This document shows, in pieces, positions 1-58,414 of a stretch of 58,414 bases of DNA. Both the position numbers and the translations under genes were made by a program. The notes below the pieces were generated by a model. The model was given only the letters and a program-made list of their open reading frames with translations. It was not told where the DNA came from and did not search any database. Position 1 is the first letter of the stretch; each line of letters opens with the position of its first letter. Source of the stretch: Blastocatellia bacterium (GTDB taxonomy: Bacteria; Acidobacteriota; Blastocatellia; HR10; J050); contig JALSQX010000052.1 in NCBI GenBank assembly GCA_026985075.1, positions 74,979-133,392 on the forward strand, given 5' to 3'.

Positions 1-280
1 TGCCCGCATAAACGTGACCCTCACAGCGCACCCGCTCGCCGTGATAGTGGACATCAATGGCATCCCAGATGACGAAATTATCGGTGATGTCTTTGTACGT
101 CTTGTAATCGGCCTCGCGGAACGCCGTCAGCGTGCGGTCAGAAAACACGACCCCCCACCCATAGGTGGCGTCCGGAGGATTGCGCTCGATGACCGTGATC
201 TCGTGGGCCGGATGGGCCTTCTTCATCAGCAGACTGCAATAGAGGCCCGCCGGACCCCCTCCAAGAACGATGATCTTCAT
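1..280 (-). CDS. FAD-dependent aryl-CoA-type monooxygenase, N-terminal fragment
   Basis: The gene runs off the left edge, so only the first 93 codons are visible. The product begins with a Rossmann FAD-binding segment (beta strand then GGGPAGLYC, glycine-rich GxGxxG type) and an acidic end of strand two (VIERN). A conserved stretch with YGWGVVFSD follows. This beginning is typical of the salicylyl-CoA 5-hydroxylase / 2-aminobenzoyl-CoA monooxygenase-reductase family, which hydroxylate CoA-activated aromatic acids with NAD(P)H and O2. The start is ATG at 280, with a GGAGGG ribosome binding site about 6 nt upstream. It follows the LLM oxidoreductase on the same strand. The substrate cannot be read from this fragment. 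Family confidence is good; the exact reaction is inferred. Confidence 0.8.
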   Translation of the reverse strand, partial: MKIIVLGGGPAGLYCSLLMKKAHPAHEITVIERNPPDATYGWGVVFSDRTLTAFREADYKTYKDITDNFVIWDAIDVHYHGERVRCEGHVYAG

Positions 281-417
281 GAAACTCCCTCCAACATGAG
301 AAAATCGAAGATGATGACGTCACCGCTCATCATCTCTGGTGCGTCGTCGGTCGCCCTGAACGCCGGGCAGCAGACGATGCGCTCATCAATGCCTTTTCGG
401 TCCGACCTTCGGCTCAT
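277..417 (-). CDS. possible 46-residue ORF between LLM oxidoreductase and FAD monooxygenase
   Basis: This short frame begins at ATG 417, which overlaps the TGA of the upstream LLM gene by 4 nt. It ends at a TGA that overlaps the ATG of the FAD monooxygenase by 4 nt, an ATGA junction at both ends. The predicted peptide starts MSRRSDRKGI, has a vicinal Cys pair near residue 16 and a hydrophobic C-terminal stretch. No Shine-Dalgarno sequence precedes it and I recognise no family. It could be a translation-coupling leader or a chance frame in a 133-nt spacer. Confidence 0.25.
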   Translation of the reverse strand: MSRRSDRKGIDERIVCCPAFRATDDAPEMMSGDVIIFDFLMLEGVS

Positions 418-1253
418 GCGATGATATCGGCCAGTCGATCGAGTTGATCGAGGTCCGCGACGGTGGGAAACAGGATCAACTCGTCGCAGCCTTCTTCTTC
501 ATATCCGCGAATGTACTGAGCGATGGCCTGAGGCGTGGTCAACAGGCCGGCAGCAATCTTCTCGGCAAACGGTCCCGTGAACGCATAGTAGTCCCGGAGA
601 TAATCGGCACCCGCCTCGGCCCCCTCGCCCAAAGCGAAATACCCCTGACCCCAGAGCTGAGGCCGCCCGGGACGCCCGGCATCGGCCCAGGCCGCCAGCA
701 CGCGATGAGCGGCGCGAGCGAACGCTTTGGGCGGCCCACCCCCATGAACGTAGCCATCGGCGTAGCGCGCCACCCGCGCGTAGGTGATGTCGCTGAATCC
801 CCCCACCAGCACCTCCGGACCGCCCGAGCGCACCGGTCGCGGGCCAACGGTGCCTTCCTCCCAGTAGGACCGCAACGCCGCCAATTGCTCCGACAGACGC
901 TGCCCCCGCGTCTTCATCTCCACGCCCGCCACGGCATAATCATCCTCGCGCGCCCCCACGGCCACGCCCAACACCAATCTCCCTCCCGAGAGAGCATCCA
1001 ACGACGCCGCCTGCTTGGCCAATAGCGCCGTGTTGCGCAGCGGCGCGATGATGATGGTCGTGGCCAATCGTACCCGATGGGTCACACCGGCGGCCACCGC
1101 CAGGGCCGTCATCGGCTCGTAACAATCGTACACCAGTCGATCGAGGACGCCGAGACTGGAGAACGGCCCGGCATCGGCCCGTCGGGCCCACTCGATGATC
1201 AGATCCCCGGCCGTGCCGGGAATCGTCGCGGGGAGTCCAATTCCAACTCGCAT
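414..1253 (-). CDS. LLM-class (luciferase-like) flavin/F420-dependent oxidoreductase
   Basis: The 279-residue product begins MRVGIGLPATIPG and has the luciferase-like TIM-barrel signature. Visible features are a conserved N-terminal strand, RLATTIIIAPLRN (the usual 'R..LGT.V...P.R.P' position), an SGGRLVLGVAVG motif, and a C-terminal segment with GYEEEGCDELILFP. The family binds FMN or F420 and performs monooxygenation or hydride transfer; the substrate is unknown. I chose ATG 1253 because AGGAGGA stands directly upstream of it, whereas a longer frame to 1307 lacks a ribosome site and adds a non-conserved leader. It lies 68 nt downstream of the E1 alpha gene, probably in one transcript. Confidence 0.8.
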   Translation of the reverse strand: MRVGIGLPATIPGTAGDLIIEWARRADAGPFSSLGVLDRLVYDCYEPMTALAVAAGVTHRVRLATTIIIAPLRNTALLAKQAASLDALSGGRLVLGVAVGAREDDYAVAGVEMKTRGQRLSEQLAALRSYWEEGTVGPRPVRSGGPEVLVGGFSDITYARVARYADGYVHGGGPPKAFARAAHRVLAAWADAGRPGRPQLWGQGYFALGEGAEAGADYLRDYYAFTGPFAEKIAAGLLTTPQAIAQYIRGYEEEGCDELILFPTVADLDQLDRLADIIA

Positions 1254-1321
1254 GGCATATTCCTCCTCGAAGAAATCAATACATAGCCAGCCGCACCATG
1301 GGCTCATGGATGAGCTGACGA

Positions 1322-2473
1322 TCAGAAATGCCCGCCGCCGGTCGGTCTCTCTTGAGTAGCCGTCAGCGATGGAATGGCGGGATTCTCGATGGGCTCGTAG
1401 AGGTTCTTTCGATCTTCCGGTCGGGGATCGTGCGGCGAGGGGGCGAAGAGTCGATCAGTGACTGTCTCCGGCTTGGGATAGGGTAACGATTCGGCATACG
1501 CGATAGCCGCATCCACCCGCCGGACGGCTTCCTCATCGAGGCGGTTGATCTCCTCGGCCTCGATCCTGGCTCGATCCAGCAACCAGCGATGGTACATGAC
1601 GAGCGGATCGCGCTCCTCCCAGAAGGCGCGAAGCTCGTCGGGCACGTAGGAGCAGTCATCATGCTCTCCATGCCCTCGCTGGCGGAACGTCTTGAACTCG
1701 ATGAGCGCCGGCCCTTTCCCGCTGCGGGCATGCTCGATACCGCGCCGCGCCGTCTCGATGACCGTGAACAGGTCGTTTCCGAACGCCATCTCAGCATAGA
1801 CATTGAACGCCGGCGCGCGATCGACCACGTTCTTGACCGGCATCTGCTTCTCCGGGGGCGTGGAGTAAGCGAACTGATTCACCTCACAGATGATGACCAG
1901 AGGAAGTTTGTGGATGGAGGCGAAATTGAGCCCCTCATAGAAATCGCCCGGACTGGTCGCCCCATCGCCGGTGAACGCCAGGTAGATGTTAGGTTGCCGT
2001 CGCATCTTGAAGGCCAGCGCATATCCCGCACCAGCAGGAATCCAGGAGCCCATCGCCCCGTTGTGATACGGGGCGAGACCGTAGTTCTCCAAATCGGCCA
2101 GGAAGAGCCCCAGTTCGCGCCCATGCGCTGGTGCCTGATCCTTACCCATCCACCGGGCCATGACATGTTCCGGTTGAACGCCGACGTAAAACCAGGCGGA
2201 GAGGTTACGCGCGACGGTGGAGAAAATATCGCCTTTCTGGAGCAGACTGGCACAACCCACCGAGGTCGCTTCCTGCCCCATCCCCAGATAGACGGCGCCC
2301 AGGATCTTTCCCTGACGGTAGAGCGTGGCCAACCGCTCCTCGAATGTCCGGGCCAATCGCATGGCCCAATAGAATTTCAATAATTGCTCCTTATTGTACG
2401 GCAATTGATTGGGATCGGCTTGAATCTCTTTGGGAAAATCGGGAAGCGAAATTTTTTGTGTGGCTTCAACCAT
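1322..2473 (-). CDS. thiamine-pyrophosphate-dependent 2-oxoacid/acetoin dehydrogenase E1 component, alpha subunit
   Basis: The 383-residue product carries the TPP/Mg2+ motif GDG at residues 169-171 with its closing Asn at 199 (GDG-x27-N). The surrounding E1-alpha sequence is well conserved, including the MGQEA segment and a phosphorylation-loop-like RGHGEHDD region near residue 270. Members decarboxylate a 2-oxoacid (pyruvate, branched-chain) or cleave acetoin and pass the acyl group to a lipoyl E2. Such enzymes normally need an E1 beta, E2 and E3. None of these is in the window, so this is an orphan alpha subunit or its partners lie elsewhere. The upstream spacer carries a strong promoter candidate with a palindrome in it. 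Confidence 0.85.
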   Translation of the reverse strand: MVEATQKISLPDFPKEIQADPNQLPYNKEQLLKFYWAMRLARTFEERLATLYRQGKILGAVYLGMGQEATSVGCASLLQKGDIFSTVARNLSAWFYVGVQPEHVMARWMGKDQAPAHGRELGLFLADLENYGLAPYHNGAMGSWIPAGAGYALAFKMRRQPNIYLAFTGDGATSPGDFYEGLNFASIHKLPLVIICEVNQFAYSTPPEKQMPVKNVVDRAPAFNVYAEMAFGNDLFTVIETARRGIEHARSGKGPALIEFKTFRQRGHGEHDDCSYVPDELRAFWEERDPLVMYHRWLLDRARIEAEEINRLDEEAVRRVDAAIAYAESLPYPKPETVTDRLFAPSPHDPRPEDRKNLYEPIENPAIPSLTATQERPTGGGHF

Positions 2474-2844
2474 AGTACTTCTCTTCTCCCTCCATGGGTC
2501 TAAACGGCGCCTAACAGGATTCCCGGCGCCCCTTCATATTTGCCATTCGTGGTGGACATGTCGCTTCCATCACGCTCGCCGGGAAATAGTACACGTTCGG
2601 CGAACGTCTCGTAAACCCTGTCTTCTTACAGCATGTTCGCCGGATGAGTGGCGATGTGACAGCCCCAGACGCTCGCTCCAGCGGAACCACCACTCCACCG
2701 ATCGCCAGCGGGCCAGAGATCGACAGCGAGGGGATTTCTTCTCCCGTGGAAGACACGCCAGCCATCACTCTCTACGCTATGCGGAAGAGGACGCCGAGCG
2801 AGGAGGAGAATCCGAGGGGAATGGTCCCATCGCCGCACCAGACA
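2474..2844. other. 371-bp intergenic region upstream of the E1 alpha gene
   Basis: No coding frame is convincing here. The region holds the minus-strand promoter at 2586-2615 with a 15-bp palindrome between its boxes, and a related half-site (GTTCGCCGG) at about 2635. From the predicted start point the E1 alpha leader is roughly 105 nt. Confidence 0.5.
2586..2615 (-). promoter_or_regulatory. promoter with operator-like palindrome in the spacer
   Basis: On the minus strand TTTACG (2615-2610) and TACTAT (2591-2586) are separated by exactly 18 nt, close to sigma-70 consensus. The spacer contains the perfect palindrome ACGTTCG-G-CGAACGT (2607-2593). An operator placed between the -35 and -10 boxes is the usual position for a repressor. 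The identity of the regulator is not known. Confidence 0.5.
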
Positions 2845-3600
2845 TCAATAACTCACCTCGGGAGGGAAGGCGAAGCGTTCGAAGACGGACCAGGGCACAC
2901 CAGCGGCGACGGCGCGGCGCGTTCCCGGATTCTCCGTCAACGCCCACACGAGGAACTGGCGGCGAATCTCATTGCGCTCCCGAAAATCGTTCACGTCCGG
3001 AGACCACCGATGACAAGATTCGATGATGCCGGCGATCTCATCGGCTGCGCACTGGACTAAGCGGTCGAGGAACGGGATATCGGCCTGGCTCAATTGGCCG
3101 TGGAAGACGCCCGCTCCACATCCATTGTCGCCAAACAGCCGCACTCCGGCCAGAGGCGCGTTAAGTTCCGCGTAAGAACGACCATGATCTTGACACACGG
3201 CCTCGATCGACCGGCGGAACCGCTCAACAATATGGCCCTCCAAGCGCCGAGTCGTTCGCCACATATCCATCAAACAATAGAGGCGCCGCTCCTGGGTGGG
3301 CTCGGTAATCTCTTGACCGATGACGATGACGAATCCTGGTACGCGCGGATTATGTGGATGGATGACGGTGTCGAAATGACGAACCAGACGCACTCCGTCC
3401 GGATCGTCATGCCGTATGTGCATCACGGTGAGACCCGCTTTCTCCAGGACCTCACCGCGCGAACACCATATGCGGGCATCGTAGTTCGGCCCACGCCATT
3501 CTGCCATCGGCTCCATCGACTCCTCCCCGTTCAATCGCTCGTAGAGAGCCAAGAAACGCTCACCATAGGTTTCTGGTGGATACGTCAACACGTCGCTCAT
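2845..3600 (-). CDS. distant coproporphyrinogen III oxidase (HemF)-like protein
   Basis: This 251-residue protein has two stretches that resemble oxygen-dependent coproporphyrinogen oxidase. One is CSRGEVLEKAGLTV (compare the HemF 'GEVFEKAGVN' segment), followed by HPHNPRVPGF (compare 'HPRNPYVPT'). The rest is divergent: the C-terminal HemF glycine-rich signature is not evident and the protein is about 50 residues shorter than typical HemF. A general haem-biosynthesis role is therefore doubtful; a family member with a different substrate is as likely. It starts at ATG 3600 with a weak GGGAG just upstream. Its neighbours are a secreted hydrolase and the E1 subunit, which do not suggest a pathway. 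Confidence 0.4.
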   Translation of the reverse strand: MSDVLTYPPETYGERFLALYERLNGEESMEPMAEWRGPNYDARIWCSRGEVLEKAGLTVMHIRHDDPDGVRLVRHFDTVIHPHNPRVPGFVIVIGQEITEPTQERRLYCLMDMWRTTRRLEGHIVERFRRSIEAVCQDHGRSYAELNAPLAGVRLFGDNGCGAGVFHGQLSQADIPFLDRLVQCAADEIAGIIESCHRWSPDVNDFRERNEIRRQFLVWALTENPGTRRAVAAGVPWSVFERFAFPPEVSY

Positions 3601-3767
3601 GCTCCCAATATCACATCAGGTCAATCGTCGGGCACATCCCCTGAACGATCAACTGAAAAACTCGGCTTCCTCATCAATCCCCGCGAGAAAGATCGCAGAA
3701 GCTCCGGCGAAGTCGAAGCATCTTCACACCCTCGCCCGGCGATGGTCAGGCACGATGTTTGGCGTCC

Positions 3768-4724
3768 CTATGGTGATGATCGCTTGCGATGTCCATTCGA
3801 TGATTCTGAGTCATCGAGTTTCAATAACGAGAAAACGGCCGACTTGATGACCGGCCAGGTCACGGCCTGTGGCGCATTGTATTCATGGTGAGCAGCTCGA
3901 TCGACGATGATGAGCCGTACGGTGTCGCCACTTTTTCTGGCGGCTTCGGCATATGCTCGACCGTATTCGGGCGGGACGGCTCGATCGTACTTCCCGGTAA
4001 TGAGGATCTGAGGCACGCCGAGCGGCAGGAGTTCGATGGGCGAAGCGTGCCGGTAGCGATCGGGCACCTCATCGGGAGAGCCTCCGAGGAGTTTCGTCAC
4101 CACGCGATCGCCACAGACCGATCGCGCGTGCTGCATGAATCGCCTCAGGTCGCCGGGACCGCCGAGGGCGACCACTCCCTGAACCGGGAGTGGCCGAGGC
4201 GTATAGAGTGCGCTCGTCCGCGGCAACCGATGGCGGGCCGCGACCCACAGGGCCAGATGTCCACCCGACGAATGACCGATGACCACCACGCGATGAAGGT
4301 CGAGATGGTACCTCCCGGCAATCGAGCGAAGATGATCAGTCGCCCGCGCCACATCCTGGAACGTCCCCGGCCATCCTCCTCCGGGATCGTCCAGGCGGCG
4401 ATACTCGATATTCCAGGTGGCAATGCCCGCATCGCGAAGTGCGTCGGCGAGAGCGGCTGTATTCCGCACATCGGCGAATCGAGACAGCCAGCACCCTCCA
4501 TGGATGACGATGGCGACCGGATGCGGTCCCGAACCTTTGGGCAGCCGTAAATCGCCGAATTGAAGTGACCCGCGTCCATAAAAGAGGCGATGGTCGGGCG
4601 GCTTGCTGGGAAGCGCATTGATGTCCGCCGGGGTGAGAAACCGGCGCTGCGCCGGACGCTCCCAGCCGTAGCCCGACAAGAGCGCCATCCCTATAAAGAG
4701 AAGCATCCACCCCCGGCGCTTCAT
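3768..4724 (-). CDS. secreted alpha/beta hydrolase (BD-FAE / carboxylesterase type)
   Basis: The start chosen at 4724 gives 318 residues beginning MKRRGWMLLFIGMALLSG, a short basic n-region plus hydrophobic core typical of a signal peptide or anchor. The mature part shows the oxyanion-hole motif HGGCW, the nucleophile elbow GHSSGGH, an Asp in the 'TGKYDRAVP' segment and a late His (AAHHEYN), completing a Ser-Asp-His triad. The family hydrolyses carboxylic esters. In-frame ATGs at 4769 and further upstream (to 4895) exist, but the longer leaders are Arg/Asp-rich and would bury the signal peptide. No start has a clear ribosome site. Substrate unknown. Confidence 0.75.
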   Translation of the reverse strand: MKRRGWMLLFIGMALLSGYGWERPAQRRFLTPADINALPSKPPDHRLFYGRGSLQFGDLRLPKGSGPHPVAIVIHGGCWLSRFADVRNTAALADALRDAGIATWNIEYRRLDDPGGGWPGTFQDVARATDHLRSIAGRYHLDLHRVVVIGHSSGGHLALWVAARHRLPRTSALYTPRPLPVQGVVALGGPGDLRRFMQHARSVCGDRVVTKLLGGSPDEVPDRYRHASPIELLPLGVPQILITGKYDRAVPPEYGRAYAEAARKSGDTVRLIIVDRAAHHEYNAPQAVTWPVIKSAVFSLLKLDDSESSNGHRKRSSP

Positions 4725-4949
4725 CTTTTGAGGCTTCGCGGGAAGCGGATTCGCATTCAGACCATACATTGCCATCACCATGGAGCGCACCGACGAATCC
4801 TCAATGCCATTTCTCGGAGCGCCTTCATCGTCCCTTGAAGGAGTCGCTTCATCGACCTCCCTTCTCCGCCGCGGATCGCCTCTCGGACTGAGCACGCGTC
4901 CCGCCCTGATGGGTCGTACGTCAAGCGGTCACTCCGAGAGAGCGCGCGT

Positions 4950-7736
4950 CTATTTCGGTGGCGATAACTCGGCCAGTCGCTTCAACGCTTCGAGCGATTC
5001 CCGGGACCAGCCGCCATGAATCTCGCGGACGATCCCATGCTCATCGATGATGAATGAAAGCGGAATGAACACTTCATCGGTCGCATAGATGTGACGGATG
5101 GCACTACTGGCCGCCAGATAAACCGGATAGTGGATGCCTCGTTGCTTGAGAAATCTCTTCACCACCTCGGGTCCGGCCGTATCCAAGCTGAGACCGATGA
5201 TCTCCATATTGTGTGCCCGAAAGCGCGCCGAGAGGCGCTGGAGTTCGGGCATCTCCGTCGCACAGGGAATGCAGTACGTCGCCCACAGATTAATGAGATA
5301 ACGATGTCCTGAAGTGAGGAGATCCCGCAATCGTTTCGATTCGTTGTTCAGGGACGAAATGGCGAGATCGGGAAATGGCGCTCCGATCCTCACCTTCAAT
5401 TTGCTCAGGAATACGTCTCGCTCGGGGAGTGGATCGGGGAGATGGAATCGCGATTCGGTGAGGCGTTCATACGTCTGATGTCCCTCGACGATTCGAATGG
5501 ATAGTCCCGCCGGAATGCGCTCGAAGCGCTGTGTCCGTCCCGATGGCCAGATCACCTCGACCCACTCGGCTCGCGCGTCACGACCCAGTCCGAATATCAG
5601 CCGTGGATCGTGTTGAGCGAGATATCCGGCACCGCCCGACTTCACCTTGGTGAGAATCCCTGCCGAGGTTTTGACGCGCACGATGGCCCCATAGGCGTCC
5701 TTCCCGCTCTCCGTGCCCTGGAGCGAGATGCGGAGGAAGGCATTCTCCTGACCCACGTTGTTTCGGAACAAGAGATGACTCGTCCCTTGAATCGTGGTGA
5801 GGAAGACATCGAGATCGCCATCATTATCGAAGTCGGCGAAGACGGCCCCACGCCCGTCGGTGATGGAATCGATGCCCGAAACTCCCGAGATGTCCAGGAA
5901 CGCTTTCGTTCCGAGATTGAGGTACAAGCCATCTCGTTCGTACCCGCTGAACGAGAAGCCCTCCTGAAAGATCTTGCGCATATGCTCGTTCTGATACTGC
6001 TCATTGCCGGCCTTTTCCACGCCCGCTTTGGACGCCACCACGTGGCGCCAGAAGAACGATCAGGTATCCTTCATCGACTTCCCCGAGATGAATCCATTGG
6101 GCGTGTAGATATCTTCCCACCCATCGTTATCGAAATCGATGAATCCACCGCCCCAGGCCCAACCACCGGGGAAGCCCCCTGCCGCCGCTGTCACATTCTT
6201 GAACGTTCCCTGGCCCGAGTTCTCGTAGAGGCTACTGCCGGACGCGAGCTTGGCGAGCACGTTGTCTCCTCGGTGCGATGTGGGGAACAGGCGATGGAGA
6301 ATCCGTTGACCCGCCGTCGACGACATATTGGTGACGAACAGATCCAGATCGCCGTCATTATCATAGTCGCCGAACGAGACGCCCATCCCATTCCCCGGAT
6401 CGAGCACGCCACGCGCTCTGGCTCGATCGACAAAGTGGTCGCCCATGTTGATGTACAATCCGTTCTCGCCGAAATCATTAGCCACGTAGAGATCCTGATC
6501 GCCGTCGCCATCGACATCCACGAATTGCGCCGCATAACTCCACCGCGTATCGGCAACGCCGAGTGCTCGCGCCATTTCTTTGAAGCGACCGCCCCCTTGA
6601 TTGACGAAGAGCAAATTCGGCGTCCCATTGGTCGCCCGATACCAGGAATTGGGCATCACCTGTCCGTATCGATTGTAAGAGGTGACGTAGATGTCCGGAC
6701 GCCCATCGCCATTGACATCTCCGGCCACAGCACTGAACCCGATGGCCGGAACGGCGACGCCCGACTCCAATGAAATATCGAGAAAAGCGAGATCTCCATC
6801 GGGGATGAGCCGATTCTCCAACAGCATCTGATTCCCTACTGCCGAGATGAACAGATCGGGATCGCCATCGTTATCATAATCGAGAAACAGTGGTGCCACG
6901 CCTTCTTCCGGCAGGTAGGTGACGCCCACGTCGGCCGGAGCTTCGTGGAAACGCCCATTTCCGTCATTGAGGTAGAGGTGATTCTCCATGGCGCCGGTGG
7001 CGAACACGTCGATATCTCCATCCAGGTCCACGTCAGCAGCGGCCGCGCCATGCCACACGAATCCCTCGTTGCCCGGCGATCCATAGGCGGGAATCCTCAG
7101 CGACACCCCTGCCGGCACGCTGACCTCGGAGAAAAGATCTCGAGTCGCGACGAGCGAGCTGATCTGTTTCACCACGAACTCCGTCATCACCCAGGTCCGA
7201 CTCCCGACGTTCGCCCCTCGGCCGGATCGATGAGCCCCGATCGTAGCATAACCGCGGACCCACTCGCGATGACCCTGCCGGTCCCTCCCGACGACGAAGA
7301 AGAAGACGCGCGCTCGCCCCACCCGCGGCGTCTCAAAACGCGCCATTTTCACCTTGAACCGCACATCCTCGATCGTCGAGAAATGGTCGAGAAAAGCCAT
7401 CCAATCTCTGAGGAAGACTTGACGCGAAAGCCGGCGAGGGTCCTTTTGAACGACCCAGCCATGGGATCGAATCCACTTGACGTCGGAGCGGAGGGGCGTG
7501 GCTCGCGTCGGCAGAGGAATCGCCCGCAGCGAATCGGCGAAGAACGTCGAGATGCGCGCCACGTCTCGCTGACGGACGGCGACGGAGAAGTCCAGTAGAT
7601 CATCGGCGAGCGATTCGGATAACTCCTCCACCGTATCCAGAGCCTTTCGGTCGAAGCGCGTCTGAGATACTCCGACGACGGCTCCCGCCATGAAAACGAT
7701 GAGTCCAATGAGAACCAGTGACGTCGCTTCCCTCAT
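4950..7736 (-). CDS. CRTAC1-type FG-GAP/ASPIC-UnbV protein with TlpA-like thioredoxin domain; candidate selenoprotein (in-frame UGA, codon 559)
   Basis: A single reading frame of 928 codons is interrupted once, by TGA at 6062-6060. On both sides the protein makes sense. It begins with a signal anchor (residues 1-25) and a DUF-like region to about 200. FG-GAP/VCBS repeats with Asp-rich calcium loops (DxDxDGDxD type) follow at about 215-555, then KDT-UGA-SFFWRHVV, one more FG-GAP repeat, and an ASPIC/UnbV domain (about 660-755, with 'WPSGRTQRF'). The C-terminus is a TlpA/redoxin domain with CIPC at 822-825. The TGA falls inside the conserved 'GFISGKSMKD-x-SFFWR' segment, so two separate genes would cut a domain in half. 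A SECIS-like hairpin follows the TGA. The alternative is a point mutation or assembly error turning a Cys or Trp codon into TGA. The product is likely exported; function unknown. Confidence 0.75.
6031..6062 (-). promoter_or_regulatory. candidate bacterial SECIS element with UGA (CRTAC1-TlpA gene)
   Basis: The UGA is at 6062-6060. An 8-bp stem, GGCGCCAC (6049-6042) with GUGGCGUC (6038-6031), closes a GUG loop (6041-6039) and contains one G-U pair. Eighteen nucleotides separate the UGA from the loop, and the loop starts with G. Both properties fit published descriptions of bacterial SECIS elements (short apical stem, G early in the loop, about 16-37 nt from the codon). The hairpin also encodes the conserved FWRHVVAS residues, so some of its base pairing could be accidental. 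Confidence 0.55.
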
Positions 7737-7766
7737 AGACTGAACGGTCTCCTCTTCCCCATGAAG

Positions 7767-7794
7767 ACTATGCTGCTCGATGAGGAACCGTCAA
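7767..7794 (-). promoter_or_regulatory. possible promoter of the CRTAC1-TlpA gene
   Basis: On the minus strand TTGACG (7794-7789) is followed after 16 nt by CATAGT (7772-7767), giving a leader of about 25 nt to ATG 7736. An AGGAG lies in that leader, about 13 nt from the start. This is sequence resemblance only. Confidence 0.35.
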
Positions 7795-7836
7795 GGGAAA
7801 GGCGATCCATCAGACAAGAAATGTCGTTGATCTGGC

Positions 7837-9321
7837 TCACCGCTCCCCTCTTCCATCCCATCGCGGGGCCACCAGTCGCCGGCGACCATCATCGGAGAGC
7901 GGCACTCCCGGCTCATCCAGATCGACGCGATCCCACAACTTGCACGTCACCGGTTTATGCATCTGATCGAGACCCTCACAATAGTTGGTGAACGTGCACC
8001 GACGAATCTCATTGCCCCGGCCCAGGCGCATCTTCAAAAACCAATCGGGATCAGCCAGCGTCTGTCGCGCCGCGCCAATGATGTCGGCCTCCCCTCGCCG
8101 CAAGATCCCTTCGGCCTGATCAAAAGTGCAAATGCCGCCCGACGTCACCACCGGCGTTGTGTAGCCGGCGGCATTCACCGCTCGCTTGATGGCGGCGGCT
8201 AACGGCACGTTGCGCCCGAACGGACCTCGCTCATCGGAGAGGACCGTGGGCATGCATTCGTATCCGCTCCGTCCCGTATAGGGATAGACGGCTTGGCCCA
8301 CCTTCGGCTGCTTGGCGTCTTCGAACTTTCCGCCCTTGGTGACGGAGAGGTAATCGAATCCAGCCCGGGCAAACTCTACGCCGAAATAGACGGCATCGTC
8401 CAATCGACTCCCTCCTTCAATCACCTCATCGCCGAGGAAGCGCACGCCCACGACATAATCTGATCCCACCCGCTCGCGCACCGCATGATAGACCTCCAGC
8501 GGCAGTCGAATGCGATGTGCACGCGGTCCCCCATAGCCATCGGTGCGCGTATTGAGCGCACTCAAGAAGCCCGCCATAGTGTAGGCATGGGCATAGTGCA
8601 ACTCGACGCCGTCGAAACCCGCTTCCCGCGCCCGCCAGGCCGCGGCGGCGAAAATCTCCGGCAGCACTTTGGGGAGATCGCGAATATGTGGAAGGTGCAC
8701 ATCGGTCACCCGCTCGCGATAGCCGTAGCGCAACGTCTCCAGTTCCCGTTCATCCAACACGCGATCGTGCACCTCGTCGGCGGCCAGTTTGAGGAAGGCG
8801 CGCACCTCAGCGTCATCGACGTTCAACCACCGTTCATCCCCGGTGAGCTCAACCAGCGCCCGGCGATGCCGCTCGTTCACGGTGAAGAATCGCTCGAAGT
8901 ATTTTTCCTTGGACACGCGTCGCTTCACGGTGAGAAAGTCGATGAGTTGAATGAACAGGCGCGTGTGCCCGTCGCTCTGCCGCCGCACGGTCTCGACCAG
9001 TTGACGCAATCCCGGGATGAACCGATCGTGCCCGATGCGCAACAGCGGTCCACTTTTGATATCGCGCACGCCGGTGGCTTCCACGACGATGGCCCCCGGT
9101 CGCCCGGCAGCGAATCGCGCATACCAATCGAGGATGTTCCGGGTCACATACCCTTCTTCAGTGGCTCGCCAGGGCACCATGGCCGGCACCCACGTACGAC
9201 TCTCCAGCCAGATCGGACCAATCCGGATGGGCGTGAAGAGGAGAGCGCGCTCGGCCTCCTGGCGCGTCGGCCAACGGGCCTGTGGAAGTCTATGTCGAAT
9301 GGGATTCTCAGGATGCCACAT
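7837..9321 (-). CDS. Old Yellow Enzyme-family NADH:flavin oxidoreductase
   Basis: The 494-residue product is an FMN TIM-barrel of the OYE/2,4-dienoyl-CoA reductase class. Near the N-terminus it has TPIRIGPIWLESRTWVPAM, in the barrel it has DGVELHYAHAYTMAGFLSALNTRTDGYGG, and near the end 'VVTSGGICTFDQAEGILRRGEADIIGAARQTLADPDW', the usual FMN phosphate-binding segment. Cys-containing motifs late in the chain (RRCTFTNYCEGL) resemble the iron-sulfur-type arrangement of dienoyl-CoA reductases but are incomplete. The C-terminal flavin/NAD domain of that longer class is absent. It probably reduces an activated double bond of a ring or enone intermediate. ATG 9321 is taken; a TTG four codons upstream is possible. 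Confidence 0.8.
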   Translation of the reverse strand: MWHPENPIRHRLPQARWPTRQEAERALLFTPIRIGPIWLESRTWVPAMVPWRATEEGYVTRNILDWYARFAAGRPGAIVVEATGVRDIKSGPLLRIGHDRFIPGLRQLVETVRRQSDGHTRLFIQLIDFLTVKRRVSKEKYFERFFTVNERHRRALVELTGDERWLNVDDAEVRAFLKLAADEVHDRVLDERELETLRYGYRERVTDVHLPHIRDLPKVLPEIFAAAAWRAREAGFDGVELHYAHAYTMAGFLSALNTRTDGYGGPRAHRIRLPLEVYHAVRERVGSDYVVGVRFLGDEVIEGGSRLDDAVYFGVEFARAGFDYLSVTKGGKFEDAKQPKVGQAVYPYTGRSGYECMPTVLSDERGPFGRNVPLAAAIKRAVNAAGYTTPVVTSGGICTFDQAEGILRRGEADIIGAARQTLADPDWFLKMRLGRGNEIRRCTFTNYCEGLDQMHKPVTCKLWDRVDLDEPGVPLSDDGRRRLVAPRWDGRGER

Positions 9322-9422
9322 CGCCGAGATCAAAGCGTAACCCGGAAGAGGAGACCTGGGAAGGGCAGACCGTCAAACATGACCAAGGGGACGCGAGCAT
9401 GCTCGTCAACTGCTCTGACCGA

Positions 9423-10721
9423 TCAGCTCGTGAAGAAATCCCACCACCCATAAGAGAGAACGAGGAGGACGAAAACGGGGATGACATAGCGAATCCAAAC
9501 GATCCACCATTCGGGAACCGGGGCCGAGGAATTCTTCTTCACCTCAGCTAATGCCGTACTCCGGGAAACGCACCATCCCAATCCCAACAGAGCCATGGCA
9601 TTACCGAATGGAAACAGGGTCGTCACCCAGAGGAGATCGTTGAACTGAACGATCTCGGGCGAAAACAGCGACGGGATCGCCGCCACCAGGAGTCCCAGCG
9701 CGATGAGGGGAAGCGCTCGACGGCGCGACCAGTTCCAGTAGTATCGACAAGCATCGTACAACACTTCAAAGCTGTTGATGAGCGAGGTGAATCCGGCCAC
9801 GAAAACGGCGAGGAAAAATAATACGCCCACGCCCCATCCCATGGGCATCTCGCTGAACACGCGGGGCAAGGTCACGAACGTGAGTCCCGGTCCACTCTCC
9901 GGATTGAATCCGTAAGCGAAGACGGCGGGGAAGATGGCCACGCCGGCCAGAACGCCAGCCAGAGTATCTCCCAAAGCCGTCTTGGCCGCCGTCCAGGGTA
10001 TATCTTCGCTCTCGGCGAGGTAGCTCCCATAAAGGAGCAATCCATGCCCGCCCAGCGCCAGAGAGAAGAACGCCTGACCCAATGCCGCCAGGATCACCTG
10101 GGGACGCAACTTGGACACATCGGGGATGAGAAGGAAGGCCAATCCTTCGGACGATCCGGACAACGTCAAGCTCCGCACCATGATGGGGATGAAACAGAGA
10201 AACAAGAGCGGCACCAACACGCGATTCAACCACTCGATGCCTTTCTGCACCCCTCGAGCGACTACCACGCCCTCAAGCACAGCGACCAGCGCGGCGATGC
10301 CCAGCGAGAGCCAATGAAATCCCTGGAAGTGCGCCTGAAAGTAGGCTCCTGTGTCCGTCCCGAAATACGTCCGCCCGATGCTCGCCCCGAGATAAAAGAA
10401 CGTCCATCCCACCACGACGAGATAGAATCCCGACGCCATCAGCAGCGTGAAACAGAGAAGGCCGCCGATGAAGCGACCCCGAGGCATGCCAATCTTTTGA
10501 TAGGCTCCCGCCGGCCCCTCTCGTGCATACCGTCCCAGCGTCAGTTCGGCCATGATAGCCGGGACGCCCACCAATCCCACGATGGCCAGATAGATGATCA
10601 AGAATGCCCCGCCCCCGAAGAGCCCCGCCATGTAGGGGAATCGCCAGATATTCCCCAAGCCGATGGCCAGCCCAATGAGTGCCATCAGCGAACCGAATCG
10701 CGTTCTGAACGTCTCACGCAT
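9423..10721 (-). CDS. sodium-dependent transporter of the NSS/SNF family
   Basis: The 432-residue integral membrane protein begins with the NSS signature GSLMALIGLAIGLGNIWRFPYMAG, the unwound TM1 that binds Na+ and substrate. It continues through about eleven or twelve hydrophobic segments. NSS members such as LeuT and MhsT import amino acids or similar amines with sodium; the substrate here cannot be stated. The length is slightly short for the family (usually 440-520). The gene precedes an Old Yellow Enzyme gene by about 100 nt and follows a thioesterase gene by 59 nt, so co-transcription is likely. Confidence 0.9.
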   Translation of the reverse strand: MRETFRTRFGSLMALIGLAIGLGNIWRFPYMAGLFGGGAFLIIYLAIVGLVGVPAIMAELTLGRYAREGPAGAYQKIGMPRGRFIGGLLCFTLLMASGFYLVVVGWTFFYLGASIGRTYFGTDTGAYFQAHFQGFHWLSLGIAALVAVLEGVVVARGVQKGIEWLNRVLVPLLFLCFIPIMVRSLTLSGSSEGLAFLLIPDVSKLRPQVILAALGQAFFSLALGGHGLLLYGSYLAESEDIPWTAAKTALGDTLAGVLAGVAIFPAVFAYGFNPESGPGLTFVTLPRVFSEMPMGWGVGVLFFLAVFVAGFTSLINSFEVLYDACRYYWNWSRRRALPLIALGLLVAAIPSLFSPEIVQFNDLLWVTTLFPFGNAMALLGLGWCVSRSTALAEVKKNSSAPVPEWWIVWIRYVIPVFVLLVLSYGWWDFFTS

Positions 10722-10780
10722 GAGCGAGAAGAAGGGCGGCGTTCAGCGTGGCGAGAGGCATCGCACTGGCACCGCTGAGG

Positions 10781-11212
10781 TCAGGATTCCCCTGACTGAA
10801 GCCAGGCGCGGAGATGCTCATATAATGGTGGAGGGAACGGTCGCGCGCGAAAGGTCTTCTGATCAATGCACACTACCGTCATCCGCCCTTCGGCGAGGAG
10901 ATCAGTCTCCTGATGATGGGAAAACCGGAATGCATAGGTGGCGCTCCTGGAAGTCAACTTGATGACCTGAAAGCGAATATCGATCAGATCACCCCAGCGA
11001 ATGGGGCGAATATAGCGACACCGGGCCTCGACGCGCGGAAGCCAGATCCCCTGTTCATCGAGAAGCTGGCGAACATCTTCACCGAGCAGTTGATAGAACG
11101 CAAATTCGACGGTCTCGAAATATTCGAAGAAGCGAGAGAAGTAAACGATTCCTGCCGGATCGGCGTCCGACCACGGCACGCGATAGGTGAAGGAGAAACT
11201 CTTTTCCTCCAT
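10781..11212 (-). CDS. acyl-CoA thioesterase, YbgC / 4-hydroxybenzoyl-CoA thioesterase-like hot-dog protein
   Basis: The 143-residue product has the YbgC/FadM-type motif WSDADPAGIVYFSRFFEYFE, with the catalytic Asp in the position known from 4-hydroxybenzoyl-CoA thioesterases, then a beta-sheet hot-dog core (RPIRWGDLIDI). It would hydrolyse an acyl- or aryl-CoA. ATG 11212 is preferred because the conserved domain starts right after it (MEEKSFSFTYRVPWSDAD). The frame open to 11386 reads through a 26-bp inverted repeat and gives low-complexity residues. An AAGGGGG about 11 nt upstream lies inside the left arm of that repeat, so the structure could affect translation. Confidence 0.85.
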   Translation of the reverse strand: MEEKSFSFTYRVPWSDADPAGIVYFSRFFEYFETVEFAFYQLLGEDVRQLLDEQGIWLPRVEARCRYIRPIRWGDLIDIRFQVIKLTSRSATYAFRFSHHQETDLLAEGRMTVVCIDQKTFRARPFPPPLYEHLRAWLQSGES

Positions 11213-11222
11213 CCCGGTCTTG

Positions 11223-11330
11223 ATCCCCCTTCCGGTCGGGCGCCAGGGTTCTTCCAGGAGAAGGATTGGAAGTAGAGGGGCTTTGAGGAAGTTGGAACGG
11301 CAGGCCCTGGCGCCCGACCGGAGGGGGGAT
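11223..11330. repeat. 26-bp inverted repeat with 56-bp spacer
   Basis: The left arm (11223-11248) and right arm (11305-11330) are reverse complements with one mismatch; the core GGTCGGGCGCCAGGG is exact. The structure sits between the stop of a TonB receptor gene (11404) and the thioesterase start (11212). No run of T follows in the direction of transcription, so it is not a standard terminator. Confidence 0.7.
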
Positions 11331-11403
11331 TGTATCCGATCTCGGCATCGCTGCCAAGAGTGAGTGGAGAGCCATCGCCTCTCCACTCACCACTCGGGCG
11401 CGT

Positions 11404-14322
11404 TCAGAAGCGGAATCGCACGCCAATCTGAGCCGTACGCGGCGGCGTGATGATGTTGATGGGCGTGCCGAACCGCTCGGGATCATCGATGTTGTCGAAG
11501 AAGTTCTGGCCGAAGTTCGCCGCATCGGTCAGATTGAACACCTCGAACATAACCTCGAACTGAGCCTCCGGACCCCATCGCTCGATGCGGAACAGCTTGG
11601 AGATGCGCAGATCCAGACTGTACGTGGGATCGCCGCGCAACGACCCGCGCGGGGCCGAGCGATCGCCCTCGAAGGAATTGAACGTGCGCGAGCCGCCAGG
11701 CCCATTGGTGATGGCGCCAAACACGGTGGGCACACCATCCCCGTTCAAATCGCCGTTGGTGCCCGGCGTATAGGGTCGCGCCGATGCGCCGGTGAAGATC
11801 GTCGAGAGCTGCACGTCGCCCGGCAGGAGCACGATGCTGGAGAAGACTACCCGATGACGCTCATCCAACTCCGTGGGCCCGAACTCATCGGGCGCATTGG
11901 GATGGAGCTGATCGAGCACGACGAACGTGAACTGGTTGGTGTCCGTCTCCGCTTTGGAAAGCGTGTAGCTGCCGAAGACCTGCCAACGATTGGCGAACCG
12001 GCGGCGCACCGAGAAGATCAATCCTTTGTAATCGTTCCGGCCCGTGGTATCCTCAAGGAAGATCTGCCGGGGGATGCCGACCAGGGGGAACTCGCCCGCT
12101 TGTGGGAAATTGACTTCAGTGCAGTCGGGATTGAGACAGAAATTCAAGTTGCGCCCCTGAGTGAGATCCCGCGTGCGCGAAAAGGCGAAATCGACATCGA
12201 AGGTGAGGCCAGCGGCCGGTCCTGAAGCGATCTCGTAAGAGAAACCCACATTCACCTGATCGGCGTGGGCGACCTTCATATCCGGCGAATTGACAAAACC
12301 GATGGGAAAGCTGAACGGCAGCGTGCTGGCGTCAAAAATCTGTCCGGGCACGATGCCAAACACGTCCAGGAGCGAGCCGGGCACGAATACGAAATTGAAC
12401 GGTGGACTGCCGTCTCGCTGGGGCACTTCCAGATCGGCGAACAACGTGCTGGCCAGAATCGATGACGGATCATAGAGCCGGGCGTAGCCGGCGCGCAGCA
12501 CGGCCCGACCATCTCCGGTCAAATCGATGGCCACGCCGATGCGCGGAGCGATGTTGTCCTTGTCATCTTGTGGTTCGGTGCGCTTGGGTCCACCGGGCAC
12601 CTTGCCGACGTTCTCCCGCACGATCTGCTCGGCGAGCGTGCCGCGGTTGTAGAAGAGGTTCTGCACGAAGTCGTAGCGCAACCCGGCCGAGATGTTCACC
12701 CGTCCCAACCGGATGTCATCCTGGATGTACAGCCCATAGTGCCGCAGCGTCTTATTGACGATGTCGAAGCGAGGCGAACTCCAGGACCGATAATTCAACA
12801 CCTGATTGGTCGGACCGATGGTGTTGGTCGCCGGATCGTAATCGTTGTTGGCGAACAGGAAGCGATTGTGGCGAAAATCTCCCTTGATGCCGATCTCCGG
12901 TTGAATGATGAGACTCCCGCCGAATCGCAGATTGTGTCGCCCAATGGTCCAGGAGAAATCATCGCGAATCTGATAGGTGATCTCCTTGGGATTCTGCGTG
13001 CCCGCCTGGCTCGCGCCGAAGGTCGCCGCGGGAAAGATGAGCGTGGGGACCTCCAGCGAGCTGACCTTGTTCTGGAGTAGATTCTCGAACCACTGGAAAT
13101 GGAACCGGAAATCATTGACGCGATTGGAGCCGATGAGCGCCGACCAGCCGGCCGTGACGTCGTGGAGTTTGTTGAATTCGTCGGCGGAAGAGTCGGGCGC
13201 ATCGTTATCGCTGAAGAACAGATTCAACGTCTTGTTATCCTGCTCGGCATAGCGGACGAACACCGAATGGGCATCGCTCACTCGCCCGTCCACCCTCACC
13301 AGATACATATTCTGGCGGAAGGGCTGGGGCGTGACCGTCCCATCGAGTTCGGGGAAGGCCCCCCCGCTATTGAAGACTCGCGAGCGATCCTCCTGCTGAC
13401 GCTCATAGCTGAAGAAGAAGAACGCGCGATCCTTCTTGAGCGGTCCCCCGATGGTGCCGCCGAACTGTTGACTATCGAAGGGCGGCTTGGGCTTACCCAG
13501 GCTCTCGGTAATGGCATCGTTGGATTGAAGACTGTCATCCCGGAAGAACCCAAAGGCGGAACCATGAAAGTGGTTGGTGCCCGACTTGGTGACCACGTTG
13601 ATGACACCACCGATGCCCCGACTATACTGGGCCTTAGGATCGTGAGTGATGACATCGAATTCCCGCACCGCTTCCAGCGACAGCATGATATTTTGCCCGC
13701 CCATGAAGATGTCCGTATTGTCCATGCCATCGATGAGCATATTGATGTTGCGCCCGCTCTGACCGTTGATGCTGATGGCCGGGACGCGGCGCTTGACGGG
13801 ATCGTAATTCTGATTGACGGCACGATTGCCCGTAGTCACGCCGGGAATCAACGCGGCCAACGTGGTGAAATCGCGACCGTTGATGGGAAGATTCTGCACT
13901 TGTTCCTGATCGATGGCCTTATGGAGCGTCGCCGTCGTCGTCTCTACCAGGGGCGGCGCGGCTTCCACGGTGATCGTCTCTTCGACCGGGGCCACTTTCA
14001 TGGTGAACACCAGAGTGGCCGATTGACCGACGACCAGGGAGACTTCCTGAACCTGCGTGGCGAAGCCACTTTGTCGCACGGTGACGCGATAGGGTCCGGG
14101 CGGCAGATTGGTGACGCTGAACCCGCCATCGCTACCGGTCACCGTTTCGCGGCGCAATCCGGTCGCCGTCTGCACGACCTCGACGCTGGCGCCGACAATG
14201 GCCGCGCCCGCCTCATCGCGCACACGACCAACAATGTTGGCGCCGCTGACCTGTGCGGCCACGCTCTCGACCACGACCATGAAACTGAGCCAAACCAAAA
14301 GATGAAGAACCCGTTGGTTCAT
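11404..14322 (-). CDS. TonB-dependent receptor, Oar type, with N-terminal carboxypeptidase-regulatory-like domain (no. 1)
   Basis: The 972-residue product begins with a signal peptide ending VAAQ and a CarboxypepD_reg-like beta sandwich (residues about 25-110; 'GRVRDEAGAAIVGASVEVVQTATG'). A plug domain follows (LPINGRDFTTLAALIPGV, 'RNINMLIDGMDNTDIFMGGQNIM', 'SRGIGGVINVVTKSGTNHFHG'), then a long beta barrel ending in the outer-membrane signature Arg-Phe-Arg-Phe. The start at 14322 has a perfect AAGGAGGT ribosome site. This receptor is more diverged than the other three and its barrel mentions no recognisable ligand motif. It would import a bulky ligand with TonB energy. Its neighbours (thioesterase, NSS transporter) suggest a carboxylate or aromatic ligand, but that is inference. 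Confidence 0.9.
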   Translation of the reverse strand: MNQRVLHLLVWLSFMVVVESVAAQVSGANIVGRVRDEAGAAIVGASVEVVQTATGLRRETVTGSDGGFSVTNLPPGPYRVTVRQSGFATQVQEVSLVVGQSATLVFTMKVAPVEETITVEAAPPLVETTTATLHKAIDQEQVQNLPINGRDFTTLAALIPGVTTGNRAVNQNYDPVKRRVPAISINGQSGRNINMLIDGMDNTDIFMGGQNIMLSLEAVREFDVITHDPKAQYSRGIGGVINVVTKSGTNHFHGSAFGFFRDDSLQSNDAITESLGKPKPPFDSQQFGGTIGGPLKKDRAFFFFSYERQQEDRSRVFNSGGAFPELDGTVTPQPFRQNMYLVRVDGRVSDAHSVFVRYAEQDNKTLNLFFSDNDAPDSSADEFNKLHDVTAGWSALIGSNRVNDFRFHFQWFENLLQNKVSSLEVPTLIFPAATFGASQAGTQNPKEITYQIRDDFSWTIGRHNLRFGGSLIIQPEIGIKGDFRHNRFLFANNDYDPATNTIGPTNQVLNYRSWSSPRFDIVNKTLRHYGLYIQDDIRLGRVNISAGLRYDFVQNLFYNRGTLAEQIVRENVGKVPGGPKRTEPQDDKDNIAPRIGVAIDLTGDGRAVLRAGYARLYDPSSILASTLFADLEVPQRDGSPPFNFVFVPGSLLDVFGIVPGQIFDASTLPFSFPIGFVNSPDMKVAHADQVNVGFSYEIASGPAAGLTFDVDFAFSRTRDLTQGRNLNFCLNPDCTEVNFPQAGEFPLVGIPRQIFLEDTTGRNDYKGLIFSVRRRFANRWQVFGSYTLSKAETDTNQFTFVVLDQLHPNAPDEFGPTELDERHRVVFSSIVLLPGDVQLSTIFTGASARPYTPGTNGDLNGDGVPTVFGAITNGPGGSRTFNSFEGDRSAPRGSLRGDPTYSLDLRISKLFRIERWGPEAQFEVMFEVFNLTDAANFGQNFFDNIDDPERFGTPINIITPPRTAQIGVRFRF

Positions 14323-14704
14323 AGTAGACCTCCTTCCAAAAAGGATCACCGAGGACGTCGAGGGCCTGGGGAAATGAGCTACCGGGACCTCGGCGACCTC
14401 CGTGATGTGATCTTCGTTGTTAGGAGCAGGTTGGGAACGGTGAAACAGCGCGCGTTGCCAGATGTCACTCGACGGAGCATCGCTCTCCGCAGCAGCGGAG
14501 CTACGGCCCCCGGGTGATGCCTGAAAAACACATTTCCAGATGGAGAATCAGCATCGATGGATGATCGAATCCGCTCATATGGAGTCCGACAATGATGCCC
14601 TCACGACGAGGAGAGCACCGTTCGATCCCTGAGAGCCGTCTCCCCATCTCCTGGAGGAATTCCCCGATCTCTCGGGAAGATGAACGTCTCTCTGGCCCGC
14701 GCGA
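14323..14704. other. 382-bp intergenic region upstream of TonB receptor 1
   Basis: No gene is evident. The region must hold the receptor's leader and probably its promoter, but I find no good -35/-10 pair. The clearest structure is a short perfect hairpin, CTCCGC-AGCA-GCGGAG, at 14485-14500. Confidence 0.4.
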
Positions 14705-15199
14705 TCACTCGTCGGCGTTCATCGACGGAAGCACCACTTCTTGCCGAGACGCGAATCCCTCGCTATTGTCGATGAAATAGATGCGCCGAGGCGCAAAATG
14801 ATAGAGGCGCGCGCGACCGAGCGCTCTGGCCAGTGGCGCAGGGAGGCGCGAAGGATCGCGGAGGAAGGGATATCGGGTCAGATAGATTTCGGCCGGACGA
14901 CCGGCATCGGCCAACGGGCCCACCAGCTCGGCGACGCCCTCCATTTGAATGCCGCGAATTTCCTCCCAGCGACGATAATCTTCGTGAATGGCCACGGCCA
15001 CCTGCGGATTGACGGCGATATTGCGCGAATGCCGAGATCGAGGATCGGAGAGCCAATACACATCGAATCCATCATGGGCGTAGAACAGGCCCGCCGCCCA
15101 CGGCCCGTCCGGGCCGACGGTGGCCAGCGTCATCGTGTGATGGTCTCCAAGATAGTCCAGAACTCGCTGGCGCAACGTTTGCGTTCTGGTGTCAGCCAT
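14705..15199 (-). CDS. pyridoxamine 5'-phosphate oxidase-fold flavin-binding protein
   Basis: The 164-residue product has the split-barrel PNPOx pattern: an N-terminal 'HHTMTLATVGPDGPWAAGLFYAHDGFDVYWLSDPRSRHSRNIAVNPQVAVAI', in which the SxxSRHxxN-type phosphate contact is visible, followed by a C-terminal barrel strand (LYHFAPRRIYFIDN). Family members bind FMN, F420 or haem and are reductases or oxidases with many substrates. The start at 15199 has GAGAGGG about 12 nt upstream. It lies between a CRTAC1-type gene and TonB receptor 1. No specific reaction can be assigned. Confidence 0.75.
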   Translation of the reverse strand: MADTRTQTLRQRVLDYLGDHHTMTLATVGPDGPWAAGLFYAHDGFDVYWLSDPRSRHSRNIAVNPQVAVAIHEDYRRWEEIRGIQMEGVAELVGPLADAGRPAEIYLTRYPFLRDPSRLPAPLARALGRARLYHFAPRRIYFIDNSEGFASRQEVVLPSMNADE

Positions 15200-15371
15200 C
15201 CACGCGCGACCCTCTCGCCGGCCCCGCCGGCCCCGGGTATTGAACGTTCTCCGCCCTTCACCTCCGAGAGCGTGCGAAGGTGAGGAGCGGAGAAACGATC
15301 ATAATCGGATGAGACGATCATACGCCCCTCCGGCCAGTATGCCCTCGGGCACGGCGACGCCGATTGTTCAA

Positions 15372-17771
15372 TTATCGGGCCTCTTCCACCGTGATAGTTC
15401 GATCAGCAGGAATGTTGCGAAGTTTCTGAACGACTCCCGAGGGCCACCGGATCTCCAGCTCATCGACCACGGTCGCATCGCCGAGTCCGAAATGCTGGAT
15501 CAGGCTGCTCATGGACTCGTATCCGGTACCCGCTCTGACCTCCCGCATCCGGGCCGTAGGCACACCGTTCAGCCGGAATCGAGCAATGAGAACGGCACCA
15601 ATTCCGTTGCGATTGCTCTTGCCCGAACCGGGAGCATCACCTCGGCGCATGCTGCCAACCAATCGCACTTTCAGCCAGTGATTCCCATTCCCCTGATTGA
15701 TGAACAAGAAGGCCGGGCCAGGAGTGAACGCCTTGAGCGGCGAGAGCGGCGGAGGAGCGGGACCGATCACCACGGCATCGGGGAGATTGGAATCGAAACC
15801 ACCGATGTTGGTCAGAAACAGATCCGGGAATCCGTCATTGTTGAAATCGGCGGTGGCCACGCCCTTGCCATCCTCGTGCATTTGCAGATTGATGCGATCT
15901 TCTGGAGCGGGTGGCTCGCCGGCATCGACGCGCTCATAGTTGACCTGCGAAATATCCAGGGCGTGCGCTTCGACGGTCACATCGGTGAATCCCCAGCGGC
16001 CATCGCCTTTCAATAACCGTCCGGGATTATGTAACAGCGATCCCATGAACCCATCGCCACCTCGGCCGATGCTCCCAATCCAGTACACATCCAGGTGACT
16101 ATCATTATCGTAATCGAACGCCACGCTCCCCCATCCGAATTCGAAGGGTTCCAATCCGAACAGCGGCGACTTCGGCGGCGCGACGTTGGAGGGGATGGAT
16201 GTGGCCGGCGGAAGAATCGTGCTGTGAGTGATGCGTATCGCCTTGATGATGTTGGGGAAGATGGGCACCATGGTCGGCTCGCCGTCCAGCATGGCGGGTC
16301 GCACGCCGTCATTTCGGAACACGGCATTGAGGTGACCACCCTGCATCTGCCAGCGATAATATTCGGCGGCGCCGGAGACGAATTGTTTCTGGGGATCATT
16401 GAGTTCGGGCTTGAGGTAGTTCGAGCCGCCGAAATTGAAGGCGAAGGCATCGCTGTCCAGATCTTCATCGAAATCGCCGATGGCGAAGCCCATCCAATCG
16501 CCGAGGATGGCCACGCCCGCCAGGCGACTCACGTCGGTGAAGCGAACCGTCCCATCGGACGCCGTGTCATTGCGGAACAAGAACAGGTGACCGGGGATAT
16601 CGGGAGCAATCCACAGATCCAGATCTCCATCCCGATCGTAGTCGGAGAAACTGGCCGCCCAGGCATGAGGCCAGTTCTCCCCCACCGGATGGCCGGCGGC
16701 ATCCTTCAAGTTGGGATCGTAGGCGCTCTGCCGTTGACCGTTGAAATTGAAAATGAACGGGTCTTCCCGGGGCACCAGGCCGGCGGCTTCGGTGATGTCG
16801 GTGAACGTCATGTCGCCATTGTTGTGGTAGAGTTTCCACTTCTCGCCATTATAGAGCAGATTGGAGCCATCGGTGGCCAGATTCCCGTCTTTGTCCAACT
16901 GGCGGAAGAAGGCGAAGAAGTCTGGATCGAGAAAATTGCAGACGAAGAGATCCACATACCCATCGCGATCGACATCGGCGGCGACGACGCTGGTCGAGTA
17001 CCGTCCGCCAGGAAGCTCATGGGTGCCGCCCACGTCGCCCGCCTGATCGGTGATATCGACAAACCGCGCTTCTCCCGTCTCCATCAGCATATTCTGGTAG
17101 AGCGTGTTCCGCCCTTGTCCTCGTGGACGCCCGGTCGCCGGATCCATCTCGACGACGAATTCCCCATTCAGTTGTCCCTCCGAAGTGTCCCACTTGAAGA
17201 AGGGCGGGAACTGATTCCCTTCGGGATCGAGGAAACCGCCGATGTTGAGGCCGATATCGGGAACGTGAATGCCGAGCATGCTGAAAGGAACCGCCTTGAA
17301 CCCGTTGGCCACGTAGAGGTCCATGTCGCCATCGTTATCGAAATCGGCGGCCACACAGCCATTGCTGTTGGCGAACATATCGGCGACGCCCACCTCGGCG
17401 GCCACATCGACAAAATTGGGAAGACCATCTCCGTCGGTGTCTCCCATGTTCTGATAGAGCGCATTGGGTACGCCCGCACCGCGCGGATTGAGCGGGTTCA
17501 ACAGGATGATCGGCAGAAGCGTCGGTCGGGCGATATTGGTCACGAAGATGTCCACGCGCCCATCATTGTTATAGTCGAACAAGCAGACGCCACCAGATGT
17601 GAACACATCGAACAGAGAGGCGTGATTGGCATAAGGCGGCGTCATATTGGCTGTCGCATCGATGAACCGGGTGACGCCATCGGCTTGACTTTTGGGGCTC
17701 GATGCCTTGAGGCCCACCGAGGCGGCACACACCAGTCCAGTCAGGCTCATCACAATGATCCACCTTTTCAT
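15372..17771 (-). CDS. secreted CRTAC1-type FG-GAP/VCBS repeat protein with ASPIC/UnbV domain
   Basis: The 799-residue protein has a signal peptide (residues 1-24). It carries many FG-GAP/VCBS repeats with acidic calcium loops such as FDYNNDGRVDIFVTN, ADFDNDGDMDLYVANG and FSDYDRDGDLDLWIAPD. The C-terminus is an ASPIC/UnbV domain (GIGAVLIARF through ELEIRWPSGVVQKL, about 700-795). The repeats form a beta-propeller. The family is abundant in acidobacteria and planctomycetes, but its biochemical function is not established. Unlike the other CRTAC1 gene here it has no thioredoxin domain and no internal stop. ATG 17771 follows a perfect AAAGGAGGTG site. Confidence 0.85.
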   Translation of the reverse strand: MKRWIIVMSLTGLVCAASVGLKASSPKSQADGVTRFIDATANMTPPYANHASLFDVFTSGGVCLFDYNNDGRVDIFVTNIARPTLLPIILLNPLNPRGAGVPNALYQNMGDTDGDGLPNFVDVAAEVGVADMFANSNGCVAADFDNDGDMDLYVANGFKAVPFSMLGIHVPDIGLNIGGFLDPEGNQFPPFFKWDTSEGQLNGEFVVEMDPATGRPRGQGRNTLYQNMLMETGEARFVDITDQAGDVGGTHELPGGRYSTSVVAADVDRDGYVDLFVCNFLDPDFFAFFRQLDKDGNLATDGSNLLYNGEKWKLYHNNGDMTFTDITEAAGLVPREDPFIFNFNGQRQSAYDPNLKDAAGHPVGENWPHAWAASFSDYDRDGDLDLWIAPDIPGHLFLFRNDTASDGTVRFTDVSRLAGVAILGDWMGFAIGDFDEDLDSDAFAFNFGGSNYLKPELNDPQKQFVSGAAEYYRWQMQGGHLNAVFRNDGVRPAMLDGEPTMVPIFPNIIKAIRITHSTILPPATSIPSNVAPPKSPLFGLEPFEFGWGSVAFDYDNDSHLDVYWIGSIGRGGDGFMGSLLHNPGRLLKGDGRWGFTDVTVEAHALDISQVNYERVDAGEPPAPEDRINLQMHEDGKGVATADFNNDGFPDLFLTNIGGFDSNLPDAVVIGPAPPPLSPLKAFTPGPAFLFINQGNGNHWLKVRLVGSMRRGDAPGSGKSNRNGIGAVLIARFRLNGVPTARMREVRAGTGYESMSSLIQHFGLGDATVVDELEIRWPSGVVQKLRNIPADRTITVEEAR

Positions 17772-18203
17772 AAGTCACCTCCTTTGATTTTGGTTGCTAC
17801 CGCCACATGGAAAAGAGGAAGGAGCGTCCGGCCGCGGGGTCGCCGCTCATCGGCGGCGCGCTGCATGTCCCTGCGCGATCACTCGGGCATCATCGTCGTT
17901 CTCGATCACGTCCATTCGGCAGGAAAAACCACTTCTACTTCGAGGGCGAGTGGGCCGGTGAACGCTCTCATCAATATGAGTGCCGGTCCGAATGCCGGAA
18001 GACGCCCCTCTCGGGATATCTCGTCGTCCAGCCGGCGCGGAGACAACGAGGCTCCAAGAGAGCCTCCCGACATTTCGGGCCACTCGGGCAACAGGCATCG
18101 AACCGCTTGGGAATGGCCGGGGGATCCTTCTCAACCCCAGGGAGGAGGTGCGTGGATTCATCTCCCCGTCCGGCCGTCATTCCATGGAAACTACATCCCA
18201 TCG
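17772..18203. other. 432-bp intergenic region between the UbiD-fusion gene and the CRTAC1 gene
   Basis: Open frames exist on both strands but are Arg/Pro/Ser-rich and resemble nothing. A small hairpin (CGCCG-CTCAT-CGGCG) lies near 17845. The last 20 nt before 17771 are the ribosome site of the CRTAC1 gene. I see no clear promoter or terminator. Confidence 0.35.
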
Positions 18204-21137
18204 TCACGCCGAGGCAGATAAACGGTTGAGCGCCTCCCGGGCGACATCGAGGCCAGGGAAAAGATCCAGCGCGCGCTGGTAATGCTCCCGCGCTCTCTCC
18301 TGATCTCCCTGGGCTTCGTAAGCCATGGCCAGCCCCAGTTCCGCTTTGACCACGCGGGACCCTTCCAATCCCTTCTCGATGGCCGTTCGAATCAAAGCGA
18401 TGGCCTCGGCAGGATCGGCGCCGGTGAATGGCAGCGTACCGATGATCCCCAACGCCCGATTCAAATACGGAATGGGGCAGTCAGGGTCGAGGTCCAGGGC
18501 TCTCTGCGTCGCCGTGGCCGATTGCGTGAAAAACTCTCCCTTGTCGAACAGATTGAGCAGCGAATTCCCCCAATCGGCCAGGATATCGCCGCGGATAGCG
18601 TGTGCCAAGGCATTATTGGGCTCGATCTGACAGGCCAACTCGGCCAGCGAGTGAGCCAGGCGATAGTTCTGGGCCAACGCCGCTTTATCGGCTTCTTCCA
18701 GGAGGGCGCGAGGATAGCGCCCCACGCGACGCACAACGTCCTCCAGCTCGTCGGCTGGCGCCGGCTCGATGGGCGAGCGGCGCAAAGGCATCCAGCCGGT
18801 GAGACTGTGATACACGCGCATGACGGCCATCTCCGGCGTCCCCCAGATCCGGGGCAGATGGCGCCACTCCTCAGGCATCACCGAGAGAACGTGAGCGATG
18901 GTTTCATCGAGCGTCTTGGCTTCGGCCACCTGGGCTGTCACTTCGCGAAGGAGAAACTGGGCGATGTCCTTCATCCACGTCAACACCGACTTATCGGTGA
19001 TGCGCCCATGTCCGGGAACGACAATATCGATGTCCAGTGCTTCCAGGTTCTCCAACGTCCGAATCCACTGACCTTCGGCGCGCAATCCCTCGTTCATCAC
19101 CGGCATGCCGAAGATGGGAAATCCGAACGGGATCACCGTATCGCCAGCAAACAGGACTTTCTCCTCGGGGATGTACACGGCCACGGCGTCATCGGTTTCG
19201 CCTTCCCCATAGAATTTCAAGTGAAGCGTCTTATCGCCGAGCCGGAGTTCCAGTTCTTCATCGAACGTCATGTCCGGAGGCAGTACGACCATATTGGCCA
19301 TGGGCAGGGCGCGGGATTCGTAGAATGCCTTGACGCGCTTCTCGCGCGTGCGCATCAATTCCACCGTCTTATTGGAGCCCACGATGGTAGCGCCCAATTC
19401 TTTGAACACCACGTTCCCGTAGTTATGATCGCCGTGATAATGCGTGTTGATGGCATAGAGGATAGGTTTATCGGTGATTTTGCGAATCTCATTGACCACG
19501 CGCTTGGCCGACGCCGGAGAGGTCGTCGTATCGATGACGGCGACACCCTCATCGGCGATGATGACTCCAGCATTGGCCAATTCGTAGACCACGTAAATGC
19601 CGTCCTTGACTTTGGTGATGCCCTGTTGTGGCAGCGAGAGAATATCTTTGGCATCCTGATGAACGTGTGGTGCCGGTTGTGATGGCGTCATGATACTCTC
19701 CTCCTTCTCCTCGCTGATGAAATCCCCCAGAAAGACGCGCCCTTCGCCTCGGGCTCGCAGTCGCTCGAATAGGATGCGCTCGGTAGGGCGACAGGGCGGT
19801 GGTTTGGTCGCATCGATGCCCAGTCGCCCAATGGACGTCACGATGGATTCCTCCATCCCTGGAATGCGATGTCCCAGCGGATCTTCCTCAAACGTCCGCA
19901 CTTTATCTAACACGATGAGATCGCGAGCCGGATCGACGCGAATAGAAAGGGCATAAATGAGATCATGAGGATCGTGGATGTTGATGTCCTCATCGACAGC
20001 GATGGTCAACCGAGGCATATAGGGCATGGATATGGCCGTCAACAGCGCCTCGCGCACGTCCTCTTCGCTGCGCGGGCTCATCTGAATGACGGCACAGTTG
20101 ATGGCCGAATGCAGAGGGATAGTCACGTCGCGCACCGGCAATCCTTTCCCCTTGAGCATCCCATAGAGCATCGGCGCGATGATGAATTCGCAAATGGCGT
20201 GATGATCGGTCCACCGGGTGGGCTGGAGATGCCGATAAATGGGATCGCGCCGCATGGTGATGGCGGTGACATCGAAGTACGGTTGTGACGAGCGGATGGG
20301 AGCGTAGGTGTCGGTGTGACTGGCGACGTTCGTGTACGGTCCGGGATGCGGATCGATGTACCCCTCGATGATGATTTCGGCATGCGCGGGCAGTTGCAGA
20401 TCGACTGTCTCGCCACGCACCAACTCGATCGTCTCTCCTAACAGTGTTCCAGCGATCTCGATCTCGCTGTAGCCCGGATGGGGCCCCGTATACACGGCGG
20501 CCACTTCATACGCCGGATGGCATCCCAGCACGACGGCCATGGGAGCGCGCCGACCGAGCATCTGGTAGCGCTTGATGTTCTCGGCCGTGTGCGACGAGAA
20601 GACGTAAAACTGCGCGCGCCGCGGCCCCATGATTTGCGTGGTGGGAAAGAAGCAGTTCTGCACGCCGGTCACCGGATCTTTGGTCACGCCAAAGCCGCCG
20701 CTGATGGTGCGAATATGGAAATCCTCCGGCGACATGTTCAGGTGAGGAACGGCGATGCCCTCGCTGGGCGTGGAGACGGGAAGTCGACCGAGATCGACAT
20801 CCTCGCCCTTCCAGATGATCTCTTTGACCGGCCCATCGTCGACCAGACGCGTCTTCCCCGGACCCTGCATGTACTTGATGGCCAGATGGGGAATGAGATT
20901 CTCCGGCGAGCACTTCAAAGCAATGGCCTGATGGCGCCGAAACCGCAACAGACAATCGACCACCCGCCACCCGGGATAGCCTTTCACGTTCTCGAACAGG
21001 ATGGGTTTGGTCGTCTCCGAACACAGTGCGGGGATCTCAGTGAGCGGATCGGCCGGCCGGCGAATGCGGATCAGTTCGCCCAGGGCTTCCATTTCGGCCA
21101 GGAATGTTCTCAGACTGTGGGGCGCGCTATTCACCAT
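18204..21137 (-). CDS. UbiD-family decarboxylase fused in frame to metallo-beta-lactamase-fold hydrolase with TPR tail
   Basis: One 977-codon frame encodes two proteins that are usually separate. Residues 1-482 form a complete UbiD-type prenylated-FMN decarboxylase, showing the LRTFLAEMEALGELIRI start and 'GGFGVTKDPVTGVQNCFFPTTQIMG', with HHAICEFIIAP and IPLHSAINCAVIQMSP in the core. Residues 483-977 form an MBL-fold hydrolase with HxHxDH at 566-571 and later FAGDTVIPFG and VPGHGR, followed by a TPR-like alpha-helical tail (about 850-975). No stop codon separates them, but Met483 has its own ribosome site. UbiD enzymes decarboxylate aromatic or alpha,beta-unsaturated acids; the MBL part resembles alkylsulfatase-like or quinoprotein-relay hydrolases. 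UbiX, which makes the cofactor, is not in the window. Confidence 0.75.
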   Translation of the reverse strand: MVNSAPHSLRTFLAEMEALGELIRIRRPADPLTEIPALCSETTKPILFENVKGYPGWRVVDCLLRFRRHQAIALKCSPENLIPHLAIKYMQGPGKTRLVDDGPVKEIIWKGEDVDLGRLPVSTPSEGIAVPHLNMSPEDFHIRTISGGFGVTKDPVTGVQNCFFPTTQIMGPRRAQFYVFSSHTAENIKRYQMLGRRAPMAVVLGCHPAYEVAAVYTGPHPGYSEIEIAGTLLGETIELVRGETVDLQLPAHAEIIIEGYIDPHPGPYTNVASHTDTYAPIRSSQPYFDVTAITMRRDPIYRHLQPTRWTDHHAICEFIIAPMLYGMLKGKGLPVRDVTIPLHSAINCAVIQMSPRSEEDVREALLTAISMPYMPRLTIAVDEDINIHDPHDLIYALSIRVDPARDLIVLDKVRTFEEDPLGHRIPGMEESIVTSIGRLGIDATKPPPCRPTERILFERLRARGEGRVFLGDFISEEKEESIMTPSQPAPHVHQDAKDILSLPQQGITKVKDGIYVVYELANAGVIIADEGVAVIDTTTSPASAKRVVNEIRKITDKPILYAINTHYHGDHNYGNVVFKELGATIVGSNKTVELMRTREKRVKAFYESRALPMANMVVLPPDMTFDEELELRLGDKTLHLKFYGEGETDDAVAVYIPEEKVLFAGDTVIPFGFPIFGMPVMNEGLRAEGQWIRTLENLEALDIDIVVPGHGRITDKSVLTWMKDIAQFLLREVTAQVAEAKTLDETIAHVLSVMPEEWRHLPRIWGTPEMAVMRVYHSLTGWMPLRRSPIEPAPADELEDVVRRVGRYPRALLEEADKAALAQNYRLAHSLAELACQIEPNNALAHAIRGDILADWGNSLLNLFDKGEFFTQSATATQRALDLDPDCPIPYLNRALGIIGTLPFTGADPAEAIALIRTAIEKGLEGSRVVKAELGLAMAYEAQGDQERAREHYQRALDLFPGLDVAREALNRLSASA
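19689..19706 (-). promoter_or_regulatory. internal ribosome binding site and start inside the UbiD-MBL frame
   Basis: On the minus strand AAGGAGGAG stands 6-7 nt before ATG 19691 (MTPSQPAPHV), exactly where the UbiD homology ends and the metallo-beta-lactamase part begins. It suggests that the second half can be translated alone, so both a 977-residue fusion and a 495-residue protein may be made. Confidence 0.55.
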
Positions 21138-21169
21138 GATCCTTCTCCTCTCTCTCGAAGATCTCCGCC

Positions 21170-24100
21170 TCAGAAGTTCAGTCGGAACGAGAACTGGAGC
21201 TGGCGTGCGGGAGCAGCGAACCGAGCGGTGCCGAACTCGGGCACCGGCCCGCGAATGCCATCACCAAAGGCCTTCGGTTGAGGCCCGATGAAATCGGCCG
21301 CCCCATAGACGGTGTTGATGTCCAGGACATTGACGACGTTGAACAAATTGAAGACCTCGGCACTGAGAACGCCCCGAACGCGCTCGGTGAATGGAATCTG
21401 GCGCTGGAGGCGTATATCGAGGTTGAAGAAGCGATCGCCCTTGTACACGTTGCGGCCGGCTATGCCCACGCGATCGGGGAAAGGAAAGTTATCGCTGTTG
21501 GTATCGAAACCGGTGAAGATGGTGAAAAACCGTGGACTCTCGGCCGTCGCCAGGATGGCGATCTTGAAGTCGCGGAGCCATCCTCGTTGGGGGCCTTCGG
21601 CCAGGAACGTGGCTGTGAACCGGTGCTCGACGTGATTATCCGATAGGCCGCGCTCCAGATCGGGCCGCAAGAAATTCTCGGCCACCGTGGTGAGCGAGAG
21701 CGTGGTGATGTTATCGATGGATTTGGACCAAACGTAATTGGCCATCACGCTGTAGTGATGACTGAACGATTTGCGGAAGGTGAGAATGCCTGCATGATAG
21801 ATGGAGAAGGCCGTCGGCGTATTGAGGAGCGCGAATCCGAACCGCGGGTCAGCCGAGGAGAATCGCGTCTTCCCATTGGGGAGCACGCCGAACGGCTTGG
21901 CGTTCACGTTGAGCGGTTGCTGCAGCTTGATGGCGTGGACGTAAGAATATCCCGCCGAGACGAAGATATCCCGACCGAACTGATGTTCCAGTTCCAGACT
22001 CGTCTGCAGGGCATAGGGAGTGGGGAAATCGCGCTGAGAGAACCCGGCGGGAAAACTGATCAATCGTTCGGGAGCCGGATAGGCGCCCGTGCGCAGAAAG
22101 TCGGCGAATGCCGGGCCAGCAGTGAACGGCCCGGGGATGGGCCCCACCGGCCCGAACGTGCCGAATCCGATCAAGCTCTTCTCCGGATCTCTGAACTGAG
22201 CGACCAGGGGATTGTTGAGATAAGGTCCGATCGGGCCACTGGAGTTGATGCCCTCGATGAGGTCGCTGATGCCGAATTGACCGTGGAAGATGCCGAACCC
22301 GCCGCGCAATACGCCCCGCTGCTTATCGAAGCTGTAAGAGAATCCCACGCGCGGTTGCACATTGTTGAAATCGTTCTTGAAGAAACGGCCATCGGCCAAC
22401 TCCGAAGGCTTGGTCTCGATCTCATATCGCAGACCCAGAGTGAGCAGAAAGTTTGGCCGGAGGCGCCATTGGTCTTGACCGTAGACGGCGTAGATCTCAT
22501 GTCGCCACCGGAGCGAGGCGGCATCCGCGAAGACCTCGCCGGCGGGACTGGCAAACAGTCCGGCCTGGAAACGAGGGTCTCGTGGCGGTAGTTGCTGACC
22601 GAATAAGGCGCGCGGCTCGCCGAAGATGAACAAAACGGCCGTGGGCTGGAAGAAGGGAGGCCGACCGAAGAAGCTCTCCGGCGTGAACACGGCCAGCCCA
22701 GGGGTGAAGAACGGACCGAGATCGCGATCCCAGATGGTGTGGAACTCGCCGCCGAATTTGAACGAGTGCGTCCCCTGCTGATAGGCGAGATTCTCGGTGA
22801 ACTGAAGGCGCGTCTCCCGGTAGAAGATGACGCCGCCGACGATGCCGCCCATCTGCACGAGATTGGGAATCTGCAATGCCGGTTCCAGACCAGTACCCAC
22901 CGGCCTCAGGTTGAGCGTCCGACGCCCCCACTGGAAGGCCGATTCGCTGGTCAGCGCGGGAGAGAGGATGTGAATGACATTGGCCGCCACCGTCTGATCG
23001 CGAATGGGATTCTGGCGAAACGTCGATGGCATGCCCAATCCCGGCGGCGCGCCCAGGACATTCTCGTTCCGTTGATCGGTGAACAAATAGCGGGCATTGA
23101 GGAAGGTGGCATCGCTGAAATGATGCGTGACTTTGCCAATGAACTGATCGTAGTCATTGATCCTGAGAATGGAGAGGTTCTCGGCGGCCAATCCCAGAGA
23201 CTGCTTGACGGCATTGATGCGGTCGATGTTCTTCAAGATGAAGTCGGAATAGAGCGGCGATTCGGCCCGCCGCTGTCCTTCATAACCGCCAAACAAGAAC
23301 GTCTGGTTGCGCACCAGGGGGCCACTCGCCGTGAAGCCGAACTGATTGAATCGCAACGTCTCGAATCCCGGCGATGTGAGTGGATTCTTGGCATTGAGCG
23401 CGTCGTTGCGGAAGAAGTAATAGATGGACCCATGAACTTCATTGCTCCCCGATCTGGTGACGATGTTGACGATGCCGCCCAAGTGGCGCCCGGTATCCGC
23501 CGTGTAGGAGTTGGAGACGACGCGGAATTCCTGCACCCAGTCTTGCGACGGCGATGCGCGCTGGACGCCGGAAATGCTCGTCGTATAATCGAGGCCATCC
23601 AGGGCGATGAACACCGAATGTGTCTCTCGCACGCCGCCGAAGCTCAACTTCAATGCCGGCTCACTGAAGGGAGATTGGCTCCCCACCGACGTGCTGCGAC
23701 CAACAGTCACCGAGGGCGTGAGTTTGGCGAAGTCGATGAATTGCCGACCTTGAATGGGCAGATCGGCGATGCGGCGCTCTTCGATCACCTGACTCACCTC
23801 GGCCTTAGCCGTATCCAGACTTTGAGCCGTCGCCGCCTCCACCTCGATGGTTTCTTCGATGGTGACGGTCAGCGTGACCGTCAGCGACGCGACCTGCCCG
23901 ACGGTGAGTTGAACGTCCAACGACTGCTCGGCAAAACCCTCGGCACTCACCGTGAGCCTGTACCGGCCGGGAGGGATGGCCGAAACGACGACCAATCCTC
24001 TGTCGTTGGTTTGTGCCGTTCGCCGGGCTCCGGTCGCTCGATTGATGAGCGCGACCTGAGCGCCAACGATCACGGCACCGGCCTCATCTTCGACCGTCAC

Positions 24101-24202
24101 CGTCAACGTGGCGAGCTCCTGGGCCGAAGCCGGCTTCGCGGCCAGCCCGCCGAGCAGTCCTGAAATCCCCATCAGAATGAGCACATAACACTTGATAGAC
24201 AT
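21170..24202 (-). CDS. TonB-dependent receptor, Oar type (no. 2)
   Basis: The 1010-residue product has a signal peptide ending ASAQ and a CarboxypepD_reg-like domain (ELATLTVTVEDEAGAVIVGAQVALI). The plug includes LPIQGRQFIDFAKLTPSV and 'DTGRHLGGIVNIVTRSGSNEVHG', and a barrel ending LQFSFRLNF follows. It is a close paralogue of receptor 4 at 54584-57616. For example, LKLSFGGVRETHS and DYTTSISGVQRA are shared, and the GYEGQRRAESPLYS region is nearly identical. ATG 24202 is preferred to the GTG at 24205 because GAGGAGG then has proper spacing. It sits directly upstream of the UbiD-fusion gene (32-nt gap), hinting that it imports the acid which UbiD decarboxylates, but no ligand can be read. Confidence 0.9.
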   Translation of the reverse strand: MSIKCYVLILMGISGLLGGLAAKPASAQELATLTVTVEDEAGAVIVGAQVALINRATGARRTAQTNDRGLVVVSAIPPGRYRLTVSAEGFAEQSLDVQLTVGQVASLTVTLTVTIEETIEVEAATAQSLDTAKAEVSQVIEERRIADLPIQGRQFIDFAKLTPSVTVGRSTSVGSQSPFSEPALKLSFGGVRETHSVFIALDGLDYTTSISGVQRASPSQDWVQEFRVVSNSYTADTGRHLGGIVNIVTRSGSNEVHGSIYYFFRNDALNAKNPLTSPGFETLRFNQFGFTASGPLVRNQTFLFGGYEGQRRAESPLYSDFILKNIDRINAVKQSLGLAAENLSILRINDYDQFIGKVTHHFSDATFLNARYLFTDQRNENVLGAPPGLGMPSTFRQNPIRDQTVAANVIHILSPALTSESAFQWGRRTLNLRPVGTGLEPALQIPNLVQMGGIVGGVIFYRETRLQFTENLAYQQGTHSFKFGGEFHTIWDRDLGPFFTPGLAVFTPESFFGRPPFFQPTAVLFIFGEPRALFGQQLPPRDPRFQAGLFASPAGEVFADAASLRWRHEIYAVYGQDQWRLRPNFLLTLGLRYEIETKPSELADGRFFKNDFNNVQPRVGFSYSFDKQRGVLRGGFGIFHGQFGISDLIEGINSSGPIGPYLNNPLVAQFRDPEKSLIGFGTFGPVGPIPGPFTAGPAFADFLRTGAYPAPERLISFPAGFSQRDFPTPYALQTSLELEHQFGRDIFVSAGYSYVHAIKLQQPLNVNAKPFGVLPNGKTRFSSADPRFGFALLNTPTAFSIYHAGILTFRKSFSHHYSVMANYVWSKSIDNITTLSLTTVAENFLRPDLERGLSDNHVEHRFTATFLAEGPQRGWLRDFKIAILATAESPRFFTIFTGFDTNSDNFPFPDRVGIAGRNVYKGDRFFNLDIRLQRQIPFTERVRGVLSAEVFNLFNVVNVLDINTVYGAADFIGPQPKAFGDGIRGPVPEFGTARFAAPARQLQFSFRLNF

Positions 24203-24314
24203 CACTCCTCCTCGAACATCCGGGGGAGTTCCCTGATTCGACTCTCACTCCGACCGAATGACGCCCAATCACCCCTCCGATCACCGGCCTGGATGCGAGT
24301 CGATGGGAGATCGA

Positions 24315-24803
24315 TTATCCCGCTCCCTTCCGCGCCAACCCCAAGGTGATGGCGCCGAGCGAGAGGATGACTAAAGCCGAGCCGATCACAGCCAAGGCCT
24401 GAGGGCCGAGGCCCCGATTGACCGTCTGCAAGATCACCCCGAGGGGGAAGACGATGGACCCGACGATGAGGCCCAGAGCCACCATCACGCGACGACGCTC
24501 TTCAAAAGCGAGGTGATCGAACACGACGCCGAGCACGATCAACAACATGGCCAGTCCGATCCAGTGTGAATGAACGTCCACTTCCCGCACATACTCGAAT
24601 TTGGTCTCGGCGTAGGTCTGCAACGCCGCCCGGGCCTCAGGCATCTTCCGCTCGGCGGCTCGAGCGAAACTCGTGGCCAACGCGGCGCCCATGCGATCCA
24701 ACGTCTGATGCTCATCGAAGAGCGCATAATAGAGGCCATAGGCCATCCCCCAGATGGCCAGAGCGAGCCCCGATGCGATCAGGAGTTTCTGAGAGCGCGT
24801 CAT
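24315..24803 (-). CDS. membrane protein with one His-x-His module
   Basis: This 162-residue protein has four predicted transmembrane segments: one at the N-terminus, one after VDVHSHWIGLAML, then GLIVGSIVFPLGVIL and the C-terminal segment. The middle, HSHWIGLAMLLIVLGVVFDHLAFEERRR, aligns with both halves of the upstream protein, so it is a third, more diverged copy of that unit. Its ATG overlaps the upstream stop by 4 nt (ATGA), implying translational coupling. I know of no assigned function. The paired His in a helix, and the location beside a molybdoenzyme with an NrfD subunit, would fit haem or metal binding. Confidence 0.7.
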   Translation of the reverse strand: MTRSQKLLIASGLALAIWGMAYGLYYALFDEHQTLDRMGAALATSFARAAERKMPEARAALQTYAETKFEYVREVDVHSHWIGLAMLLIVLGVVFDHLAFEERRRVMVALGLIVGSIVFPLGVILQTVNRGLGPQALAVIGSALVILSLGAITLGLARKGAG

Positions 24804-25924
24804 CGCACTTCCCCTCCCTCAGCGTCCAGACGCCCGGTGTAGCGAAGGACGCCCACTAACATGCCCAACAGGGCGATGATGACCAGCAAGCCACCGACGT
24901 CGGCGATACCGCCAGCGACCAGTCCCCATTTGATTTCCAGAAACACGAAGACCGGTAAGATCACCGACCCGATCAACAGAACGACGACCCAGCGCCGACG
25001 CCAGCGTTCGCTCAAGAAAACATACGGCTGAACGAAGGCCAGCAGCATGGCCAGCAGCCCGAACTCAATGATATGAGCGTGAGCGGCGATCTTGACCGCT
25101 TGATCGGCCTGCAACAGCCCGTAAGCATTGACGGCGCGCTCGGCCTCGACCATGTCATTGGCCGCCGCCCGCTCGATGATGGTGCGCAACGTGGCCACGT
25201 CGCCCGCCTCATGAGCGTAAAGATCGACGGCGGCATAATAGCCCCCATAAAGAAATCCGAGCAGCACGAGCAGCGTCCCTCCCACTAACAGCGCGCGGCT
25301 CGACCAGCTCCATTCCAGGAGGCTGGCGGCGCGAGTCTCGACCGATCGGCCTCGACGAACATATCGCCAGAGCCCGATGAGCTGGCCGAGACAGGCGATG
25401 ATGACGAGCAGGCCGCCGAGGTCGGCAAAAATACTCGCCCAACCAATCGTCTCTAAAGGGCTGTAGGCCAATCCCACATAGTAGATGAGGAACACCGAGA
25501 CGGGCAAAACAATAGCTCCGGTCAGAAACAGCGTGGCCATCTGCTTCTTGCGGCGCTCGTCCAACGCCACATACGGCTGCACGAGCGCCAGCAGCAGCGC
25601 CAGATACCCGAAGGCGATCATATGAGCGTGCGTGTCGACCTTGGTGCCGCGATGCTCCAGGAATCGACCGATCGCCGCGAAGTGGTCGAGGACGCCGTGA
25701 GCATCTTGAGCGCCGACGGCATGCGCGGCCGCCAGCAGGGCCTCGCTGATGCGGGCGGCATTCTGATGCAAGATGAACACGGCGAAGATGTCGCCGAAGA
25801 TCATCCCTCCAGCGATGAGCCCGATCCCCCCGATGATCAACAATCGTCGGGCGCTCCAGGCCGCAAATGCGCCGTCGCCCGATGAAAGGCCCGCGCGTGC
25901 GAGCGTCTCAGAGTTGCCCATCAT
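24800..25924 (-). CDS. duplicated membrane protein with two His-x-His modules
   Basis: The 374-residue protein consists of two homologous four-helix halves. The repeated core reads HAHMIAFGYLALLLALVQPY in half one and HAHIIEFGLLAMLLAFVQPY in half two. Each is followed by a basic/acidic loop (LDERRKK, LSERWRR) and a helix ending LPVxVFL. The pattern HxHxIxFGxLAxLL is reminiscent of the His-rich helices of haem-copper-oxidase-related membrane proteins, but no known family was recognised. ATG 25924 is preferred since GGAGGAAAG precedes it; the open frame to 26008 adds a hydrophilic leader. It is separated from the NrfD gene by 144 nt and coupled to the next gene. Confidence 0.7.
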   Translation of the reverse strand: MMGNSETLARAGLSSGDGAFAAWSARRLLIIGGIGLIAGGMIFGDIFAVFILHQNAARISEALLAAAHAVGAQDAHGVLDHFAAIGRFLEHRGTKVDTHAHMIAFGYLALLLALVQPYVALDERRKKQMATLFLTGAIVLPVSVFLIYYVGLAYSPLETIGWASIFADLGGLLVIIACLGQLIGLWRYVRRGRSVETRAASLLEWSWSSRALLVGGTLLVLLGFLYGGYYAAVDLYAHEAGDVATLRTIIERAAANDMVEAERAVNAYGLLQADQAVKIAAHAHIIEFGLLAMLLAFVQPYVFLSERWRRRWVVVLLIGSVILPVFVFLEIKWGLVAGGIADVGGLLVIIALLGMLVGVLRYTGRLDAEGGEVR

Positions 25925-26068
25925 CTCTTTCCTCCAGCAGGCGTCGATGTTCGAGAGACGTCGATCCTCACCGCCCGACGAGGAACGTTCCCTCCACCTG
26001 GCGATCATCGGATCAGCGATGAACCGTCGAGAGGATGGACGTCGCTCAAGAGGTGAGTCGTTCGAGGA

Positions 26069-26989
26069 TTATCGCTGAGTTCTGGAGAGAAGGAACACAG
26101 GAGCCGCCTGCGGCGCGTAGAGACCGGATTTGAGGAGCACCATGAGGAGGGTGAAATCACCGGTGAGCTCACAAGCGGCGATCACGATCATCAGCCACCG
26201 CACGGCGAACTGTGTGTGGGCCAATGATAATAGGAGCGTGGCGATCAGACCGACCAACACGACGAGTCCCACAAAGAAACGAGCATAGCGACCTTCGAGC
26301 AATAACCGCACGGTTTCTCGCGCCGTTTCGTTACGATGCCACATCAACCAGAGATAGACGGCGAGCAGAAGCAGATTGACCACCAACAGCAGCGACTCAC
26401 CCCACATGAGCGCCGATTGGATCGTCGCGTCGGTGCGCCCGAGCCACTCGCCCACGGTGAGTGAGAGAGTCACGCCGCCGAGCGCCGCATAGGTCAGACA
26501 GAGCAACGGCAATAGGCCAATGTGCCAGAAAGGAATGGAGGGCGATGCGCTCATGACGAAGCCATCGTAAAACATGAGGAACAGCGCCGAGAGCGCGGCC
26601 ACCCAGAAGATGATCGTCGCCAGCCCGCCCATCCACAATGGGTGACCCACCCACTGGGGGAGGAGCCAGAGCAACCCGCTCGCTCCGAAAATGCCGGTGG
26701 CCCAGATGCCTCGCGCGATCCATGAGCGATCCGGTCGCCGGGCCGCTCGCCAGAATCGAGCCGGGCGCCCGAGATACAGGAGATGAGCTCCGTTCTTGCC
26801 CACCATCACGATCAGATATCCGAGCGTCAGGCCAATGAGGTCGTCAGTCCAGAGCGAGACGAGAAACAATCCCGCGCCCACCTCGCCGAAAAAGAAGGCC
26901 GAACCGATCAACCATCCCCACCATACTTGTCGATAATAGCCGAACTGAAATCGATGCTCGGCAATGGGAATTGAAGCGTGAGCCTGCAT
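26069..26989 (-). CDS. NrfD/PsrC-family membrane subunit of a molybdoenzyme complex
   Basis: The 306-residue protein has eight or nine hydrophobic helices and the NrfD-type pattern: helix one with WLIGSAFFFGEVGAGLFLVSLW, then NGAHLLYLGRPARFWRAAR, the conserved LGRPxRFWR loop. NrfD-like subunits anchor the Fe-S and Mo subunits to the membrane and exchange electrons with quinones. The start at 26989 is preceded by GAGGAGGA at good spacing; an earlier in-frame Met at 27004 lies in that site. It follows the ferredoxin subunit by 39 nt, and gene order Mo, MoaD-like, FeS, NrfD indicates one complex. Confidence 0.85.
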   Translation of the reverse strand: MQAHASIPIAEHRFQFGYYRQVWWGWLIGSAFFFGEVGAGLFLVSLWTDDLIGLTLGYLIVMVGKNGAHLLYLGRPARFWRAARRPDRSWIARGIWATGIFGASGLLWLLPQWVGHPLWMGGLATIIFWVAALSALFLMFYDGFVMSASPSIPFWHIGLLPLLCLTYAALGGVTLSLTVGEWLGRTDATIQSALMWGESLLLVVNLLLLAVYLWLMWHRNETARETVRLLLEGRYARFFVGLVVLVGLIATLLLSLAHTQFAVRWLMIVIAACELTGDFTLLMVLLKSGLYAPQAAPVFLLSRTQR

Positions 26990-27028
26990 CTCGGTCCTCC
27001 TCATTGAACGGGCCGTTTGCCGAAACAC

Positions 27029-27670
27029 CTACTGATCCGAAGGACGGCGCTCCTCCTCATCGAGGTAATAGACACACGGCTTCGTGCCACACTCGGGGAG
27101 CAACGTCCAGCCCTTCCGCTCTTCGATGAGCTGCGACAACCGACCATTGGGATCGTCCAGATCGCCAAAGACTCTGGCTTCGGTCGGACAGGTCACCACG
27201 CACGCCGGTTCTAATCCTTGATCAACGCGATGGGCACAGAATGTACACTTGGTCATGGTGCCTTCCTGGAAGGCGGCGAATTTCAGCCGCTCGAATGGTG
27301 TGAGATCGCCGTTGCCGCTATATCCGGCGTGCAGGAGTCCCGGCTCAATGAAATGCCGATTGAGATATGGACAGGCGACGGCGCAGGCGCGGCACCCGAT
27401 GCACTTGTCCGCATCCACCATGACGATGCCGTCGGGCCGAATATAGGTCGCACCGGTGGGACAAACCCGCTCACAAGGAGCGTCCTCGCAATGATTACAG
27501 AGCAAAGGCAAGAATGTGCGCTTGGTGTGAGGATAGGTTCCCACCTCGCGAGTGACCACGCGGGCGAAATGAATGTCCGGCGGCGTTCCATGCTCTTGCT
27601 TACACGCGATGGTACAGGCATTGCACCCGACGCATCGCTTCAAATCGATGACCATTCCCCATCTCGGCAT
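27029..27670 (-). CDS. 4Fe-4S ferredoxin-type electron-transfer subunit (DmsB/PsrB-like)
   Basis: The 213-residue protein contains four Cys blocks: CVGCNACTIAC, CNHCEDAPCERVC, CIGCRACAVAC and CTFC with a later CVVTC. That is sixteen ligands for four [4Fe-4S] clusters, as in DmsB, PsrB, NrfC and PadC. Two further Cys (PECGTKPC) lie near the C-terminus. It would carry electrons between the molybdenum subunit and the NrfD membrane subunit. There is no signal peptide, so the module is probably cytoplasmic or held by its partner. It starts at ATG 27670 after GAGAGGGA. Confidence 0.9.
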   Translation of the reverse strand: MPRWGMVIDLKRCVGCNACTIACKQEHGTPPDIHFARVVTREVGTYPHTKRTFLPLLCNHCEDAPCERVCPTGATYIRPDGIVMVDADKCIGCRACAVACPYLNRHFIEPGLLHAGYSGNGDLTPFERLKFAAFQEGTMTKCTFCAHRVDQGLEPACVVTCPTEARVFGDLDDPNGRLSQLIEERKGWTLLPECGTKPCVYYLDEEERRPSDQ

Positions 27671-27704
27671 GAGCGTGTCCCTCTCTGGTGCTCACGGCGT
27701 CTAC

Positions 27705-27992
27705 CTATCCGCCGTGCAAGTGACGCAAGATGGCCATGGTGACGACTTCATCGCCCCCTTCCAATCGCGTCTCCAACTGCTCGGCGTTCAAGCTCATCCC
27801 GTTGACCAGGATGGCGTAGTCTCCACGAAGCTTCCCTTCGCAGACCAGATTGGCATACAGCGTGCGACCATCGACGGTCTCCAGTGCCCGCAGCAAATCG
27901 GCGACCGTCTCACCGGGGAAATCGATGGTCCGCTGACTGAATCCCACGAGTTTTCGAGCCATTCCTACAGCCGCCACATGGATCTTCGGCAT
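27705..27992 (-). CDS. MoaD/ThiS-family ubiquitin-like protein
   Basis: The 95-residue protein has the beta-grasp MoaD/ThiS pattern: N-terminal strand (KIHVAAVGMARKLVG), 'DFPGETVADLLRALE', 'YAILVNGMSLN' and the C-terminal Gly-Gly that is thiocarboxylated in sulfur carriers. MoaD donates sulfur for molybdopterin. Its position between the molybdoenzyme catalytic and ferredoxin genes suggests a dedicated sulfur carrier for that cofactor. A structural or assembly role is also possible, since no MoaE is adjacent. ATG 27992 follows AAGGAGGAA; the longer frame to 28019 overlaps the upstream stop. Confidence 0.75.
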   Translation of the reverse strand: MPKIHVAAVGMARKLVGFSQRTIDFPGETVADLLRALETVDGRTLYANLVCEGKLRGDYAILVNGMSLNAEQLETRLEGGDEVVTMAILRHLHGG

Positions 27993-28015
27993 GTCCTTTT
28001 TCCTCCTTCCATCGG

Positions 28016-30532
28016 TCAATCGACGATCTCGATGCGCACGCGCGCAGTGGATTCCAGTCCTCCGGTGGCGCTATCGGTATAGCGCATCGAGCCGGTCAAC
28101 AACCGATTGAAGTGAGCGCCCTTGACGCGGACGGTGGGATTGGTCACATACTCGCGGGTGATGGCGTTACTGACTCCCACGACCTGGGGATGGATGCCCT
28201 CGACCACTTGAGCGTTCCCTTCAAGGCGTCCCGCGGGCGAGATGAGACGAATGCGCCTGCCGGTCTCAATGCCCAGGCGCTCGGCCGTCGTTCTATTGAT
28301 CAAGATCCCCTGATGAACCGGGTCCTTCTCGCTCACCTCGGTCAGCCAAGGCATGACGACCGTGTCGGCGAAGGTGTGTAAGGCCTCCTTGAACGTGATG
28401 GCGTAAAAATCGTATCCGCGCTCGCCATCTTCGATGACCGGAGAATTCTTCCAGAACGGGAGGGGGACATAGTTATCGAAGCGCCAGTCGGTGATGCCGA
28501 CCTCTTCCATCTGTTGACGCAACTGCGCCCCGACACGCTTGACGTATTCGAAATAGAAAGGGATGCGCAAATCGCCGTAGGGCATGTAGGTCTCCTCGGG
28601 CGTGCGGCGGCGCACGGCGTGACCGTGTCGTTTGAACCATTCCAGTCCCCGGTCATCTCCGTACACGCTACGCGCAAACCGGTCCCAGAGTTCCTCGACC
28701 GTGTACCGTCGGCCGGGGTCCAGCATATACTGGGTATTCGCCACGAAGCCACATACGACGTTCAGCAAGTCATTCCAATCGTCGAGGAATCCCAGACGTT
28801 CGGCCAACTCGGTCAATATCTCATAAGCGTCGCGCGTGTCTCCCAATGGTTCCACGACCGGTTGCCGAAGGGAATGCCCGGTCACTACCGGAGGCTCGAG
28901 ACAGTTGAGCAACGTGGACTCCAAATAGGTCCGATCGGGCAAGAACACATCCGCCCACTGCGTCGATTCGGTGAGGTGAATGTCGATGGCCACGATGAAT
29001 TTCATCCGGCGCATGATCTGCTCGATCTTGTCCGTCTCCGGCATGTTCCACAGCGGATTGGAATGATAGAGGAACAGGACTTCGGGCTGATAGTCCAGCC
29101 CGAAACGCTCGGGCTCGAGCAGCGTCTCGGCATTCAATTGCCCGGCATCGAAGCCAATGGGAAACCACTCCATCAGGTGCGTCGAATCCGGAGGATACGT
29201 GAAGGGAGGGACGGGATGAAGCTGGTGCGGCTCGGGCTTGATCATGCCATCCTCTCCCGGACTGATGAAGAATCCGCGATGATCGAGAGGAACGCCCAGG
29301 TGACCGCCGGGGACATCGATGTTGCCGACCAGCATGTTGAACAACTTGTAAGTCATGTTATCGAGCAAGCCATTGGCGTGGGATTGAGCACCTCGATAGT
29401 AATTGAGCGCCGCCGGTCGATAGGGGTACGTCTTGCCGTCGATCTCAATGGTCGCTCCGATCCGAGCGGCATCCACAAATTCGCGGGCCAGGCGACGGAT
29501 GGTCGATGCCGGGACGGTGGAGATCTCGGCCATGCGGTCCGGCGTGTGATCGGCCAGGATGTCTTTCCACACCTGAAATCCGGTGCGCAGGCGCTGACCG
29601 TCAACCAGGAACGTTCCCTCCAGCGCCATGGCCTCGCTGGGAACGTCGTTCCACGGTCGCGGGGCATTCACTCTCAGATCCCAGACCTGCGCCCGCCCGC
29701 GCTCGTCCCGCCAGAAGAACCCATCTTCTCCGACCAGATAGGGCGCATTGGTGTGCTCGCGGAGAAACTGACGGTCATAGCGGCGCAATTCATGAACCAG
29801 GACGTGAGCCATGCCCAGCACGAAGGCGCGATCGGTACCCGGAACGATGGGAATCCACTCATCGGCTTTGGCCGCCGCCGGAGAACACCGCGGGTCCACG
29901 ACGACGACTTTCATTCCCCGCATGCGCGCATCGGCCATCCGTTTGGTGCTGCCCGCGACGTGCAGATGAGACGAGAACCCATCGCCCGATCCGAGTTGAA
30001 TCCAGTAGTTGCAGTACTCGTAGTCGTTGATGGCAGCGAACGATCCATCCACCATGCCGTTGACCGGATGGTACGATCCGCCGCAATAATTGCCCAGCGA
30101 GGTGAAGAAATTGGGCGATCCGAAGACGGCCGGCCAGCCCCAGAGAATGATGCGCTGGAAATCACCGATGGCGCAGAGCAACTTGCGAGGATCATCTTGA
30201 CGCACCCGTCCCAGTTCGCGGGCGACGATCTCATAGGCTTCTTCCCATTCGATCTCTACCCAACCGGGATCGATCCCCGGTCCCTTCGCCGGATTGGTCC
30301 GCTTCATCGGTTTGAGCACGCGGGTGGGATCGTAGAGGCGAGACAACCCGGCGTTCCCTTTCGGGCACAACTTACCGAGATTATCCGGATTGGTCGGATC
30401 CCCCTCGATTTTCACGGCGACGCCGTCGATGACCTGCACTCTGATCCCACACCCATGCAGACACATCCCGCACGTGCTCGGAATCCATTGACCGGTCATC
30501 GATGAGTGGAACGATGCATGTTGGCTGGCCAT
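28016..30532 (-). CDS. molybdopterin (bis-MGD) oxidoreductase catalytic subunit, DMSO-reductase family
   Basis: The 838-residue subunit has the N-terminal [4Fe-4S] Cys set C21, C24, C28 and C56 (CGMCLHGC ... LCPKGNAG). The Mo-bis-MGD domains follow: KVVVVDPRCSPAAAKAD, 'WADVFLPDRTYLE', and a C-terminal dinucleotide-binding domain with RLISPAGRLEG. C150 in SLGNYCGGSYHP is at the usual place for a cysteine Mo ligand. No twin-arginine signal is present, so it appears cytoplasmic. The three-subunit set with NrfD resembles Psr/Phs reductases and the phenylacetyl-CoA:acceptor oxidoreductase PadBCD. The aromatic surroundings favour the latter type, but the substrate cannot be read. The start at 30532 follows GAGGGAG. 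Confidence 0.8.
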   Translation of the reverse strand: MASQHASFHSSMTGQWIPSTCGMCLHGCGIRVQVIDGVAVKIEGDPTNPDNLGKLCPKGNAGLSRLYDPTRVLKPMKRTNPAKGPGIDPGWVEIEWEEAYEIVARELGRVRQDDPRKLLCAIGDFQRIILWGWPAVFGSPNFFTSLGNYCGGSYHPVNGMVDGSFAAINDYEYCNYWIQLGSGDGFSSHLHVAGSTKRMADARMRGMKVVVVDPRCSPAAAKADEWIPIVPGTDRAFVLGMAHVLVHELRRYDRQFLREHTNAPYLVGEDGFFWRDERGRAQVWDLRVNAPRPWNDVPSEAMALEGTFLVDGQRLRTGFQVWKDILADHTPDRMAEISTVPASTIRRLAREFVDAARIGATIEIDGKTYPYRPAALNYYRGAQSHANGLLDNMTYKLFNMLVGNIDVPGGHLGVPLDHRGFFISPGEDGMIKPEPHQLHPVPPFTYPPDSTHLMEWFPIGFDAGQLNAETLLEPERFGLDYQPEVLFLYHSNPLWNMPETDKIEQIMRRMKFIVAIDIHLTESTQWADVFLPDRTYLESTLLNCLEPPVVTGHSLRQPVVEPLGDTRDAYEILTELAERLGFLDDWNDLLNVVCGFVANTQYMLDPGRRYTVEELWDRFARSVYGDDRGLEWFKRHGHAVRRRTPEETYMPYGDLRIPFYFEYVKRVGAQLRQQMEEVGITDWRFDNYVPLPFWKNSPVIEDGERGYDFYAITFKEALHTFADTVVMPWLTEVSEKDPVHQGILINRTTAERLGIETGRRIRLISPAGRLEGNAQVVEGIHPQVVGVSNAITREYVTNPTVRVKGAHFNRLLTGSMRYTDSATGGLESTARVRIEIVD

Positions 30533-30550
30533 AATGCGACTCCCTCGCAC

Positions 30551-30580
30551 CCGGTGATGTGGACGATCACATCCCGCCGG
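30551..30580 (-). promoter_or_regulatory. hairpin in the molybdoenzyme leader
   Basis: The perfect inverted repeat GATGTG-6 nt-CACATC (30556-30573), flanked by CCGG on both sides, lies about 20 nt upstream of the molybdoenzyme start and inside the predicted 5' leader. It may be an operator or leader structure; no known riboswitch was recognised. Confidence 0.35.
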
Positions 30581-30620
30581 CACGAAATACCCTTATGAAC
30601 GTGGCCACACCGCTGGGCCT

Positions 30621-30650
30621 ATCATCTCATGAATCCCATACGAATGTCAA
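30621..30650 (-). promoter_or_regulatory. promoter of the molybdoenzyme operon
   Basis: On the minus strand a consensus TTGACA (30650-30645) is followed after 18 nt by GATGAT (30626-30621, four of six consensus bases). It is placed about 90 nt before the catalytic-subunit start and is the best -35 box I saw in the window. Confidence 0.5.
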
Positions 30651-30715
30651 GGTGTCGTTGAAGAACCGCCCGAGCTCAAGGTGATCCCATCCCGCGTCCC
30701 AGGATCACTCACCAT

Positions 30716-31771
30716 TCACCGGAAAGCGGGCATCACGCGCTGGGCGAACAGTTGCTGGGTCTTGATCGACTTCCAATGCTCGATGCCGCCGAAGTTGGCG
30801 ACGATGGCCAGCTCGGCGATGCCTCCTTTGGCCTGGAGATTTCGGATCTGCTCGACGACTTTCTCCGGCGTTCCCACAAAGGCGATCTCCTGCTCCACGA
30901 TCTCGTCATAGGTGAGCTTGGTGAGCGACTCCAAGGCCCCACTGGCATAGAAGCCGTACCCTTTGGCGCGCAGTTCCGCTTTTTTCTCTTCGCCCTGCAG
31001 GCTCTCGATCGGCGAGGCATTGAATGCCAGGAAGTTGTAGAGCGCCTGCTCGACATCCTTCCTCACCTGATCTTCATCGTCGTCGAGATAGACCGGACGG
31101 ATATAGACGACGTTCGGTTCATGTCCGTGTTCGGCACACGCTTTTTTGTACACGTTCAATGGACCTTCCAGAGCGCTCCAGGGCAGCAGGGGAGGGACGA
31201 AGATGCCCCATCCCCGCTCGCCAGCCATCTGATAGGTGATTTCACTCGTCCCGCCGGTATAAAGGGGGGGATGCGGTTTCTGTACCGGTTTGGGAACGAC
31301 CGAGACGTCTTTGACGTTGTAGTACTCTCCCTGAAAGGAGAACTTCTCCTCAGTCCAGGCGCGCACCAGAATCTCGATGGCCTCATTGTATCGCGGCCGA
31401 CTCTCCTCCAGAGGGACGTTACAGGGATCGAATAACCAGGCGTGGCCTCGCCCCAGCCCGCATTCCAGTCGGCCATTGGTCAGGATATCGGCCATGGCGA
31501 TGCGCCCGGCCAGCCGCATGGGATTCTCCAGGGGCAACGTATGGAGCGCCGTGCGGAAGCGAATCCGCCGCGTGCGTTGTGCCGCTGCCGTGAACAGGGC
31601 CAGCGGATTGGCGGAGATGGAAAACTTCTGGAAGAAGTGATGATCAATGACTGAATAGACATCGAATCCGACCTGATCGGCGTGGACGATTTGATGAAAG
31701 ATCTCCCACGTCATGTCATAGTGGGACTTTCCCGGGGGTGTTTGCATTTCCACGTAGATGCCGAATCTCAT
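30716..31771 (-). CDS. LLM-class flavin-dependent monooxygenase (bacterial luciferase-like)
   Basis: The 351-residue product is a luciferase-like barrel: MRFGIYVEMQTPPG at the N-terminus, RIRFRTALHTLPLENPMRLAGRIAMADILTNGRLECGLGRGH (the LPL-type flavin-binding region with SGGR variant NGRL) and PPLYTGGTSEITYQMAGERGWG. It would use reduced flavin supplied by a reductase; a flavin reductase gene lies about 0.4 kb upstream, with the small NrtS-like gene in between. A good CAGGAGGA site precedes ATG 31771. The substrate is unknown. Confidence 0.85.
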   Translation of the reverse strand: MRFGIYVEMQTPPGKSHYDMTWEIFHQIVHADQVGFDVYSVIDHHFFQKFSISANPLALFTAAAQRTRRIRFRTALHTLPLENPMRLAGRIAMADILTNGRLECGLGRGHAWLFDPCNVPLEESRPRYNEAIEILVRAWTEEKFSFQGEYYNVKDVSVVPKPVQKPHPPLYTGGTSEITYQMAGERGWGIFVPPLLPWSALEGPLNVYKKACAEHGHEPNVVYIRPVYLDDDEDQVRKDVEQALYNFLAFNASPIESLQGEEKKAELRAKGYGFYASGALESLTKLTYDEIVEQEIAFVGTPEKVVEQIRNLQAKGGIAELAIVANFGGIEHWKSIKTQQLFAQRVMPAFR

Positions 31772-31795
31772 ACATCAATCCTCCTGAAGGTGATC

Positions 31796-32032
31796 TCATG
31801 CCGTCCGGTTAATTGCCGCGCTCACCGACGACACGGTGAAAGGGATGAGGAAGTTGAAGAAGATCTTCACTCCCAGTCGCAGAGTGAACGGTTCGCTCCA
31901 GATGACGTCGAACTGATTGGCCACGGTGAGGAGACAGCCGACGACCAGCGCGACGAGAAGATTGCGCTTGAGGACTCGCCTCTGAAAGATATAGCGAAGA
32001 GCGTTCGGCGGAGGTGTCCTTCCCTCGGCCAT
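31796..32032 (-). CDS. nrtS: NrtS-like small membrane nitrate/nitrite transporter
   Basis: A 78-residue protein with two hydrophobic helices. The body, VALVVGCLLTVANQFDVIW then KIFFNFLIPFTVSSVSA, matches the pattern of the small NrtS family (helix one ending in VG..L...N..D, helix two ending in PF.VS.). That family was described as nitrate/nitrite transporters in cyanobacteria and proteobacteria. It starts at ATG 32032, with GGAGGA about 14 nt upstream, further than usual. It sits between flavin reductase and LLM oxidoreductase genes, which gives no link to nitrogen metabolism. The assignment rests on recalled family features. Confidence 0.6.
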   Translation of the reverse strand: MAEGRTPPPNALRYIFQRRVLKRNLLVALVVGCLLTVANQFDVIWSEPFTLRLGVKIFFNFLIPFTVSSVSAAINRTA

Positions 32033-32141
32033 GGATGGGTTATCGCTCCTCCATCTGACGAAGTCTCTGTGGGATCTCCTCCCACCGTCTGGTGCCCTCC
32101 GGATGGCGTTCCGCGGAAGCGATGCCGGGCAATCGAACGTC

Positions 32142-32639
32142 TCACTGGGCTTCGACGTCCAACCGTCGATATTGTCCTCCATAAAACAGCAACGGCCGTC
32201 CTTCTCCAATGAAGATCTCCTCCACCTGACCGATGAAGATGGTATGATCGCCCGCCTCGTGAGTCGCCACCACTCGGCAATCCAGCCAGGCCAGGCAGTC
32301 CTCCAGCATCGGCGTGCCTCGCTGGGTGTACCGATACCGGACGCCCAGCCGCAGAGCGCCCTGGTGATCCCGATCGGGCCGCGCATAGTAGCGCGAGAGC
32401 GCCTCCTGCTCCTCGGTGAGAATGTTGACGCCGAACTGCTTCCGCTGATGGAGGAGCGCCAGCGTGTGGGCGCGATGATCGATACACACCAGGATGAGAA
32501 GCGGATCCAGAGAGACCGAGGTGACGGCATTGGCCGTCATGCCATGAACGCCGCCCTCGTCCTCGGGGATGGTGATCACGGTCACGCCGGTGGCGAAGCG
32601 ACCCATCGCTCGTCTGAACATCTCTGGAGTCGGGGACAT
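32142..32639 (-). CDS. flavin reductase (FMN/FAD-dependent, HpaC-like)
   Basis: The 165-residue product has the flavin-reductase split-barrel signature MGRFATGVTVIT, TSVSLDPLLILVCID, FGVNILTEEQ and the His-containing GDHTIFIGQVEEI. Such proteins reduce FMN or FAD with NAD(P)H and supply it to a two-component monooxygenase such as HpaB or an LLM enzyme. It is a paralogue of the reductase at 57687-58169. ATG 32639 follows GAGGAGG. Confidence 0.9.
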   Translation of the reverse strand: MSPTPEMFRRAMGRFATGVTVITIPEDEGGVHGMTANAVTSVSLDPLLILVCIDHRAHTLALLHQRKQFGVNILTEEQEALSRYYARPDRDHQGALRLGVRYRYTQRGTPMLEDCLAWLDCRVVATHEAGDHTIFIGQVEEIFIGEGRPLLFYGGQYRRLDVEAQ

Positions 32640-32741
32640 GATGGCCTCCTCGAGGAGAGTGTTCGCCGGTAAAGCCCGAGGATACGGAGGCGAAGCGCAG
32701 ATCCCCTCCGCATCCCCGGGTCGTCGTGCTGGCCTATGTGC

Positions 32742-35700
32742 TCAGAACTTCAACCGCAGAGCGAACTGAATCTGTCGTGGATTGAAGATCGCTCGCGGCG
32801 TGGCATACGCCGGATTCCGGGCGCCTTCGAAGAAAGTGCCCGGCGTTCCTGGCGGATTGAAGATGGAATCGCCGTACACGGTGTTGAAGAAGCGCACATT
32901 GAGCGTGTTGAAAATGTTGAACGCTTCGGCCAGAAATTCCAGCTTCGCTTTCTCCGAGAGATGGAACTCCCGCGAGATGCGAATATCGAAGCTCCGAAAG
33001 GAATCGCCTTTGAACGTATTGCGGGCATCCAGTCCCACGCGATCATTGACGCCGAACACATCGCCGTTGGCGTCGAATCCAGCGAACTTGGTGAAATAAT
33101 GGGGCGACTCCAGCGTGAGAATGAAGCCGAACGTGAAGTTGTTCACGACCGGGTGGAGATCCGTGGGTCCACTGATCAACCAGTTGGCCACGAAGCGATG
33201 TTCGACGTGATCCGAAGAGAGGGCGCGCTCCAGATCGAACCGATTGCTGTTGACGGGAATCAACACGAAGCTGGGGTTGGGGCCATCATCGATGGTCTTA
33301 GACCAGGTGTAGCTGATGCCGAAGCCCAAGTGATGACTGAGCCGGCGATTGACATCGATGAGCAGACCGTCGAAGACGGAGTTCCAGCGCGAATCGGCCT
33401 CGAAGTAGACGGCGAAATTGGGATTGCGCACGCCGGGCACGGCATTGAACCGATCGAAGCGAATGGCCGCATAATCGGGCGCGCCACTCTCCAGGACGCC
33501 GCTGGGATCGGGCTGGTTGACGTTGAAAAAGCTCCCCAGGTGAACGCCTCGCACATGAAGGTAGGTGGCGCGAAACAGCGTTCCGGGCAGGACCTCGGCT
33601 TCCAGACTCAGGCTCCCCTGAATGCCATACGGCGCCTGATGGCGGCGAGCGAATCGCACGATGACCGATTCGGCCAGGAAGTCAAACTGGGTGCTCACCA
33701 CCGGATAGCGGCCCGTGGTCATCAATTCGTTGAACGCCTGCTGCATGACATCGGGGATGCTGGCGAAGGCGAAAATGCGCGTGCGGGCATTCACGTCATC
33801 CTCGATATCCTCCCGGCCGGGATAGGGTCCACTGCCGCCACAGGCGGCTTCCTGACACATGAACAGCGGACTGGGAATGATGCCATGGAAGATGCCGAAC
33901 CCGGCGCGAATGACGAAATGGCGATCGGGATTCACGCTGTAGGCCAGCCCCATGCGGGGATCGAAGTTGTTCAGATCATTGTTCAACGCCCGCTTGGGCC
34001 AGGTCTCGAACTCATAGCGCAGTCCGAAATTCAGCGTCAGGTTCGGCGTGGCCCGCCACTTGTCCTGAATGAACATCCCGTTGTAGGTGTGATCCAAGGT
34101 GCCCTTGGCCTGATTGCGAATGTCGTCGGCGAACCGGCTACCCAGATAAACCGAGGTATCCAGTCCCGGAGCATCGAAATCGAATTTCTGGAAAAAGATG
34201 ACGAACGGCGTGCCGTTGAACAAATCCTGCACCGTGGCGAACGTGGCCTCGAAGGGATAGAACAGCGGGAAGGATTCGATCGTGCGGACGAAGTTGAAAT
34301 TTCCGCCGAACATGATGGTGTGATCGCCCCGGTTCAAGGTCACATTGTCGACGACCTCGAAACGGGTTTCCTTGTAGAAGTCGGGATTCCCGCGATTGAC
34401 GCCGATGGCGAACGTGTTGGCCACTTCCAGATGCGGCTGCGTCGTCGTGGTGGGAAAATCGAAGAACCGGCGCGCCCACTGCACGCGCAACTCGTTGACC
34501 GCCGTGGGCGAGAAGGCGGACGTGAGATTCCCCACCAACGATTGATCGCGGAGGAAGTTGTTCTTGAACGCCGAGGGGAGGTCGAACCCGTCATTGAGCG
34601 GCGACTGATTGATGAGGCGGGCATCGTTGAAGAAGTAACGGACGAACATGTTGTGACGCTCATTGAATTGATGGTCGATTTTGACCAGGAAGTTATCCGA
34701 ATCATTGGAACGGGTGACGTTCAGATTCTCCGGCGGCAATCCGAACCGGTTCACCTTGATGTCGTTGATGGCATCAATGTTGGCCAACACGGCGGAATTG
34801 TAGAACGGCGATTCCCGACGACGCTGCCCCTCGTAATTGCCGAAGAAGAAGGTCTGATCCCTGACGATAGGACCACTCAGCGCGAAGCCGAATTGATTCT
34901 GTCGCAGCTTGAACAAGCCGGGCGAGGCCAACGGACTCCGGGCATCCAGCTTATCATTGCGGAAGAAGTCGTAGACCGAGCCGTGGAAATCATTGGTGCC
35001 GCTCTTGGTGATGATGTTGACGATGCCACCGACGGCGCGACCGAACTCCGTGGTGAAGCTCGTGTTGATGACCCGGAATTCCTGGACGGCCTCTTGCGAC
35101 GGGGTCGTCTTCTGAATCCCCGATGCCGTGGACATATTGTCCGCTCCATCGATGGCGATGAAGTTGTAGTGGATGTTCTGTCCGGCGAACGAGAGTTTGG
35201 TCACCGGCTCGATGATCACGTCGGTGCTGCCCGAAGTGGTATCGCCAATGGTCACGCCCGGAGCCAGGAGCGCGAAGTCGATGAACTGGCGACCGTTGAC
35301 CGGGAGATTTTCGATCTGCCGCTGCTCGATGACCGAACTCACTTCGGTGCGCGTGGGCTCGACCAGAGCGGCCAGACTGGCCTCCACGGTCACCTCCTCG
35401 GTGAGCTCGCCGACGCTCAAGGTGACGTTGATCTCGGCCACCTGACCAATCTGCAGCTTCACCGTGCGGACCTCGCGCTTGAAGCCCGGATGCTCGACGG
35501 TGATGGTGTACTCGCCAACCGGCAACAGGGCGAGATGGTATCGCCCCGCTTCCGAGGTCACCGCCGAGCGGGTGAACCCCGTACTCTTGTTGACCACGGT
35601 GACGGTTGCTCCCGGAATGACGGCGCCCGATTCGTCAACCACCTCGCCCTCAATGGTGGCCGTGACCGTCTGCGCCGATGCCGGGAGGCAACCGACCAAC

Positions 35701-35744
35701 GTGAACATCACGATGATGAAGATGTGGAATCGGCTCACTTTCAT
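32742..35744 (-). CDS. TonB-dependent receptor, Oar type (no. 3)
   Basis: The 1000-residue product has a signal peptide (MKVSRFHIFIIVMFTLVGCLPASAQ) and a CarboxypepD_reg-like domain ('TATIEGEVVDESGAVIPGATVTVVN'). The plug shows LPVNGRQFIDFALLAPGV and 'EFGRAVGGIVNIITKSGTNDFHG', and the barrel ends RQIQFALRLKF. It shares the plug and early barrel (GNYEGQRRRESPFYN) with receptors 2 and 4 but is clearly more distant from them than they are from each other. The start at 35744 has GGAGGTG at ideal spacing. It lies between the sodium:solute symporter and a flavin reductase, so it may supply the outer-membrane step for the symporter's substrate. Confidence 0.9.
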   Translation of the reverse strand: MKVSRFHIFIIVMFTLVGCLPASAQTVTATIEGEVVDESGAVIPGATVTVVNKSTGFTRSAVTSEAGRYHLALLPVGEYTITVEHPGFKREVRTVKLQIGQVAEINVTLSVGELTEEVTVEASLAALVEPTRTEVSSVIEQRQIENLPVNGRQFIDFALLAPGVTIGDTTSGSTDVIIEPVTKLSFAGQNIHYNFIAIDGADNMSTASGIQKTTPSQEAVQEFRVINTSFTTEFGRAVGGIVNIITKSGTNDFHGSVYDFFRNDKLDARSPLASPGLFKLRQNQFGFALSGPIVRDQTFFFGNYEGQRRRESPFYNSAVLANIDAINDIKVNRFGLPPENLNVTRSNDSDNFLVKIDHQFNERHNMFVRYFFNDARLINQSPLNDGFDLPSAFKNNFLRDQSLVGNLTSAFSPTAVNELRVQWARRFFDFPTTTTQPHLEVANTFAIGVNRGNPDFYKETRFEVVDNVTLNRGDHTIMFGGNFNFVRTIESFPLFYPFEATFATVQDLFNGTPFVIFFQKFDFDAPGLDTSVYLGSRFADDIRNQAKGTLDHTYNGMFIQDKWRATPNLTLNFGLRYEFETWPKRALNNDLNNFDPRMGLAYSVNPDRHFVIRAGFGIFHGIIPSPLFMCQEAACGGSGPYPGREDIEDDVNARTRIFAFASIPDVMQQAFNELMTTGRYPVVSTQFDFLAESVIVRFARRHQAPYGIQGSLSLEAEVLPGTLFRATYLHVRGVHLGSFFNVNQPDPSGVLESGAPDYAAIRFDRFNAVPGVRNPNFAVYFEADSRWNSVFDGLLIDVNRRLSHHLGFGISYTWSKTIDDGPNPSFVLIPVNSNRFDLERALSSDHVEHRFVANWLISGPTDLHPVVNNFTFGFILTLESPHYFTKFAGFDANGDVFGVNDRVGLDARNTFKGDSFRSFDIRISREFHLSEKAKLEFLAEAFNIFNTLNVRFFNTVYGDSIFNPPGTPGTFFEGARNPAYATPRAIFNPRQIQFALRLKF

Positions 35745-35782
35745 AAGCACCTCCAAAGAATCAAATGTTGCGACGCGGATGT

Positions 35783-35802
35783 CGTCATTGAACGCAATGA
35801 CG
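35783..35802. promoter_or_regulatory. perfect 8-bp hairpin upstream of TonB receptor 3
   Basis: CGTCATTG (35783-35790) and CAATGACG (35795-35802) are exact reverse complements around AACG. It lies 39 nt upstream of the receptor start, with no T run in either direction, so an operator or leader hairpin is more likely than a terminator. Confidence 0.35.
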
Positions 35803-35904
35803 CATCGATGTCACCATCCAGATAGACATCATGCCGGGGGTGTATCTGGAGATCAGAGCCACGGCATAGATGGACACTTCCCCGAGAGCACCCATCGATC
35901 GCTC

Positions 35905-37407
35905 TCAGGACTCACTGGCGCTCACCGAGGACACCAGGCGAGCCTCTTCGGGGAAGAACTTCGCCAGGCACGTCCGGGGAACAGGTTGCGTGTAGCGAGT
36001 GAGCACCACGATGAACACCAAAGCCACCGCTAATCCCGGCAAAGCGGGATGAAGTTGTGTGGCCCAAGGAACTTTCATCAGATTGAGGACCGTCCAGATG
36101 CCCGTCACGACCGATCCGCCGACCGCCGAGGCGATGGCCGCCTCGCGGCTCACGCGCTTCCACTTCAACCCGAAGAGCAGGGGGAAGAAGAAGGTGACGC
36201 CGAGGAAGGCCACGGCGTAGGAGACGAGCACCAGGATCAATTCCGGCGTCCGCAACGCGCCCAGAAAAGCGACCACGCCGACGATGAGAATGGTGATGCG
36301 GGAGATGCGGAGATAAAACGTCTCGCTCTTGAACACACCGTTGGGCTCATAGTAACACTTCCGCAACAAGTCATGAGCGATACTCGCGCCGGCGATGATC
36401 AACAATGAGCTGGTCGTGGACATGCCCGCGCTGATGATGCCGGTCAACGCCACAGCCGCCAGGAAAGGACTCACCGTCGTGGTGACGAGCACGGGGAACG
36501 CCTGGTCGGGACTGCTGATCTGATCCCACACGAGCACGCGAGCCGCCGCTCCCAGGTAGAAATTGCCGTAGAGGAGGAAGAGAATGATCATGGCCACATT
36601 CAACGGCAGAGCGAACCGGGCGACATTGACGTCCCGAGCGGCGTAAATCTTGGTGACCAACTCCACGCGAGTGGCATAGGCCACCAGCCACACCACGTAC
36701 CAGGAGACGAGATACGTCCAGGACCAACTCACGCCGGTGGGCGATGTCCAGCCAGGAGCCACCTGTTCGACTTTGGCCAGCACCTCCGACCACCCACCGA
36801 CCAGATGATAGAGGCCGGGGACCAATACCAACAAGCCCAGCCACATGAACCAGAATTGCGCCACGTCCGTCCACACCACGGCGAGAAACCCCCCGAAGGT
36901 GACGTAGAAGACGAAAATCGCCGTCCCCAGCAGGAGGCCGGTGGTGAACGAGACGCCGAGCAATTGCTGGAGGACAAATCCCATGACCCGAACCTGGGCG
37001 ATGAGATAAATGATGGACGAGAGGGCGACGATGAACGCCGAGTATCCGCGAAGGAACCGACTGTTGAACCGCTCGCCCATGTAATCGGGCAGCGTGTAGC
37101 CGGCCATCAAACGAAGCTTCTCGGCAAAATAGACGAGCACGATGAGCGTGCCCAAGGCCATGCTGATGAACGGGAGGATGGCCACGCCACCATCTTTGGC
37201 CGCCAGCGCCACGCCGCTCAAGATCGCCCCGCCATGCATGACCGATGCCATCATCGCCATGACCATGATGGGCAGACCGATGTTCCGACCGGCCACCCAG
37301 AAGCTGTCCATGTTCTTCTGATATCGCGCGCAGACGATCCCGATGAGGACCATCAGTCCCAGATATCCGAGGAATATGGCCATGCCGATCTCTGAGAGCG
37401 ACATCAT
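35905..37407 (-). CDS. sodium:solute symporter (SSS family)
   Basis: The 500-residue protein has about thirteen hydrophobic helices and SSS hallmarks: FWVAGRNIGLP near the N-terminus, 'GYTLPDYMGERFNSRFLRGYSA', 'YVTFGGFLAVVWTDVAQFWFM', and 'TGIISAGMSTTSSLLIIAGASIAHDLLRK'. The family imports sugars, amino acids, carboxylates or aromatic acids with Na+. The start at 37407 overlaps the stop of the 43-residue gene upstream by 4 nt; a second Met at 37404 is equally possible. The frame open to 37542 is an unrelated extension. The 3' part of region B and the TonB receptor downstream suggest an organic-acid substrate. Confidence 0.9.
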   Translation of the reverse strand: MMSLSEIGMAIFLGYLGLMVLIGIVCARYQKNMDSFWVAGRNIGLPIMVMAMMASVMHGGAILSGVALAAKDGGVAILPFISMALGTLIVLVYFAEKLRLMAGYTLPDYMGERFNSRFLRGYSAFIVALSSIIYLIAQVRVMGFVLQQLLGVSFTTGLLLGTAIFVFYVTFGGFLAVVWTDVAQFWFMWLGLLVLVPGLYHLVGGWSEVLAKVEQVAPGWTSPTGVSWSWTYLVSWYVVWLVAYATRVELVTKIYAARDVNVARFALPLNVAMIILFLLYGNFYLGAAARVLVWDQISSPDQAFPVLVTTTVSPFLAAVALTGIISAGMSTTSSLLIIAGASIAHDLLRKCYYEPNGVFKSETFYLRISRITILIVGVVAFLGALRTPELILVLVSYAVAFLGVTFFFPLLFGLKWKRVSREAAIASAVGGSVVTGIWTVLNLMKVPWATQLHPALPGLAVALVFIVVLTRYTQPVPRTCLAKFFPEEARLVSSVSASES

Positions 37408-37535
37408 TCCCCCCTGCCGGTCATGCGGTTCTGTTTGTAGATCCGCCAGCAGTAGTAGAACTGCCCGAGGACCAAAATCCACGGTAAGACGATGAGCAGG
37501 AAAAAACTGGTCAGCGGAAGGCCAATGATCTTCAT
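37404..37535 (-). CDS. 43-residue single-helix partner of the sodium:solute symporter
   Basis: This short gene encodes MKIIGLPLTSFFLLIVLPWI followed by more hydrophobic residues and a basic tail (WRIYKQNR). It forms one membrane helix with Trp/Tyr at the far border. It resembles the small DUF3311/YhdT-type proteins found next to SSS symporters such as the monocarboxylate and pantothenate carriers. Its TGA overlaps the symporter's ATG, and GGAGTG precedes its own start. It is probably a subunit or stabiliser of the transporter; the family assignment is tentative. Confidence 0.65.
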   Translation of the reverse strand: MKIIGLPLTSFFLLIVLPWILVLGQFYYCWRIYKQNRMTGRGE

Positions 37536-37566
37536 AGCGCACTCCGATTGGTCATGCTCCGTCCCT

Positions 37567-38376
37567 TCAGAGTTGCCGGGGCAACATGTCGGGCTCGAGC
37601 TGGAGGCACTCGGCGAACGCCGTCAGCCCGGAGAAGTGATGCACGATGGCCATCACCTCGTAGATGGCCCGATCATCAGCTCCCAGCCGTCTCACCTCGC
37701 GGAGGTGAAAATCAATGCCGTAAGGCGAGTAGGCGGCGGCCGAGACGGCCAGAGCGATGAACTCTTTGTCCCTCCGGCTCAACCGACCGGGTTGGAAGAC
37801 CAGTTTGTTGAACGTCCACATGTCGGCCAAATAGGCTGGGTTCCGGGCCATGACCTGATAGACGCCGGGCACCCGCTCCAGCTCGTAGAACGCCTTGATG
37901 TCCCGATAGACGCGCTGGACGGCCTGGCTGGCGTGAGATTCGACGACCGGGGAGAGGTATGGCGTGGAGGGCTCGCCCCCGGTCCGGAAATCGGGCCCGA
38001 TGCCCAATCCATCGGCGAATCGGTTCATCGAATGGGTGGCGAAAACAGTCAGCGCCAGCTCCACCCAGGTCTCGTCTTCGGCGGCCACGCCTCCCTGCTT
38101 CATCCCGGAAGCAGTATGGGCGTTGGTTCAGTAATCGCAGGCATTGACCGCCGAGACGGCCACGGCGATCATCTCCTTCAGAGCGCGACTGAGCGCGCCG
38201 GGAGCGATGATCCGGGCATAGGCGCGAGAGCGGGGAGCGTTACAGTCCATCCGGTAGGCGATGGCCCGGGAGAGATTGGGCACCCAGTCCATCCCGTAGC
38301 GCTTCTTGACCGCCTCGAAATAGGCCTTGACGGCCCCGGTGGCTTCTTGCTCGGAAATCAATCGGACGGTGCTCAT
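37567..38376 (-). CDS. AhpD-like alkylhydroperoxidase with predicted selenocysteine (Cys-x-x-Sec), two AhpD domains
   Basis: The 269-codon frame contains one TGA at 38130-38128. In domain one the residues read E68-x11-C80-x2-UGA83-x3-H87, exactly the E-x11-C-x2-C-x3-H spacing of AhpD proton-relay active sites. The UGA stands for the second, peroxidatic Cys. Domain two (about 150-240) has the same spacing with degenerate residues E205, S217, G220 and H224, so it is a structural repeat. AhpD-like selenoproteins with C-x-x-U are a known bacterial family; Cys-form relatives are annotated carboxymuconolactone decarboxylase-like. It would reduce peroxides or act as a thiol redox protein. The start at 38376 has AAAGGAGG upstream. 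A SECIS-like hairpin follows the UGA. Confidence 0.85.
38095..38130 (-). promoter_or_regulatory. candidate bacterial SECIS element with UGA (AhpD-like gene)
   Basis: After UGA 38130-38128, the perfect 7-bp stem CUGCUUC (38114-38108) with GAAGCAG (38101-38095) encloses the loop CGGGAU (38107-38102). Twenty nucleotides lie between UGA and loop, and G is the second loop base. This fits the usual bacterial SECIS geometry, and the stem has no mismatch. Confidence 0.7.
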
Positions 38377-38455
38377 GTTGGATCGAGCCTCCTTTCTCGC
38401 CAACGACGAGGGCTCACTCAGACCGCCGGAACGGCCCGCCCATCATTCCCGACGC

Positions 38456-39487
38456 TCAGGGGATGAGCGCGAAGGCGTTCAAGGGTGATCCCGTCGCTCC
38501 CCGCAGTCTCAAGGGATTGAGGACGAGGAGGAACTCGTAGACCCCTTCTTCGGCCAGCGCGGCAGCCAGCTCCTCCAGATTCATGTTCTCCACCAGATAG
38601 ATCCCATGATCGGCAATCAGAATCCGATGCACGGGAAAGACCGTCCCCTTCTCGGGCACGACTTCGTAGCTCAGTTGATCGTCCCCGGTGAGGAAGATCT
38701 TCTTGCTGGCCAACCAGCGCGCAGCGCTCTCGCCGGGGCCAGGACGAAATCCCTTATACTTCTCCCGGTCCTTCTCGAAGAATTGGCCGTATCCGGTCCG
38801 AATGAGCACGGCATCGCCCGGGCGAATCTCCACGTCTTCAGCCTTGGCCGTCGCCTCCAGATCTTCGGCGGTGATCTCCTGTCCTGGAGCCAGCGCTTTC
38901 ACGCCCTTGAATCGGGCGACATCGAGCAGGACGGCGCGGTTGACGAACCGCTCCTTGGGGTAGGTCTCGATGCCCAGTTTGAGCAATCCTTGAGGGCTCT
39001 CGTTGGCCGGGGCATCCAGTCCGCCGTAGAGTTTCAGATGATCGGAGATATGACCAATGGCATCGATGGTCGGCGCGCCGTGTTGCCCGCTGAAGAACAT
39101 CATGTCTTCGGCCCAGGCAATACCTCCGGGGATGCGCCCCGCCGTCTCGCGATGACTGGAATGCAACCCCATGGCGAATGGCGGGTTCAAGCTGAGCACC
39201 GGCGCGTTCCCATCCCAGACGAAATTCAACTCGATGACCCGCGCCGACCGCACCAGGTCAATGAAATGAGCCATCACCTCGCGGCGGGCGCGCCGCGTCG
39301 GCGAGGTCTCCGCCCGTTGAGCGGCGCGGGCGAGATTTTGGGAAGCCTGGGCGAAGGCCGTCAGACGATCGCTCTGGGCGACGTGACTGAGCCGCGCCGT
39401 CTCGGCTCGGCTCTCCCACCAGGCGAACGCCCCTAAGGCCACTATCGACACGCTCAGGATAGCGAGGAATCGGTTTTTCCTGTTCAT
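38456..39487 (-). CDS. membrane-anchored cyclase-family (kynurenine formamidase-like) hydrolase
   Basis: The 343-residue product starts with a signal anchor (MNRKNRFLAILSVSIVALGA). It has the cyclase-fold elements ARVIELNFVWDGNAPV, GQHGAPTIDAIGHIS and 'GDAVLIRTGYGQFFEKDREKY', plus 'FLTGDDQLSYEVVPEKG' and 'HRILIADHGIYLVENMNLEEL'. In canonical members the metal motif is H-x-G-T-H-x-D-x-P-x-H; here it reads H-G-A-P-T-I-D-A-I-G-H, so the second His is Thr, as in a divergent subfamily. These enzymes hydrolyse amides or lactones. ATG 39487 has GAGGGAG upstream. It follows the bicupin gene. Confidence 0.8.
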   Translation of the reverse strand: MNRKNRFLAILSVSIVALGAFAWWESRAETARLSHVAQSDRLTAFAQASQNLARAAQRAETSPTRRARREVMAHFIDLVRSARVIELNFVWDGNAPVLSLNPPFAMGLHSSHRETAGRIPGGIAWAEDMMFFSGQHGAPTIDAIGHISDHLKLYGGLDAPANESPQGLLKLGIETYPKERFVNRAVLLDVARFKGVKALAPGQEITAEDLEATAKAEDVEIRPGDAVLIRTGYGQFFEKDREKYKGFRPGPGESAARWLASKKIFLTGDDQLSYEVVPEKGTVFPVHRILIADHGIYLVENMNLEELAAALAEEGVYEFLLVLNPLRLRGATGSPLNAFALIP

Positions 39488-39639
39488 CTTGATCTCCCTC
39501 ACGATGAAATCGGCTTCCTCCTCACCAGGGCGGGTCTGATGCCGCCCATCTCGGTCGGCGATGACGAGGAGCGAGCCGTTGGAGCATCGAGACTCGGTGA
39601 TGCCGATCCGGCGGAATCCTCGCGCGCTCGATGCTTCCT

Positions 39640-40395
39640 TCAATCTTCATAGGCTACTCGAGGACTCCCCGAGGGATAAAAGACGCCCAACAGGCGCACC
39701 GGCGCCGTACCCGGATTCTCCAGGCAATGCCGCACGCCAATGGGCAGGAAGATGCTCGTGCCCGGGCCGAACTCGGCGCTCCCTCCCTCCACGTGGACGA
39801 TGCCTCGACCCTGGAGGATGAAGATAGCCTCCTCGTAGGTGTGATAATGGAAGGGGGCACGACTCGGTGGAATGAACCCGATGAATTGGGTCACCCGCTG
39901 GCAACCGAGATCGCGATCGACCATCAACTTGAACTCTCGGTCGGCGCCAGCCCGAAGGGGCGAGCGTTCCTGTTCGCGCACCGTCCGCGGCGGCGGTTCC
40001 CCAGAGGCCGTCGGCGATGGACGGGGCTCGTCGAGGAGTCGCCGTCGGTCGTCCTCGGGACAACATACGCTGACCACGGTCAAGGCGTCGGGACCCTCAT
40101 TCTCGATGATGTACGCGGTGGCCGCGGGCACATAGACGCCCACGCCCGGAGACAACCGATAGGCGAATCCCGACATGTGACAGGCGCCCTCGCCACGAAC
40201 GACGTAGAGCACCTCTTCAGCCCCCGGATTCACGACGGCCGGCGCGCGACCGGGCCGGTAGTCGCTGATGAACTGAGCGATGTGCTGAGCGCCATTCTGG
40301 CGACAGATGGTTCGACGGCACGTCCAATTGGCCACCGCCGTCACCTCGCCATCGGCGGGATCGAAGACGCGACAACCACCGGGTAAGACGCGCAT
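39640..40395 (-). CDS. two-domain cupin protein
   Basis: The 251-residue protein contains two cupin barrels. The first (NPGAEEVLYVVRGEGACHM to GVYVPAATAYIIENEGPD) lacks the usual His pair and is probably non-metal. The second retains HYHTYEEAIFILQGRGIVHVEGG with PIGVRHCLENPG, the G(X)5HXH(X)3-4E and G(X)5PxG(X)2H(X)3N pattern, so it should bind a metal. Bicupins include dioxygenases and lactonases of aromatic degradation. ATG 40395 is preferred (GGAG upstream); the frame is open to a GTG at 40443. Function unassigned. Confidence 0.7.
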   Translation of the reverse strand: MRVLPGGCRVFDPADGEVTAVANWTCRRTICRQNGAQHIAQFISDYRPGRAPAVVNPGAEEVLYVVRGEGACHMSGFAYRLSPGVGVYVPAATAYIIENEGPDALTVVSVCCPEDDRRRLLDEPRPSPTASGEPPPRTVREQERSPLRAGADREFKLMVDRDLGCQRVTQFIGFIPPSRAPFHYHTYEEAIFILQGRGIVHVEGGSAEFGPGTSIFLPIGVRHCLENPGTAPVRLLGVFYPSGSPRVAYED

Positions 40396-40549
40396 ATTCG
40401 TTACTCCATCCGCGATGAATTCAAAGCTCTCTGAGAGCGCCACGACCTCATCATCGAGCGGTCGATTCTACTCGACCACGGCGCTCTCTGAGAAGCGCGA
40501 ATATGAAAGATCCACCGGGCGCTCGGCCAAGGCACGTTCGCTGCCCCGG

Positions 40550-41704
40550 TCAGTCATCGCCCTCTCGAACCATCAGATCGAGATTCTCCTCCAGCACGGC
40601 CACGGCCGCCTCGACATCATCCAGCGTGTTGTAGACGTGGAGCGAGAGCCGCAACCCATCGTGACGGCCGGAAGCGACGATGCGGCGCTCGGCCAATCGC
40701 GCCAGGATGGCGCGCAGGTCCTTGGACTGCAACACGATGAGCGGTCCCACGCTGTCGGTCGGCGTCTTGAGCCGGATGCCCAGCGCGCGAGCCCGATCGA
40801 TCAGCGCGCGGCTCAGCCACTCGATATGAGCGGCGATGCGATCCAACCCAATCTCACTCAGCAGATCGAGGGCGGGCATGGCCGCGTAGAGATTGGGAAT
40901 CGGGGGAGTGCCCGCCTGAAAGCGCCGCGCCGTCGGCGAAGGATCGAATCGCCGGACGTCGAAAGCGAAGGGATCGCGTTGAGCGAACCACCCGCTGATG
41001 GTCGGTTGGAGCGATGGAATCAATTCGGCCCGCACATAGAGGAAGGCCAGACCGGGCGGACCGAGGAGGTACTTGAGCGTGCCGGTGAGATAGAAATCGA
41101 CGTCGAGCGCCTTCACGTCAATGGGACGGGTTCCACAATCCTGATAGTCGTCCATCATCACCCAGGCGCCCCGTTCGTGCGCCAGGCGGGCGATGGCCTT
41201 CACATCGGCGCGCACGCCGTTCAGGAAGCTGACATGGGTGACGGGCACCAGCCGCGTCGTTTCATCTATGGCGCGCGCGTAGGCGTCCACCGGAATGCGA
41301 CCGTCTCTGGCGGCGATGAATTCCACGCGAGCGCCGCGCCGCTGCTGCGCCAGCCAGATATGTCCCATGGTGGGGAATTCGAATTCGCCCATCACGATCT
41401 TGAAGCGAGGATGAAAGTCGAGCGCGCTGGCCACCGCATTGATGCCCGCCGAGACGCTGCTCACAATGGCCACTTCGTCGGGCTGGGCGCCGATGAAGGC
41501 GGCAAACTGCTTCCGCGCCCGTTCGTACTGCTCGGTCCACATGTCCCACGGCGAGCCCCGCTCGCGCCAACTGGTCAGATAGGCCATCACCCCGGCCTCC
41601 ACCACATCAGCGAGCGCCCCCTGCGAGCAGGAGTTCAGATAGATCCGCTGCTGGAAGACGCGGAATCGGGCCCGAATCTCGTTCAGTTCTCGCTCCGTCA
41701 ACAT
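40550..41704 (-). CDS. class V aminotransferase-fold PLP enzyme (cysteine desulfurase-like / epimerase-like)
   Basis: The 384-residue product shows the fold type I class V pattern: RIYLNSCSQGALADVVEA at the N-terminus, 'VAIVSSVSAGINAVASAL', MMDDYQDCGTRPIDVKALDVDFYLTGTLKYLLGPPGLAFLYV with the PLP lysine at the LKYLLG position, and late RRFQAGTPPIPNLYAA. The catalytic Cys loop of true cysteine desulfurases is not evident; relatives include kynureninase-like and isopenicillin-epimerase-like proteins. ATG 41704 begins the recognised domain; the frame open to 41971 has low-complexity Arg/Gly residues and passes through the IclR operator region. Substrate unknown. Confidence 0.75.
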   Translation of the reverse strand: MLTERELNEIRARFRVFQQRIYLNSCSQGALADVVEAGVMAYLTSWRERGSPWDMWTEQYERARKQFAAFIGAQPDEVAIVSSVSAGINAVASALDFHPRFKIVMGEFEFPTMGHIWLAQQRRGARVEFIAARDGRIPVDAYARAIDETTRLVPVTHVSFLNGVRADVKAIARLAHERGAWVMMDDYQDCGTRPIDVKALDVDFYLTGTLKYLLGPPGLAFLYVRAELIPSLQPTISGWFAQRDPFAFDVRRFDPSPTARRFQAGTPPIPNLYAAMPALDLLSEIGLDRIAAHIEWLSRALIDRARALGIRLKTPTDSVGPLIVLQSKDLRAILARLAERRIVASGRHDGLRLSLHVYNTLDDVEAAVAVLEENLDLMVREGDD

Positions 41705-41966
41705 GCTCCGCCCTGGCCCCGTTCTGGACAGCCGTCGCCGCAGTCCCCTTCGCCACCTGACCCCGGCGAGATGATGGAGGCAGGCTGCCGCCCTTCCGGT
41801 CTCCGGACCGGCCAGGGAACAAACGACCCTGTTCCTCTCATCATCGTCGCGCTGCCGAGAGAGTCCCCTCGACCCGCGGACGCGGGCAAAGAGCTGCGGT
41901 GACTTCGGAATTATCTTCGTTCCTCTCGATCCACGACGCCCCGTCTCTATAGAGTTCTCCCCACAC

Positions 41967-41989
41967 GGCATCTCACATTATGAGACGCC
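41967..41989. promoter_or_regulatory. IclR-type operator (site 1)
   Basis: The 23-bp sequence consists of 9-nt arms around CATTA with one mismatch; its core TCTCA-CATTA-TGAGA is perfect. Its first part, GGCATCTCAC, recurs in the second site in front of the regulator gene. Such 13-15 bp inverted repeats are typical for IclR proteins. It lies between the IclR stop and the aminotransferase gene, 263 nt before the latter. Confidence 0.55.
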
Positions 41990-42001
41990 GTAATAGCATG
42001 A

Positions 42002-42844
42002 TCAGAGACCCACTTGACCTTGGCTGACTTCGCCGACCCCAGCGTGCGACGATGTCCCGCGGTAACCGAGTTCCGCCGACAATTGATCTGCCGTTTCGAT
42101 CACCACTTTGGCGAGCATGGGGATCTTGTCGTCGGTGAGGCGAAAATTCGGTCCGGCAATGCTGATGGAGGCCACAACGTCTCCCGAGTAATCTCTGACC
42201 GGGGCTCCGATGCACCGGAGCCACTCTTCGACCTCCTCGTTATCGACGGCATAGCCGAGCTGGCGCACCCGCTGGAGGTCCTCTTTGAGCTGAGCCGGCG
42301 TGGTGATCGTATTCCGCGTGTAGGCGCGCAAGCCGCGCTGCTTGATCAGATCGTCGAGTTTCGATTCCGGCAAAAAAGCCAACAACGCTTTACCCACCGC
42401 CGTGCAGTGCGCCGGATGCCGTTGCCCAATATTAGTGGGCACCCTCACCGAGCGCGGCGGTTCGACTTTCTCCAGGCAGAGGGCCTCACCGTGATCGAGG
42501 ATGCAGAGGTGAGCCGTCTCGCCCGTCTCGTAGACGAGCTGCTCCAGATAGGGTCGCGCTCGCTCGCGCAAGTCCAGCCGGGCCACCGCCTTGCTCCCCA
42601 ACTCGAACAATTTCAAGCCCAGCCGATACCCACCCCCCTGCTGGTTCCTCTCCACCAACCGATACTGCTCCAACACCACCAACAGACGATGTACCGTGCT
42701 CTTGTGAAGGCCCAATCGCTCGGACAATTCGATCAACGTGGGCTCGGACTCCTCGCTGGCCAACGTCTCCAGAATGGCCAGCGCCCGCTCCAGCACCTGG
42801 ACGCGATACGGCGATCCTCGCTCTTTCCCTCTGCCCTTGGTCAT
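42002..42844 (-). CDS. IclR-family transcriptional regulator
   Basis: The 280-residue protein has the N-terminal winged-helix (VLERALAILETLA, then LIELSERLGLHKSTVHRLLVVLEQYRLVERN) and the C-terminal IclR effector domain ('CTAVGKALLAFLPESKLDDLIKQRGLRAYT', 'VDNEEVEEWLRCIGAPVRDYSGDVVASISIAGP'). IclR proteins typically control aromatic or organic-acid catabolic genes and bind a pathway intermediate. The start at 42844 has AAGGAGGA and the predicted promoter lies about 35 nt upstream. Two related operators flank the gene, which indicates autoregulation plus control of the downstream aminotransferase-to-symporter genes. Confidence 0.9.
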   Translation of the reverse strand: MTKGRGKERGSPYRVQVLERALAILETLASEESEPTLIELSERLGLHKSTVHRLLVVLEQYRLVERNQQGGGYRLGLKLFELGSKAVARLDLRERARPYLEQLVYETGETAHLCILDHGEALCLEKVEPPRSVRVPTNIGQRHPAHCTAVGKALLAFLPESKLDDLIKQRGLRAYTRNTITTPAQLKEDLQRVRQLGYAVDNEEVEEWLRCIGAPVRDYSGDVVASISIAGPNFRLTDDKIPMLAKVVIETADQLSAELGYRGTSSHAGVGEVSQGQVGL

Positions 42845-42855
42845 CGTCCTCCTTG

Positions 42856-42874
42856 TTTCACATCGTGAGATGCC
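42856..42874. promoter_or_regulatory. IclR-type operator (site 2, autoregulatory)
   Basis: The core TCAC-ATC-GTGA (42858-42868) is a perfect inverted repeat, and the minus-strand sequence begins GGCATCTCAC like site 1. It overlaps the predicted start of transcription, just downstream of the -10 box, so binding would repress the iclR gene. Confidence 0.6.
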
Positions 42875-42878
42875 ATAC

Positions 42879-42907
42879 TAAATACCAAAATTCATTGACG
42901 AAGTCAA
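42879..42907 (-). promoter_or_regulatory. iclR promoter
   Basis: TTGACT (42907-42902) and TATTTA (42884-42879) on the minus strand are 17 nt apart; five of six and four of six consensus bases match. The start point would fall in operator site 2. Confidence 0.55.
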
Positions 42908-42955
42908 GCACTTTTTTCTTCCCTTCACCAGAGGAATATACTCCCCGCGATGGAT

Positions 42956-42972
42956 GCCTGAGCGCGTCAGGC
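42956..42972 (-). terminator. possible terminator hairpin after the reductase gene
   Basis: GCCTGA-GCGCG-TCAGGC forms a perfect 6-bp stem 25 nt past the reductase stop at 42997. There is no clear U run behind it on the minus strand, so a factor-independent role is uncertain. Confidence 0.3.
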
Positions 42973-42996
42973 GAAATGGTGGAGATGATGATCGCC

Positions 42997-44013
42997 TCAG
43001 GTCGTGCGGCTGGTGAACTTATCAAAGCGGATGCGTTCGGTAGGGATGCCTCTCTCCCGCAACAATAAGATGGCGGCGTCGATCATGGCTGGAGGACCGG
43101 CCAGATAGGCTTCGCACTCCTGGAGTGATCGATCGCCGAGGTATTTGTTCATCACCTCGGTGATCAATCCCACCTCGCCCGTCCACTGTGGATCGCCCGC
43201 TTCGGAGAGCGCTGGGACGAACCTGAAGTTGGGATGTTCTCGTTCCAGTCGGGAAAACTCTTCATCGTAGTAGAGGTCCCGAAGTCGGCGGACGCCAAAA
43301 AACAGCGTCATTTTTCGTCGCTCATCCAATCTCTTCTCGAATGCATGAAGGAGCATCGACCGGATGGGGCCGATGCCCGATGCGCCGGCGACGAAGATGA
43401 CCTCCCGATCGGAATCTTCGCGCAGGTAGGACTCGCCGTACGGCCCGCTGAACCGGATCTCATCGCCGATGTGGAGACGATGGAGATAGCCCGAACCGAC
43501 GCCGCCGGGCACATAGCGAACGACGATTTCGATGGCCTGTTGGCGGCTCGGCGGTGAGGAGATGGAATACGAGCGGGTGACCTCGGCTTCGGGGATGAAG
43601 ACGTCGATGTATTGACCGGCACGAAAGCCGATGGAAGGCGGATCCACGAGCTGGATGAGGAAGCTTTTCGTATCATAGGTCAGCGTGACCATATCGCCGA
43701 TGCGGCCTCGATACTCTCCAGGGAGTTCATCGGCCTCCAGCTTCGTCGCCTCGATGACCAGATCCTCCAACGGCGTCGCTTGACAGAGGAGCACGTATCC
43801 CTCTTCCTTCTCGAAGTCCATGAGCGCGAACGGGGAATAGTCGCCATAATCGACTTCTCCCTCCAGGATACGCGCCTTACAACTGGCGCACTGTCCGTCC
43901 CGGCATCCGAAGGCCAGTCTCACCCCTTGTCGCAGGGCGGCATCGAGGATGGGTTCATCTTCTTCGCACTCGATCTCCTTATTCAGGGGCACGAGCTTGA
44001 CGCGGTAGGTCAT
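42997..44013 (-). CDS. 2Fe-2S / FAD NADH-dependent oxidoreductase (phenol hydroxylase reductase, DmpP-like)
   Basis: The 338-residue product joins a plant-type [2Fe-2S] ferredoxin (C37, C42, C45, C77; FGCRDGQCASC) to a ferredoxin-NADP reductase domain (RSYSISSPPS for FAD, then GPYGE, and VFVAGASGIGP-type NAD binding near 'EVIFVAGASGIGPIRSM'). Soluble diiron monooxygenases use such reductases to pass electrons from NADH; length and order match DmpP. The ATG at 44013 is preferred; the frame open to 44529 overlaps the VOC gene and is nonsense. It is 9 kb from the hydroxylase genes it probably serves, but in the same direction. Confidence 0.85.
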   Translation of the reverse strand: MTYRVKLVPLNKEIECEEDEPILDAALRQGVRLAFGCRDGQCASCKARILEGEVDYGDYSPFALMDFEKEEGYVLLCQATPLEDLVIEATKLEADELPGEYRGRIGDMVTLTYDTKSFLIQLVDPPSIGFRAGQYIDVFIPEAEVTRSYSISSPPSRQQAIEIVVRYVPGGVGSGYLHRLHIGDEIRFSGPYGESYLREDSDREVIFVAGASGIGPIRSMLLHAFEKRLDERRKMTLFFGVRRLRDLYYDEEFSRLEREHPNFRFVPALSEAGDPQWTGEVGLITEVMNKYLGDRSLQECEAYLAGPPAMIDAAILLLRERGIPTERIRFDKFTSRTT

Positions 44014-44065
44014 ATACGGCCCTCGTCTTGCCACAACGCGCCTGGTCCGCGCCAGGCGGTCGATC

Positions 44066-44983
44066 TCACGCCCACGAGCGAACCGGGATGGGTTCGAAGA
44101 AGCTCGCTGGCGCTCGCTCCCCCCAGGAGAGTCGCCCCTCGCGCTTGTAGTCTTCGAACGTCCAGTGGATGGGCGGAGCATCCATATCCGGAATCCAATA
44201 CCCCTCCGAGTAAAATTCCAGTCGGTTCCCCGAGGGATCGCGAAGGTAAATGAACATCGAATTGGTCGCCTTATGGCGCCCGGGCCCGAATTCAATGCAG
44301 GCGGCCCACCCGGCATCGGCCACGACGTCGGCCACGTGAATGACCTGCAGGGCGTTGGCCACCCAGAATGAGACGTGTTGCATCCCCGGCTGGGGTTTAT
44401 GAACCAGGGCGATGTCATGGGAGCTGGAGGTTCGATGGAGCCAGGCGGCGAACATGCCGTCGCCGTTCTCGGCATCCACGTATTCGGAGAGATGCAATCC
44501 CATGGCCTGATAATATTTGACGCCGGCATCGACGTCGGGCGTGAACAGGGCGACGTGATCCAGCCACTGAGGAACCGCCCCGCGCCACAGGTGAGCCTTG
44601 CGAGCCAGACTCTCGACGCGCTCCATAGTGTAATAGAACTCCACCGGGTGACCGCAGAGATCGTGCACGCGCAGGGCTTCCCCCTGTCCCCGCTCTTCCC
44701 CGGCGGAGATCCATCGAGTGGGACGTCCCTCGCGGCGGAAGCGCCGTTCCAGCTCCCGCAGTGCCTCTGGGCGATCCACTCGCCAGCCGAAGTGAATGAG
44801 CTCGGGCCCTTCCGCCCGAGAGAGGATCAAGCTGTGATGATCGGTGTCCGAGACGCCCCGAAGATACAGGCGATCCGCCTCCCGGGCCGTCTCGACGAAT
44901 CCCAGTACATCGATATAGAAGGCCGCCGCCTCATCGAGATCCCGCACACCGAGTTCGGCGTGACCGATCTTCACTAAGTTCAT
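44066..44983 (-). CDS. extradiol ring-cleavage dioxygenase, VOC type (catechol 2,3-dioxygenase-like, copy 1)
   Basis: The 305-residue product has two glyoxalase/VOC modules. The second carries the type I extradiol Fe(II) triad His-His-Glu: LDHVALFTPDV, MQHVSFWVANAL and RLEFYSEGYW. The first module (KIGHAELGVRDLDEAAAFYIDVLGF) is the structural partner. The family cleaves catechols next to the hydroxyls with O2. The start at 44983 follows GAGGGAGG. Confidence 0.85.
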   Translation of the reverse strand: MNLVKIGHAELGVRDLDEAAAFYIDVLGFVETAREADRLYLRGVSDTDHHSLILSRAEGPELIHFGWRVDRPEALRELERRFRREGRPTRWISAGEERGQGEALRVHDLCGHPVEFYYTMERVESLARKAHLWRGAVPQWLDHVALFTPDVDAGVKYYQAMGLHLSEYVDAENGDGMFAAWLHRTSSSHDIALVHKPQPGMQHVSFWVANALQVIHVADVVADAGWAACIEFGPGRHKATNSMFIYLRDPSGNRLEFYSEGYWIPDMDAPPIHWTFEDYKREGRLSWGERAPASFFEPIPVRSWA

Positions 44984-45079
44984 GATGCACCTCCCTCACC
45001 GTATGGCCTTCCCGCCCCCGCGCGAATGACGTCTCCCCGAGATCCCCGTGTGGCAGGAGGACGGAATCCCGCGCGCGGC

Positions 45080-45949
45080 TCACGTGCCCTGACTGAAAAA
45101 GCTCTCCGGTGGAGGTCCTCCCCACATGCTCGTTCCGACTTTGAACGTGTTCTCATCCCAGGTCTTCGTCGGGTAATCATCCTCATCGTGAACGAGCGCC
45201 ATTTCGCTGGACAGTTCCAGGCGGTTGCCATCGTCGTCAAAGAAGTAGAGAAACGTGTTGTATCCGATACCATGCTTCCCCGGCCCATATTCGATGGTGT
45301 ATCCCCCATCGAATAATCGATTCGCCCCCCGGCGGAGATCGTCAAACGTTTGAACGAGGAAATTCAGGTGATGGAGTTTCCCCACCGGGCCCTTCAACAT
45401 GGCGATCACGTGGTGATCGACGTTGCAGCGGAGGAATGCCCCGATGAGATCCGGGCCCATGCGCACGTAATCGCTCACGGTGAATCCGAGACACTGCGTA
45501 TAAAAATCGATCCCTTTCTGGACATCGTCGACGAACAGAGCGAGATGATGAACGGCGAGGGGTTCGACGCCCTTGACCGAGAGCCCCGAACCCGCCGGTT
45601 CGATCGAATGAACGGCCTCGACGACATGGCCGAAGGGATCGGTGAACCGCAGCGTGCGACCCTGTCGGGGCATGTCCGTCCCCCATTCCGTAGCGACGCC
45701 ATGTTCCTGCAACCGCTTCTCCAGTTGGCCGAGGGCGTCCTCGGAGGCCACCTTCCAACAGTAGCGGTCCAGTCCCGGCGACGCCGCTCTCTTGATGACG
45801 AGATCATGGTGGGTGAGACCGCAACTGAGGTAGATGGTCTCCCCTTCCCGCCCCGTCTCTTGAAATCCAAGCGTGTCCACATAAAATCGGAGCGCCTTGT
45901 CCACGTCAGTGACTTTCACGGCCGCATAGCCGAGTCTGGAGACGAGCAT
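45080..45949 (-). CDS. extradiol ring-cleavage dioxygenase, VOC type (copy 2)
   Basis: The 289-residue product again has two VOC modules and an intact His-His-Glu triad in the second one: HHLALFVDDVQKGIDFYTQ, HHLNFLVQTFDDL and NRLELSSEM. It differs clearly from copy 1 in sequence, so it probably has another catechol as substrate or a different ring position. AAAGGAGGG precedes ATG 45949. Together with copy 1 and the acetaldehyde dehydrogenase it points to a meta-cleavage route. Confidence 0.85.
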   Translation of the reverse strand: MLVSRLGYAAVKVTDVDKALRFYVDTLGFQETGREGETIYLSCGLTHHDLVIKRAASPGLDRYCWKVASEDALGQLEKRLQEHGVATEWGTDMPRQGRTLRFTDPFGHVVEAVHSIEPAGSGLSVKGVEPLAVHHLALFVDDVQKGIDFYTQCLGFTVSDYVRMGPDLIGAFLRCNVDHHVIAMLKGPVGKLHHLNFLVQTFDDLRRGANRLFDGGYTIEYGPGKHGIGYNTFLYFFDDDGNRLELSSEMALVHDEDDYPTKTWDENTFKVGTSMWGGPPPESFFSQGT

Positions 45950-46012
45950 TGTATCACCCTCCTTTCACTGTGATGGTGCTTCGCTTCGACTCACTGTTCG
46001 CAGCGGGGAGGC

Positions 46013-46498
46013 TCACTCCGCTTCGGACTGGAGTTCCGCCCAGGTTTTCATCCCCGCGCTCTCCCGTCGATTGATGGGACCGATGGCATCGAGCAAACGG
46101 CTATTCTCGATGCCCAGCATGCGAACGGGTCGTTGCGGATCGAGATTGTAGTGTCGGTGCCACGTCCAAGGTGGCGTATAGATACAGTCATTCGGCCCCC
46201 ACTCGACCCGGCGCCCTTCGATCTCGGAATAGCCGCGCCCCTCGATGACGAAATGAACGCTCTCGTGATGATGCCGCTGCATATCCGAAGATCCGCCGGG
46301 CGGAATCTCCTGCAAAAAGATCTCGAACGTCCGCGTGGGGAGATCCAGGTAGAGGGCGATCTTGGAGAAATTCCCCGTCTGTTCGGGTCCCAACCAGTGC
46401 AGATCTTCTCCACGGGCCACCAGCACGTCGGTGCGCACCGGTCCGAAGTGTTTGGCCTGTTTGAGTTTCTCCATGAATGCTTTCAACTTGTCATCCAT
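46013..46498 (-). CDS. single-domain cupin protein
   Basis: The 161-residue protein has a cupin barrel with a full metal pattern: MQRHHHESVHFVIEGRGYSEIEG and PPWTWHRHYNLDP, where three His and a Glu could bind Fe or Mn. It begins MDDKLKAFMEKLKQAKHF; ATG 46498 is preferred because GTGAGGG is properly spaced, although ATG 46504 is in frame. It is inserted between the SDR and the dioxygenase genes, so a role in ring cleavage (for instance a gentisate-like or pathway-specific dioxygenase) is possible but not shown. Confidence 0.75.
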   Translation of the reverse strand: MDDKLKAFMEKLKQAKHFGPVRTDVLVARGEDLHWLGPEQTGNFSKIALYLDLPTRTFEIFLQEIPPGGSSDMQRHHHESVHFVIEGRGYSEIEGRRVEWGPNDCIYTPPWTWHRHYNLDPQRPVRMLGIENSRLLDAIGPINRRESAGMKTWAELQSEAE

Positions 46499-46513
46499 AG
46501 GCATCCCTCACAA

Positions 46514-47311
46514 TTACGCCGTGGGGGGAATTTCAATGTACCCCCCGTCGACATTCCAGACGGCTCCATGGACGAATCCCCCTTCAGGGGAGGCGAGGAA
46601 GGCCACCGCCTCAGCCATCTCCGATGGATGAGCGAACCGTCCCACCGGGGATTTGGCCATCTCCCGTTGGTAGAAGATCTCCTCATCGAGGCCCGCCTCG
46701 GCAGCTCGCTTGCGAAGCAATTGTTGCTGCCGCTCCGTCTCCACGTTGGCCACCAGGATGGCGTTGGCCGTGATGCCGTCATGACCGACTTCATTGACCA
46801 GCGAACGGGCCAGGGCCACGACGGCCGAGCGCATGACATTGGATAAACAGAGATCGGGTATGGGGCGGACGACCGAAGCCGAGGCCATGTAGATCAATCG
46901 CCCCCACTTCCGCTCGCGCATGGCGGGCAGAACTTCTTGAGTTAACACCACGGCGCTCATCACGATGAGGTCGAACGCCTGGCGCCAGTCGGCCACCGAG
47001 AGTTCGGAGAAGAGCCCCGGACGCGGCGGCCCGGAATTGTAGACCAGAATATCGGGCGGTCCCAGCTCGGCGGCGACATCGCGGGCGAATTGGGCGACCG
47101 ATTCCGAACGGCTCAGGTCCACGGCGCGGGAGAAGACGCGAACGCCGGTTCGCTCGGCAATCTCCCGGGCGCTCTGCTGGATCGCTCGAGGATCCCGCGA
47201 ACAGATGGCCACGTCGGCGCCCGACATGGCCAACTTGAGAGCGATGGCCTTGCCGATGCCCCGACTGGATGCCGTCACGATGGCGACTTTCCGGCTCAAA
47301 TCGACGTTCAT
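46514..47311 (-). CDS. short-chain dehydrogenase/reductase with altered active site
   Basis: The 265-residue SDR has the NAD(P) motif VTASSRGIGKA and the NSG motif (VYNSGPP). The catalytic Tyr-x-x-x-Lys is replaced: the aligned stretch reads LCLSNVMRSAVVAL, so Ser takes the Tyr place and Arg the Lys place. The C-terminal NVDGGY is normal. Such variants are known in some SDR subfamilies and may be non-oxidoreductases or use another acid. It starts at ATG 47311, 10 nt after the HpaB stop, and is probably co-translated with it. Confidence 0.8.
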   Translation of the reverse strand: MNVDLSRKVAIVTASSRGIGKAIALKLAMSGADVAICSRDPRAIQQSAREIAERTGVRVFSRAVDLSRSESVAQFARDVAAELGPPDILVYNSGPPRPGLFSELSVADWRQAFDLIVMSAVVLTQEVLPAMRERKWGRLIYMASASVVRPIPDLCLSNVMRSAVVALARSLVNEVGHDGITANAILVANVETERQQQLLRKRAAEAGLDEEIFYQREMAKSPVGRFAHPSEMAEAVAFLASPEGGFVHGAVWNVDGGYIEIPPTA

Positions 47312-47321
47312 CACTCTTGCC

Positions 47322-48824
47322 TCAACGACCCGCCGGCTGCTCTCGCACGAACGCTTCGTCGGCCCGCTTCAGAGCCTCCAGCGTATCGTCGACATCATAA
47401 CTCTCCAACAGTTTTTTGGCGAGGTTCACGGCTTCGGTTTTGTCATATAGCCGGTACTGCGTGATGATGCGCAGATAGAAAGGATCGCCCGCATAAAATC
47501 GTTCGTACAACTCGTGTCGCCCTCCGAAATCGGAGACGGCCAGATCGGCGGCCGCCTTGAACAATTTGATTTTCTCTTCGGCCGAGATGGACGCCCCGCG
47601 ATAGTACTTCCTCACATCATCGGCGATGGGACTGTCAAACACGGTCACCGAGGCCGGCTGGTACATGAGCCCTCCGGCCAGGAGCAATTGCATGATTTCC
47701 CGAACGCGCGGATACCACCGATTCCCCGAATTGCGAATAGCCAACAGGGGAGTGACGTTGGGCACATAGGTCCCATCGGGCAGCACCTCGGCGGTCGCTT
47801 CGGAGGCGATGATCCCCGCCCTCACCAATTCGATGTACGTGGTGATTTCCCCGATCATATCCTGGACGTTGGGGAATTGGCTGATTTGAATGGCGTCGGC
47901 ACAGAGCACGGTCAGCCCGAGCATGAACTGGAGCTTGGAGAGCAACCGGATCGATGTCTGGTGACCGGTGAACGCGTTGGAGTTGACCTGCCAGATATTG
48001 TTGACCCGCTCCGGATCCTGATTGATGAACACGCGCTCCCAGGGAACGAGCACATCGTCGAACACGACGATGGCGTCCATCTCATCGAACTGGGAGGCCA
48101 GGGGATGATCGTACACGCTCGGTTTGGTGTACGGTTCGCGACAGATCAACCGCACGCCGGGAGCACTCATGGGAACGGCAAAGGCGATGGCATAGCGCGC
48201 ATCTTCGGCGGTATGGCGACCGAACGGCCAGACGAGCATCTCATCGGCGTAGGGCCCGGCGGTGGCCAGCATCTTCGCTCCGCGCACGATGAGCCCCTTG
48301 TCCGTCTCCCGGACCACGCCGACGTAGGTGAACGGATCGGGCTGTTCGGCCGGCGACTTGGACCGATCGACCTGGGGGTTGATCAACACGTGCGTCAAGA
48401 AGAGATCGTGCTCCCTGACGAATTCATAGTAACGGCGCACGTTCTCGGCGTACTCCCCGAAGAAATCGGCGCGGATGGCCCAGGCGGTCAGCATGGCGCT
48501 GATGAAATCCGTCGTCCGTCCCATGATGCCGAACGTCTCGTCGGCCCAGGTCTTATGCATCCGCCGCCGCTTCACCAGATCGTCGCGCGACTTGGGGATG
48601 AGAAAGGACGTACCCACCAGGTCCCCGGTCGATGGGGAGCGATAGGTCATGAACTCTTGCAACTGAGGATCGTGTTGGAGATCGTAAAGCCGCGCCACGG
48701 CGCGAACCGCCGGAGCCAGGGCCGGATGAGTGGTGACATCCTCGACGCGCTCATTGCCGATCCACGTTTCCGGCATTGACTGCTTCAAGTTTTCAATGTA
48801 TTGTGCTCCCGTTCGAACTGGCAT
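47322..48824 (-). CDS. 4-hydroxyphenylacetate 3-monooxygenase-type oxygenase (HpaB family)
   Basis: The 500-residue product has the HpaB/PvcC architecture: N-terminal RTGAQYIENLKQS, 'HPALAPAVRAVARLYDL', 'TFGIMGRTTDFISAMLTAW', and the flavin-binding part with 'LTHVLINPQVDRSKSPAEQPDPFTYVGVVRETDKGLIVRGAKMLATAGPYADEML', which contains the FADH2-contact region. These enzymes ortho-hydroxylate phenols using FADH2 from a separate reductase, converting 4-hydroxyphenylacetate or chlorophenols to catechols. The flavin reductase at 57687-58169 could supply it. AAGGAGGG precedes ATG 48824. The exact phenol is not known. Confidence 0.88.
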   Translation of the reverse strand: MPVRTGAQYIENLKQSMPETWIGNERVEDVTTHPALAPAVRAVARLYDLQHDPQLQEFMTYRSPSTGDLVGTSFLIPKSRDDLVKRRRMHKTWADETFGIMGRTTDFISAMLTAWAIRADFFGEYAENVRRYYEFVREHDLFLTHVLINPQVDRSKSPAEQPDPFTYVGVVRETDKGLIVRGAKMLATAGPYADEMLVWPFGRHTAEDARYAIAFAVPMSAPGVRLICREPYTKPSVYDHPLASQFDEMDAIVVFDDVLVPWERVFINQDPERVNNIWQVNSNAFTGHQTSIRLLSKLQFMLGLTVLCADAIQISQFPNVQDMIGEITTYIELVRAGIIASEATAEVLPDGTYVPNVTPLLAIRNSGNRWYPRVREIMQLLLAGGLMYQPASVTVFDSPIADDVRKYYRGASISAEEKIKLFKAAADLAVSDFGGRHELYERFYAGDPFYLRIITQYRLYDKTEAVNLAKKLLESYDVDDTLEALKRADEAFVREQPAGR

Positions 48825-48863
48825 AATGAGCCCTCCTTATCGCGAATAGGTTCAACCTCGGGG

Positions 48864-48900
48864 GCGGTGAGCGATTGAGGCGAGCCACGTTCCTCACCGC
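48864..48900 (-). other. long-loop hairpin between hydrolase and HpaB genes
   Basis: GCGGTGAG (48864-48871) and CTCACCGC (48893-48900) pair perfectly around 21 nt. It lies in the 224-nt spacer and may attenuate or stabilise the HpaB transcript. No U run is present. Confidence 0.3.
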
Positions 48901-49048
48901 TCAACGCCTCCGTCCACCTCTCACTCGACATCCCGAACGAACCTGAAGAACGCTGGCGAGGACGCCTCGGCGCCCATCCGCTGTCGCCGGAGAATGCTTC
49001 TGACGCTCTGCTCCTGGACGCGCATCGCTCTCCCGCTCGCTTCGCTCT

Positions 49049-49903
49049 TCATTTCAATAAGAAATCCAGCACTACGCGATTGAACTCTTCCGGCTTCTCG
49101 AACTGAGGCCAGTGCCCGCACTCGTCGATGACGACGAATTGGGAATTGGGGATGTGCTCCTGAGCGGCCTTCCCCACCTCGATGGGCGCCGTAGGATCGT
49201 GGGACGTCCAGAGGACGAGCGTCGGATGCTGGATGCGGGAGAGACGCTCGGGCGTGAGAATGTACTTTTGGCGAATCTCCATCTCCTGGAGGCAGAGCAC
49301 GTGTTCCATAGCCCGAACCATCCCGGGCTGTGAATAGATGCGATAGCGGATCTCAACCATCTCGTCGGTCATCTTCTTGGGGTCATACATTAACCATTCC
49401 AATCGCTTGCGCACCGTCTCGGTGCTGACGTTCTTGACGGCTTCCAGCGTGGAATTCTTGACCTTGGCCATGACTTCCGGATTGGACCGAAAACCGCCCG
49501 CCGTGTTCAGGATGAGCTTCTCCACGCGCTCAGGGTACTCCAGAGCGAACCAGGCGGCGATCCACGCTCCCATCGATTCGCCTTGGATATGCGCCCGCTC
49601 GAGACCGGCCGCGTCCATGAAGTCTCGCAAGTGCTGCGCATACACGGGGAGGGTATAATCTTTGTCGGGCTTATCGGTGAAGCCGTGCCCGATCATGTCG
49701 ATGGCATAGACGCGGAAATGCTCGCCGAGCCCACGGAAATTGCGGATATAGGTCTCGGCGTGACCGCCCGTCCCATGGAGCATGATGAGAGGGAAGCCGC
49801 GTCCCGATTCCAAACAGCGCGTGCGAATACCTCCGGCGTCGTAGTACGTTTGCGCGATATCCAATCCCAAAACATCGACCCAGCACGTTGATTCTTTCAT
49901 CAT
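49049..49903 (-). CDS. alpha/beta hydrolase, meta-cleavage product hydrolase type
   Basis: The 284-residue product has HGTGGHAETYIRNFRGLG (oxyanion loop at 43-47), the elbow GESMG with Ser110, an acid in WTSHDPTAPI (about 235) and His in ECGHWPQFEKPEEF (about 263). The lid and spacing resemble BphD/DmpD/XylF hydrolases that cut carbon-carbon bonds of 2-hydroxymuconic semialdehyde products. It begins with ATG 49903 behind GGAGGAAG. It lies between the alcohol dehydrogenase and HpaB genes, consistent with the meta pathway. Confidence 0.85.
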   Translation of the reverse strand: MMKESTCWVDVLGLDIAQTYYDAGGIRTRCLESGRGFPLIMLHGTGGHAETYIRNFRGLGEHFRVYAIDMIGHGFTDKPDKDYTLPVYAQHLRDFMDAAGLERAHIQGESMGAWIAAWFALEYPERVEKLILNTAGGFRSNPEVMAKVKNSTLEAVKNVSTETVRKRLEWLMYDPKKMTDEMVEIRYRIYSQPGMVRAMEHVLCLQEMEIRQKYILTPERLSRIQHPTLVLWTSHDPTAPIEVGKAAQEHIPNSQFVVIDECGHWPQFEKPEEFNRVVLDFLLK

Positions 49904-49942
49904 CCTCTTCCTCCCTCAGATGGTCCTCATCCGTGATGTCGG

Positions 49943-50968
49943 TCAACGATGAATGTGGATGACGACGGCAGTGGGCGTTTCCGTATCCATCAATTGAAAG
50001 CCACGATCGATTTCCGAGAAGGAGAGCCGATGGCTCACCAGGGGAGCGATGGCGAGTTTCCCTTGACGATAGATCTGGAGTAAGTCCTGCATATCCGACT
50101 GTCGAGCCAGAAAAGCGCCACGAACGATGATCTCTTCGAAGATGAGTTTCTCCAACACGGCCTCCAACGGTTTCATGCGGGTCGCCTGTCCGACCAAGCA
50201 TAATCGCCCGCGACGCCGGGTGGCCAACAAAGCTCGCCCGATGAGGTCAGCGTCGGCACTATAGTCGAGCACGACATCCCAGCCGCGTCCCTCGGTGCGC
50301 TGTTTCCCGGCCTCCATCAGATCGTCCACTCCCACTTTCAACACGCCATCAGCGCCGTGCGCTTCGGCCTGCTTCAGCCGTCGCTCGTCCGCGTCGGCGA
50401 CGACGGCTACACCGCCAGCCAGATGCACCAGTTGAATGGACGCCAGCCCCCAGAGGATACCTCCCAGGATGAGGACGACCTCGCCGGGCTTGATCTCGGC
50501 GTCCATGAAAGCGCGATAAGGGGTGCCGAACCCGCAGGTGAGCAAGCTCGCTTCTTCGCCGCTCATGCCTTCGGGCAATCGCTCCAGCGCTCGCTCGGGG
50601 ATGGCCACCTGCTCGGCGAATCCTCCTTGACGCGTGAGTCCGAGCACCTGCCAATGCGCACAGATGTTATCGTACCCGTGACGACAGTAGTAACAATCGC
50701 CACAACTGATGGCGAAGTTGGACAACACGCGATCGCCGACGCTCACCTTGGTCACGGCTTCCCCGACCGCGGCGACGCGTCCGGCGAGCTGATGCCCGAG
50801 GACGATGGGCAATTGGAGAGGCCAATCGCCCCGCCAGGCATGCCAGTCGGTGTTGCAGATGGAGCACACGTCCGGTTCGACGAGCACATCGGTGGGACCG
50901 AGCTGGGGATCGGGCACCGTCTTCAACGCTAATGGCTGCTTGAAGGCCTCCAATTCCGCGATCTTCAT
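49943..50968 (-). CDS. zinc-dependent medium-chain alcohol dehydrogenase
   Basis: The 341-residue product has the MDR zinc ligands: Cys38 in SICNTDWH, His59 in GHQLAG and the structural four-Cys loop (CGDCYYCRHGYDNIC). The NAD domain shows LGGILWGLASIQ. The usual GHE is GHQ, which could soften the catalytic zinc environment. It follows the dihydrodiol-dehydrogenase-like SDR by 12 nt and would oxidise an alcohol or hydroxymethyl intermediate, for example a benzylic alcohol. The substrate is inferred only. Confidence 0.85.
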   Translation of the reverse strand: MKIAELEAFKQPLALKTVPDPQLGPTDVLVEPDVCSICNTDWHAWRGDWPLQLPIVLGHQLAGRVAAVGEAVTKVSVGDRVLSNFAISCGDCYYCRHGYDNICAHWQVLGLTRQGGFAEQVAIPERALERLPEGMSGEEASLLTCGFGTPYRAFMDAEIKPGEVVLILGGILWGLASIQLVHLAGGVAVVADADERRLKQAEAHGADGVLKVGVDDLMEAGKQRTEGRGWDVVLDYSADADLIGRALLATRRRGRLCLVGQATRMKPLEAVLEKLIFEEIIVRGAFLARQSDMQDLLQIYRQGKLAIAPLVSHRLSFSEIDRGFQLMDTETPTAVVIHIHR

Positions 50969-50980
50969 CGTCTCATTCCC

Positions 50981-51793
50981 TCACTCTTGTTGTTCGGGCG
51001 GTTGGAATCCCCGTACGCTGTAACCGCCATCGACGAGGAGGATCTGCCCGGTGATATGAGAGGCGGCCTCCGAGGCGAGGAAGGCGATGGCCCCGGCGAC
51101 CTCCTCGGGCTGACCCGCCTTTTGCAACGGCGTCGTGGCTTTGATGAACTCGATGACCTGAGGATCATCAAACAACGAACGATCATCACCGTAGGGCTGT
51201 CCCAGCTTGATGGCATTCCGGAGATCCGTGATCGTCCCTCCCGGGGCAACGCCGTTGACGCGAACGCCGAAGCTGGCCACCTCGAAGGCCAACTCGCGAA
51301 TGAGTCCCACGACGCCATGCTTGGCCACCGTGTAGGCCAGCCCCCCTTGCTGAGGGAAGAATCCGGCCGTGGACGCCGTCATGACGATGTTGCCCTTGGT
51401 CTTGATGAGCTCCGGCAACGCCGCCTTACACGCCAGGAAGTACCCCTTCAAATTGGTTCGCAGGACGCGATCCCATAGCTCTTCGGTCGTGTCCACGAGC
51501 GGCGTGAAGCCATCGAACACGCCGGCGTTGGCTACCAGAATATCCACTCGACCGAAGGCATCGCACGCCTGCTGCACCATTCGTTGATTATCCTCGGCCT
51601 TGCCGGCATCCATGTGTACGGCGATAGCCGATGCCCCATCGAGTTGCTCGATGGCGGCTTGGGCCGCTTCCTGGTTGCGATCGGCGATGACGACCTTGGC
51701 GCCAGAAGCGGCGAAGAGCTTAGCCGTCGCCAGACCAATGCCGGCGGCTCCTCCGGTGATGATGGACACTTTGCCATCCAGACTGATGTTCAT
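50981..51793 (-). CDS. short-chain dehydrogenase, cis-dihydrodiol/biphenyl-diol dehydrogenase-like
   Basis: The 270-residue SDR has TGGAAGIGLA, NAGVFDG and a complete active site (Ser in TASTAGF, Tyr and Lys in YTVAKHGVVGL). The segment AKHGVVGLIRELAFEVASFGVRVNGVAPGGTITDLRN resembles BphB/BnzE, which oxidise cis-dihydrodiols to catechols. Its ATG overlaps the hydroxylase alpha stop by 4 nt, so they are translationally coupled. As a monooxygenase would not make dihydrodiols, the true substrate may be another ring alcohol. Confidence 0.85.
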   Translation of the reverse strand: MNISLDGKVSIITGGAAGIGLATAKLFAASGAKVVIADRNQEAAQAAIEQLDGASAIAVHMDAGKAEDNQRMVQQACDAFGRVDILVANAGVFDGFTPLVDTTEELWDRVLRTNLKGYFLACKAALPELIKTKGNIVMTASTAGFFPQQGGLAYTVAKHGVVGLIRELAFEVASFGVRVNGVAPGGTITDLRNAIKLGQPYGDDRSLFDDPQVIEFIKATTPLQKAGQPEEVAGAIAFLASEAASHITGQILLVDGGYSVRGFQPPEQQE

Positions 51794-53244
51794 TCCAGTA
51801 ACCTCCCTTCATCATCCTCGGCCATATACCCGCCAGTGGCAATCACCGATTCGGGAATCCCCATCCAGTCTTGAACCTCCCGCAAGCTCTTGCCGGCGGC
51901 GAACTCGGCGGCGATACGATCGCCGATATTGGGAGCCAGATAGATGTCCGGATCGTGCTCGAAGATCAACTTACACGGTTCCGAGCAAAAATGATATTCC
52001 TTCCCCTGATAGGTGCTCGAATGAATCTTGGGCTCATGATAGCTGGGGAAGACGCAGGGAAGCTGGCACACCTGGCAAATGGTGGGGACGCCCTGAGCAT
52101 TCTTCATGTCGCCAGCGGCGACTTCGTCCCACCATCGGCCGTAGAGCGATTCCCAATGGGGGTACTTGGTCGTCAACCACTGGCGATCTCGCCGGGTGAC
52201 GCGAGGCACCTTGATGAAGCTGAGATATTTGTAAGCGAACAACACCTGCCACAGCCCGTGAGTGAAATACTCCACATCCTCGAGAATGGCGTCGAGGAAG
52301 GCGATCGGCTTCAGCCCGCGTTGCTGGAGTTCCTTCTCCACGCCGCGATAGAACTGGACCAAGTACCGATAGACGTACTCCTTGAAGCTGGAACTCTTGT
52401 TGGTGTTGTAGACATCGGCGCTGAAGGCGACGGCCGGCGCCAGCGCCCGATAGCCGCGCCAGATCCACTTGTTGTTCCACCAGTTGATGGTCTCTTTATC
52501 GGCGTCGCTCACCAGATCGAGCACATACCGGAAGGTGTTATATCCCAGCGCCATGTGACGCGTCTCGTCCGATTGCACCGACATGAACGTCTGAGCCGTG
52601 CTGAAGTCATTGGCTCGGGTCACGCTCTCGGGCAAGGCGGCAAAAATGGTGTTGGAGATCCCGACTTCGATGTGAAAGGAGAGCGCCAGGAGCGTCTGCA
52701 AGGGATCGACCTTGGCCAACGCGCACACTTCTTCGAAATAGCTCCGAAACACCTGGATGGTCCATCCGTTTTTCCAATGACGATCCAGGTAGATGATATG
52801 ATCGGGATGGCCCTCGGCGAGTTTGAGCGCCGTCTTTCGCTCGATGGCCGCATGTCGAATTTCATCGATCACCTGCGCCATGGTCGCCAACTTGATACTG
52901 CTGCCCGGGATATGGCGAACGAATCGACCGAAGGAGAGCGAGATACTGTATTCGGCCGGGGATAACGCGGCGTAGACCAATCGACTGAACTCGTGCCACC
53001 GATGATCGATCTTTCGATTGAGTCCGAATCGACTCAACAGATCGAGACCGTTCCACAGAACCTGTTGCTTCTCGGCCTGCACTCTCATGTAATTATCGAA
53101 CACGAGCTCAAAGGGATCTGTGAATCGCTCCCAATCGGTCTTCATCGGTGATCGTGCCTGGTAGAACACGTCCGGCGACTGATACCGCGGAGTCCAGGCG
53201 AAAGCCTCTTTGATCTCCTCATAGCGACCCGGTGTTTCTGACAT
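51790..53244 (-). CDS. soluble diiron monooxygenase hydroxylase, alpha (catalytic) subunit; phenol hydroxylase DmpN-like
   Basis: The 484-residue product carries all six diiron ligands with toluene-monooxygenase spacing: E98, E128-x-x-H131, E193 and E227-x-x-H230. A C-terminal YHS domain (CQVCQLPC ... YHFCSEPCKLIFEHDPDIYL, about 395-450) is also seen in phenol hydroxylase alpha subunits. It would hydroxylate an aromatic ring with O2. ATG 53244 has GGGAGG upstream; a TTG at 53265 is possible. The gene follows the effector gene by 21 nt and precedes the SDR by a 4-nt overlap. A gamma subunit (DmpO) is missing from the cluster. Confidence 0.9.
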   Translation of the reverse strand: MSETPGRYEEIKEAFAWTPRYQSPDVFYQARSPMKTDWERFTDPFELVFDNYMRVQAEKQQVLWNGLDLLSRFGLNRKIDHRWHEFSRLVYAALSPAEYSISLSFGRFVRHIPGSSIKLATMAQVIDEIRHAAIERKTALKLAEGHPDHIIYLDRHWKNGWTIQVFRSYFEEVCALAKVDPLQTLLALSFHIEVGISNTIFAALPESVTRANDFSTAQTFMSVQSDETRHMALGYNTFRYVLDLVSDADKETINWWNNKWIWRGYRALAPAVAFSADVYNTNKSSSFKEYVYRYLVQFYRGVEKELQQRGLKPIAFLDAILEDVEYFTHGLWQVLFAYKYLSFIKVPRVTRRDRQWLTTKYPHWESLYGRWWDEVAAGDMKNAQGVPTICQVCQLPCVFPSYHEPKIHSSTYQGKEYHFCSEPCKLIFEHDPDIYLAPNIGDRIAAEFAAGKSLREVQDWMGIPESVIATGGYMAEDDEGRLLE

Positions 53245-53265
53245 GATCGCATCCTCCCTGCTCAA

Positions 53266-53574
53266 TCATAACTTGGCCACGGCGAAGCCGTCGGCATGCC
53301 AATAATCGACGGCTCCCCCGACGGTGCAGACGACAAACACGGTGAGCTCATTCAGATCGATATCTTGTCCCGTCACCTCCTTGACCGTCGCTCGATCGAC
53401 CTTGATGACATGCGGAGCCTGGGCCTTGAGGATGATCAGTCCGGCATCGGTCCGTTCGACTTCCACGTCCGGATCCGTCTCCTCGAGCGTCTCGGCCACC
53501 GCCTCGGTAACGGGGGCATTCATGAATTCAATGCGGAATTCGCGCTCATCGACGGCTTGTGGTGTTGACGTCAT
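53266..53574 (-). CDS. monooxygenase effector/coupling protein (MmoB/DmpM family)
   Basis: The 102-residue product has the MmoB/DmpM fold pattern: FIEFMNAP-like start (REFRIEFMNAPVTEAVAETLEE), 'DPDVEVERTDAGLIILKAQAPHVIKVDRATVKEVTGQDIDLNELTVFVVC'. These small proteins bind the hydroxylase and couple electron transfer to oxygenation. ATG 53574 overlaps the beta subunit stop by 4 nt; the frame to 53661 is non-conserved. Order beta, effector, alpha equals DmpL, DmpM, DmpN. Confidence 0.9.
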   Translation of the reverse strand: MTSTPQAVDEREFRIEFMNAPVTEAVAETLEETDPDVEVERTDAGLIILKAQAPHVIKVDRATVKEVTGQDIDLNELTVFVVCTVGGAVDYWHADGFAVAKL

Positions 53575-54566
53575 ACTGACCTCCCGACCGAAGAAGTGGA
53601 GGGAACCTCCAGGTTCAACTCCGCATAGGTCGTTTCGATGGCTTTCTGGCGATCCTCCCACACCGCCTCAAACGAGATGCCCGTGATCTCCTCCAGGTGG
53701 TCGAAGGCCGGTCCAAACAGCCGACGGGTGGCCTCCGCCGCGCGTGGGAACCAGCGGTCGATCCAGGCCTGAACGAGAGGCCGGTTCTCGGCATGAGCAT
53801 CGAGAACATATTTGACGAAAGCACGCGCCAGATCGGCATGATACGATTCCTGGGCCCACATCACCTGACTCACCGACCAGAGGACGGGATCTCCACAGCG
53901 CAACCCCAGTCTCGGCCACTCCACCAGATAGATGGGTTCCATCACCTGCTCCAATACGAAATCGAAAGCCACGATGGCTTCGGCCCAGTCCTCGATCACC
54001 ATGAGATCCTCTACCAAACGACGCAACGGCTGAATGTCCGGAGCCTCATCCCAGATCGCCGCCGCCCGATCGAATCCGCCAACGTGCTGTCGATAGAAAC
54101 GGCAGAGATCAACGTTATGACACACGTGACCGAACTCGTCGAATCCCTGGAGAGAGAAGGCATGAGAGACATATTCGCCCAGGGCAGAACTTTTAATGTC
54201 ATGGAACGCCATACATCCGGCGGATTCGTAGTAGCGCATGGCCGGATAGAAGGTATTCAGCTCGTCAATCCACGGCGAGGCCGTGCGTTGGAAGAGATCC
54301 GGCTGATTCATGGTATCGAGGCATCCCTTGATGCGCTCGGCGTCTTGAGCGCGCCTGAGCACGTAAGTGTGATAGGAAAAGGCGGCGGGATCGCGGAAGT
54401 CGTCCCAAGACTCCACGCGCACCTGGGTCGAGTCGTCGGACCACAACGGCATATAGTAGGGGGGCGTCCAATAGAGTCCGAAGACGAGCTCTTCGTACTC
54501 GGTGGCGCGACGAGGGCGATCCCGCAGCCGGCCAAAAGCACTCTTGGGTTTCCTGGCTCGTGCCAT
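53571..54566 (-). CDS. soluble diiron monooxygenase hydroxylase, beta subunit (DmpL-like)
   Basis: The 331-residue product has the length of DmpL and the beta-subunit pattern: 'YEELVFGLYWTPPYYMPLWSDDSTQVRVESWDDFRDPAAFSYHTYVLRRAQDAERIKG', 'YESAGCMAFHDIKSSALGEYVSHAFSLQGFDEFGHVCHNVDLCRFY' and 'MWAQESYHADLARAFVKYVL'. It is a diiron-carboxylate fold without the full ligand set, so it is structural. ATG 54566 has AAGGAGG 6 nt upstream; the frame open to 55001 runs into TonB receptor 4 and is noise. It lies 17 nt past that receptor's stop. Confidence 0.85.
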   Translation of the reverse strand: MARARKPKSAFGRLRDRPRRATEYEELVFGLYWTPPYYMPLWSDDSTQVRVESWDDFRDPAAFSYHTYVLRRAQDAERIKGCLDTMNQPDLFQRTASPWIDELNTFYPAMRYYESAGCMAFHDIKSSALGEYVSHAFSLQGFDEFGHVCHNVDLCRFYRQHVGGFDRAAAIWDEAPDIQPLRRLVEDLMVIEDWAEAIVAFDFVLEQVMEPIYLVEWPRLGLRCGDPVLWSVSQVMWAQESYHADLARAFVKYVLDAHAENRPLVQAWIDRWFPRAAEATRRLFGPAFDHLEEITGISFEAVWEDRQKAIETTYAELNLEVPSTSSVGRSV

Positions 54567-54583
54567 AGGCATCCTCCTTCCCA

Positions 54584-57500
54584 CTAGAAGCTGATGCGGA
54601 ATGAAAACTGGATCTGGCGCATATTGCCCACATTGCGCGGCGTGCCGAAGCTCGGCACGGCTCCCCGAACCCCATCGCCGAACTCTCGAGGTACCGGCCC
54701 GATCAAATCGGTGGCGCCATACACGTTGTTCACATCCAGGACGTTGACGTGATTGAACAGATTGAAGAACTCCACGCTGAATGTGCCTCTCACCCGCTCG
54801 CCGAACGGGATGAGCCGCTGAAGCCGCAGATCCACTTGCTGGAAATCGTCGCCCTTGTACGTATTGCGGCCCAACACGCCCACGCGATCGGGGAAGGGGA
54901 ACCCATCTCCATTGGCGTCGAACCCGACCAGGACAGACGTATATCGCGGGCTCTGCAGCGTGGTGATCACGCCCACCTTCCAGTCCCGCAGGACCACCCA
55001 CCGGCTGGGCGATTCGAATAACCAGGTGAGCACGAACCGCTGGCCAATATGATTATCCGAGACGCCTCGCTCCAGATCGCGCCGGAAGTAATTCTGCGGG
55101 CCAGTGGCAAACTGAATCGTCGATTGGTTATCGATGGACTTGGAGTAGGTATAGTTGGCCGTCAGCGAGAAATGATGGCTGAACCGTTTGGTCACGCTGA
55201 ACATCCCGGCGTGGTAAATGGAAAAGGCGCTGGGCGTGAAGAGGAAAGCGAATCCGAAATGAGGATCGGCCGGTGCCATGGCCGTCTTTCCGTTGGGGAG
55301 CGTCCCGATGGGCCGGGCGTTGGCGTGCCCGAAATAAGGGATCTTCACCGCGTGCACGAACAAGTAACCGGCCGACACGGCGATGCCCCGGCTGATCTCA
55401 TATTCCAGCTGTAGACTGGCATTCTCCGCATACGGATTGGGGAAGTCACGAACGGCGAATCCATGAGAGAAGCCGATCAACTGCTGAGGTGGCGGATAGC
55501 TCCCATCGCGCACGAAGCGGGCGAACGCCGGGCCCGCCGTGAACGGTCCGGGAAGAACGCCCAACGGACCGAAGTTGGCCAATCCAATGAGGGTGTTTTC
55601 CGGATTGAGGAATTCGCTGAGCAGCGGATTGTTGAGATAGCCGTTGATGGCCCCGAATGCCGTCAGCGTCCCCAGCATATCGCTCCAGTTGAACGGAGCG
55701 GTGAATATGCCGGCACCACCGCGGAGCACGCCGCGCGCCTCATGGAAGGAATACGAGAACCCCAGGCGCGGCTGGAAGTTATTGAGATCCTCCTCGAAGA
55801 ATCGCTTATCGCCAAACGGCCGCGTCTCCACGTCATAGCGAAGACCGAACGTGAGCGTGAAGTTCGGCGTCACGCGCCATTGATCCTGGATGTAAAACGC
55901 GCCCAACTGGTGCGTATACTCCGCCGTGGACGCACGATCGAACTCCTCGGCCAGTGGGGGAGGCAGGAGGCTCGCCTGCCAGTCCGTCCCTCGCGGAGGG
56001 AGCTGTTGCCCGAACAGCGAGCGCGGCTGGCCGAAGTAGAAGACGACGGCCGTCGGTCGCGTGAACGGCGGGAGTCCAAAGAAGCTCTCCGGAGTGAACA
56101 CGACCACCGCCGGAGTGAACATGGGAGATTTGGTCGTATTCCAGATGTTGTGGAATTCGCCACCGAATTTCACCAGATGATCGCCGCGGGTGTAGGTCAC
56201 ATTCTGCCCGAGTTGAAGCCGCGACTCGCGATAAAACGTGAAGCTCCCCACCGGACCACCGGTCTGTACCAGATTGGGAATGGCGAGGAAAGGTTCGCGC
56301 CCCGCTCCCACCGGAGTGAGATGAAACGTTCGCCGGGCGAACTGAACGACCGTGTCCCCCGTCCAGGCCGGAGAGAACAAGTGAATGAGATTGGCAATGA
56401 GCGTTTGATCGCGAATGGGATTATCGCGAAATGTTCCCGGGAGCCCCAATCCCGGCGGCGCCCCCGGCGTGTTCGGGTTGCGCTGGTCGGTGAACAGATA
56501 GCGCACACCCAGCGTCGTTGAGGCCGAGAACTGGTGATCCACTTTGGCGATGAACTGATCGTAGTCGTTGATCTTCAGGATGGAACTCAAGTCCTCGGCC
56601 GAGAGTCCGAAGGACTGTTTCACGGCATTAATGGCATCGATGTTCTGCAGGATGAAGTTGGAGTACAGCGGCGATTCGGCCCGTCGCTGTCCTTCATACC
56701 CCCCGAAGAAAAACGTTCGATTCTTCGCCAACGGTCCGCCTACCGTCACGCCAAACTGGTTGAGCCGCAACTTATCGAATCCGGGAGAAGAGAGAGGACT
56801 CTTGGCGTCCAACGAATTGTTGCGGAAGAACTCGTAGATCTCTCCATGAAACTCATTGGTGCCCGACTTGGTCACCGTGTTGACGATCCCGCCCAGGCTG
56901 CGCCCCGTATCCACGGCATAGGTATTGTTCACCACGCGAAACTCCTGGACCCAATCCTGCGATGGATTCGCCCGCTGAACGCCGGAGATGCTGGTCGTAT
57001 AATCGACGCCATCCAGTGAGATGAACGCCGAATGCGTCTCTCGCACGCCGCCGAAGCTGAGCTTCAAGGTCGTCTCGGTGAACGGCGCCTGGCTTCCCAC
57101 CGAGGTACTATTGCCGATGACCACCGAAGGCGTCAACAACACGAAGTCGATGAAGTTTCGCCCGTTGATGGGCAGGTCTTCAATGCGTCGCTCATCGATG
57201 ACCTGACTGACCTCGGTCTTCTCCAGATCGATGACCTGGTCGGCCACCGCTTGCACGGTCACCACTTCCTGGACGGCCGCCACGGGAAGGGTCACCTCCA
57301 CCGAGGCCGCCTGTCCCACGGTCAGTTGAATCGCTTGCACGACATCCTGGAATCCTTCGGCGCTGACTCGGAGCTCATAGGCCCCTGGAGGAACATCGAC
57401 GATCCGCCCCACGCCCGCTTCGCTGGTCACCTTCTCTCGCTGAAGCCCGGTCTTCTGACTGGTGAGAACGATCTTCGCTCCCGGAATGACCGCTCCGGTG

Positions 57501-57616
57501 GCATCTTGCACCTTCACCGAGAGGCTGGCCAACGTCTGCGCCTGGATCGCGCTGGCCACCAGCAGACAGAAGATGCCCGATAACGCAATCCTGCTCCTGA
57601 TATGTGTCTCCACCAT
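54584..57616 (-). CDS. TonB-dependent receptor, Oar type (no. 4)
   Basis: The 1010-residue product has a signal peptide ending IQAQ and a CarboxypepD_reg-like domain (LASLSVKVQDATGAVIPGAKIVL). The plug shows LPINGRNFIDFVLLTPSVV, and a barrel ending IQFSFRISF follows. It is the close paralogue of receptor 2. Ribosome site GAGGAGG precedes ATG 57616. The receptor is placed immediately before the diiron monooxygenase genes (17-nt gap), so it probably imports the aromatic substrate of the pathway. Confidence 0.9.
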   Translation of the reverse strand: MVETHIRSRIALSGIFCLLVASAIQAQTLASLSVKVQDATGAVIPGAKIVLTSQKTGLQREKVTSEAGVGRIVDVPPGAYELRVSAEGFQDVVQAIQLTVGQAASVEVTLPVAAVQEVVTVQAVADQVIDLEKTEVSQVIDERRIEDLPINGRNFIDFVLLTPSVVIGNSTSVGSQAPFTETTLKLSFGGVRETHSAFISLDGVDYTTSISGVQRANPSQDWVQEFRVVNNTYAVDTGRSLGGIVNTVTKSGTNEFHGEIYEFFRNNSLDAKSPLSSPGFDKLRLNQFGVTVGGPLAKNRTFFFGGYEGQRRAESPLYSNFILQNIDAINAVKQSFGLSAEDLSSILKINDYDQFIAKVDHQFSASTTLGVRYLFTDQRNPNTPGAPPGLGLPGTFRDNPIRDQTLIANLIHLFSPAWTGDTVVQFARRTFHLTPVGAGREPFLAIPNLVQTGGPVGSFTFYRESRLQLGQNVTYTRGDHLVKFGGEFHNIWNTTKSPMFTPAVVVFTPESFFGLPPFTRPTAVVFYFGQPRSLFGQQLPPRGTDWQASLLPPPLAEEFDRASTAEYTHQLGAFYIQDQWRVTPNFTLTFGLRYDVETRPFGDKRFFEEDLNNFQPRLGFSYSFHEARGVLRGGAGIFTAPFNWSDMLGTLTAFGAINGYLNNPLLSEFLNPENTLIGLANFGPLGVLPGPFTAGPAFARFVRDGSYPPPQQLIGFSHGFAVRDFPNPYAENASLQLEYEISRGIAVSAGYLFVHAVKIPYFGHANARPIGTLPNGKTAMAPADPHFGFAFLFTPSAFSIYHAGMFSVTKRFSHHFSLTANYTYSKSIDNQSTIQFATGPQNYFRRDLERGVSDNHIGQRFVLTWLFESPSRWVVLRDWKVGVITTLQSPRYTSVLVGFDANGDGFPFPDRVGVLGRNTYKGDDFQQVDLRLQRLIPFGERVRGTFSVEFFNLFNHVNVLDVNNVYGATDLIGPVPREFGDGVRGAVPSFGTPRNVGNMRQIQFSFRISF

Positions 57617-57686
57617 ACAACCTCCTCGACCAATAAGATTCAAACTATCATTGCTTCAGGGGATGAGCCCCTCCACAAAGAGAACC

Positions 57687-58169
57687 TCACTGCTCGGTCG
57701 CCAGACGGCAGTATCGACCTCCGAAGAAGAGAAGGGGGGACCGGCGATCGCTTATGTGGCCCGCTTTCACTTCTCCCAGGAAGATGGTGTGATCTCCGCC
57801 ATCGTACGCTCGCGTGATTTGGCATTCCAGATAGGCCAATACCCCGTCCAGAATGGGAGCTCCCGTCGTACCCGTCCGATACTTCAGTCGAGCAAACCGA
57901 TCGGTATCTTTGCTCGCAAACCGATTGGAGATTTCCTTCTGGTCTTCGGCGAGAATATTCACGGCGAAACTCCGTCCCGGCTTGAATAATGCGTATCCGC
58001 CCACCTTCTTATCTATGCAGATGAGCACCAGCATGGGGTCCAACGAGACCGAAGTGAATGCATTCACCGTCAGGCCATAGGGCGTCCCGTTCTCTCCGGC
58101 GAGAGTGACGACGGTCACTCCCGTGGCAAACCGTCCCATGAGTTGTCGAAATTGTTGTTGATCGAGCAT
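57687..58169 (-). CDS. flavin reductase (HpaC-like, copy 2)
   Basis: The 160-residue product has MGRFATGVTVVT, TSVSLDPMLVLICID, FAVNILAEDQ and GDHTIFLGEV, as in HpaC-type reductases. It probably supplies FADH2 to the HpaB-type oxygenase. ATG 58169 is preferred over GTG 58172 because of spacing to GAGGGGA. It lies between the acetaldehyde dehydrogenase and TonB receptor 4 genes; 70 nt separate it from the receptor. Confidence 0.9.
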   Translation of the reverse strand: MLDQQQFRQLMGRFATGVTVVTLAGENGTPYGLTVNAFTSVSLDPMLVLICIDKKVGGYALFKPGRSFAVNILAEDQKEISNRFASKDTDRFARLKYRTGTTGAPILDGVLAYLECQITRAYDGGDHTIFLGEVKAGHISDRRSPLLFFGGRYCRLATEQ

Positions 58170-58251
58170 CACCCCTCCCCTCCTCGAGGATGAGCGTCAT
58201 TCGCTCGTCACTGCCCCCACCCGACGGCACCGTCGCGGGCGAGGGAATGTT

Positions 58252-58414
58252 TCAATTGGCGCGGGCTGGTGCAGATTCCGCGCCAGTCCGGGCGCGGAGG
58301 CGATGGCGGGCCAACGCTTCGCCCACCCGCACCGCCGCCGCCGTCATGATGTCCAAATTCCCCGCATACCGCGGCAAATAATCCCCCGCCCCCTCCACCT
58401 CCAACAACACCGTC
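58252..58414 (-). CDS. mhpF: acylating acetaldehyde dehydrogenase, C-terminal fragment (MhpF/DmpF-like)
   Basis: Only the last 54 codons are present; the gene continues past the right edge. The visible residues [20 protein letters not shown] and [13 protein letters not shown] match the C-terminal segment of acetaldehyde dehydrogenases (acetylating), which turn acetaldehyde into acetyl-CoA at the end of the meta-cleavage pathway with 4-hydroxy-2-oxovalerate aldolase. The aldolase would be expected beyond the window. The stop TGA is at 58254-58252; a short Arg/Ala-rich tail follows the conserved part. Confidence 0.85.

Follow-up and report, generated by a model that had tools for sequence, protein, structure and literature searches.

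The window, a 58,414-nucleotide stretch of DNA from a soil bacterium, contains a gene that on all the sequence evidence would encode a whole exported selenoprotein and not the remains of a broken gene. We consider it quite likely that the product is an exported selenoenzyme built on a CRTAC1-type propeller, with selenocysteine (Sec) at the N-terminus of a helix and recycled by the CxxC motif of its own TlpA domain. An earlier sequence-only reading of the same DNA had described a 928-codon frame divided by a single TGA, and translation with TGA read as Sec bears this out. The strand, which that reading left unstated, is minus, so that the gene runs from 7736 to 4950, with codon 559 as its sole in-frame UGA. 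The residues that it gave around the codon (SMKD-UGA-SFFWR) are right except for an omitted threonine, the correct context being SMKDT-U-SFFWR, and the FG-GAP repeats, UnbV domain and C-terminal thioredoxin-like domain with CIPC were all recovered by Pfam or in the translation (Table 1). In the predicted structure of the full-length protein (pLDDT 88.4, pTM 0.87), Sec559 opens a helix that spans residues 559-569.

Table 1. Features of the proposed selenoprotein gene and its neighbours in the window
Feature	Positions	Strand	Basis
Complete selenoprotein gene (predicted)	4950..7736	-	928 residues, Sec at 559, stop TAG; translation with TGA=U and orthologues
Proposed Sec codon 559 (in-frame UGA)	6060..6062	-	Column shared by 80 distinct genes plus 17 more from Planctomycetota
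SECIS-like hairpin GGCGCCAC-GUG-GUGGCGUC	6031..6049	-	Loop begins 18 nt after UGA; family conservation and covariation
Hydrophobic N-terminal stretch (residues 1-24), probably a signal peptide	7665..7736	-	Sequence MREATSLVLIGLIVFMAGAVVGVS; predicted helix 2-17
NTF2/ketosteroid-isomerase-like domain (residues 30-197)	7146..7649	-	AlphaFold2 pLDDT 93; 3hx8 is the top Foldseek match (E 1.2e-5)
FG-GAP beta-propeller (residues 199-665), holds Sec segment	5742..7142	-	Pfam FG-GAP_3; model pLDDT 88; 9etn Z 44
UnbV_ASPIC domain (residues 681-744)	5505..5696	-	Pfam PF07593, 59 bits, cut-off 23.4
TlpA/ResA-type redoxin domain (residues 784-905)	5022..5387	-	Pfam AhpC-TSA 62.8 bits; Foldseek ResA/TlpA structures
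CIPC motif (C822 and C825), putative thiol partner of Sec559	5262..5273	-	CxxC kept with Sec, mostly lost without
Upstream genes: FMN NADH:flavin oxidoreductase; Na+:neurotransmitter-type symporter	7837..9333; 9423..10721		
Downstream gene: alpha/beta hydrolase	3768..4895	-	

The UGA codon, its hairpin and the selenium machinery

Several lines of evidence suggest that the UGA is a conserved sense codon. A search of 58 related genomes returned five further full-length genes, 56-90% identical and with one TGA each, and these share the segment GKSMxDT-U-SxFWR with the window gene. Scanning genome contigs and searching 396 genomes of the host phylum with a profile enlarged the set of homologues. 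Across the resulting 129 distinct genes, the homologous column holds UGA in 80, E in 14, N in 6, S and W in 5 each, A in 4, G, D and P in 3 each, M in 2, and Q, T, I and C in one each. Among 294 genomes from the phylum of a planctomycete carrier we found 20 loci, all 20 with UGA at this column, 17 of these genes being new as judged by genome handle. In total, about 97 distinct genes carry the UGA, all at exactly the same column. The carriers belong to phyla that include Acidobacteriota, Planctomycetota, Verrucomicrobiota, Gemmatimonadota and Myxococcota; most are metagenome assemblies, and the single-contig genomes G151, G238 and G262 are among them.

The aligned core of the first 80 UGA genes comprises 45,672 codons without a second in-frame UGA, which together with the shared column places the pattern far beyond chance. 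Among ORFs of at least 200 codons here, UGA is also the most frequent normal stop (26 of 36, the first half of this frame included), and thus the genetic code has not been reassigned. Relative to a congener, dN/dS is 0.118 before the UGA and 0.129 after it. On a 122-row tree built with the column itself excluded, presence of UGA changes 7 times, against a mean of 35.5 for shuffled labels. Furthermore, every UGA member has E600 and D627, which are present in 69% and 80%, respectively, of the remaining sequences. Judged by such comparisons, the entire frame, on both sides of the UGA, is under selection. One locus (L215) has two extra in-frame TGAs 21 and 25 codons after the Sec codon, which could reflect a local error or something else.

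The previously noticed 8-bp hairpin, the GUG loop of which starts 18 nt behind the codon, is present and, for this gene alone, is stronger than expected from synonymous-codon shuffles (p = 0.024). We compared 66 UGA genes that are less than 80% identical with 35 non-UGA genes and with control windows from the same UGA genes. A stem of at least 4 bp, at a spacing of 17-21 and with a G-bearing loop (usually GGUC, GGUCG, GUG or GUC), occurs in 64 of the 66. The mean stem is 5.97 bp in UGA genes (z 2.32 against synonymous shuffles), 3.09 bp in non-UGA genes (z 0.29) and 1.28 bp in the control windows (z -0.04). In UGA genes of the FWR[QH]VV type, nucleotide 15 after the UGA, the wobble position of an Arg codon, and nucleotide 25, the first position of a codon further on, form a canonical pair in 36 of 36 cases and in five pair types; the same pair is canonical in 6 of 18 non-UGA genes of that type. 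The covariation score is 0.225 compared with 0.079 for shuffled alignments, none of 500 shuffles scored as high, and no slid register reaches this value. This position-specific test separates UGA from non-UGA genes, unlike a general minimum free energy z-score over the 48 nt after the UGA, which separates them poorly (Mann-Whitney p 0.08). By a strict score a few UGA members (L072 and one L078 gene) have almost no hairpin. On this comparative evidence the hairpin, with its clean covariation, is more conserved than the coding sequence requires, and it is mostly lost in homologues that lack the UGA. A hairpin of 8-9 bp, perhaps left over from a SECIS, persists at almost the same spacing in two Asn members (L064 and L073). 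The family hairpins resemble the SECIS element of Escherichia coli fdhF in their spacer, about 17-20 nt long, and in an apical loop of the GGUC type; a search for Rfam matches at the UGA and hairpin returned none.

The machinery for Sec, the absence of which would have counted heavily against this proposal, is complete in the host: a tRNA-Sec, SelB (371 bits), SelA (577 bits) and SelD (369 bits). The SelD gene has its own in-frame TGA, within GAGUACK, and a known selenoprotein is therefore expected in the same genome. The contig loci with UGA led to 24 genomes, each of which has selA (one as a fragment), and selA or selB is present in all 31 UGA-member genomes checked, that is, these 24, the host and six relatives. 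In the congener G001, selB was found and no selA was detected in its 480 contigs. Neither gene was found in 4 of 15 genomes with a non-UGA homologue. As selA exceeds the cut-off in 53 of 58 close relatives of the window genome, its presence among them is uninformative. Thus, a conserved UGA, a computationally supported hairpin behind it within the coding sequence and Sec machinery, as expected of a bacterial selenoprotein, are all found. Together with the hairpin covariation, these features suggest that SelB and tRNA-Sec, recruited by a hairpin that starts about 10 nt after the UGA, would insert Sec at position 559, and we regard the presence of Sec there as nearly certain.

Two other readings of the UGA can be weighed against this evidence. 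A sequencing error or pseudogene might be suspected on the ground that the host assembly is a 105-contig draft, but the UGA recurs in a 90% identical congener and in some 95 further genes, and dN/dS downstream of it is 0.13; the conserved column refutes this reading, and we give it practically no weight. Readthrough without Sec, by near-cognate insertion of Trp, Cys or another residue, or a regulated stop that yields a short and a long product, is very improbable. A short product of 558 residues would contain most of the propeller, which makes a regulated stop conceivable; nevertheless, the conserved, covarying SECIS-type hairpin at bacterial spacing, the full Sec machinery and Sec-containing SelD of the same genome, and the occurrence of selA or selB in 31 of 31 UGA genomes argue for Sec.

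Loss of Sec and the fused redoxin domain

Cysteine, which would be looked for at position 559 in homologues, is nearly absent, being found in 1 of 49 non-UGA genes. The sole case is L196:651-2972 (STADY-C-TTFWRHD). Elsewhere Sec is replaced by residues that include S, N, E, A, G, D, M and Q. Replacement by residues other than Cys is unusual for a catalytic Sec and counts against the explanation that we consider the best; Cys homologues are a usual, though not a defining, criterion in selenoprotein searches, and this family scarcely offers them. The sequence-only reading had also held that random residues at this position would speak against Sec. The residue does vary in some homologues, but these are separate clades, which mostly lack both the SECIS hairpin and the CxxC, and the variation is thus better understood as loss after the fact than as a refutation.

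The CxxC motif is intact in 60 of 60 UGA proteins with a redoxin domain and in 2 of 21 non-UGA proteins with this domain. In the other 19, one or both cysteines are gone in varied ways (S..C, A..C, A..S, V..S, L..C and others). CxxC is also found in 16 of the 17 new Planctomycetota genes, L215 being cut by its further TGAs. The redoxin domain is missing from 20 of the 80 UGA genes; the earlier proposal of a TlpA-fused CRTAC1 family stands for the other 60, and the family extends to members without TlpA and to far more than one gene. Only two losses of Sec among the redoxin-bearing sequences lie behind the non-UGA side, so that testing Sec against CxxC with phylogenetically independent pairs leaves 2 pairs and no power, and the association lacks independent phylogenetic significance; we accordingly regard it as suggestive. 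The varied later decay of CxxC is the better argument. Comparison shows that the UGA, the hairpin and, where fused, the CxxC are retained together.

We propose the following mechanism. The protein would be exported, and Sec559, at the start of its helix, would probably be a redox-active selenol of the propeller that reacts with an oxidized extracytoplasmic substrate. Based on the joint retention and decay described above, Sec559 would then be reduced again by C822/C825 of the fused TlpA domain, these cysteines presumably being supplied by a membrane thiol donor. We favor this redox pairing with some reserve. About 60 of the 80 UGA genes would have such a fused reductant, and the others would need a separate one in trans, among them members of tandem pairs with LPFxSGAVAH-type motifs. 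The earlier suggestion of an exported, TlpA-fused, Sec-containing CRTAC1 family is supported by the comparative evidence. Three members without Sec (L059, L064 and L067) have N-termini with RR that look like Tat signals by eye.

The chief rival to this mechanism is a nonredox role, in which the inserted Sec would bind a metal or act as another kind of binding residue of the propeller, without redox turnover, and the TlpA domain would do a separate job. The propeller is rich in DxDxDG-type motifs, the replacements of Sec include E, D, N and S, a quarter of the UGA members (20 of 80) lack the redoxin domain, and we found no conserved Cys in the propeller that could act as a partner, all of which would suit a binding site. 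The reactive residue of thiol redox sites lies at a helix N-terminus, however, and Sec559 is placed in the same way; moreover, among domain-bearing proteins the CxxC is kept in 60 of 60 with Sec and decayed in 19 of 21 without it. We therefore think a nonredox role unlikely, if still deserving of attention, and prefer a redox-active Sec.

Apart from a second UnbV-type protein at some loci, no partner is conserved in the neighborhoods of the genes in the window subfamily; the genes that flank the window gene are given in Table 1. Tandem pairs of UGA members occur at L062, L071 and L075, and also at L186, where the tandem pair alone was seen. The first three loci have common neighbors, assigned by Pfam on L071: HMG-CoA reductase, an FAD amine-oxidase-type oxidoreductase, an acyltransferase-type protein and an ABC1 kinase. 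Downstream of the Sec gene at L048, L050, L054 and L020 lies the gene for another conserved protein, which where complete has about 1,140-1,240 amino acids; it has no UGA in its frame and resembles CRTAC1-like ORFs.

Novelty and relation to known systems

A May 2026 inventory lists 119 prokaryotic selenoprotein families (PMC13188914), and its Table 1 has no entry for a CRTAC1, UnbV or FG-GAP family, consistent with the earlier reading, which knew of no established CRTAC1 selenoprotein. The families of Haft and Gwadz (2023) and Haft and Tolstoy (2025) were compared by way of this inventory. A full-text literature search, with subscription papers outside its coverage, returned no published account of a Sec-containing CRTAC1/UnbV protein. 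Published methods based on Cys/Sec pairs require Cys homologues, and the authors of deep-Sep concede that their own method may miss families that lack them (PMC12013277); the near-absence of Cys homologues fits with such methods having overlooked this family. By all the comparisons made here, these proteins are a new selenoprotein family, in which the predicted Sec sits on the propeller and is not replaced by Cys. We lean towards a broader proposal, namely that they represent a large undescribed class of selenoenzymes with a reactive Sec on a propeller, a fused TlpA reductant and a Sec that is not exchangeable for Cys, in which the site and the CxxC drift once Sec is lost, and which is widespread in Acidobacteriota, Planctomycetota and Verrucomicrobiota. 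The family would add to the selenoproteins an FG-GAP propeller, a fold not found in the published inventory, and it is common in phyla known mainly from uncultured members. It also illustrates that families without Cys homologues can slip past Cys/Sec-pair searches and that such genes are readily annotated as truncated or as two ORFs, and it offers a testable chemical role for part of the otherwise uncharacterized bacterial CRTAC1/UnbV proteins.

The FG-GAP propeller and UnbV_ASPIC domain place the window protein in the CRTAC1/ASPIC-UnbV family (PF13517, PF07593), with which it has the UnbV domain in common; among NCBIfam models, none matched the propeller part. Murine CRTAC1 (PDB 9etn) has the same propeller fold, matching residues 199-753 with Z 44 over 451 residues at 2.3 A, but its HMM alignment passes over profile positions 480-603, where Sec lies. 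The bacterial members described here differ from CRTAC1 in the addition of the UGA, and presumably Sec, and of fused NTF2-like and TlpA domains. The C-terminal domain, and this domain only, has the thioredoxin-like fold and CxxC of the TlpA/ResA thiol-disulfide oxidoreductases. In contrast to these proteins, the domain is here part of a fusion, and Sec would lie outside its active site, about 260 residues upstream and in another domain. The selenoproteins of NF041054 (WAxxUGC_long) and other UGC-containing TlpA proteins are likewise TlpA-like and selenium-dependent. The window protein scores 48.6 bits against NF041054, the cut-off of which is 300, and falls outside that family; those proteins have Sec inside the TlpA motif itself, whereas the motif of the window protein is CIPC.
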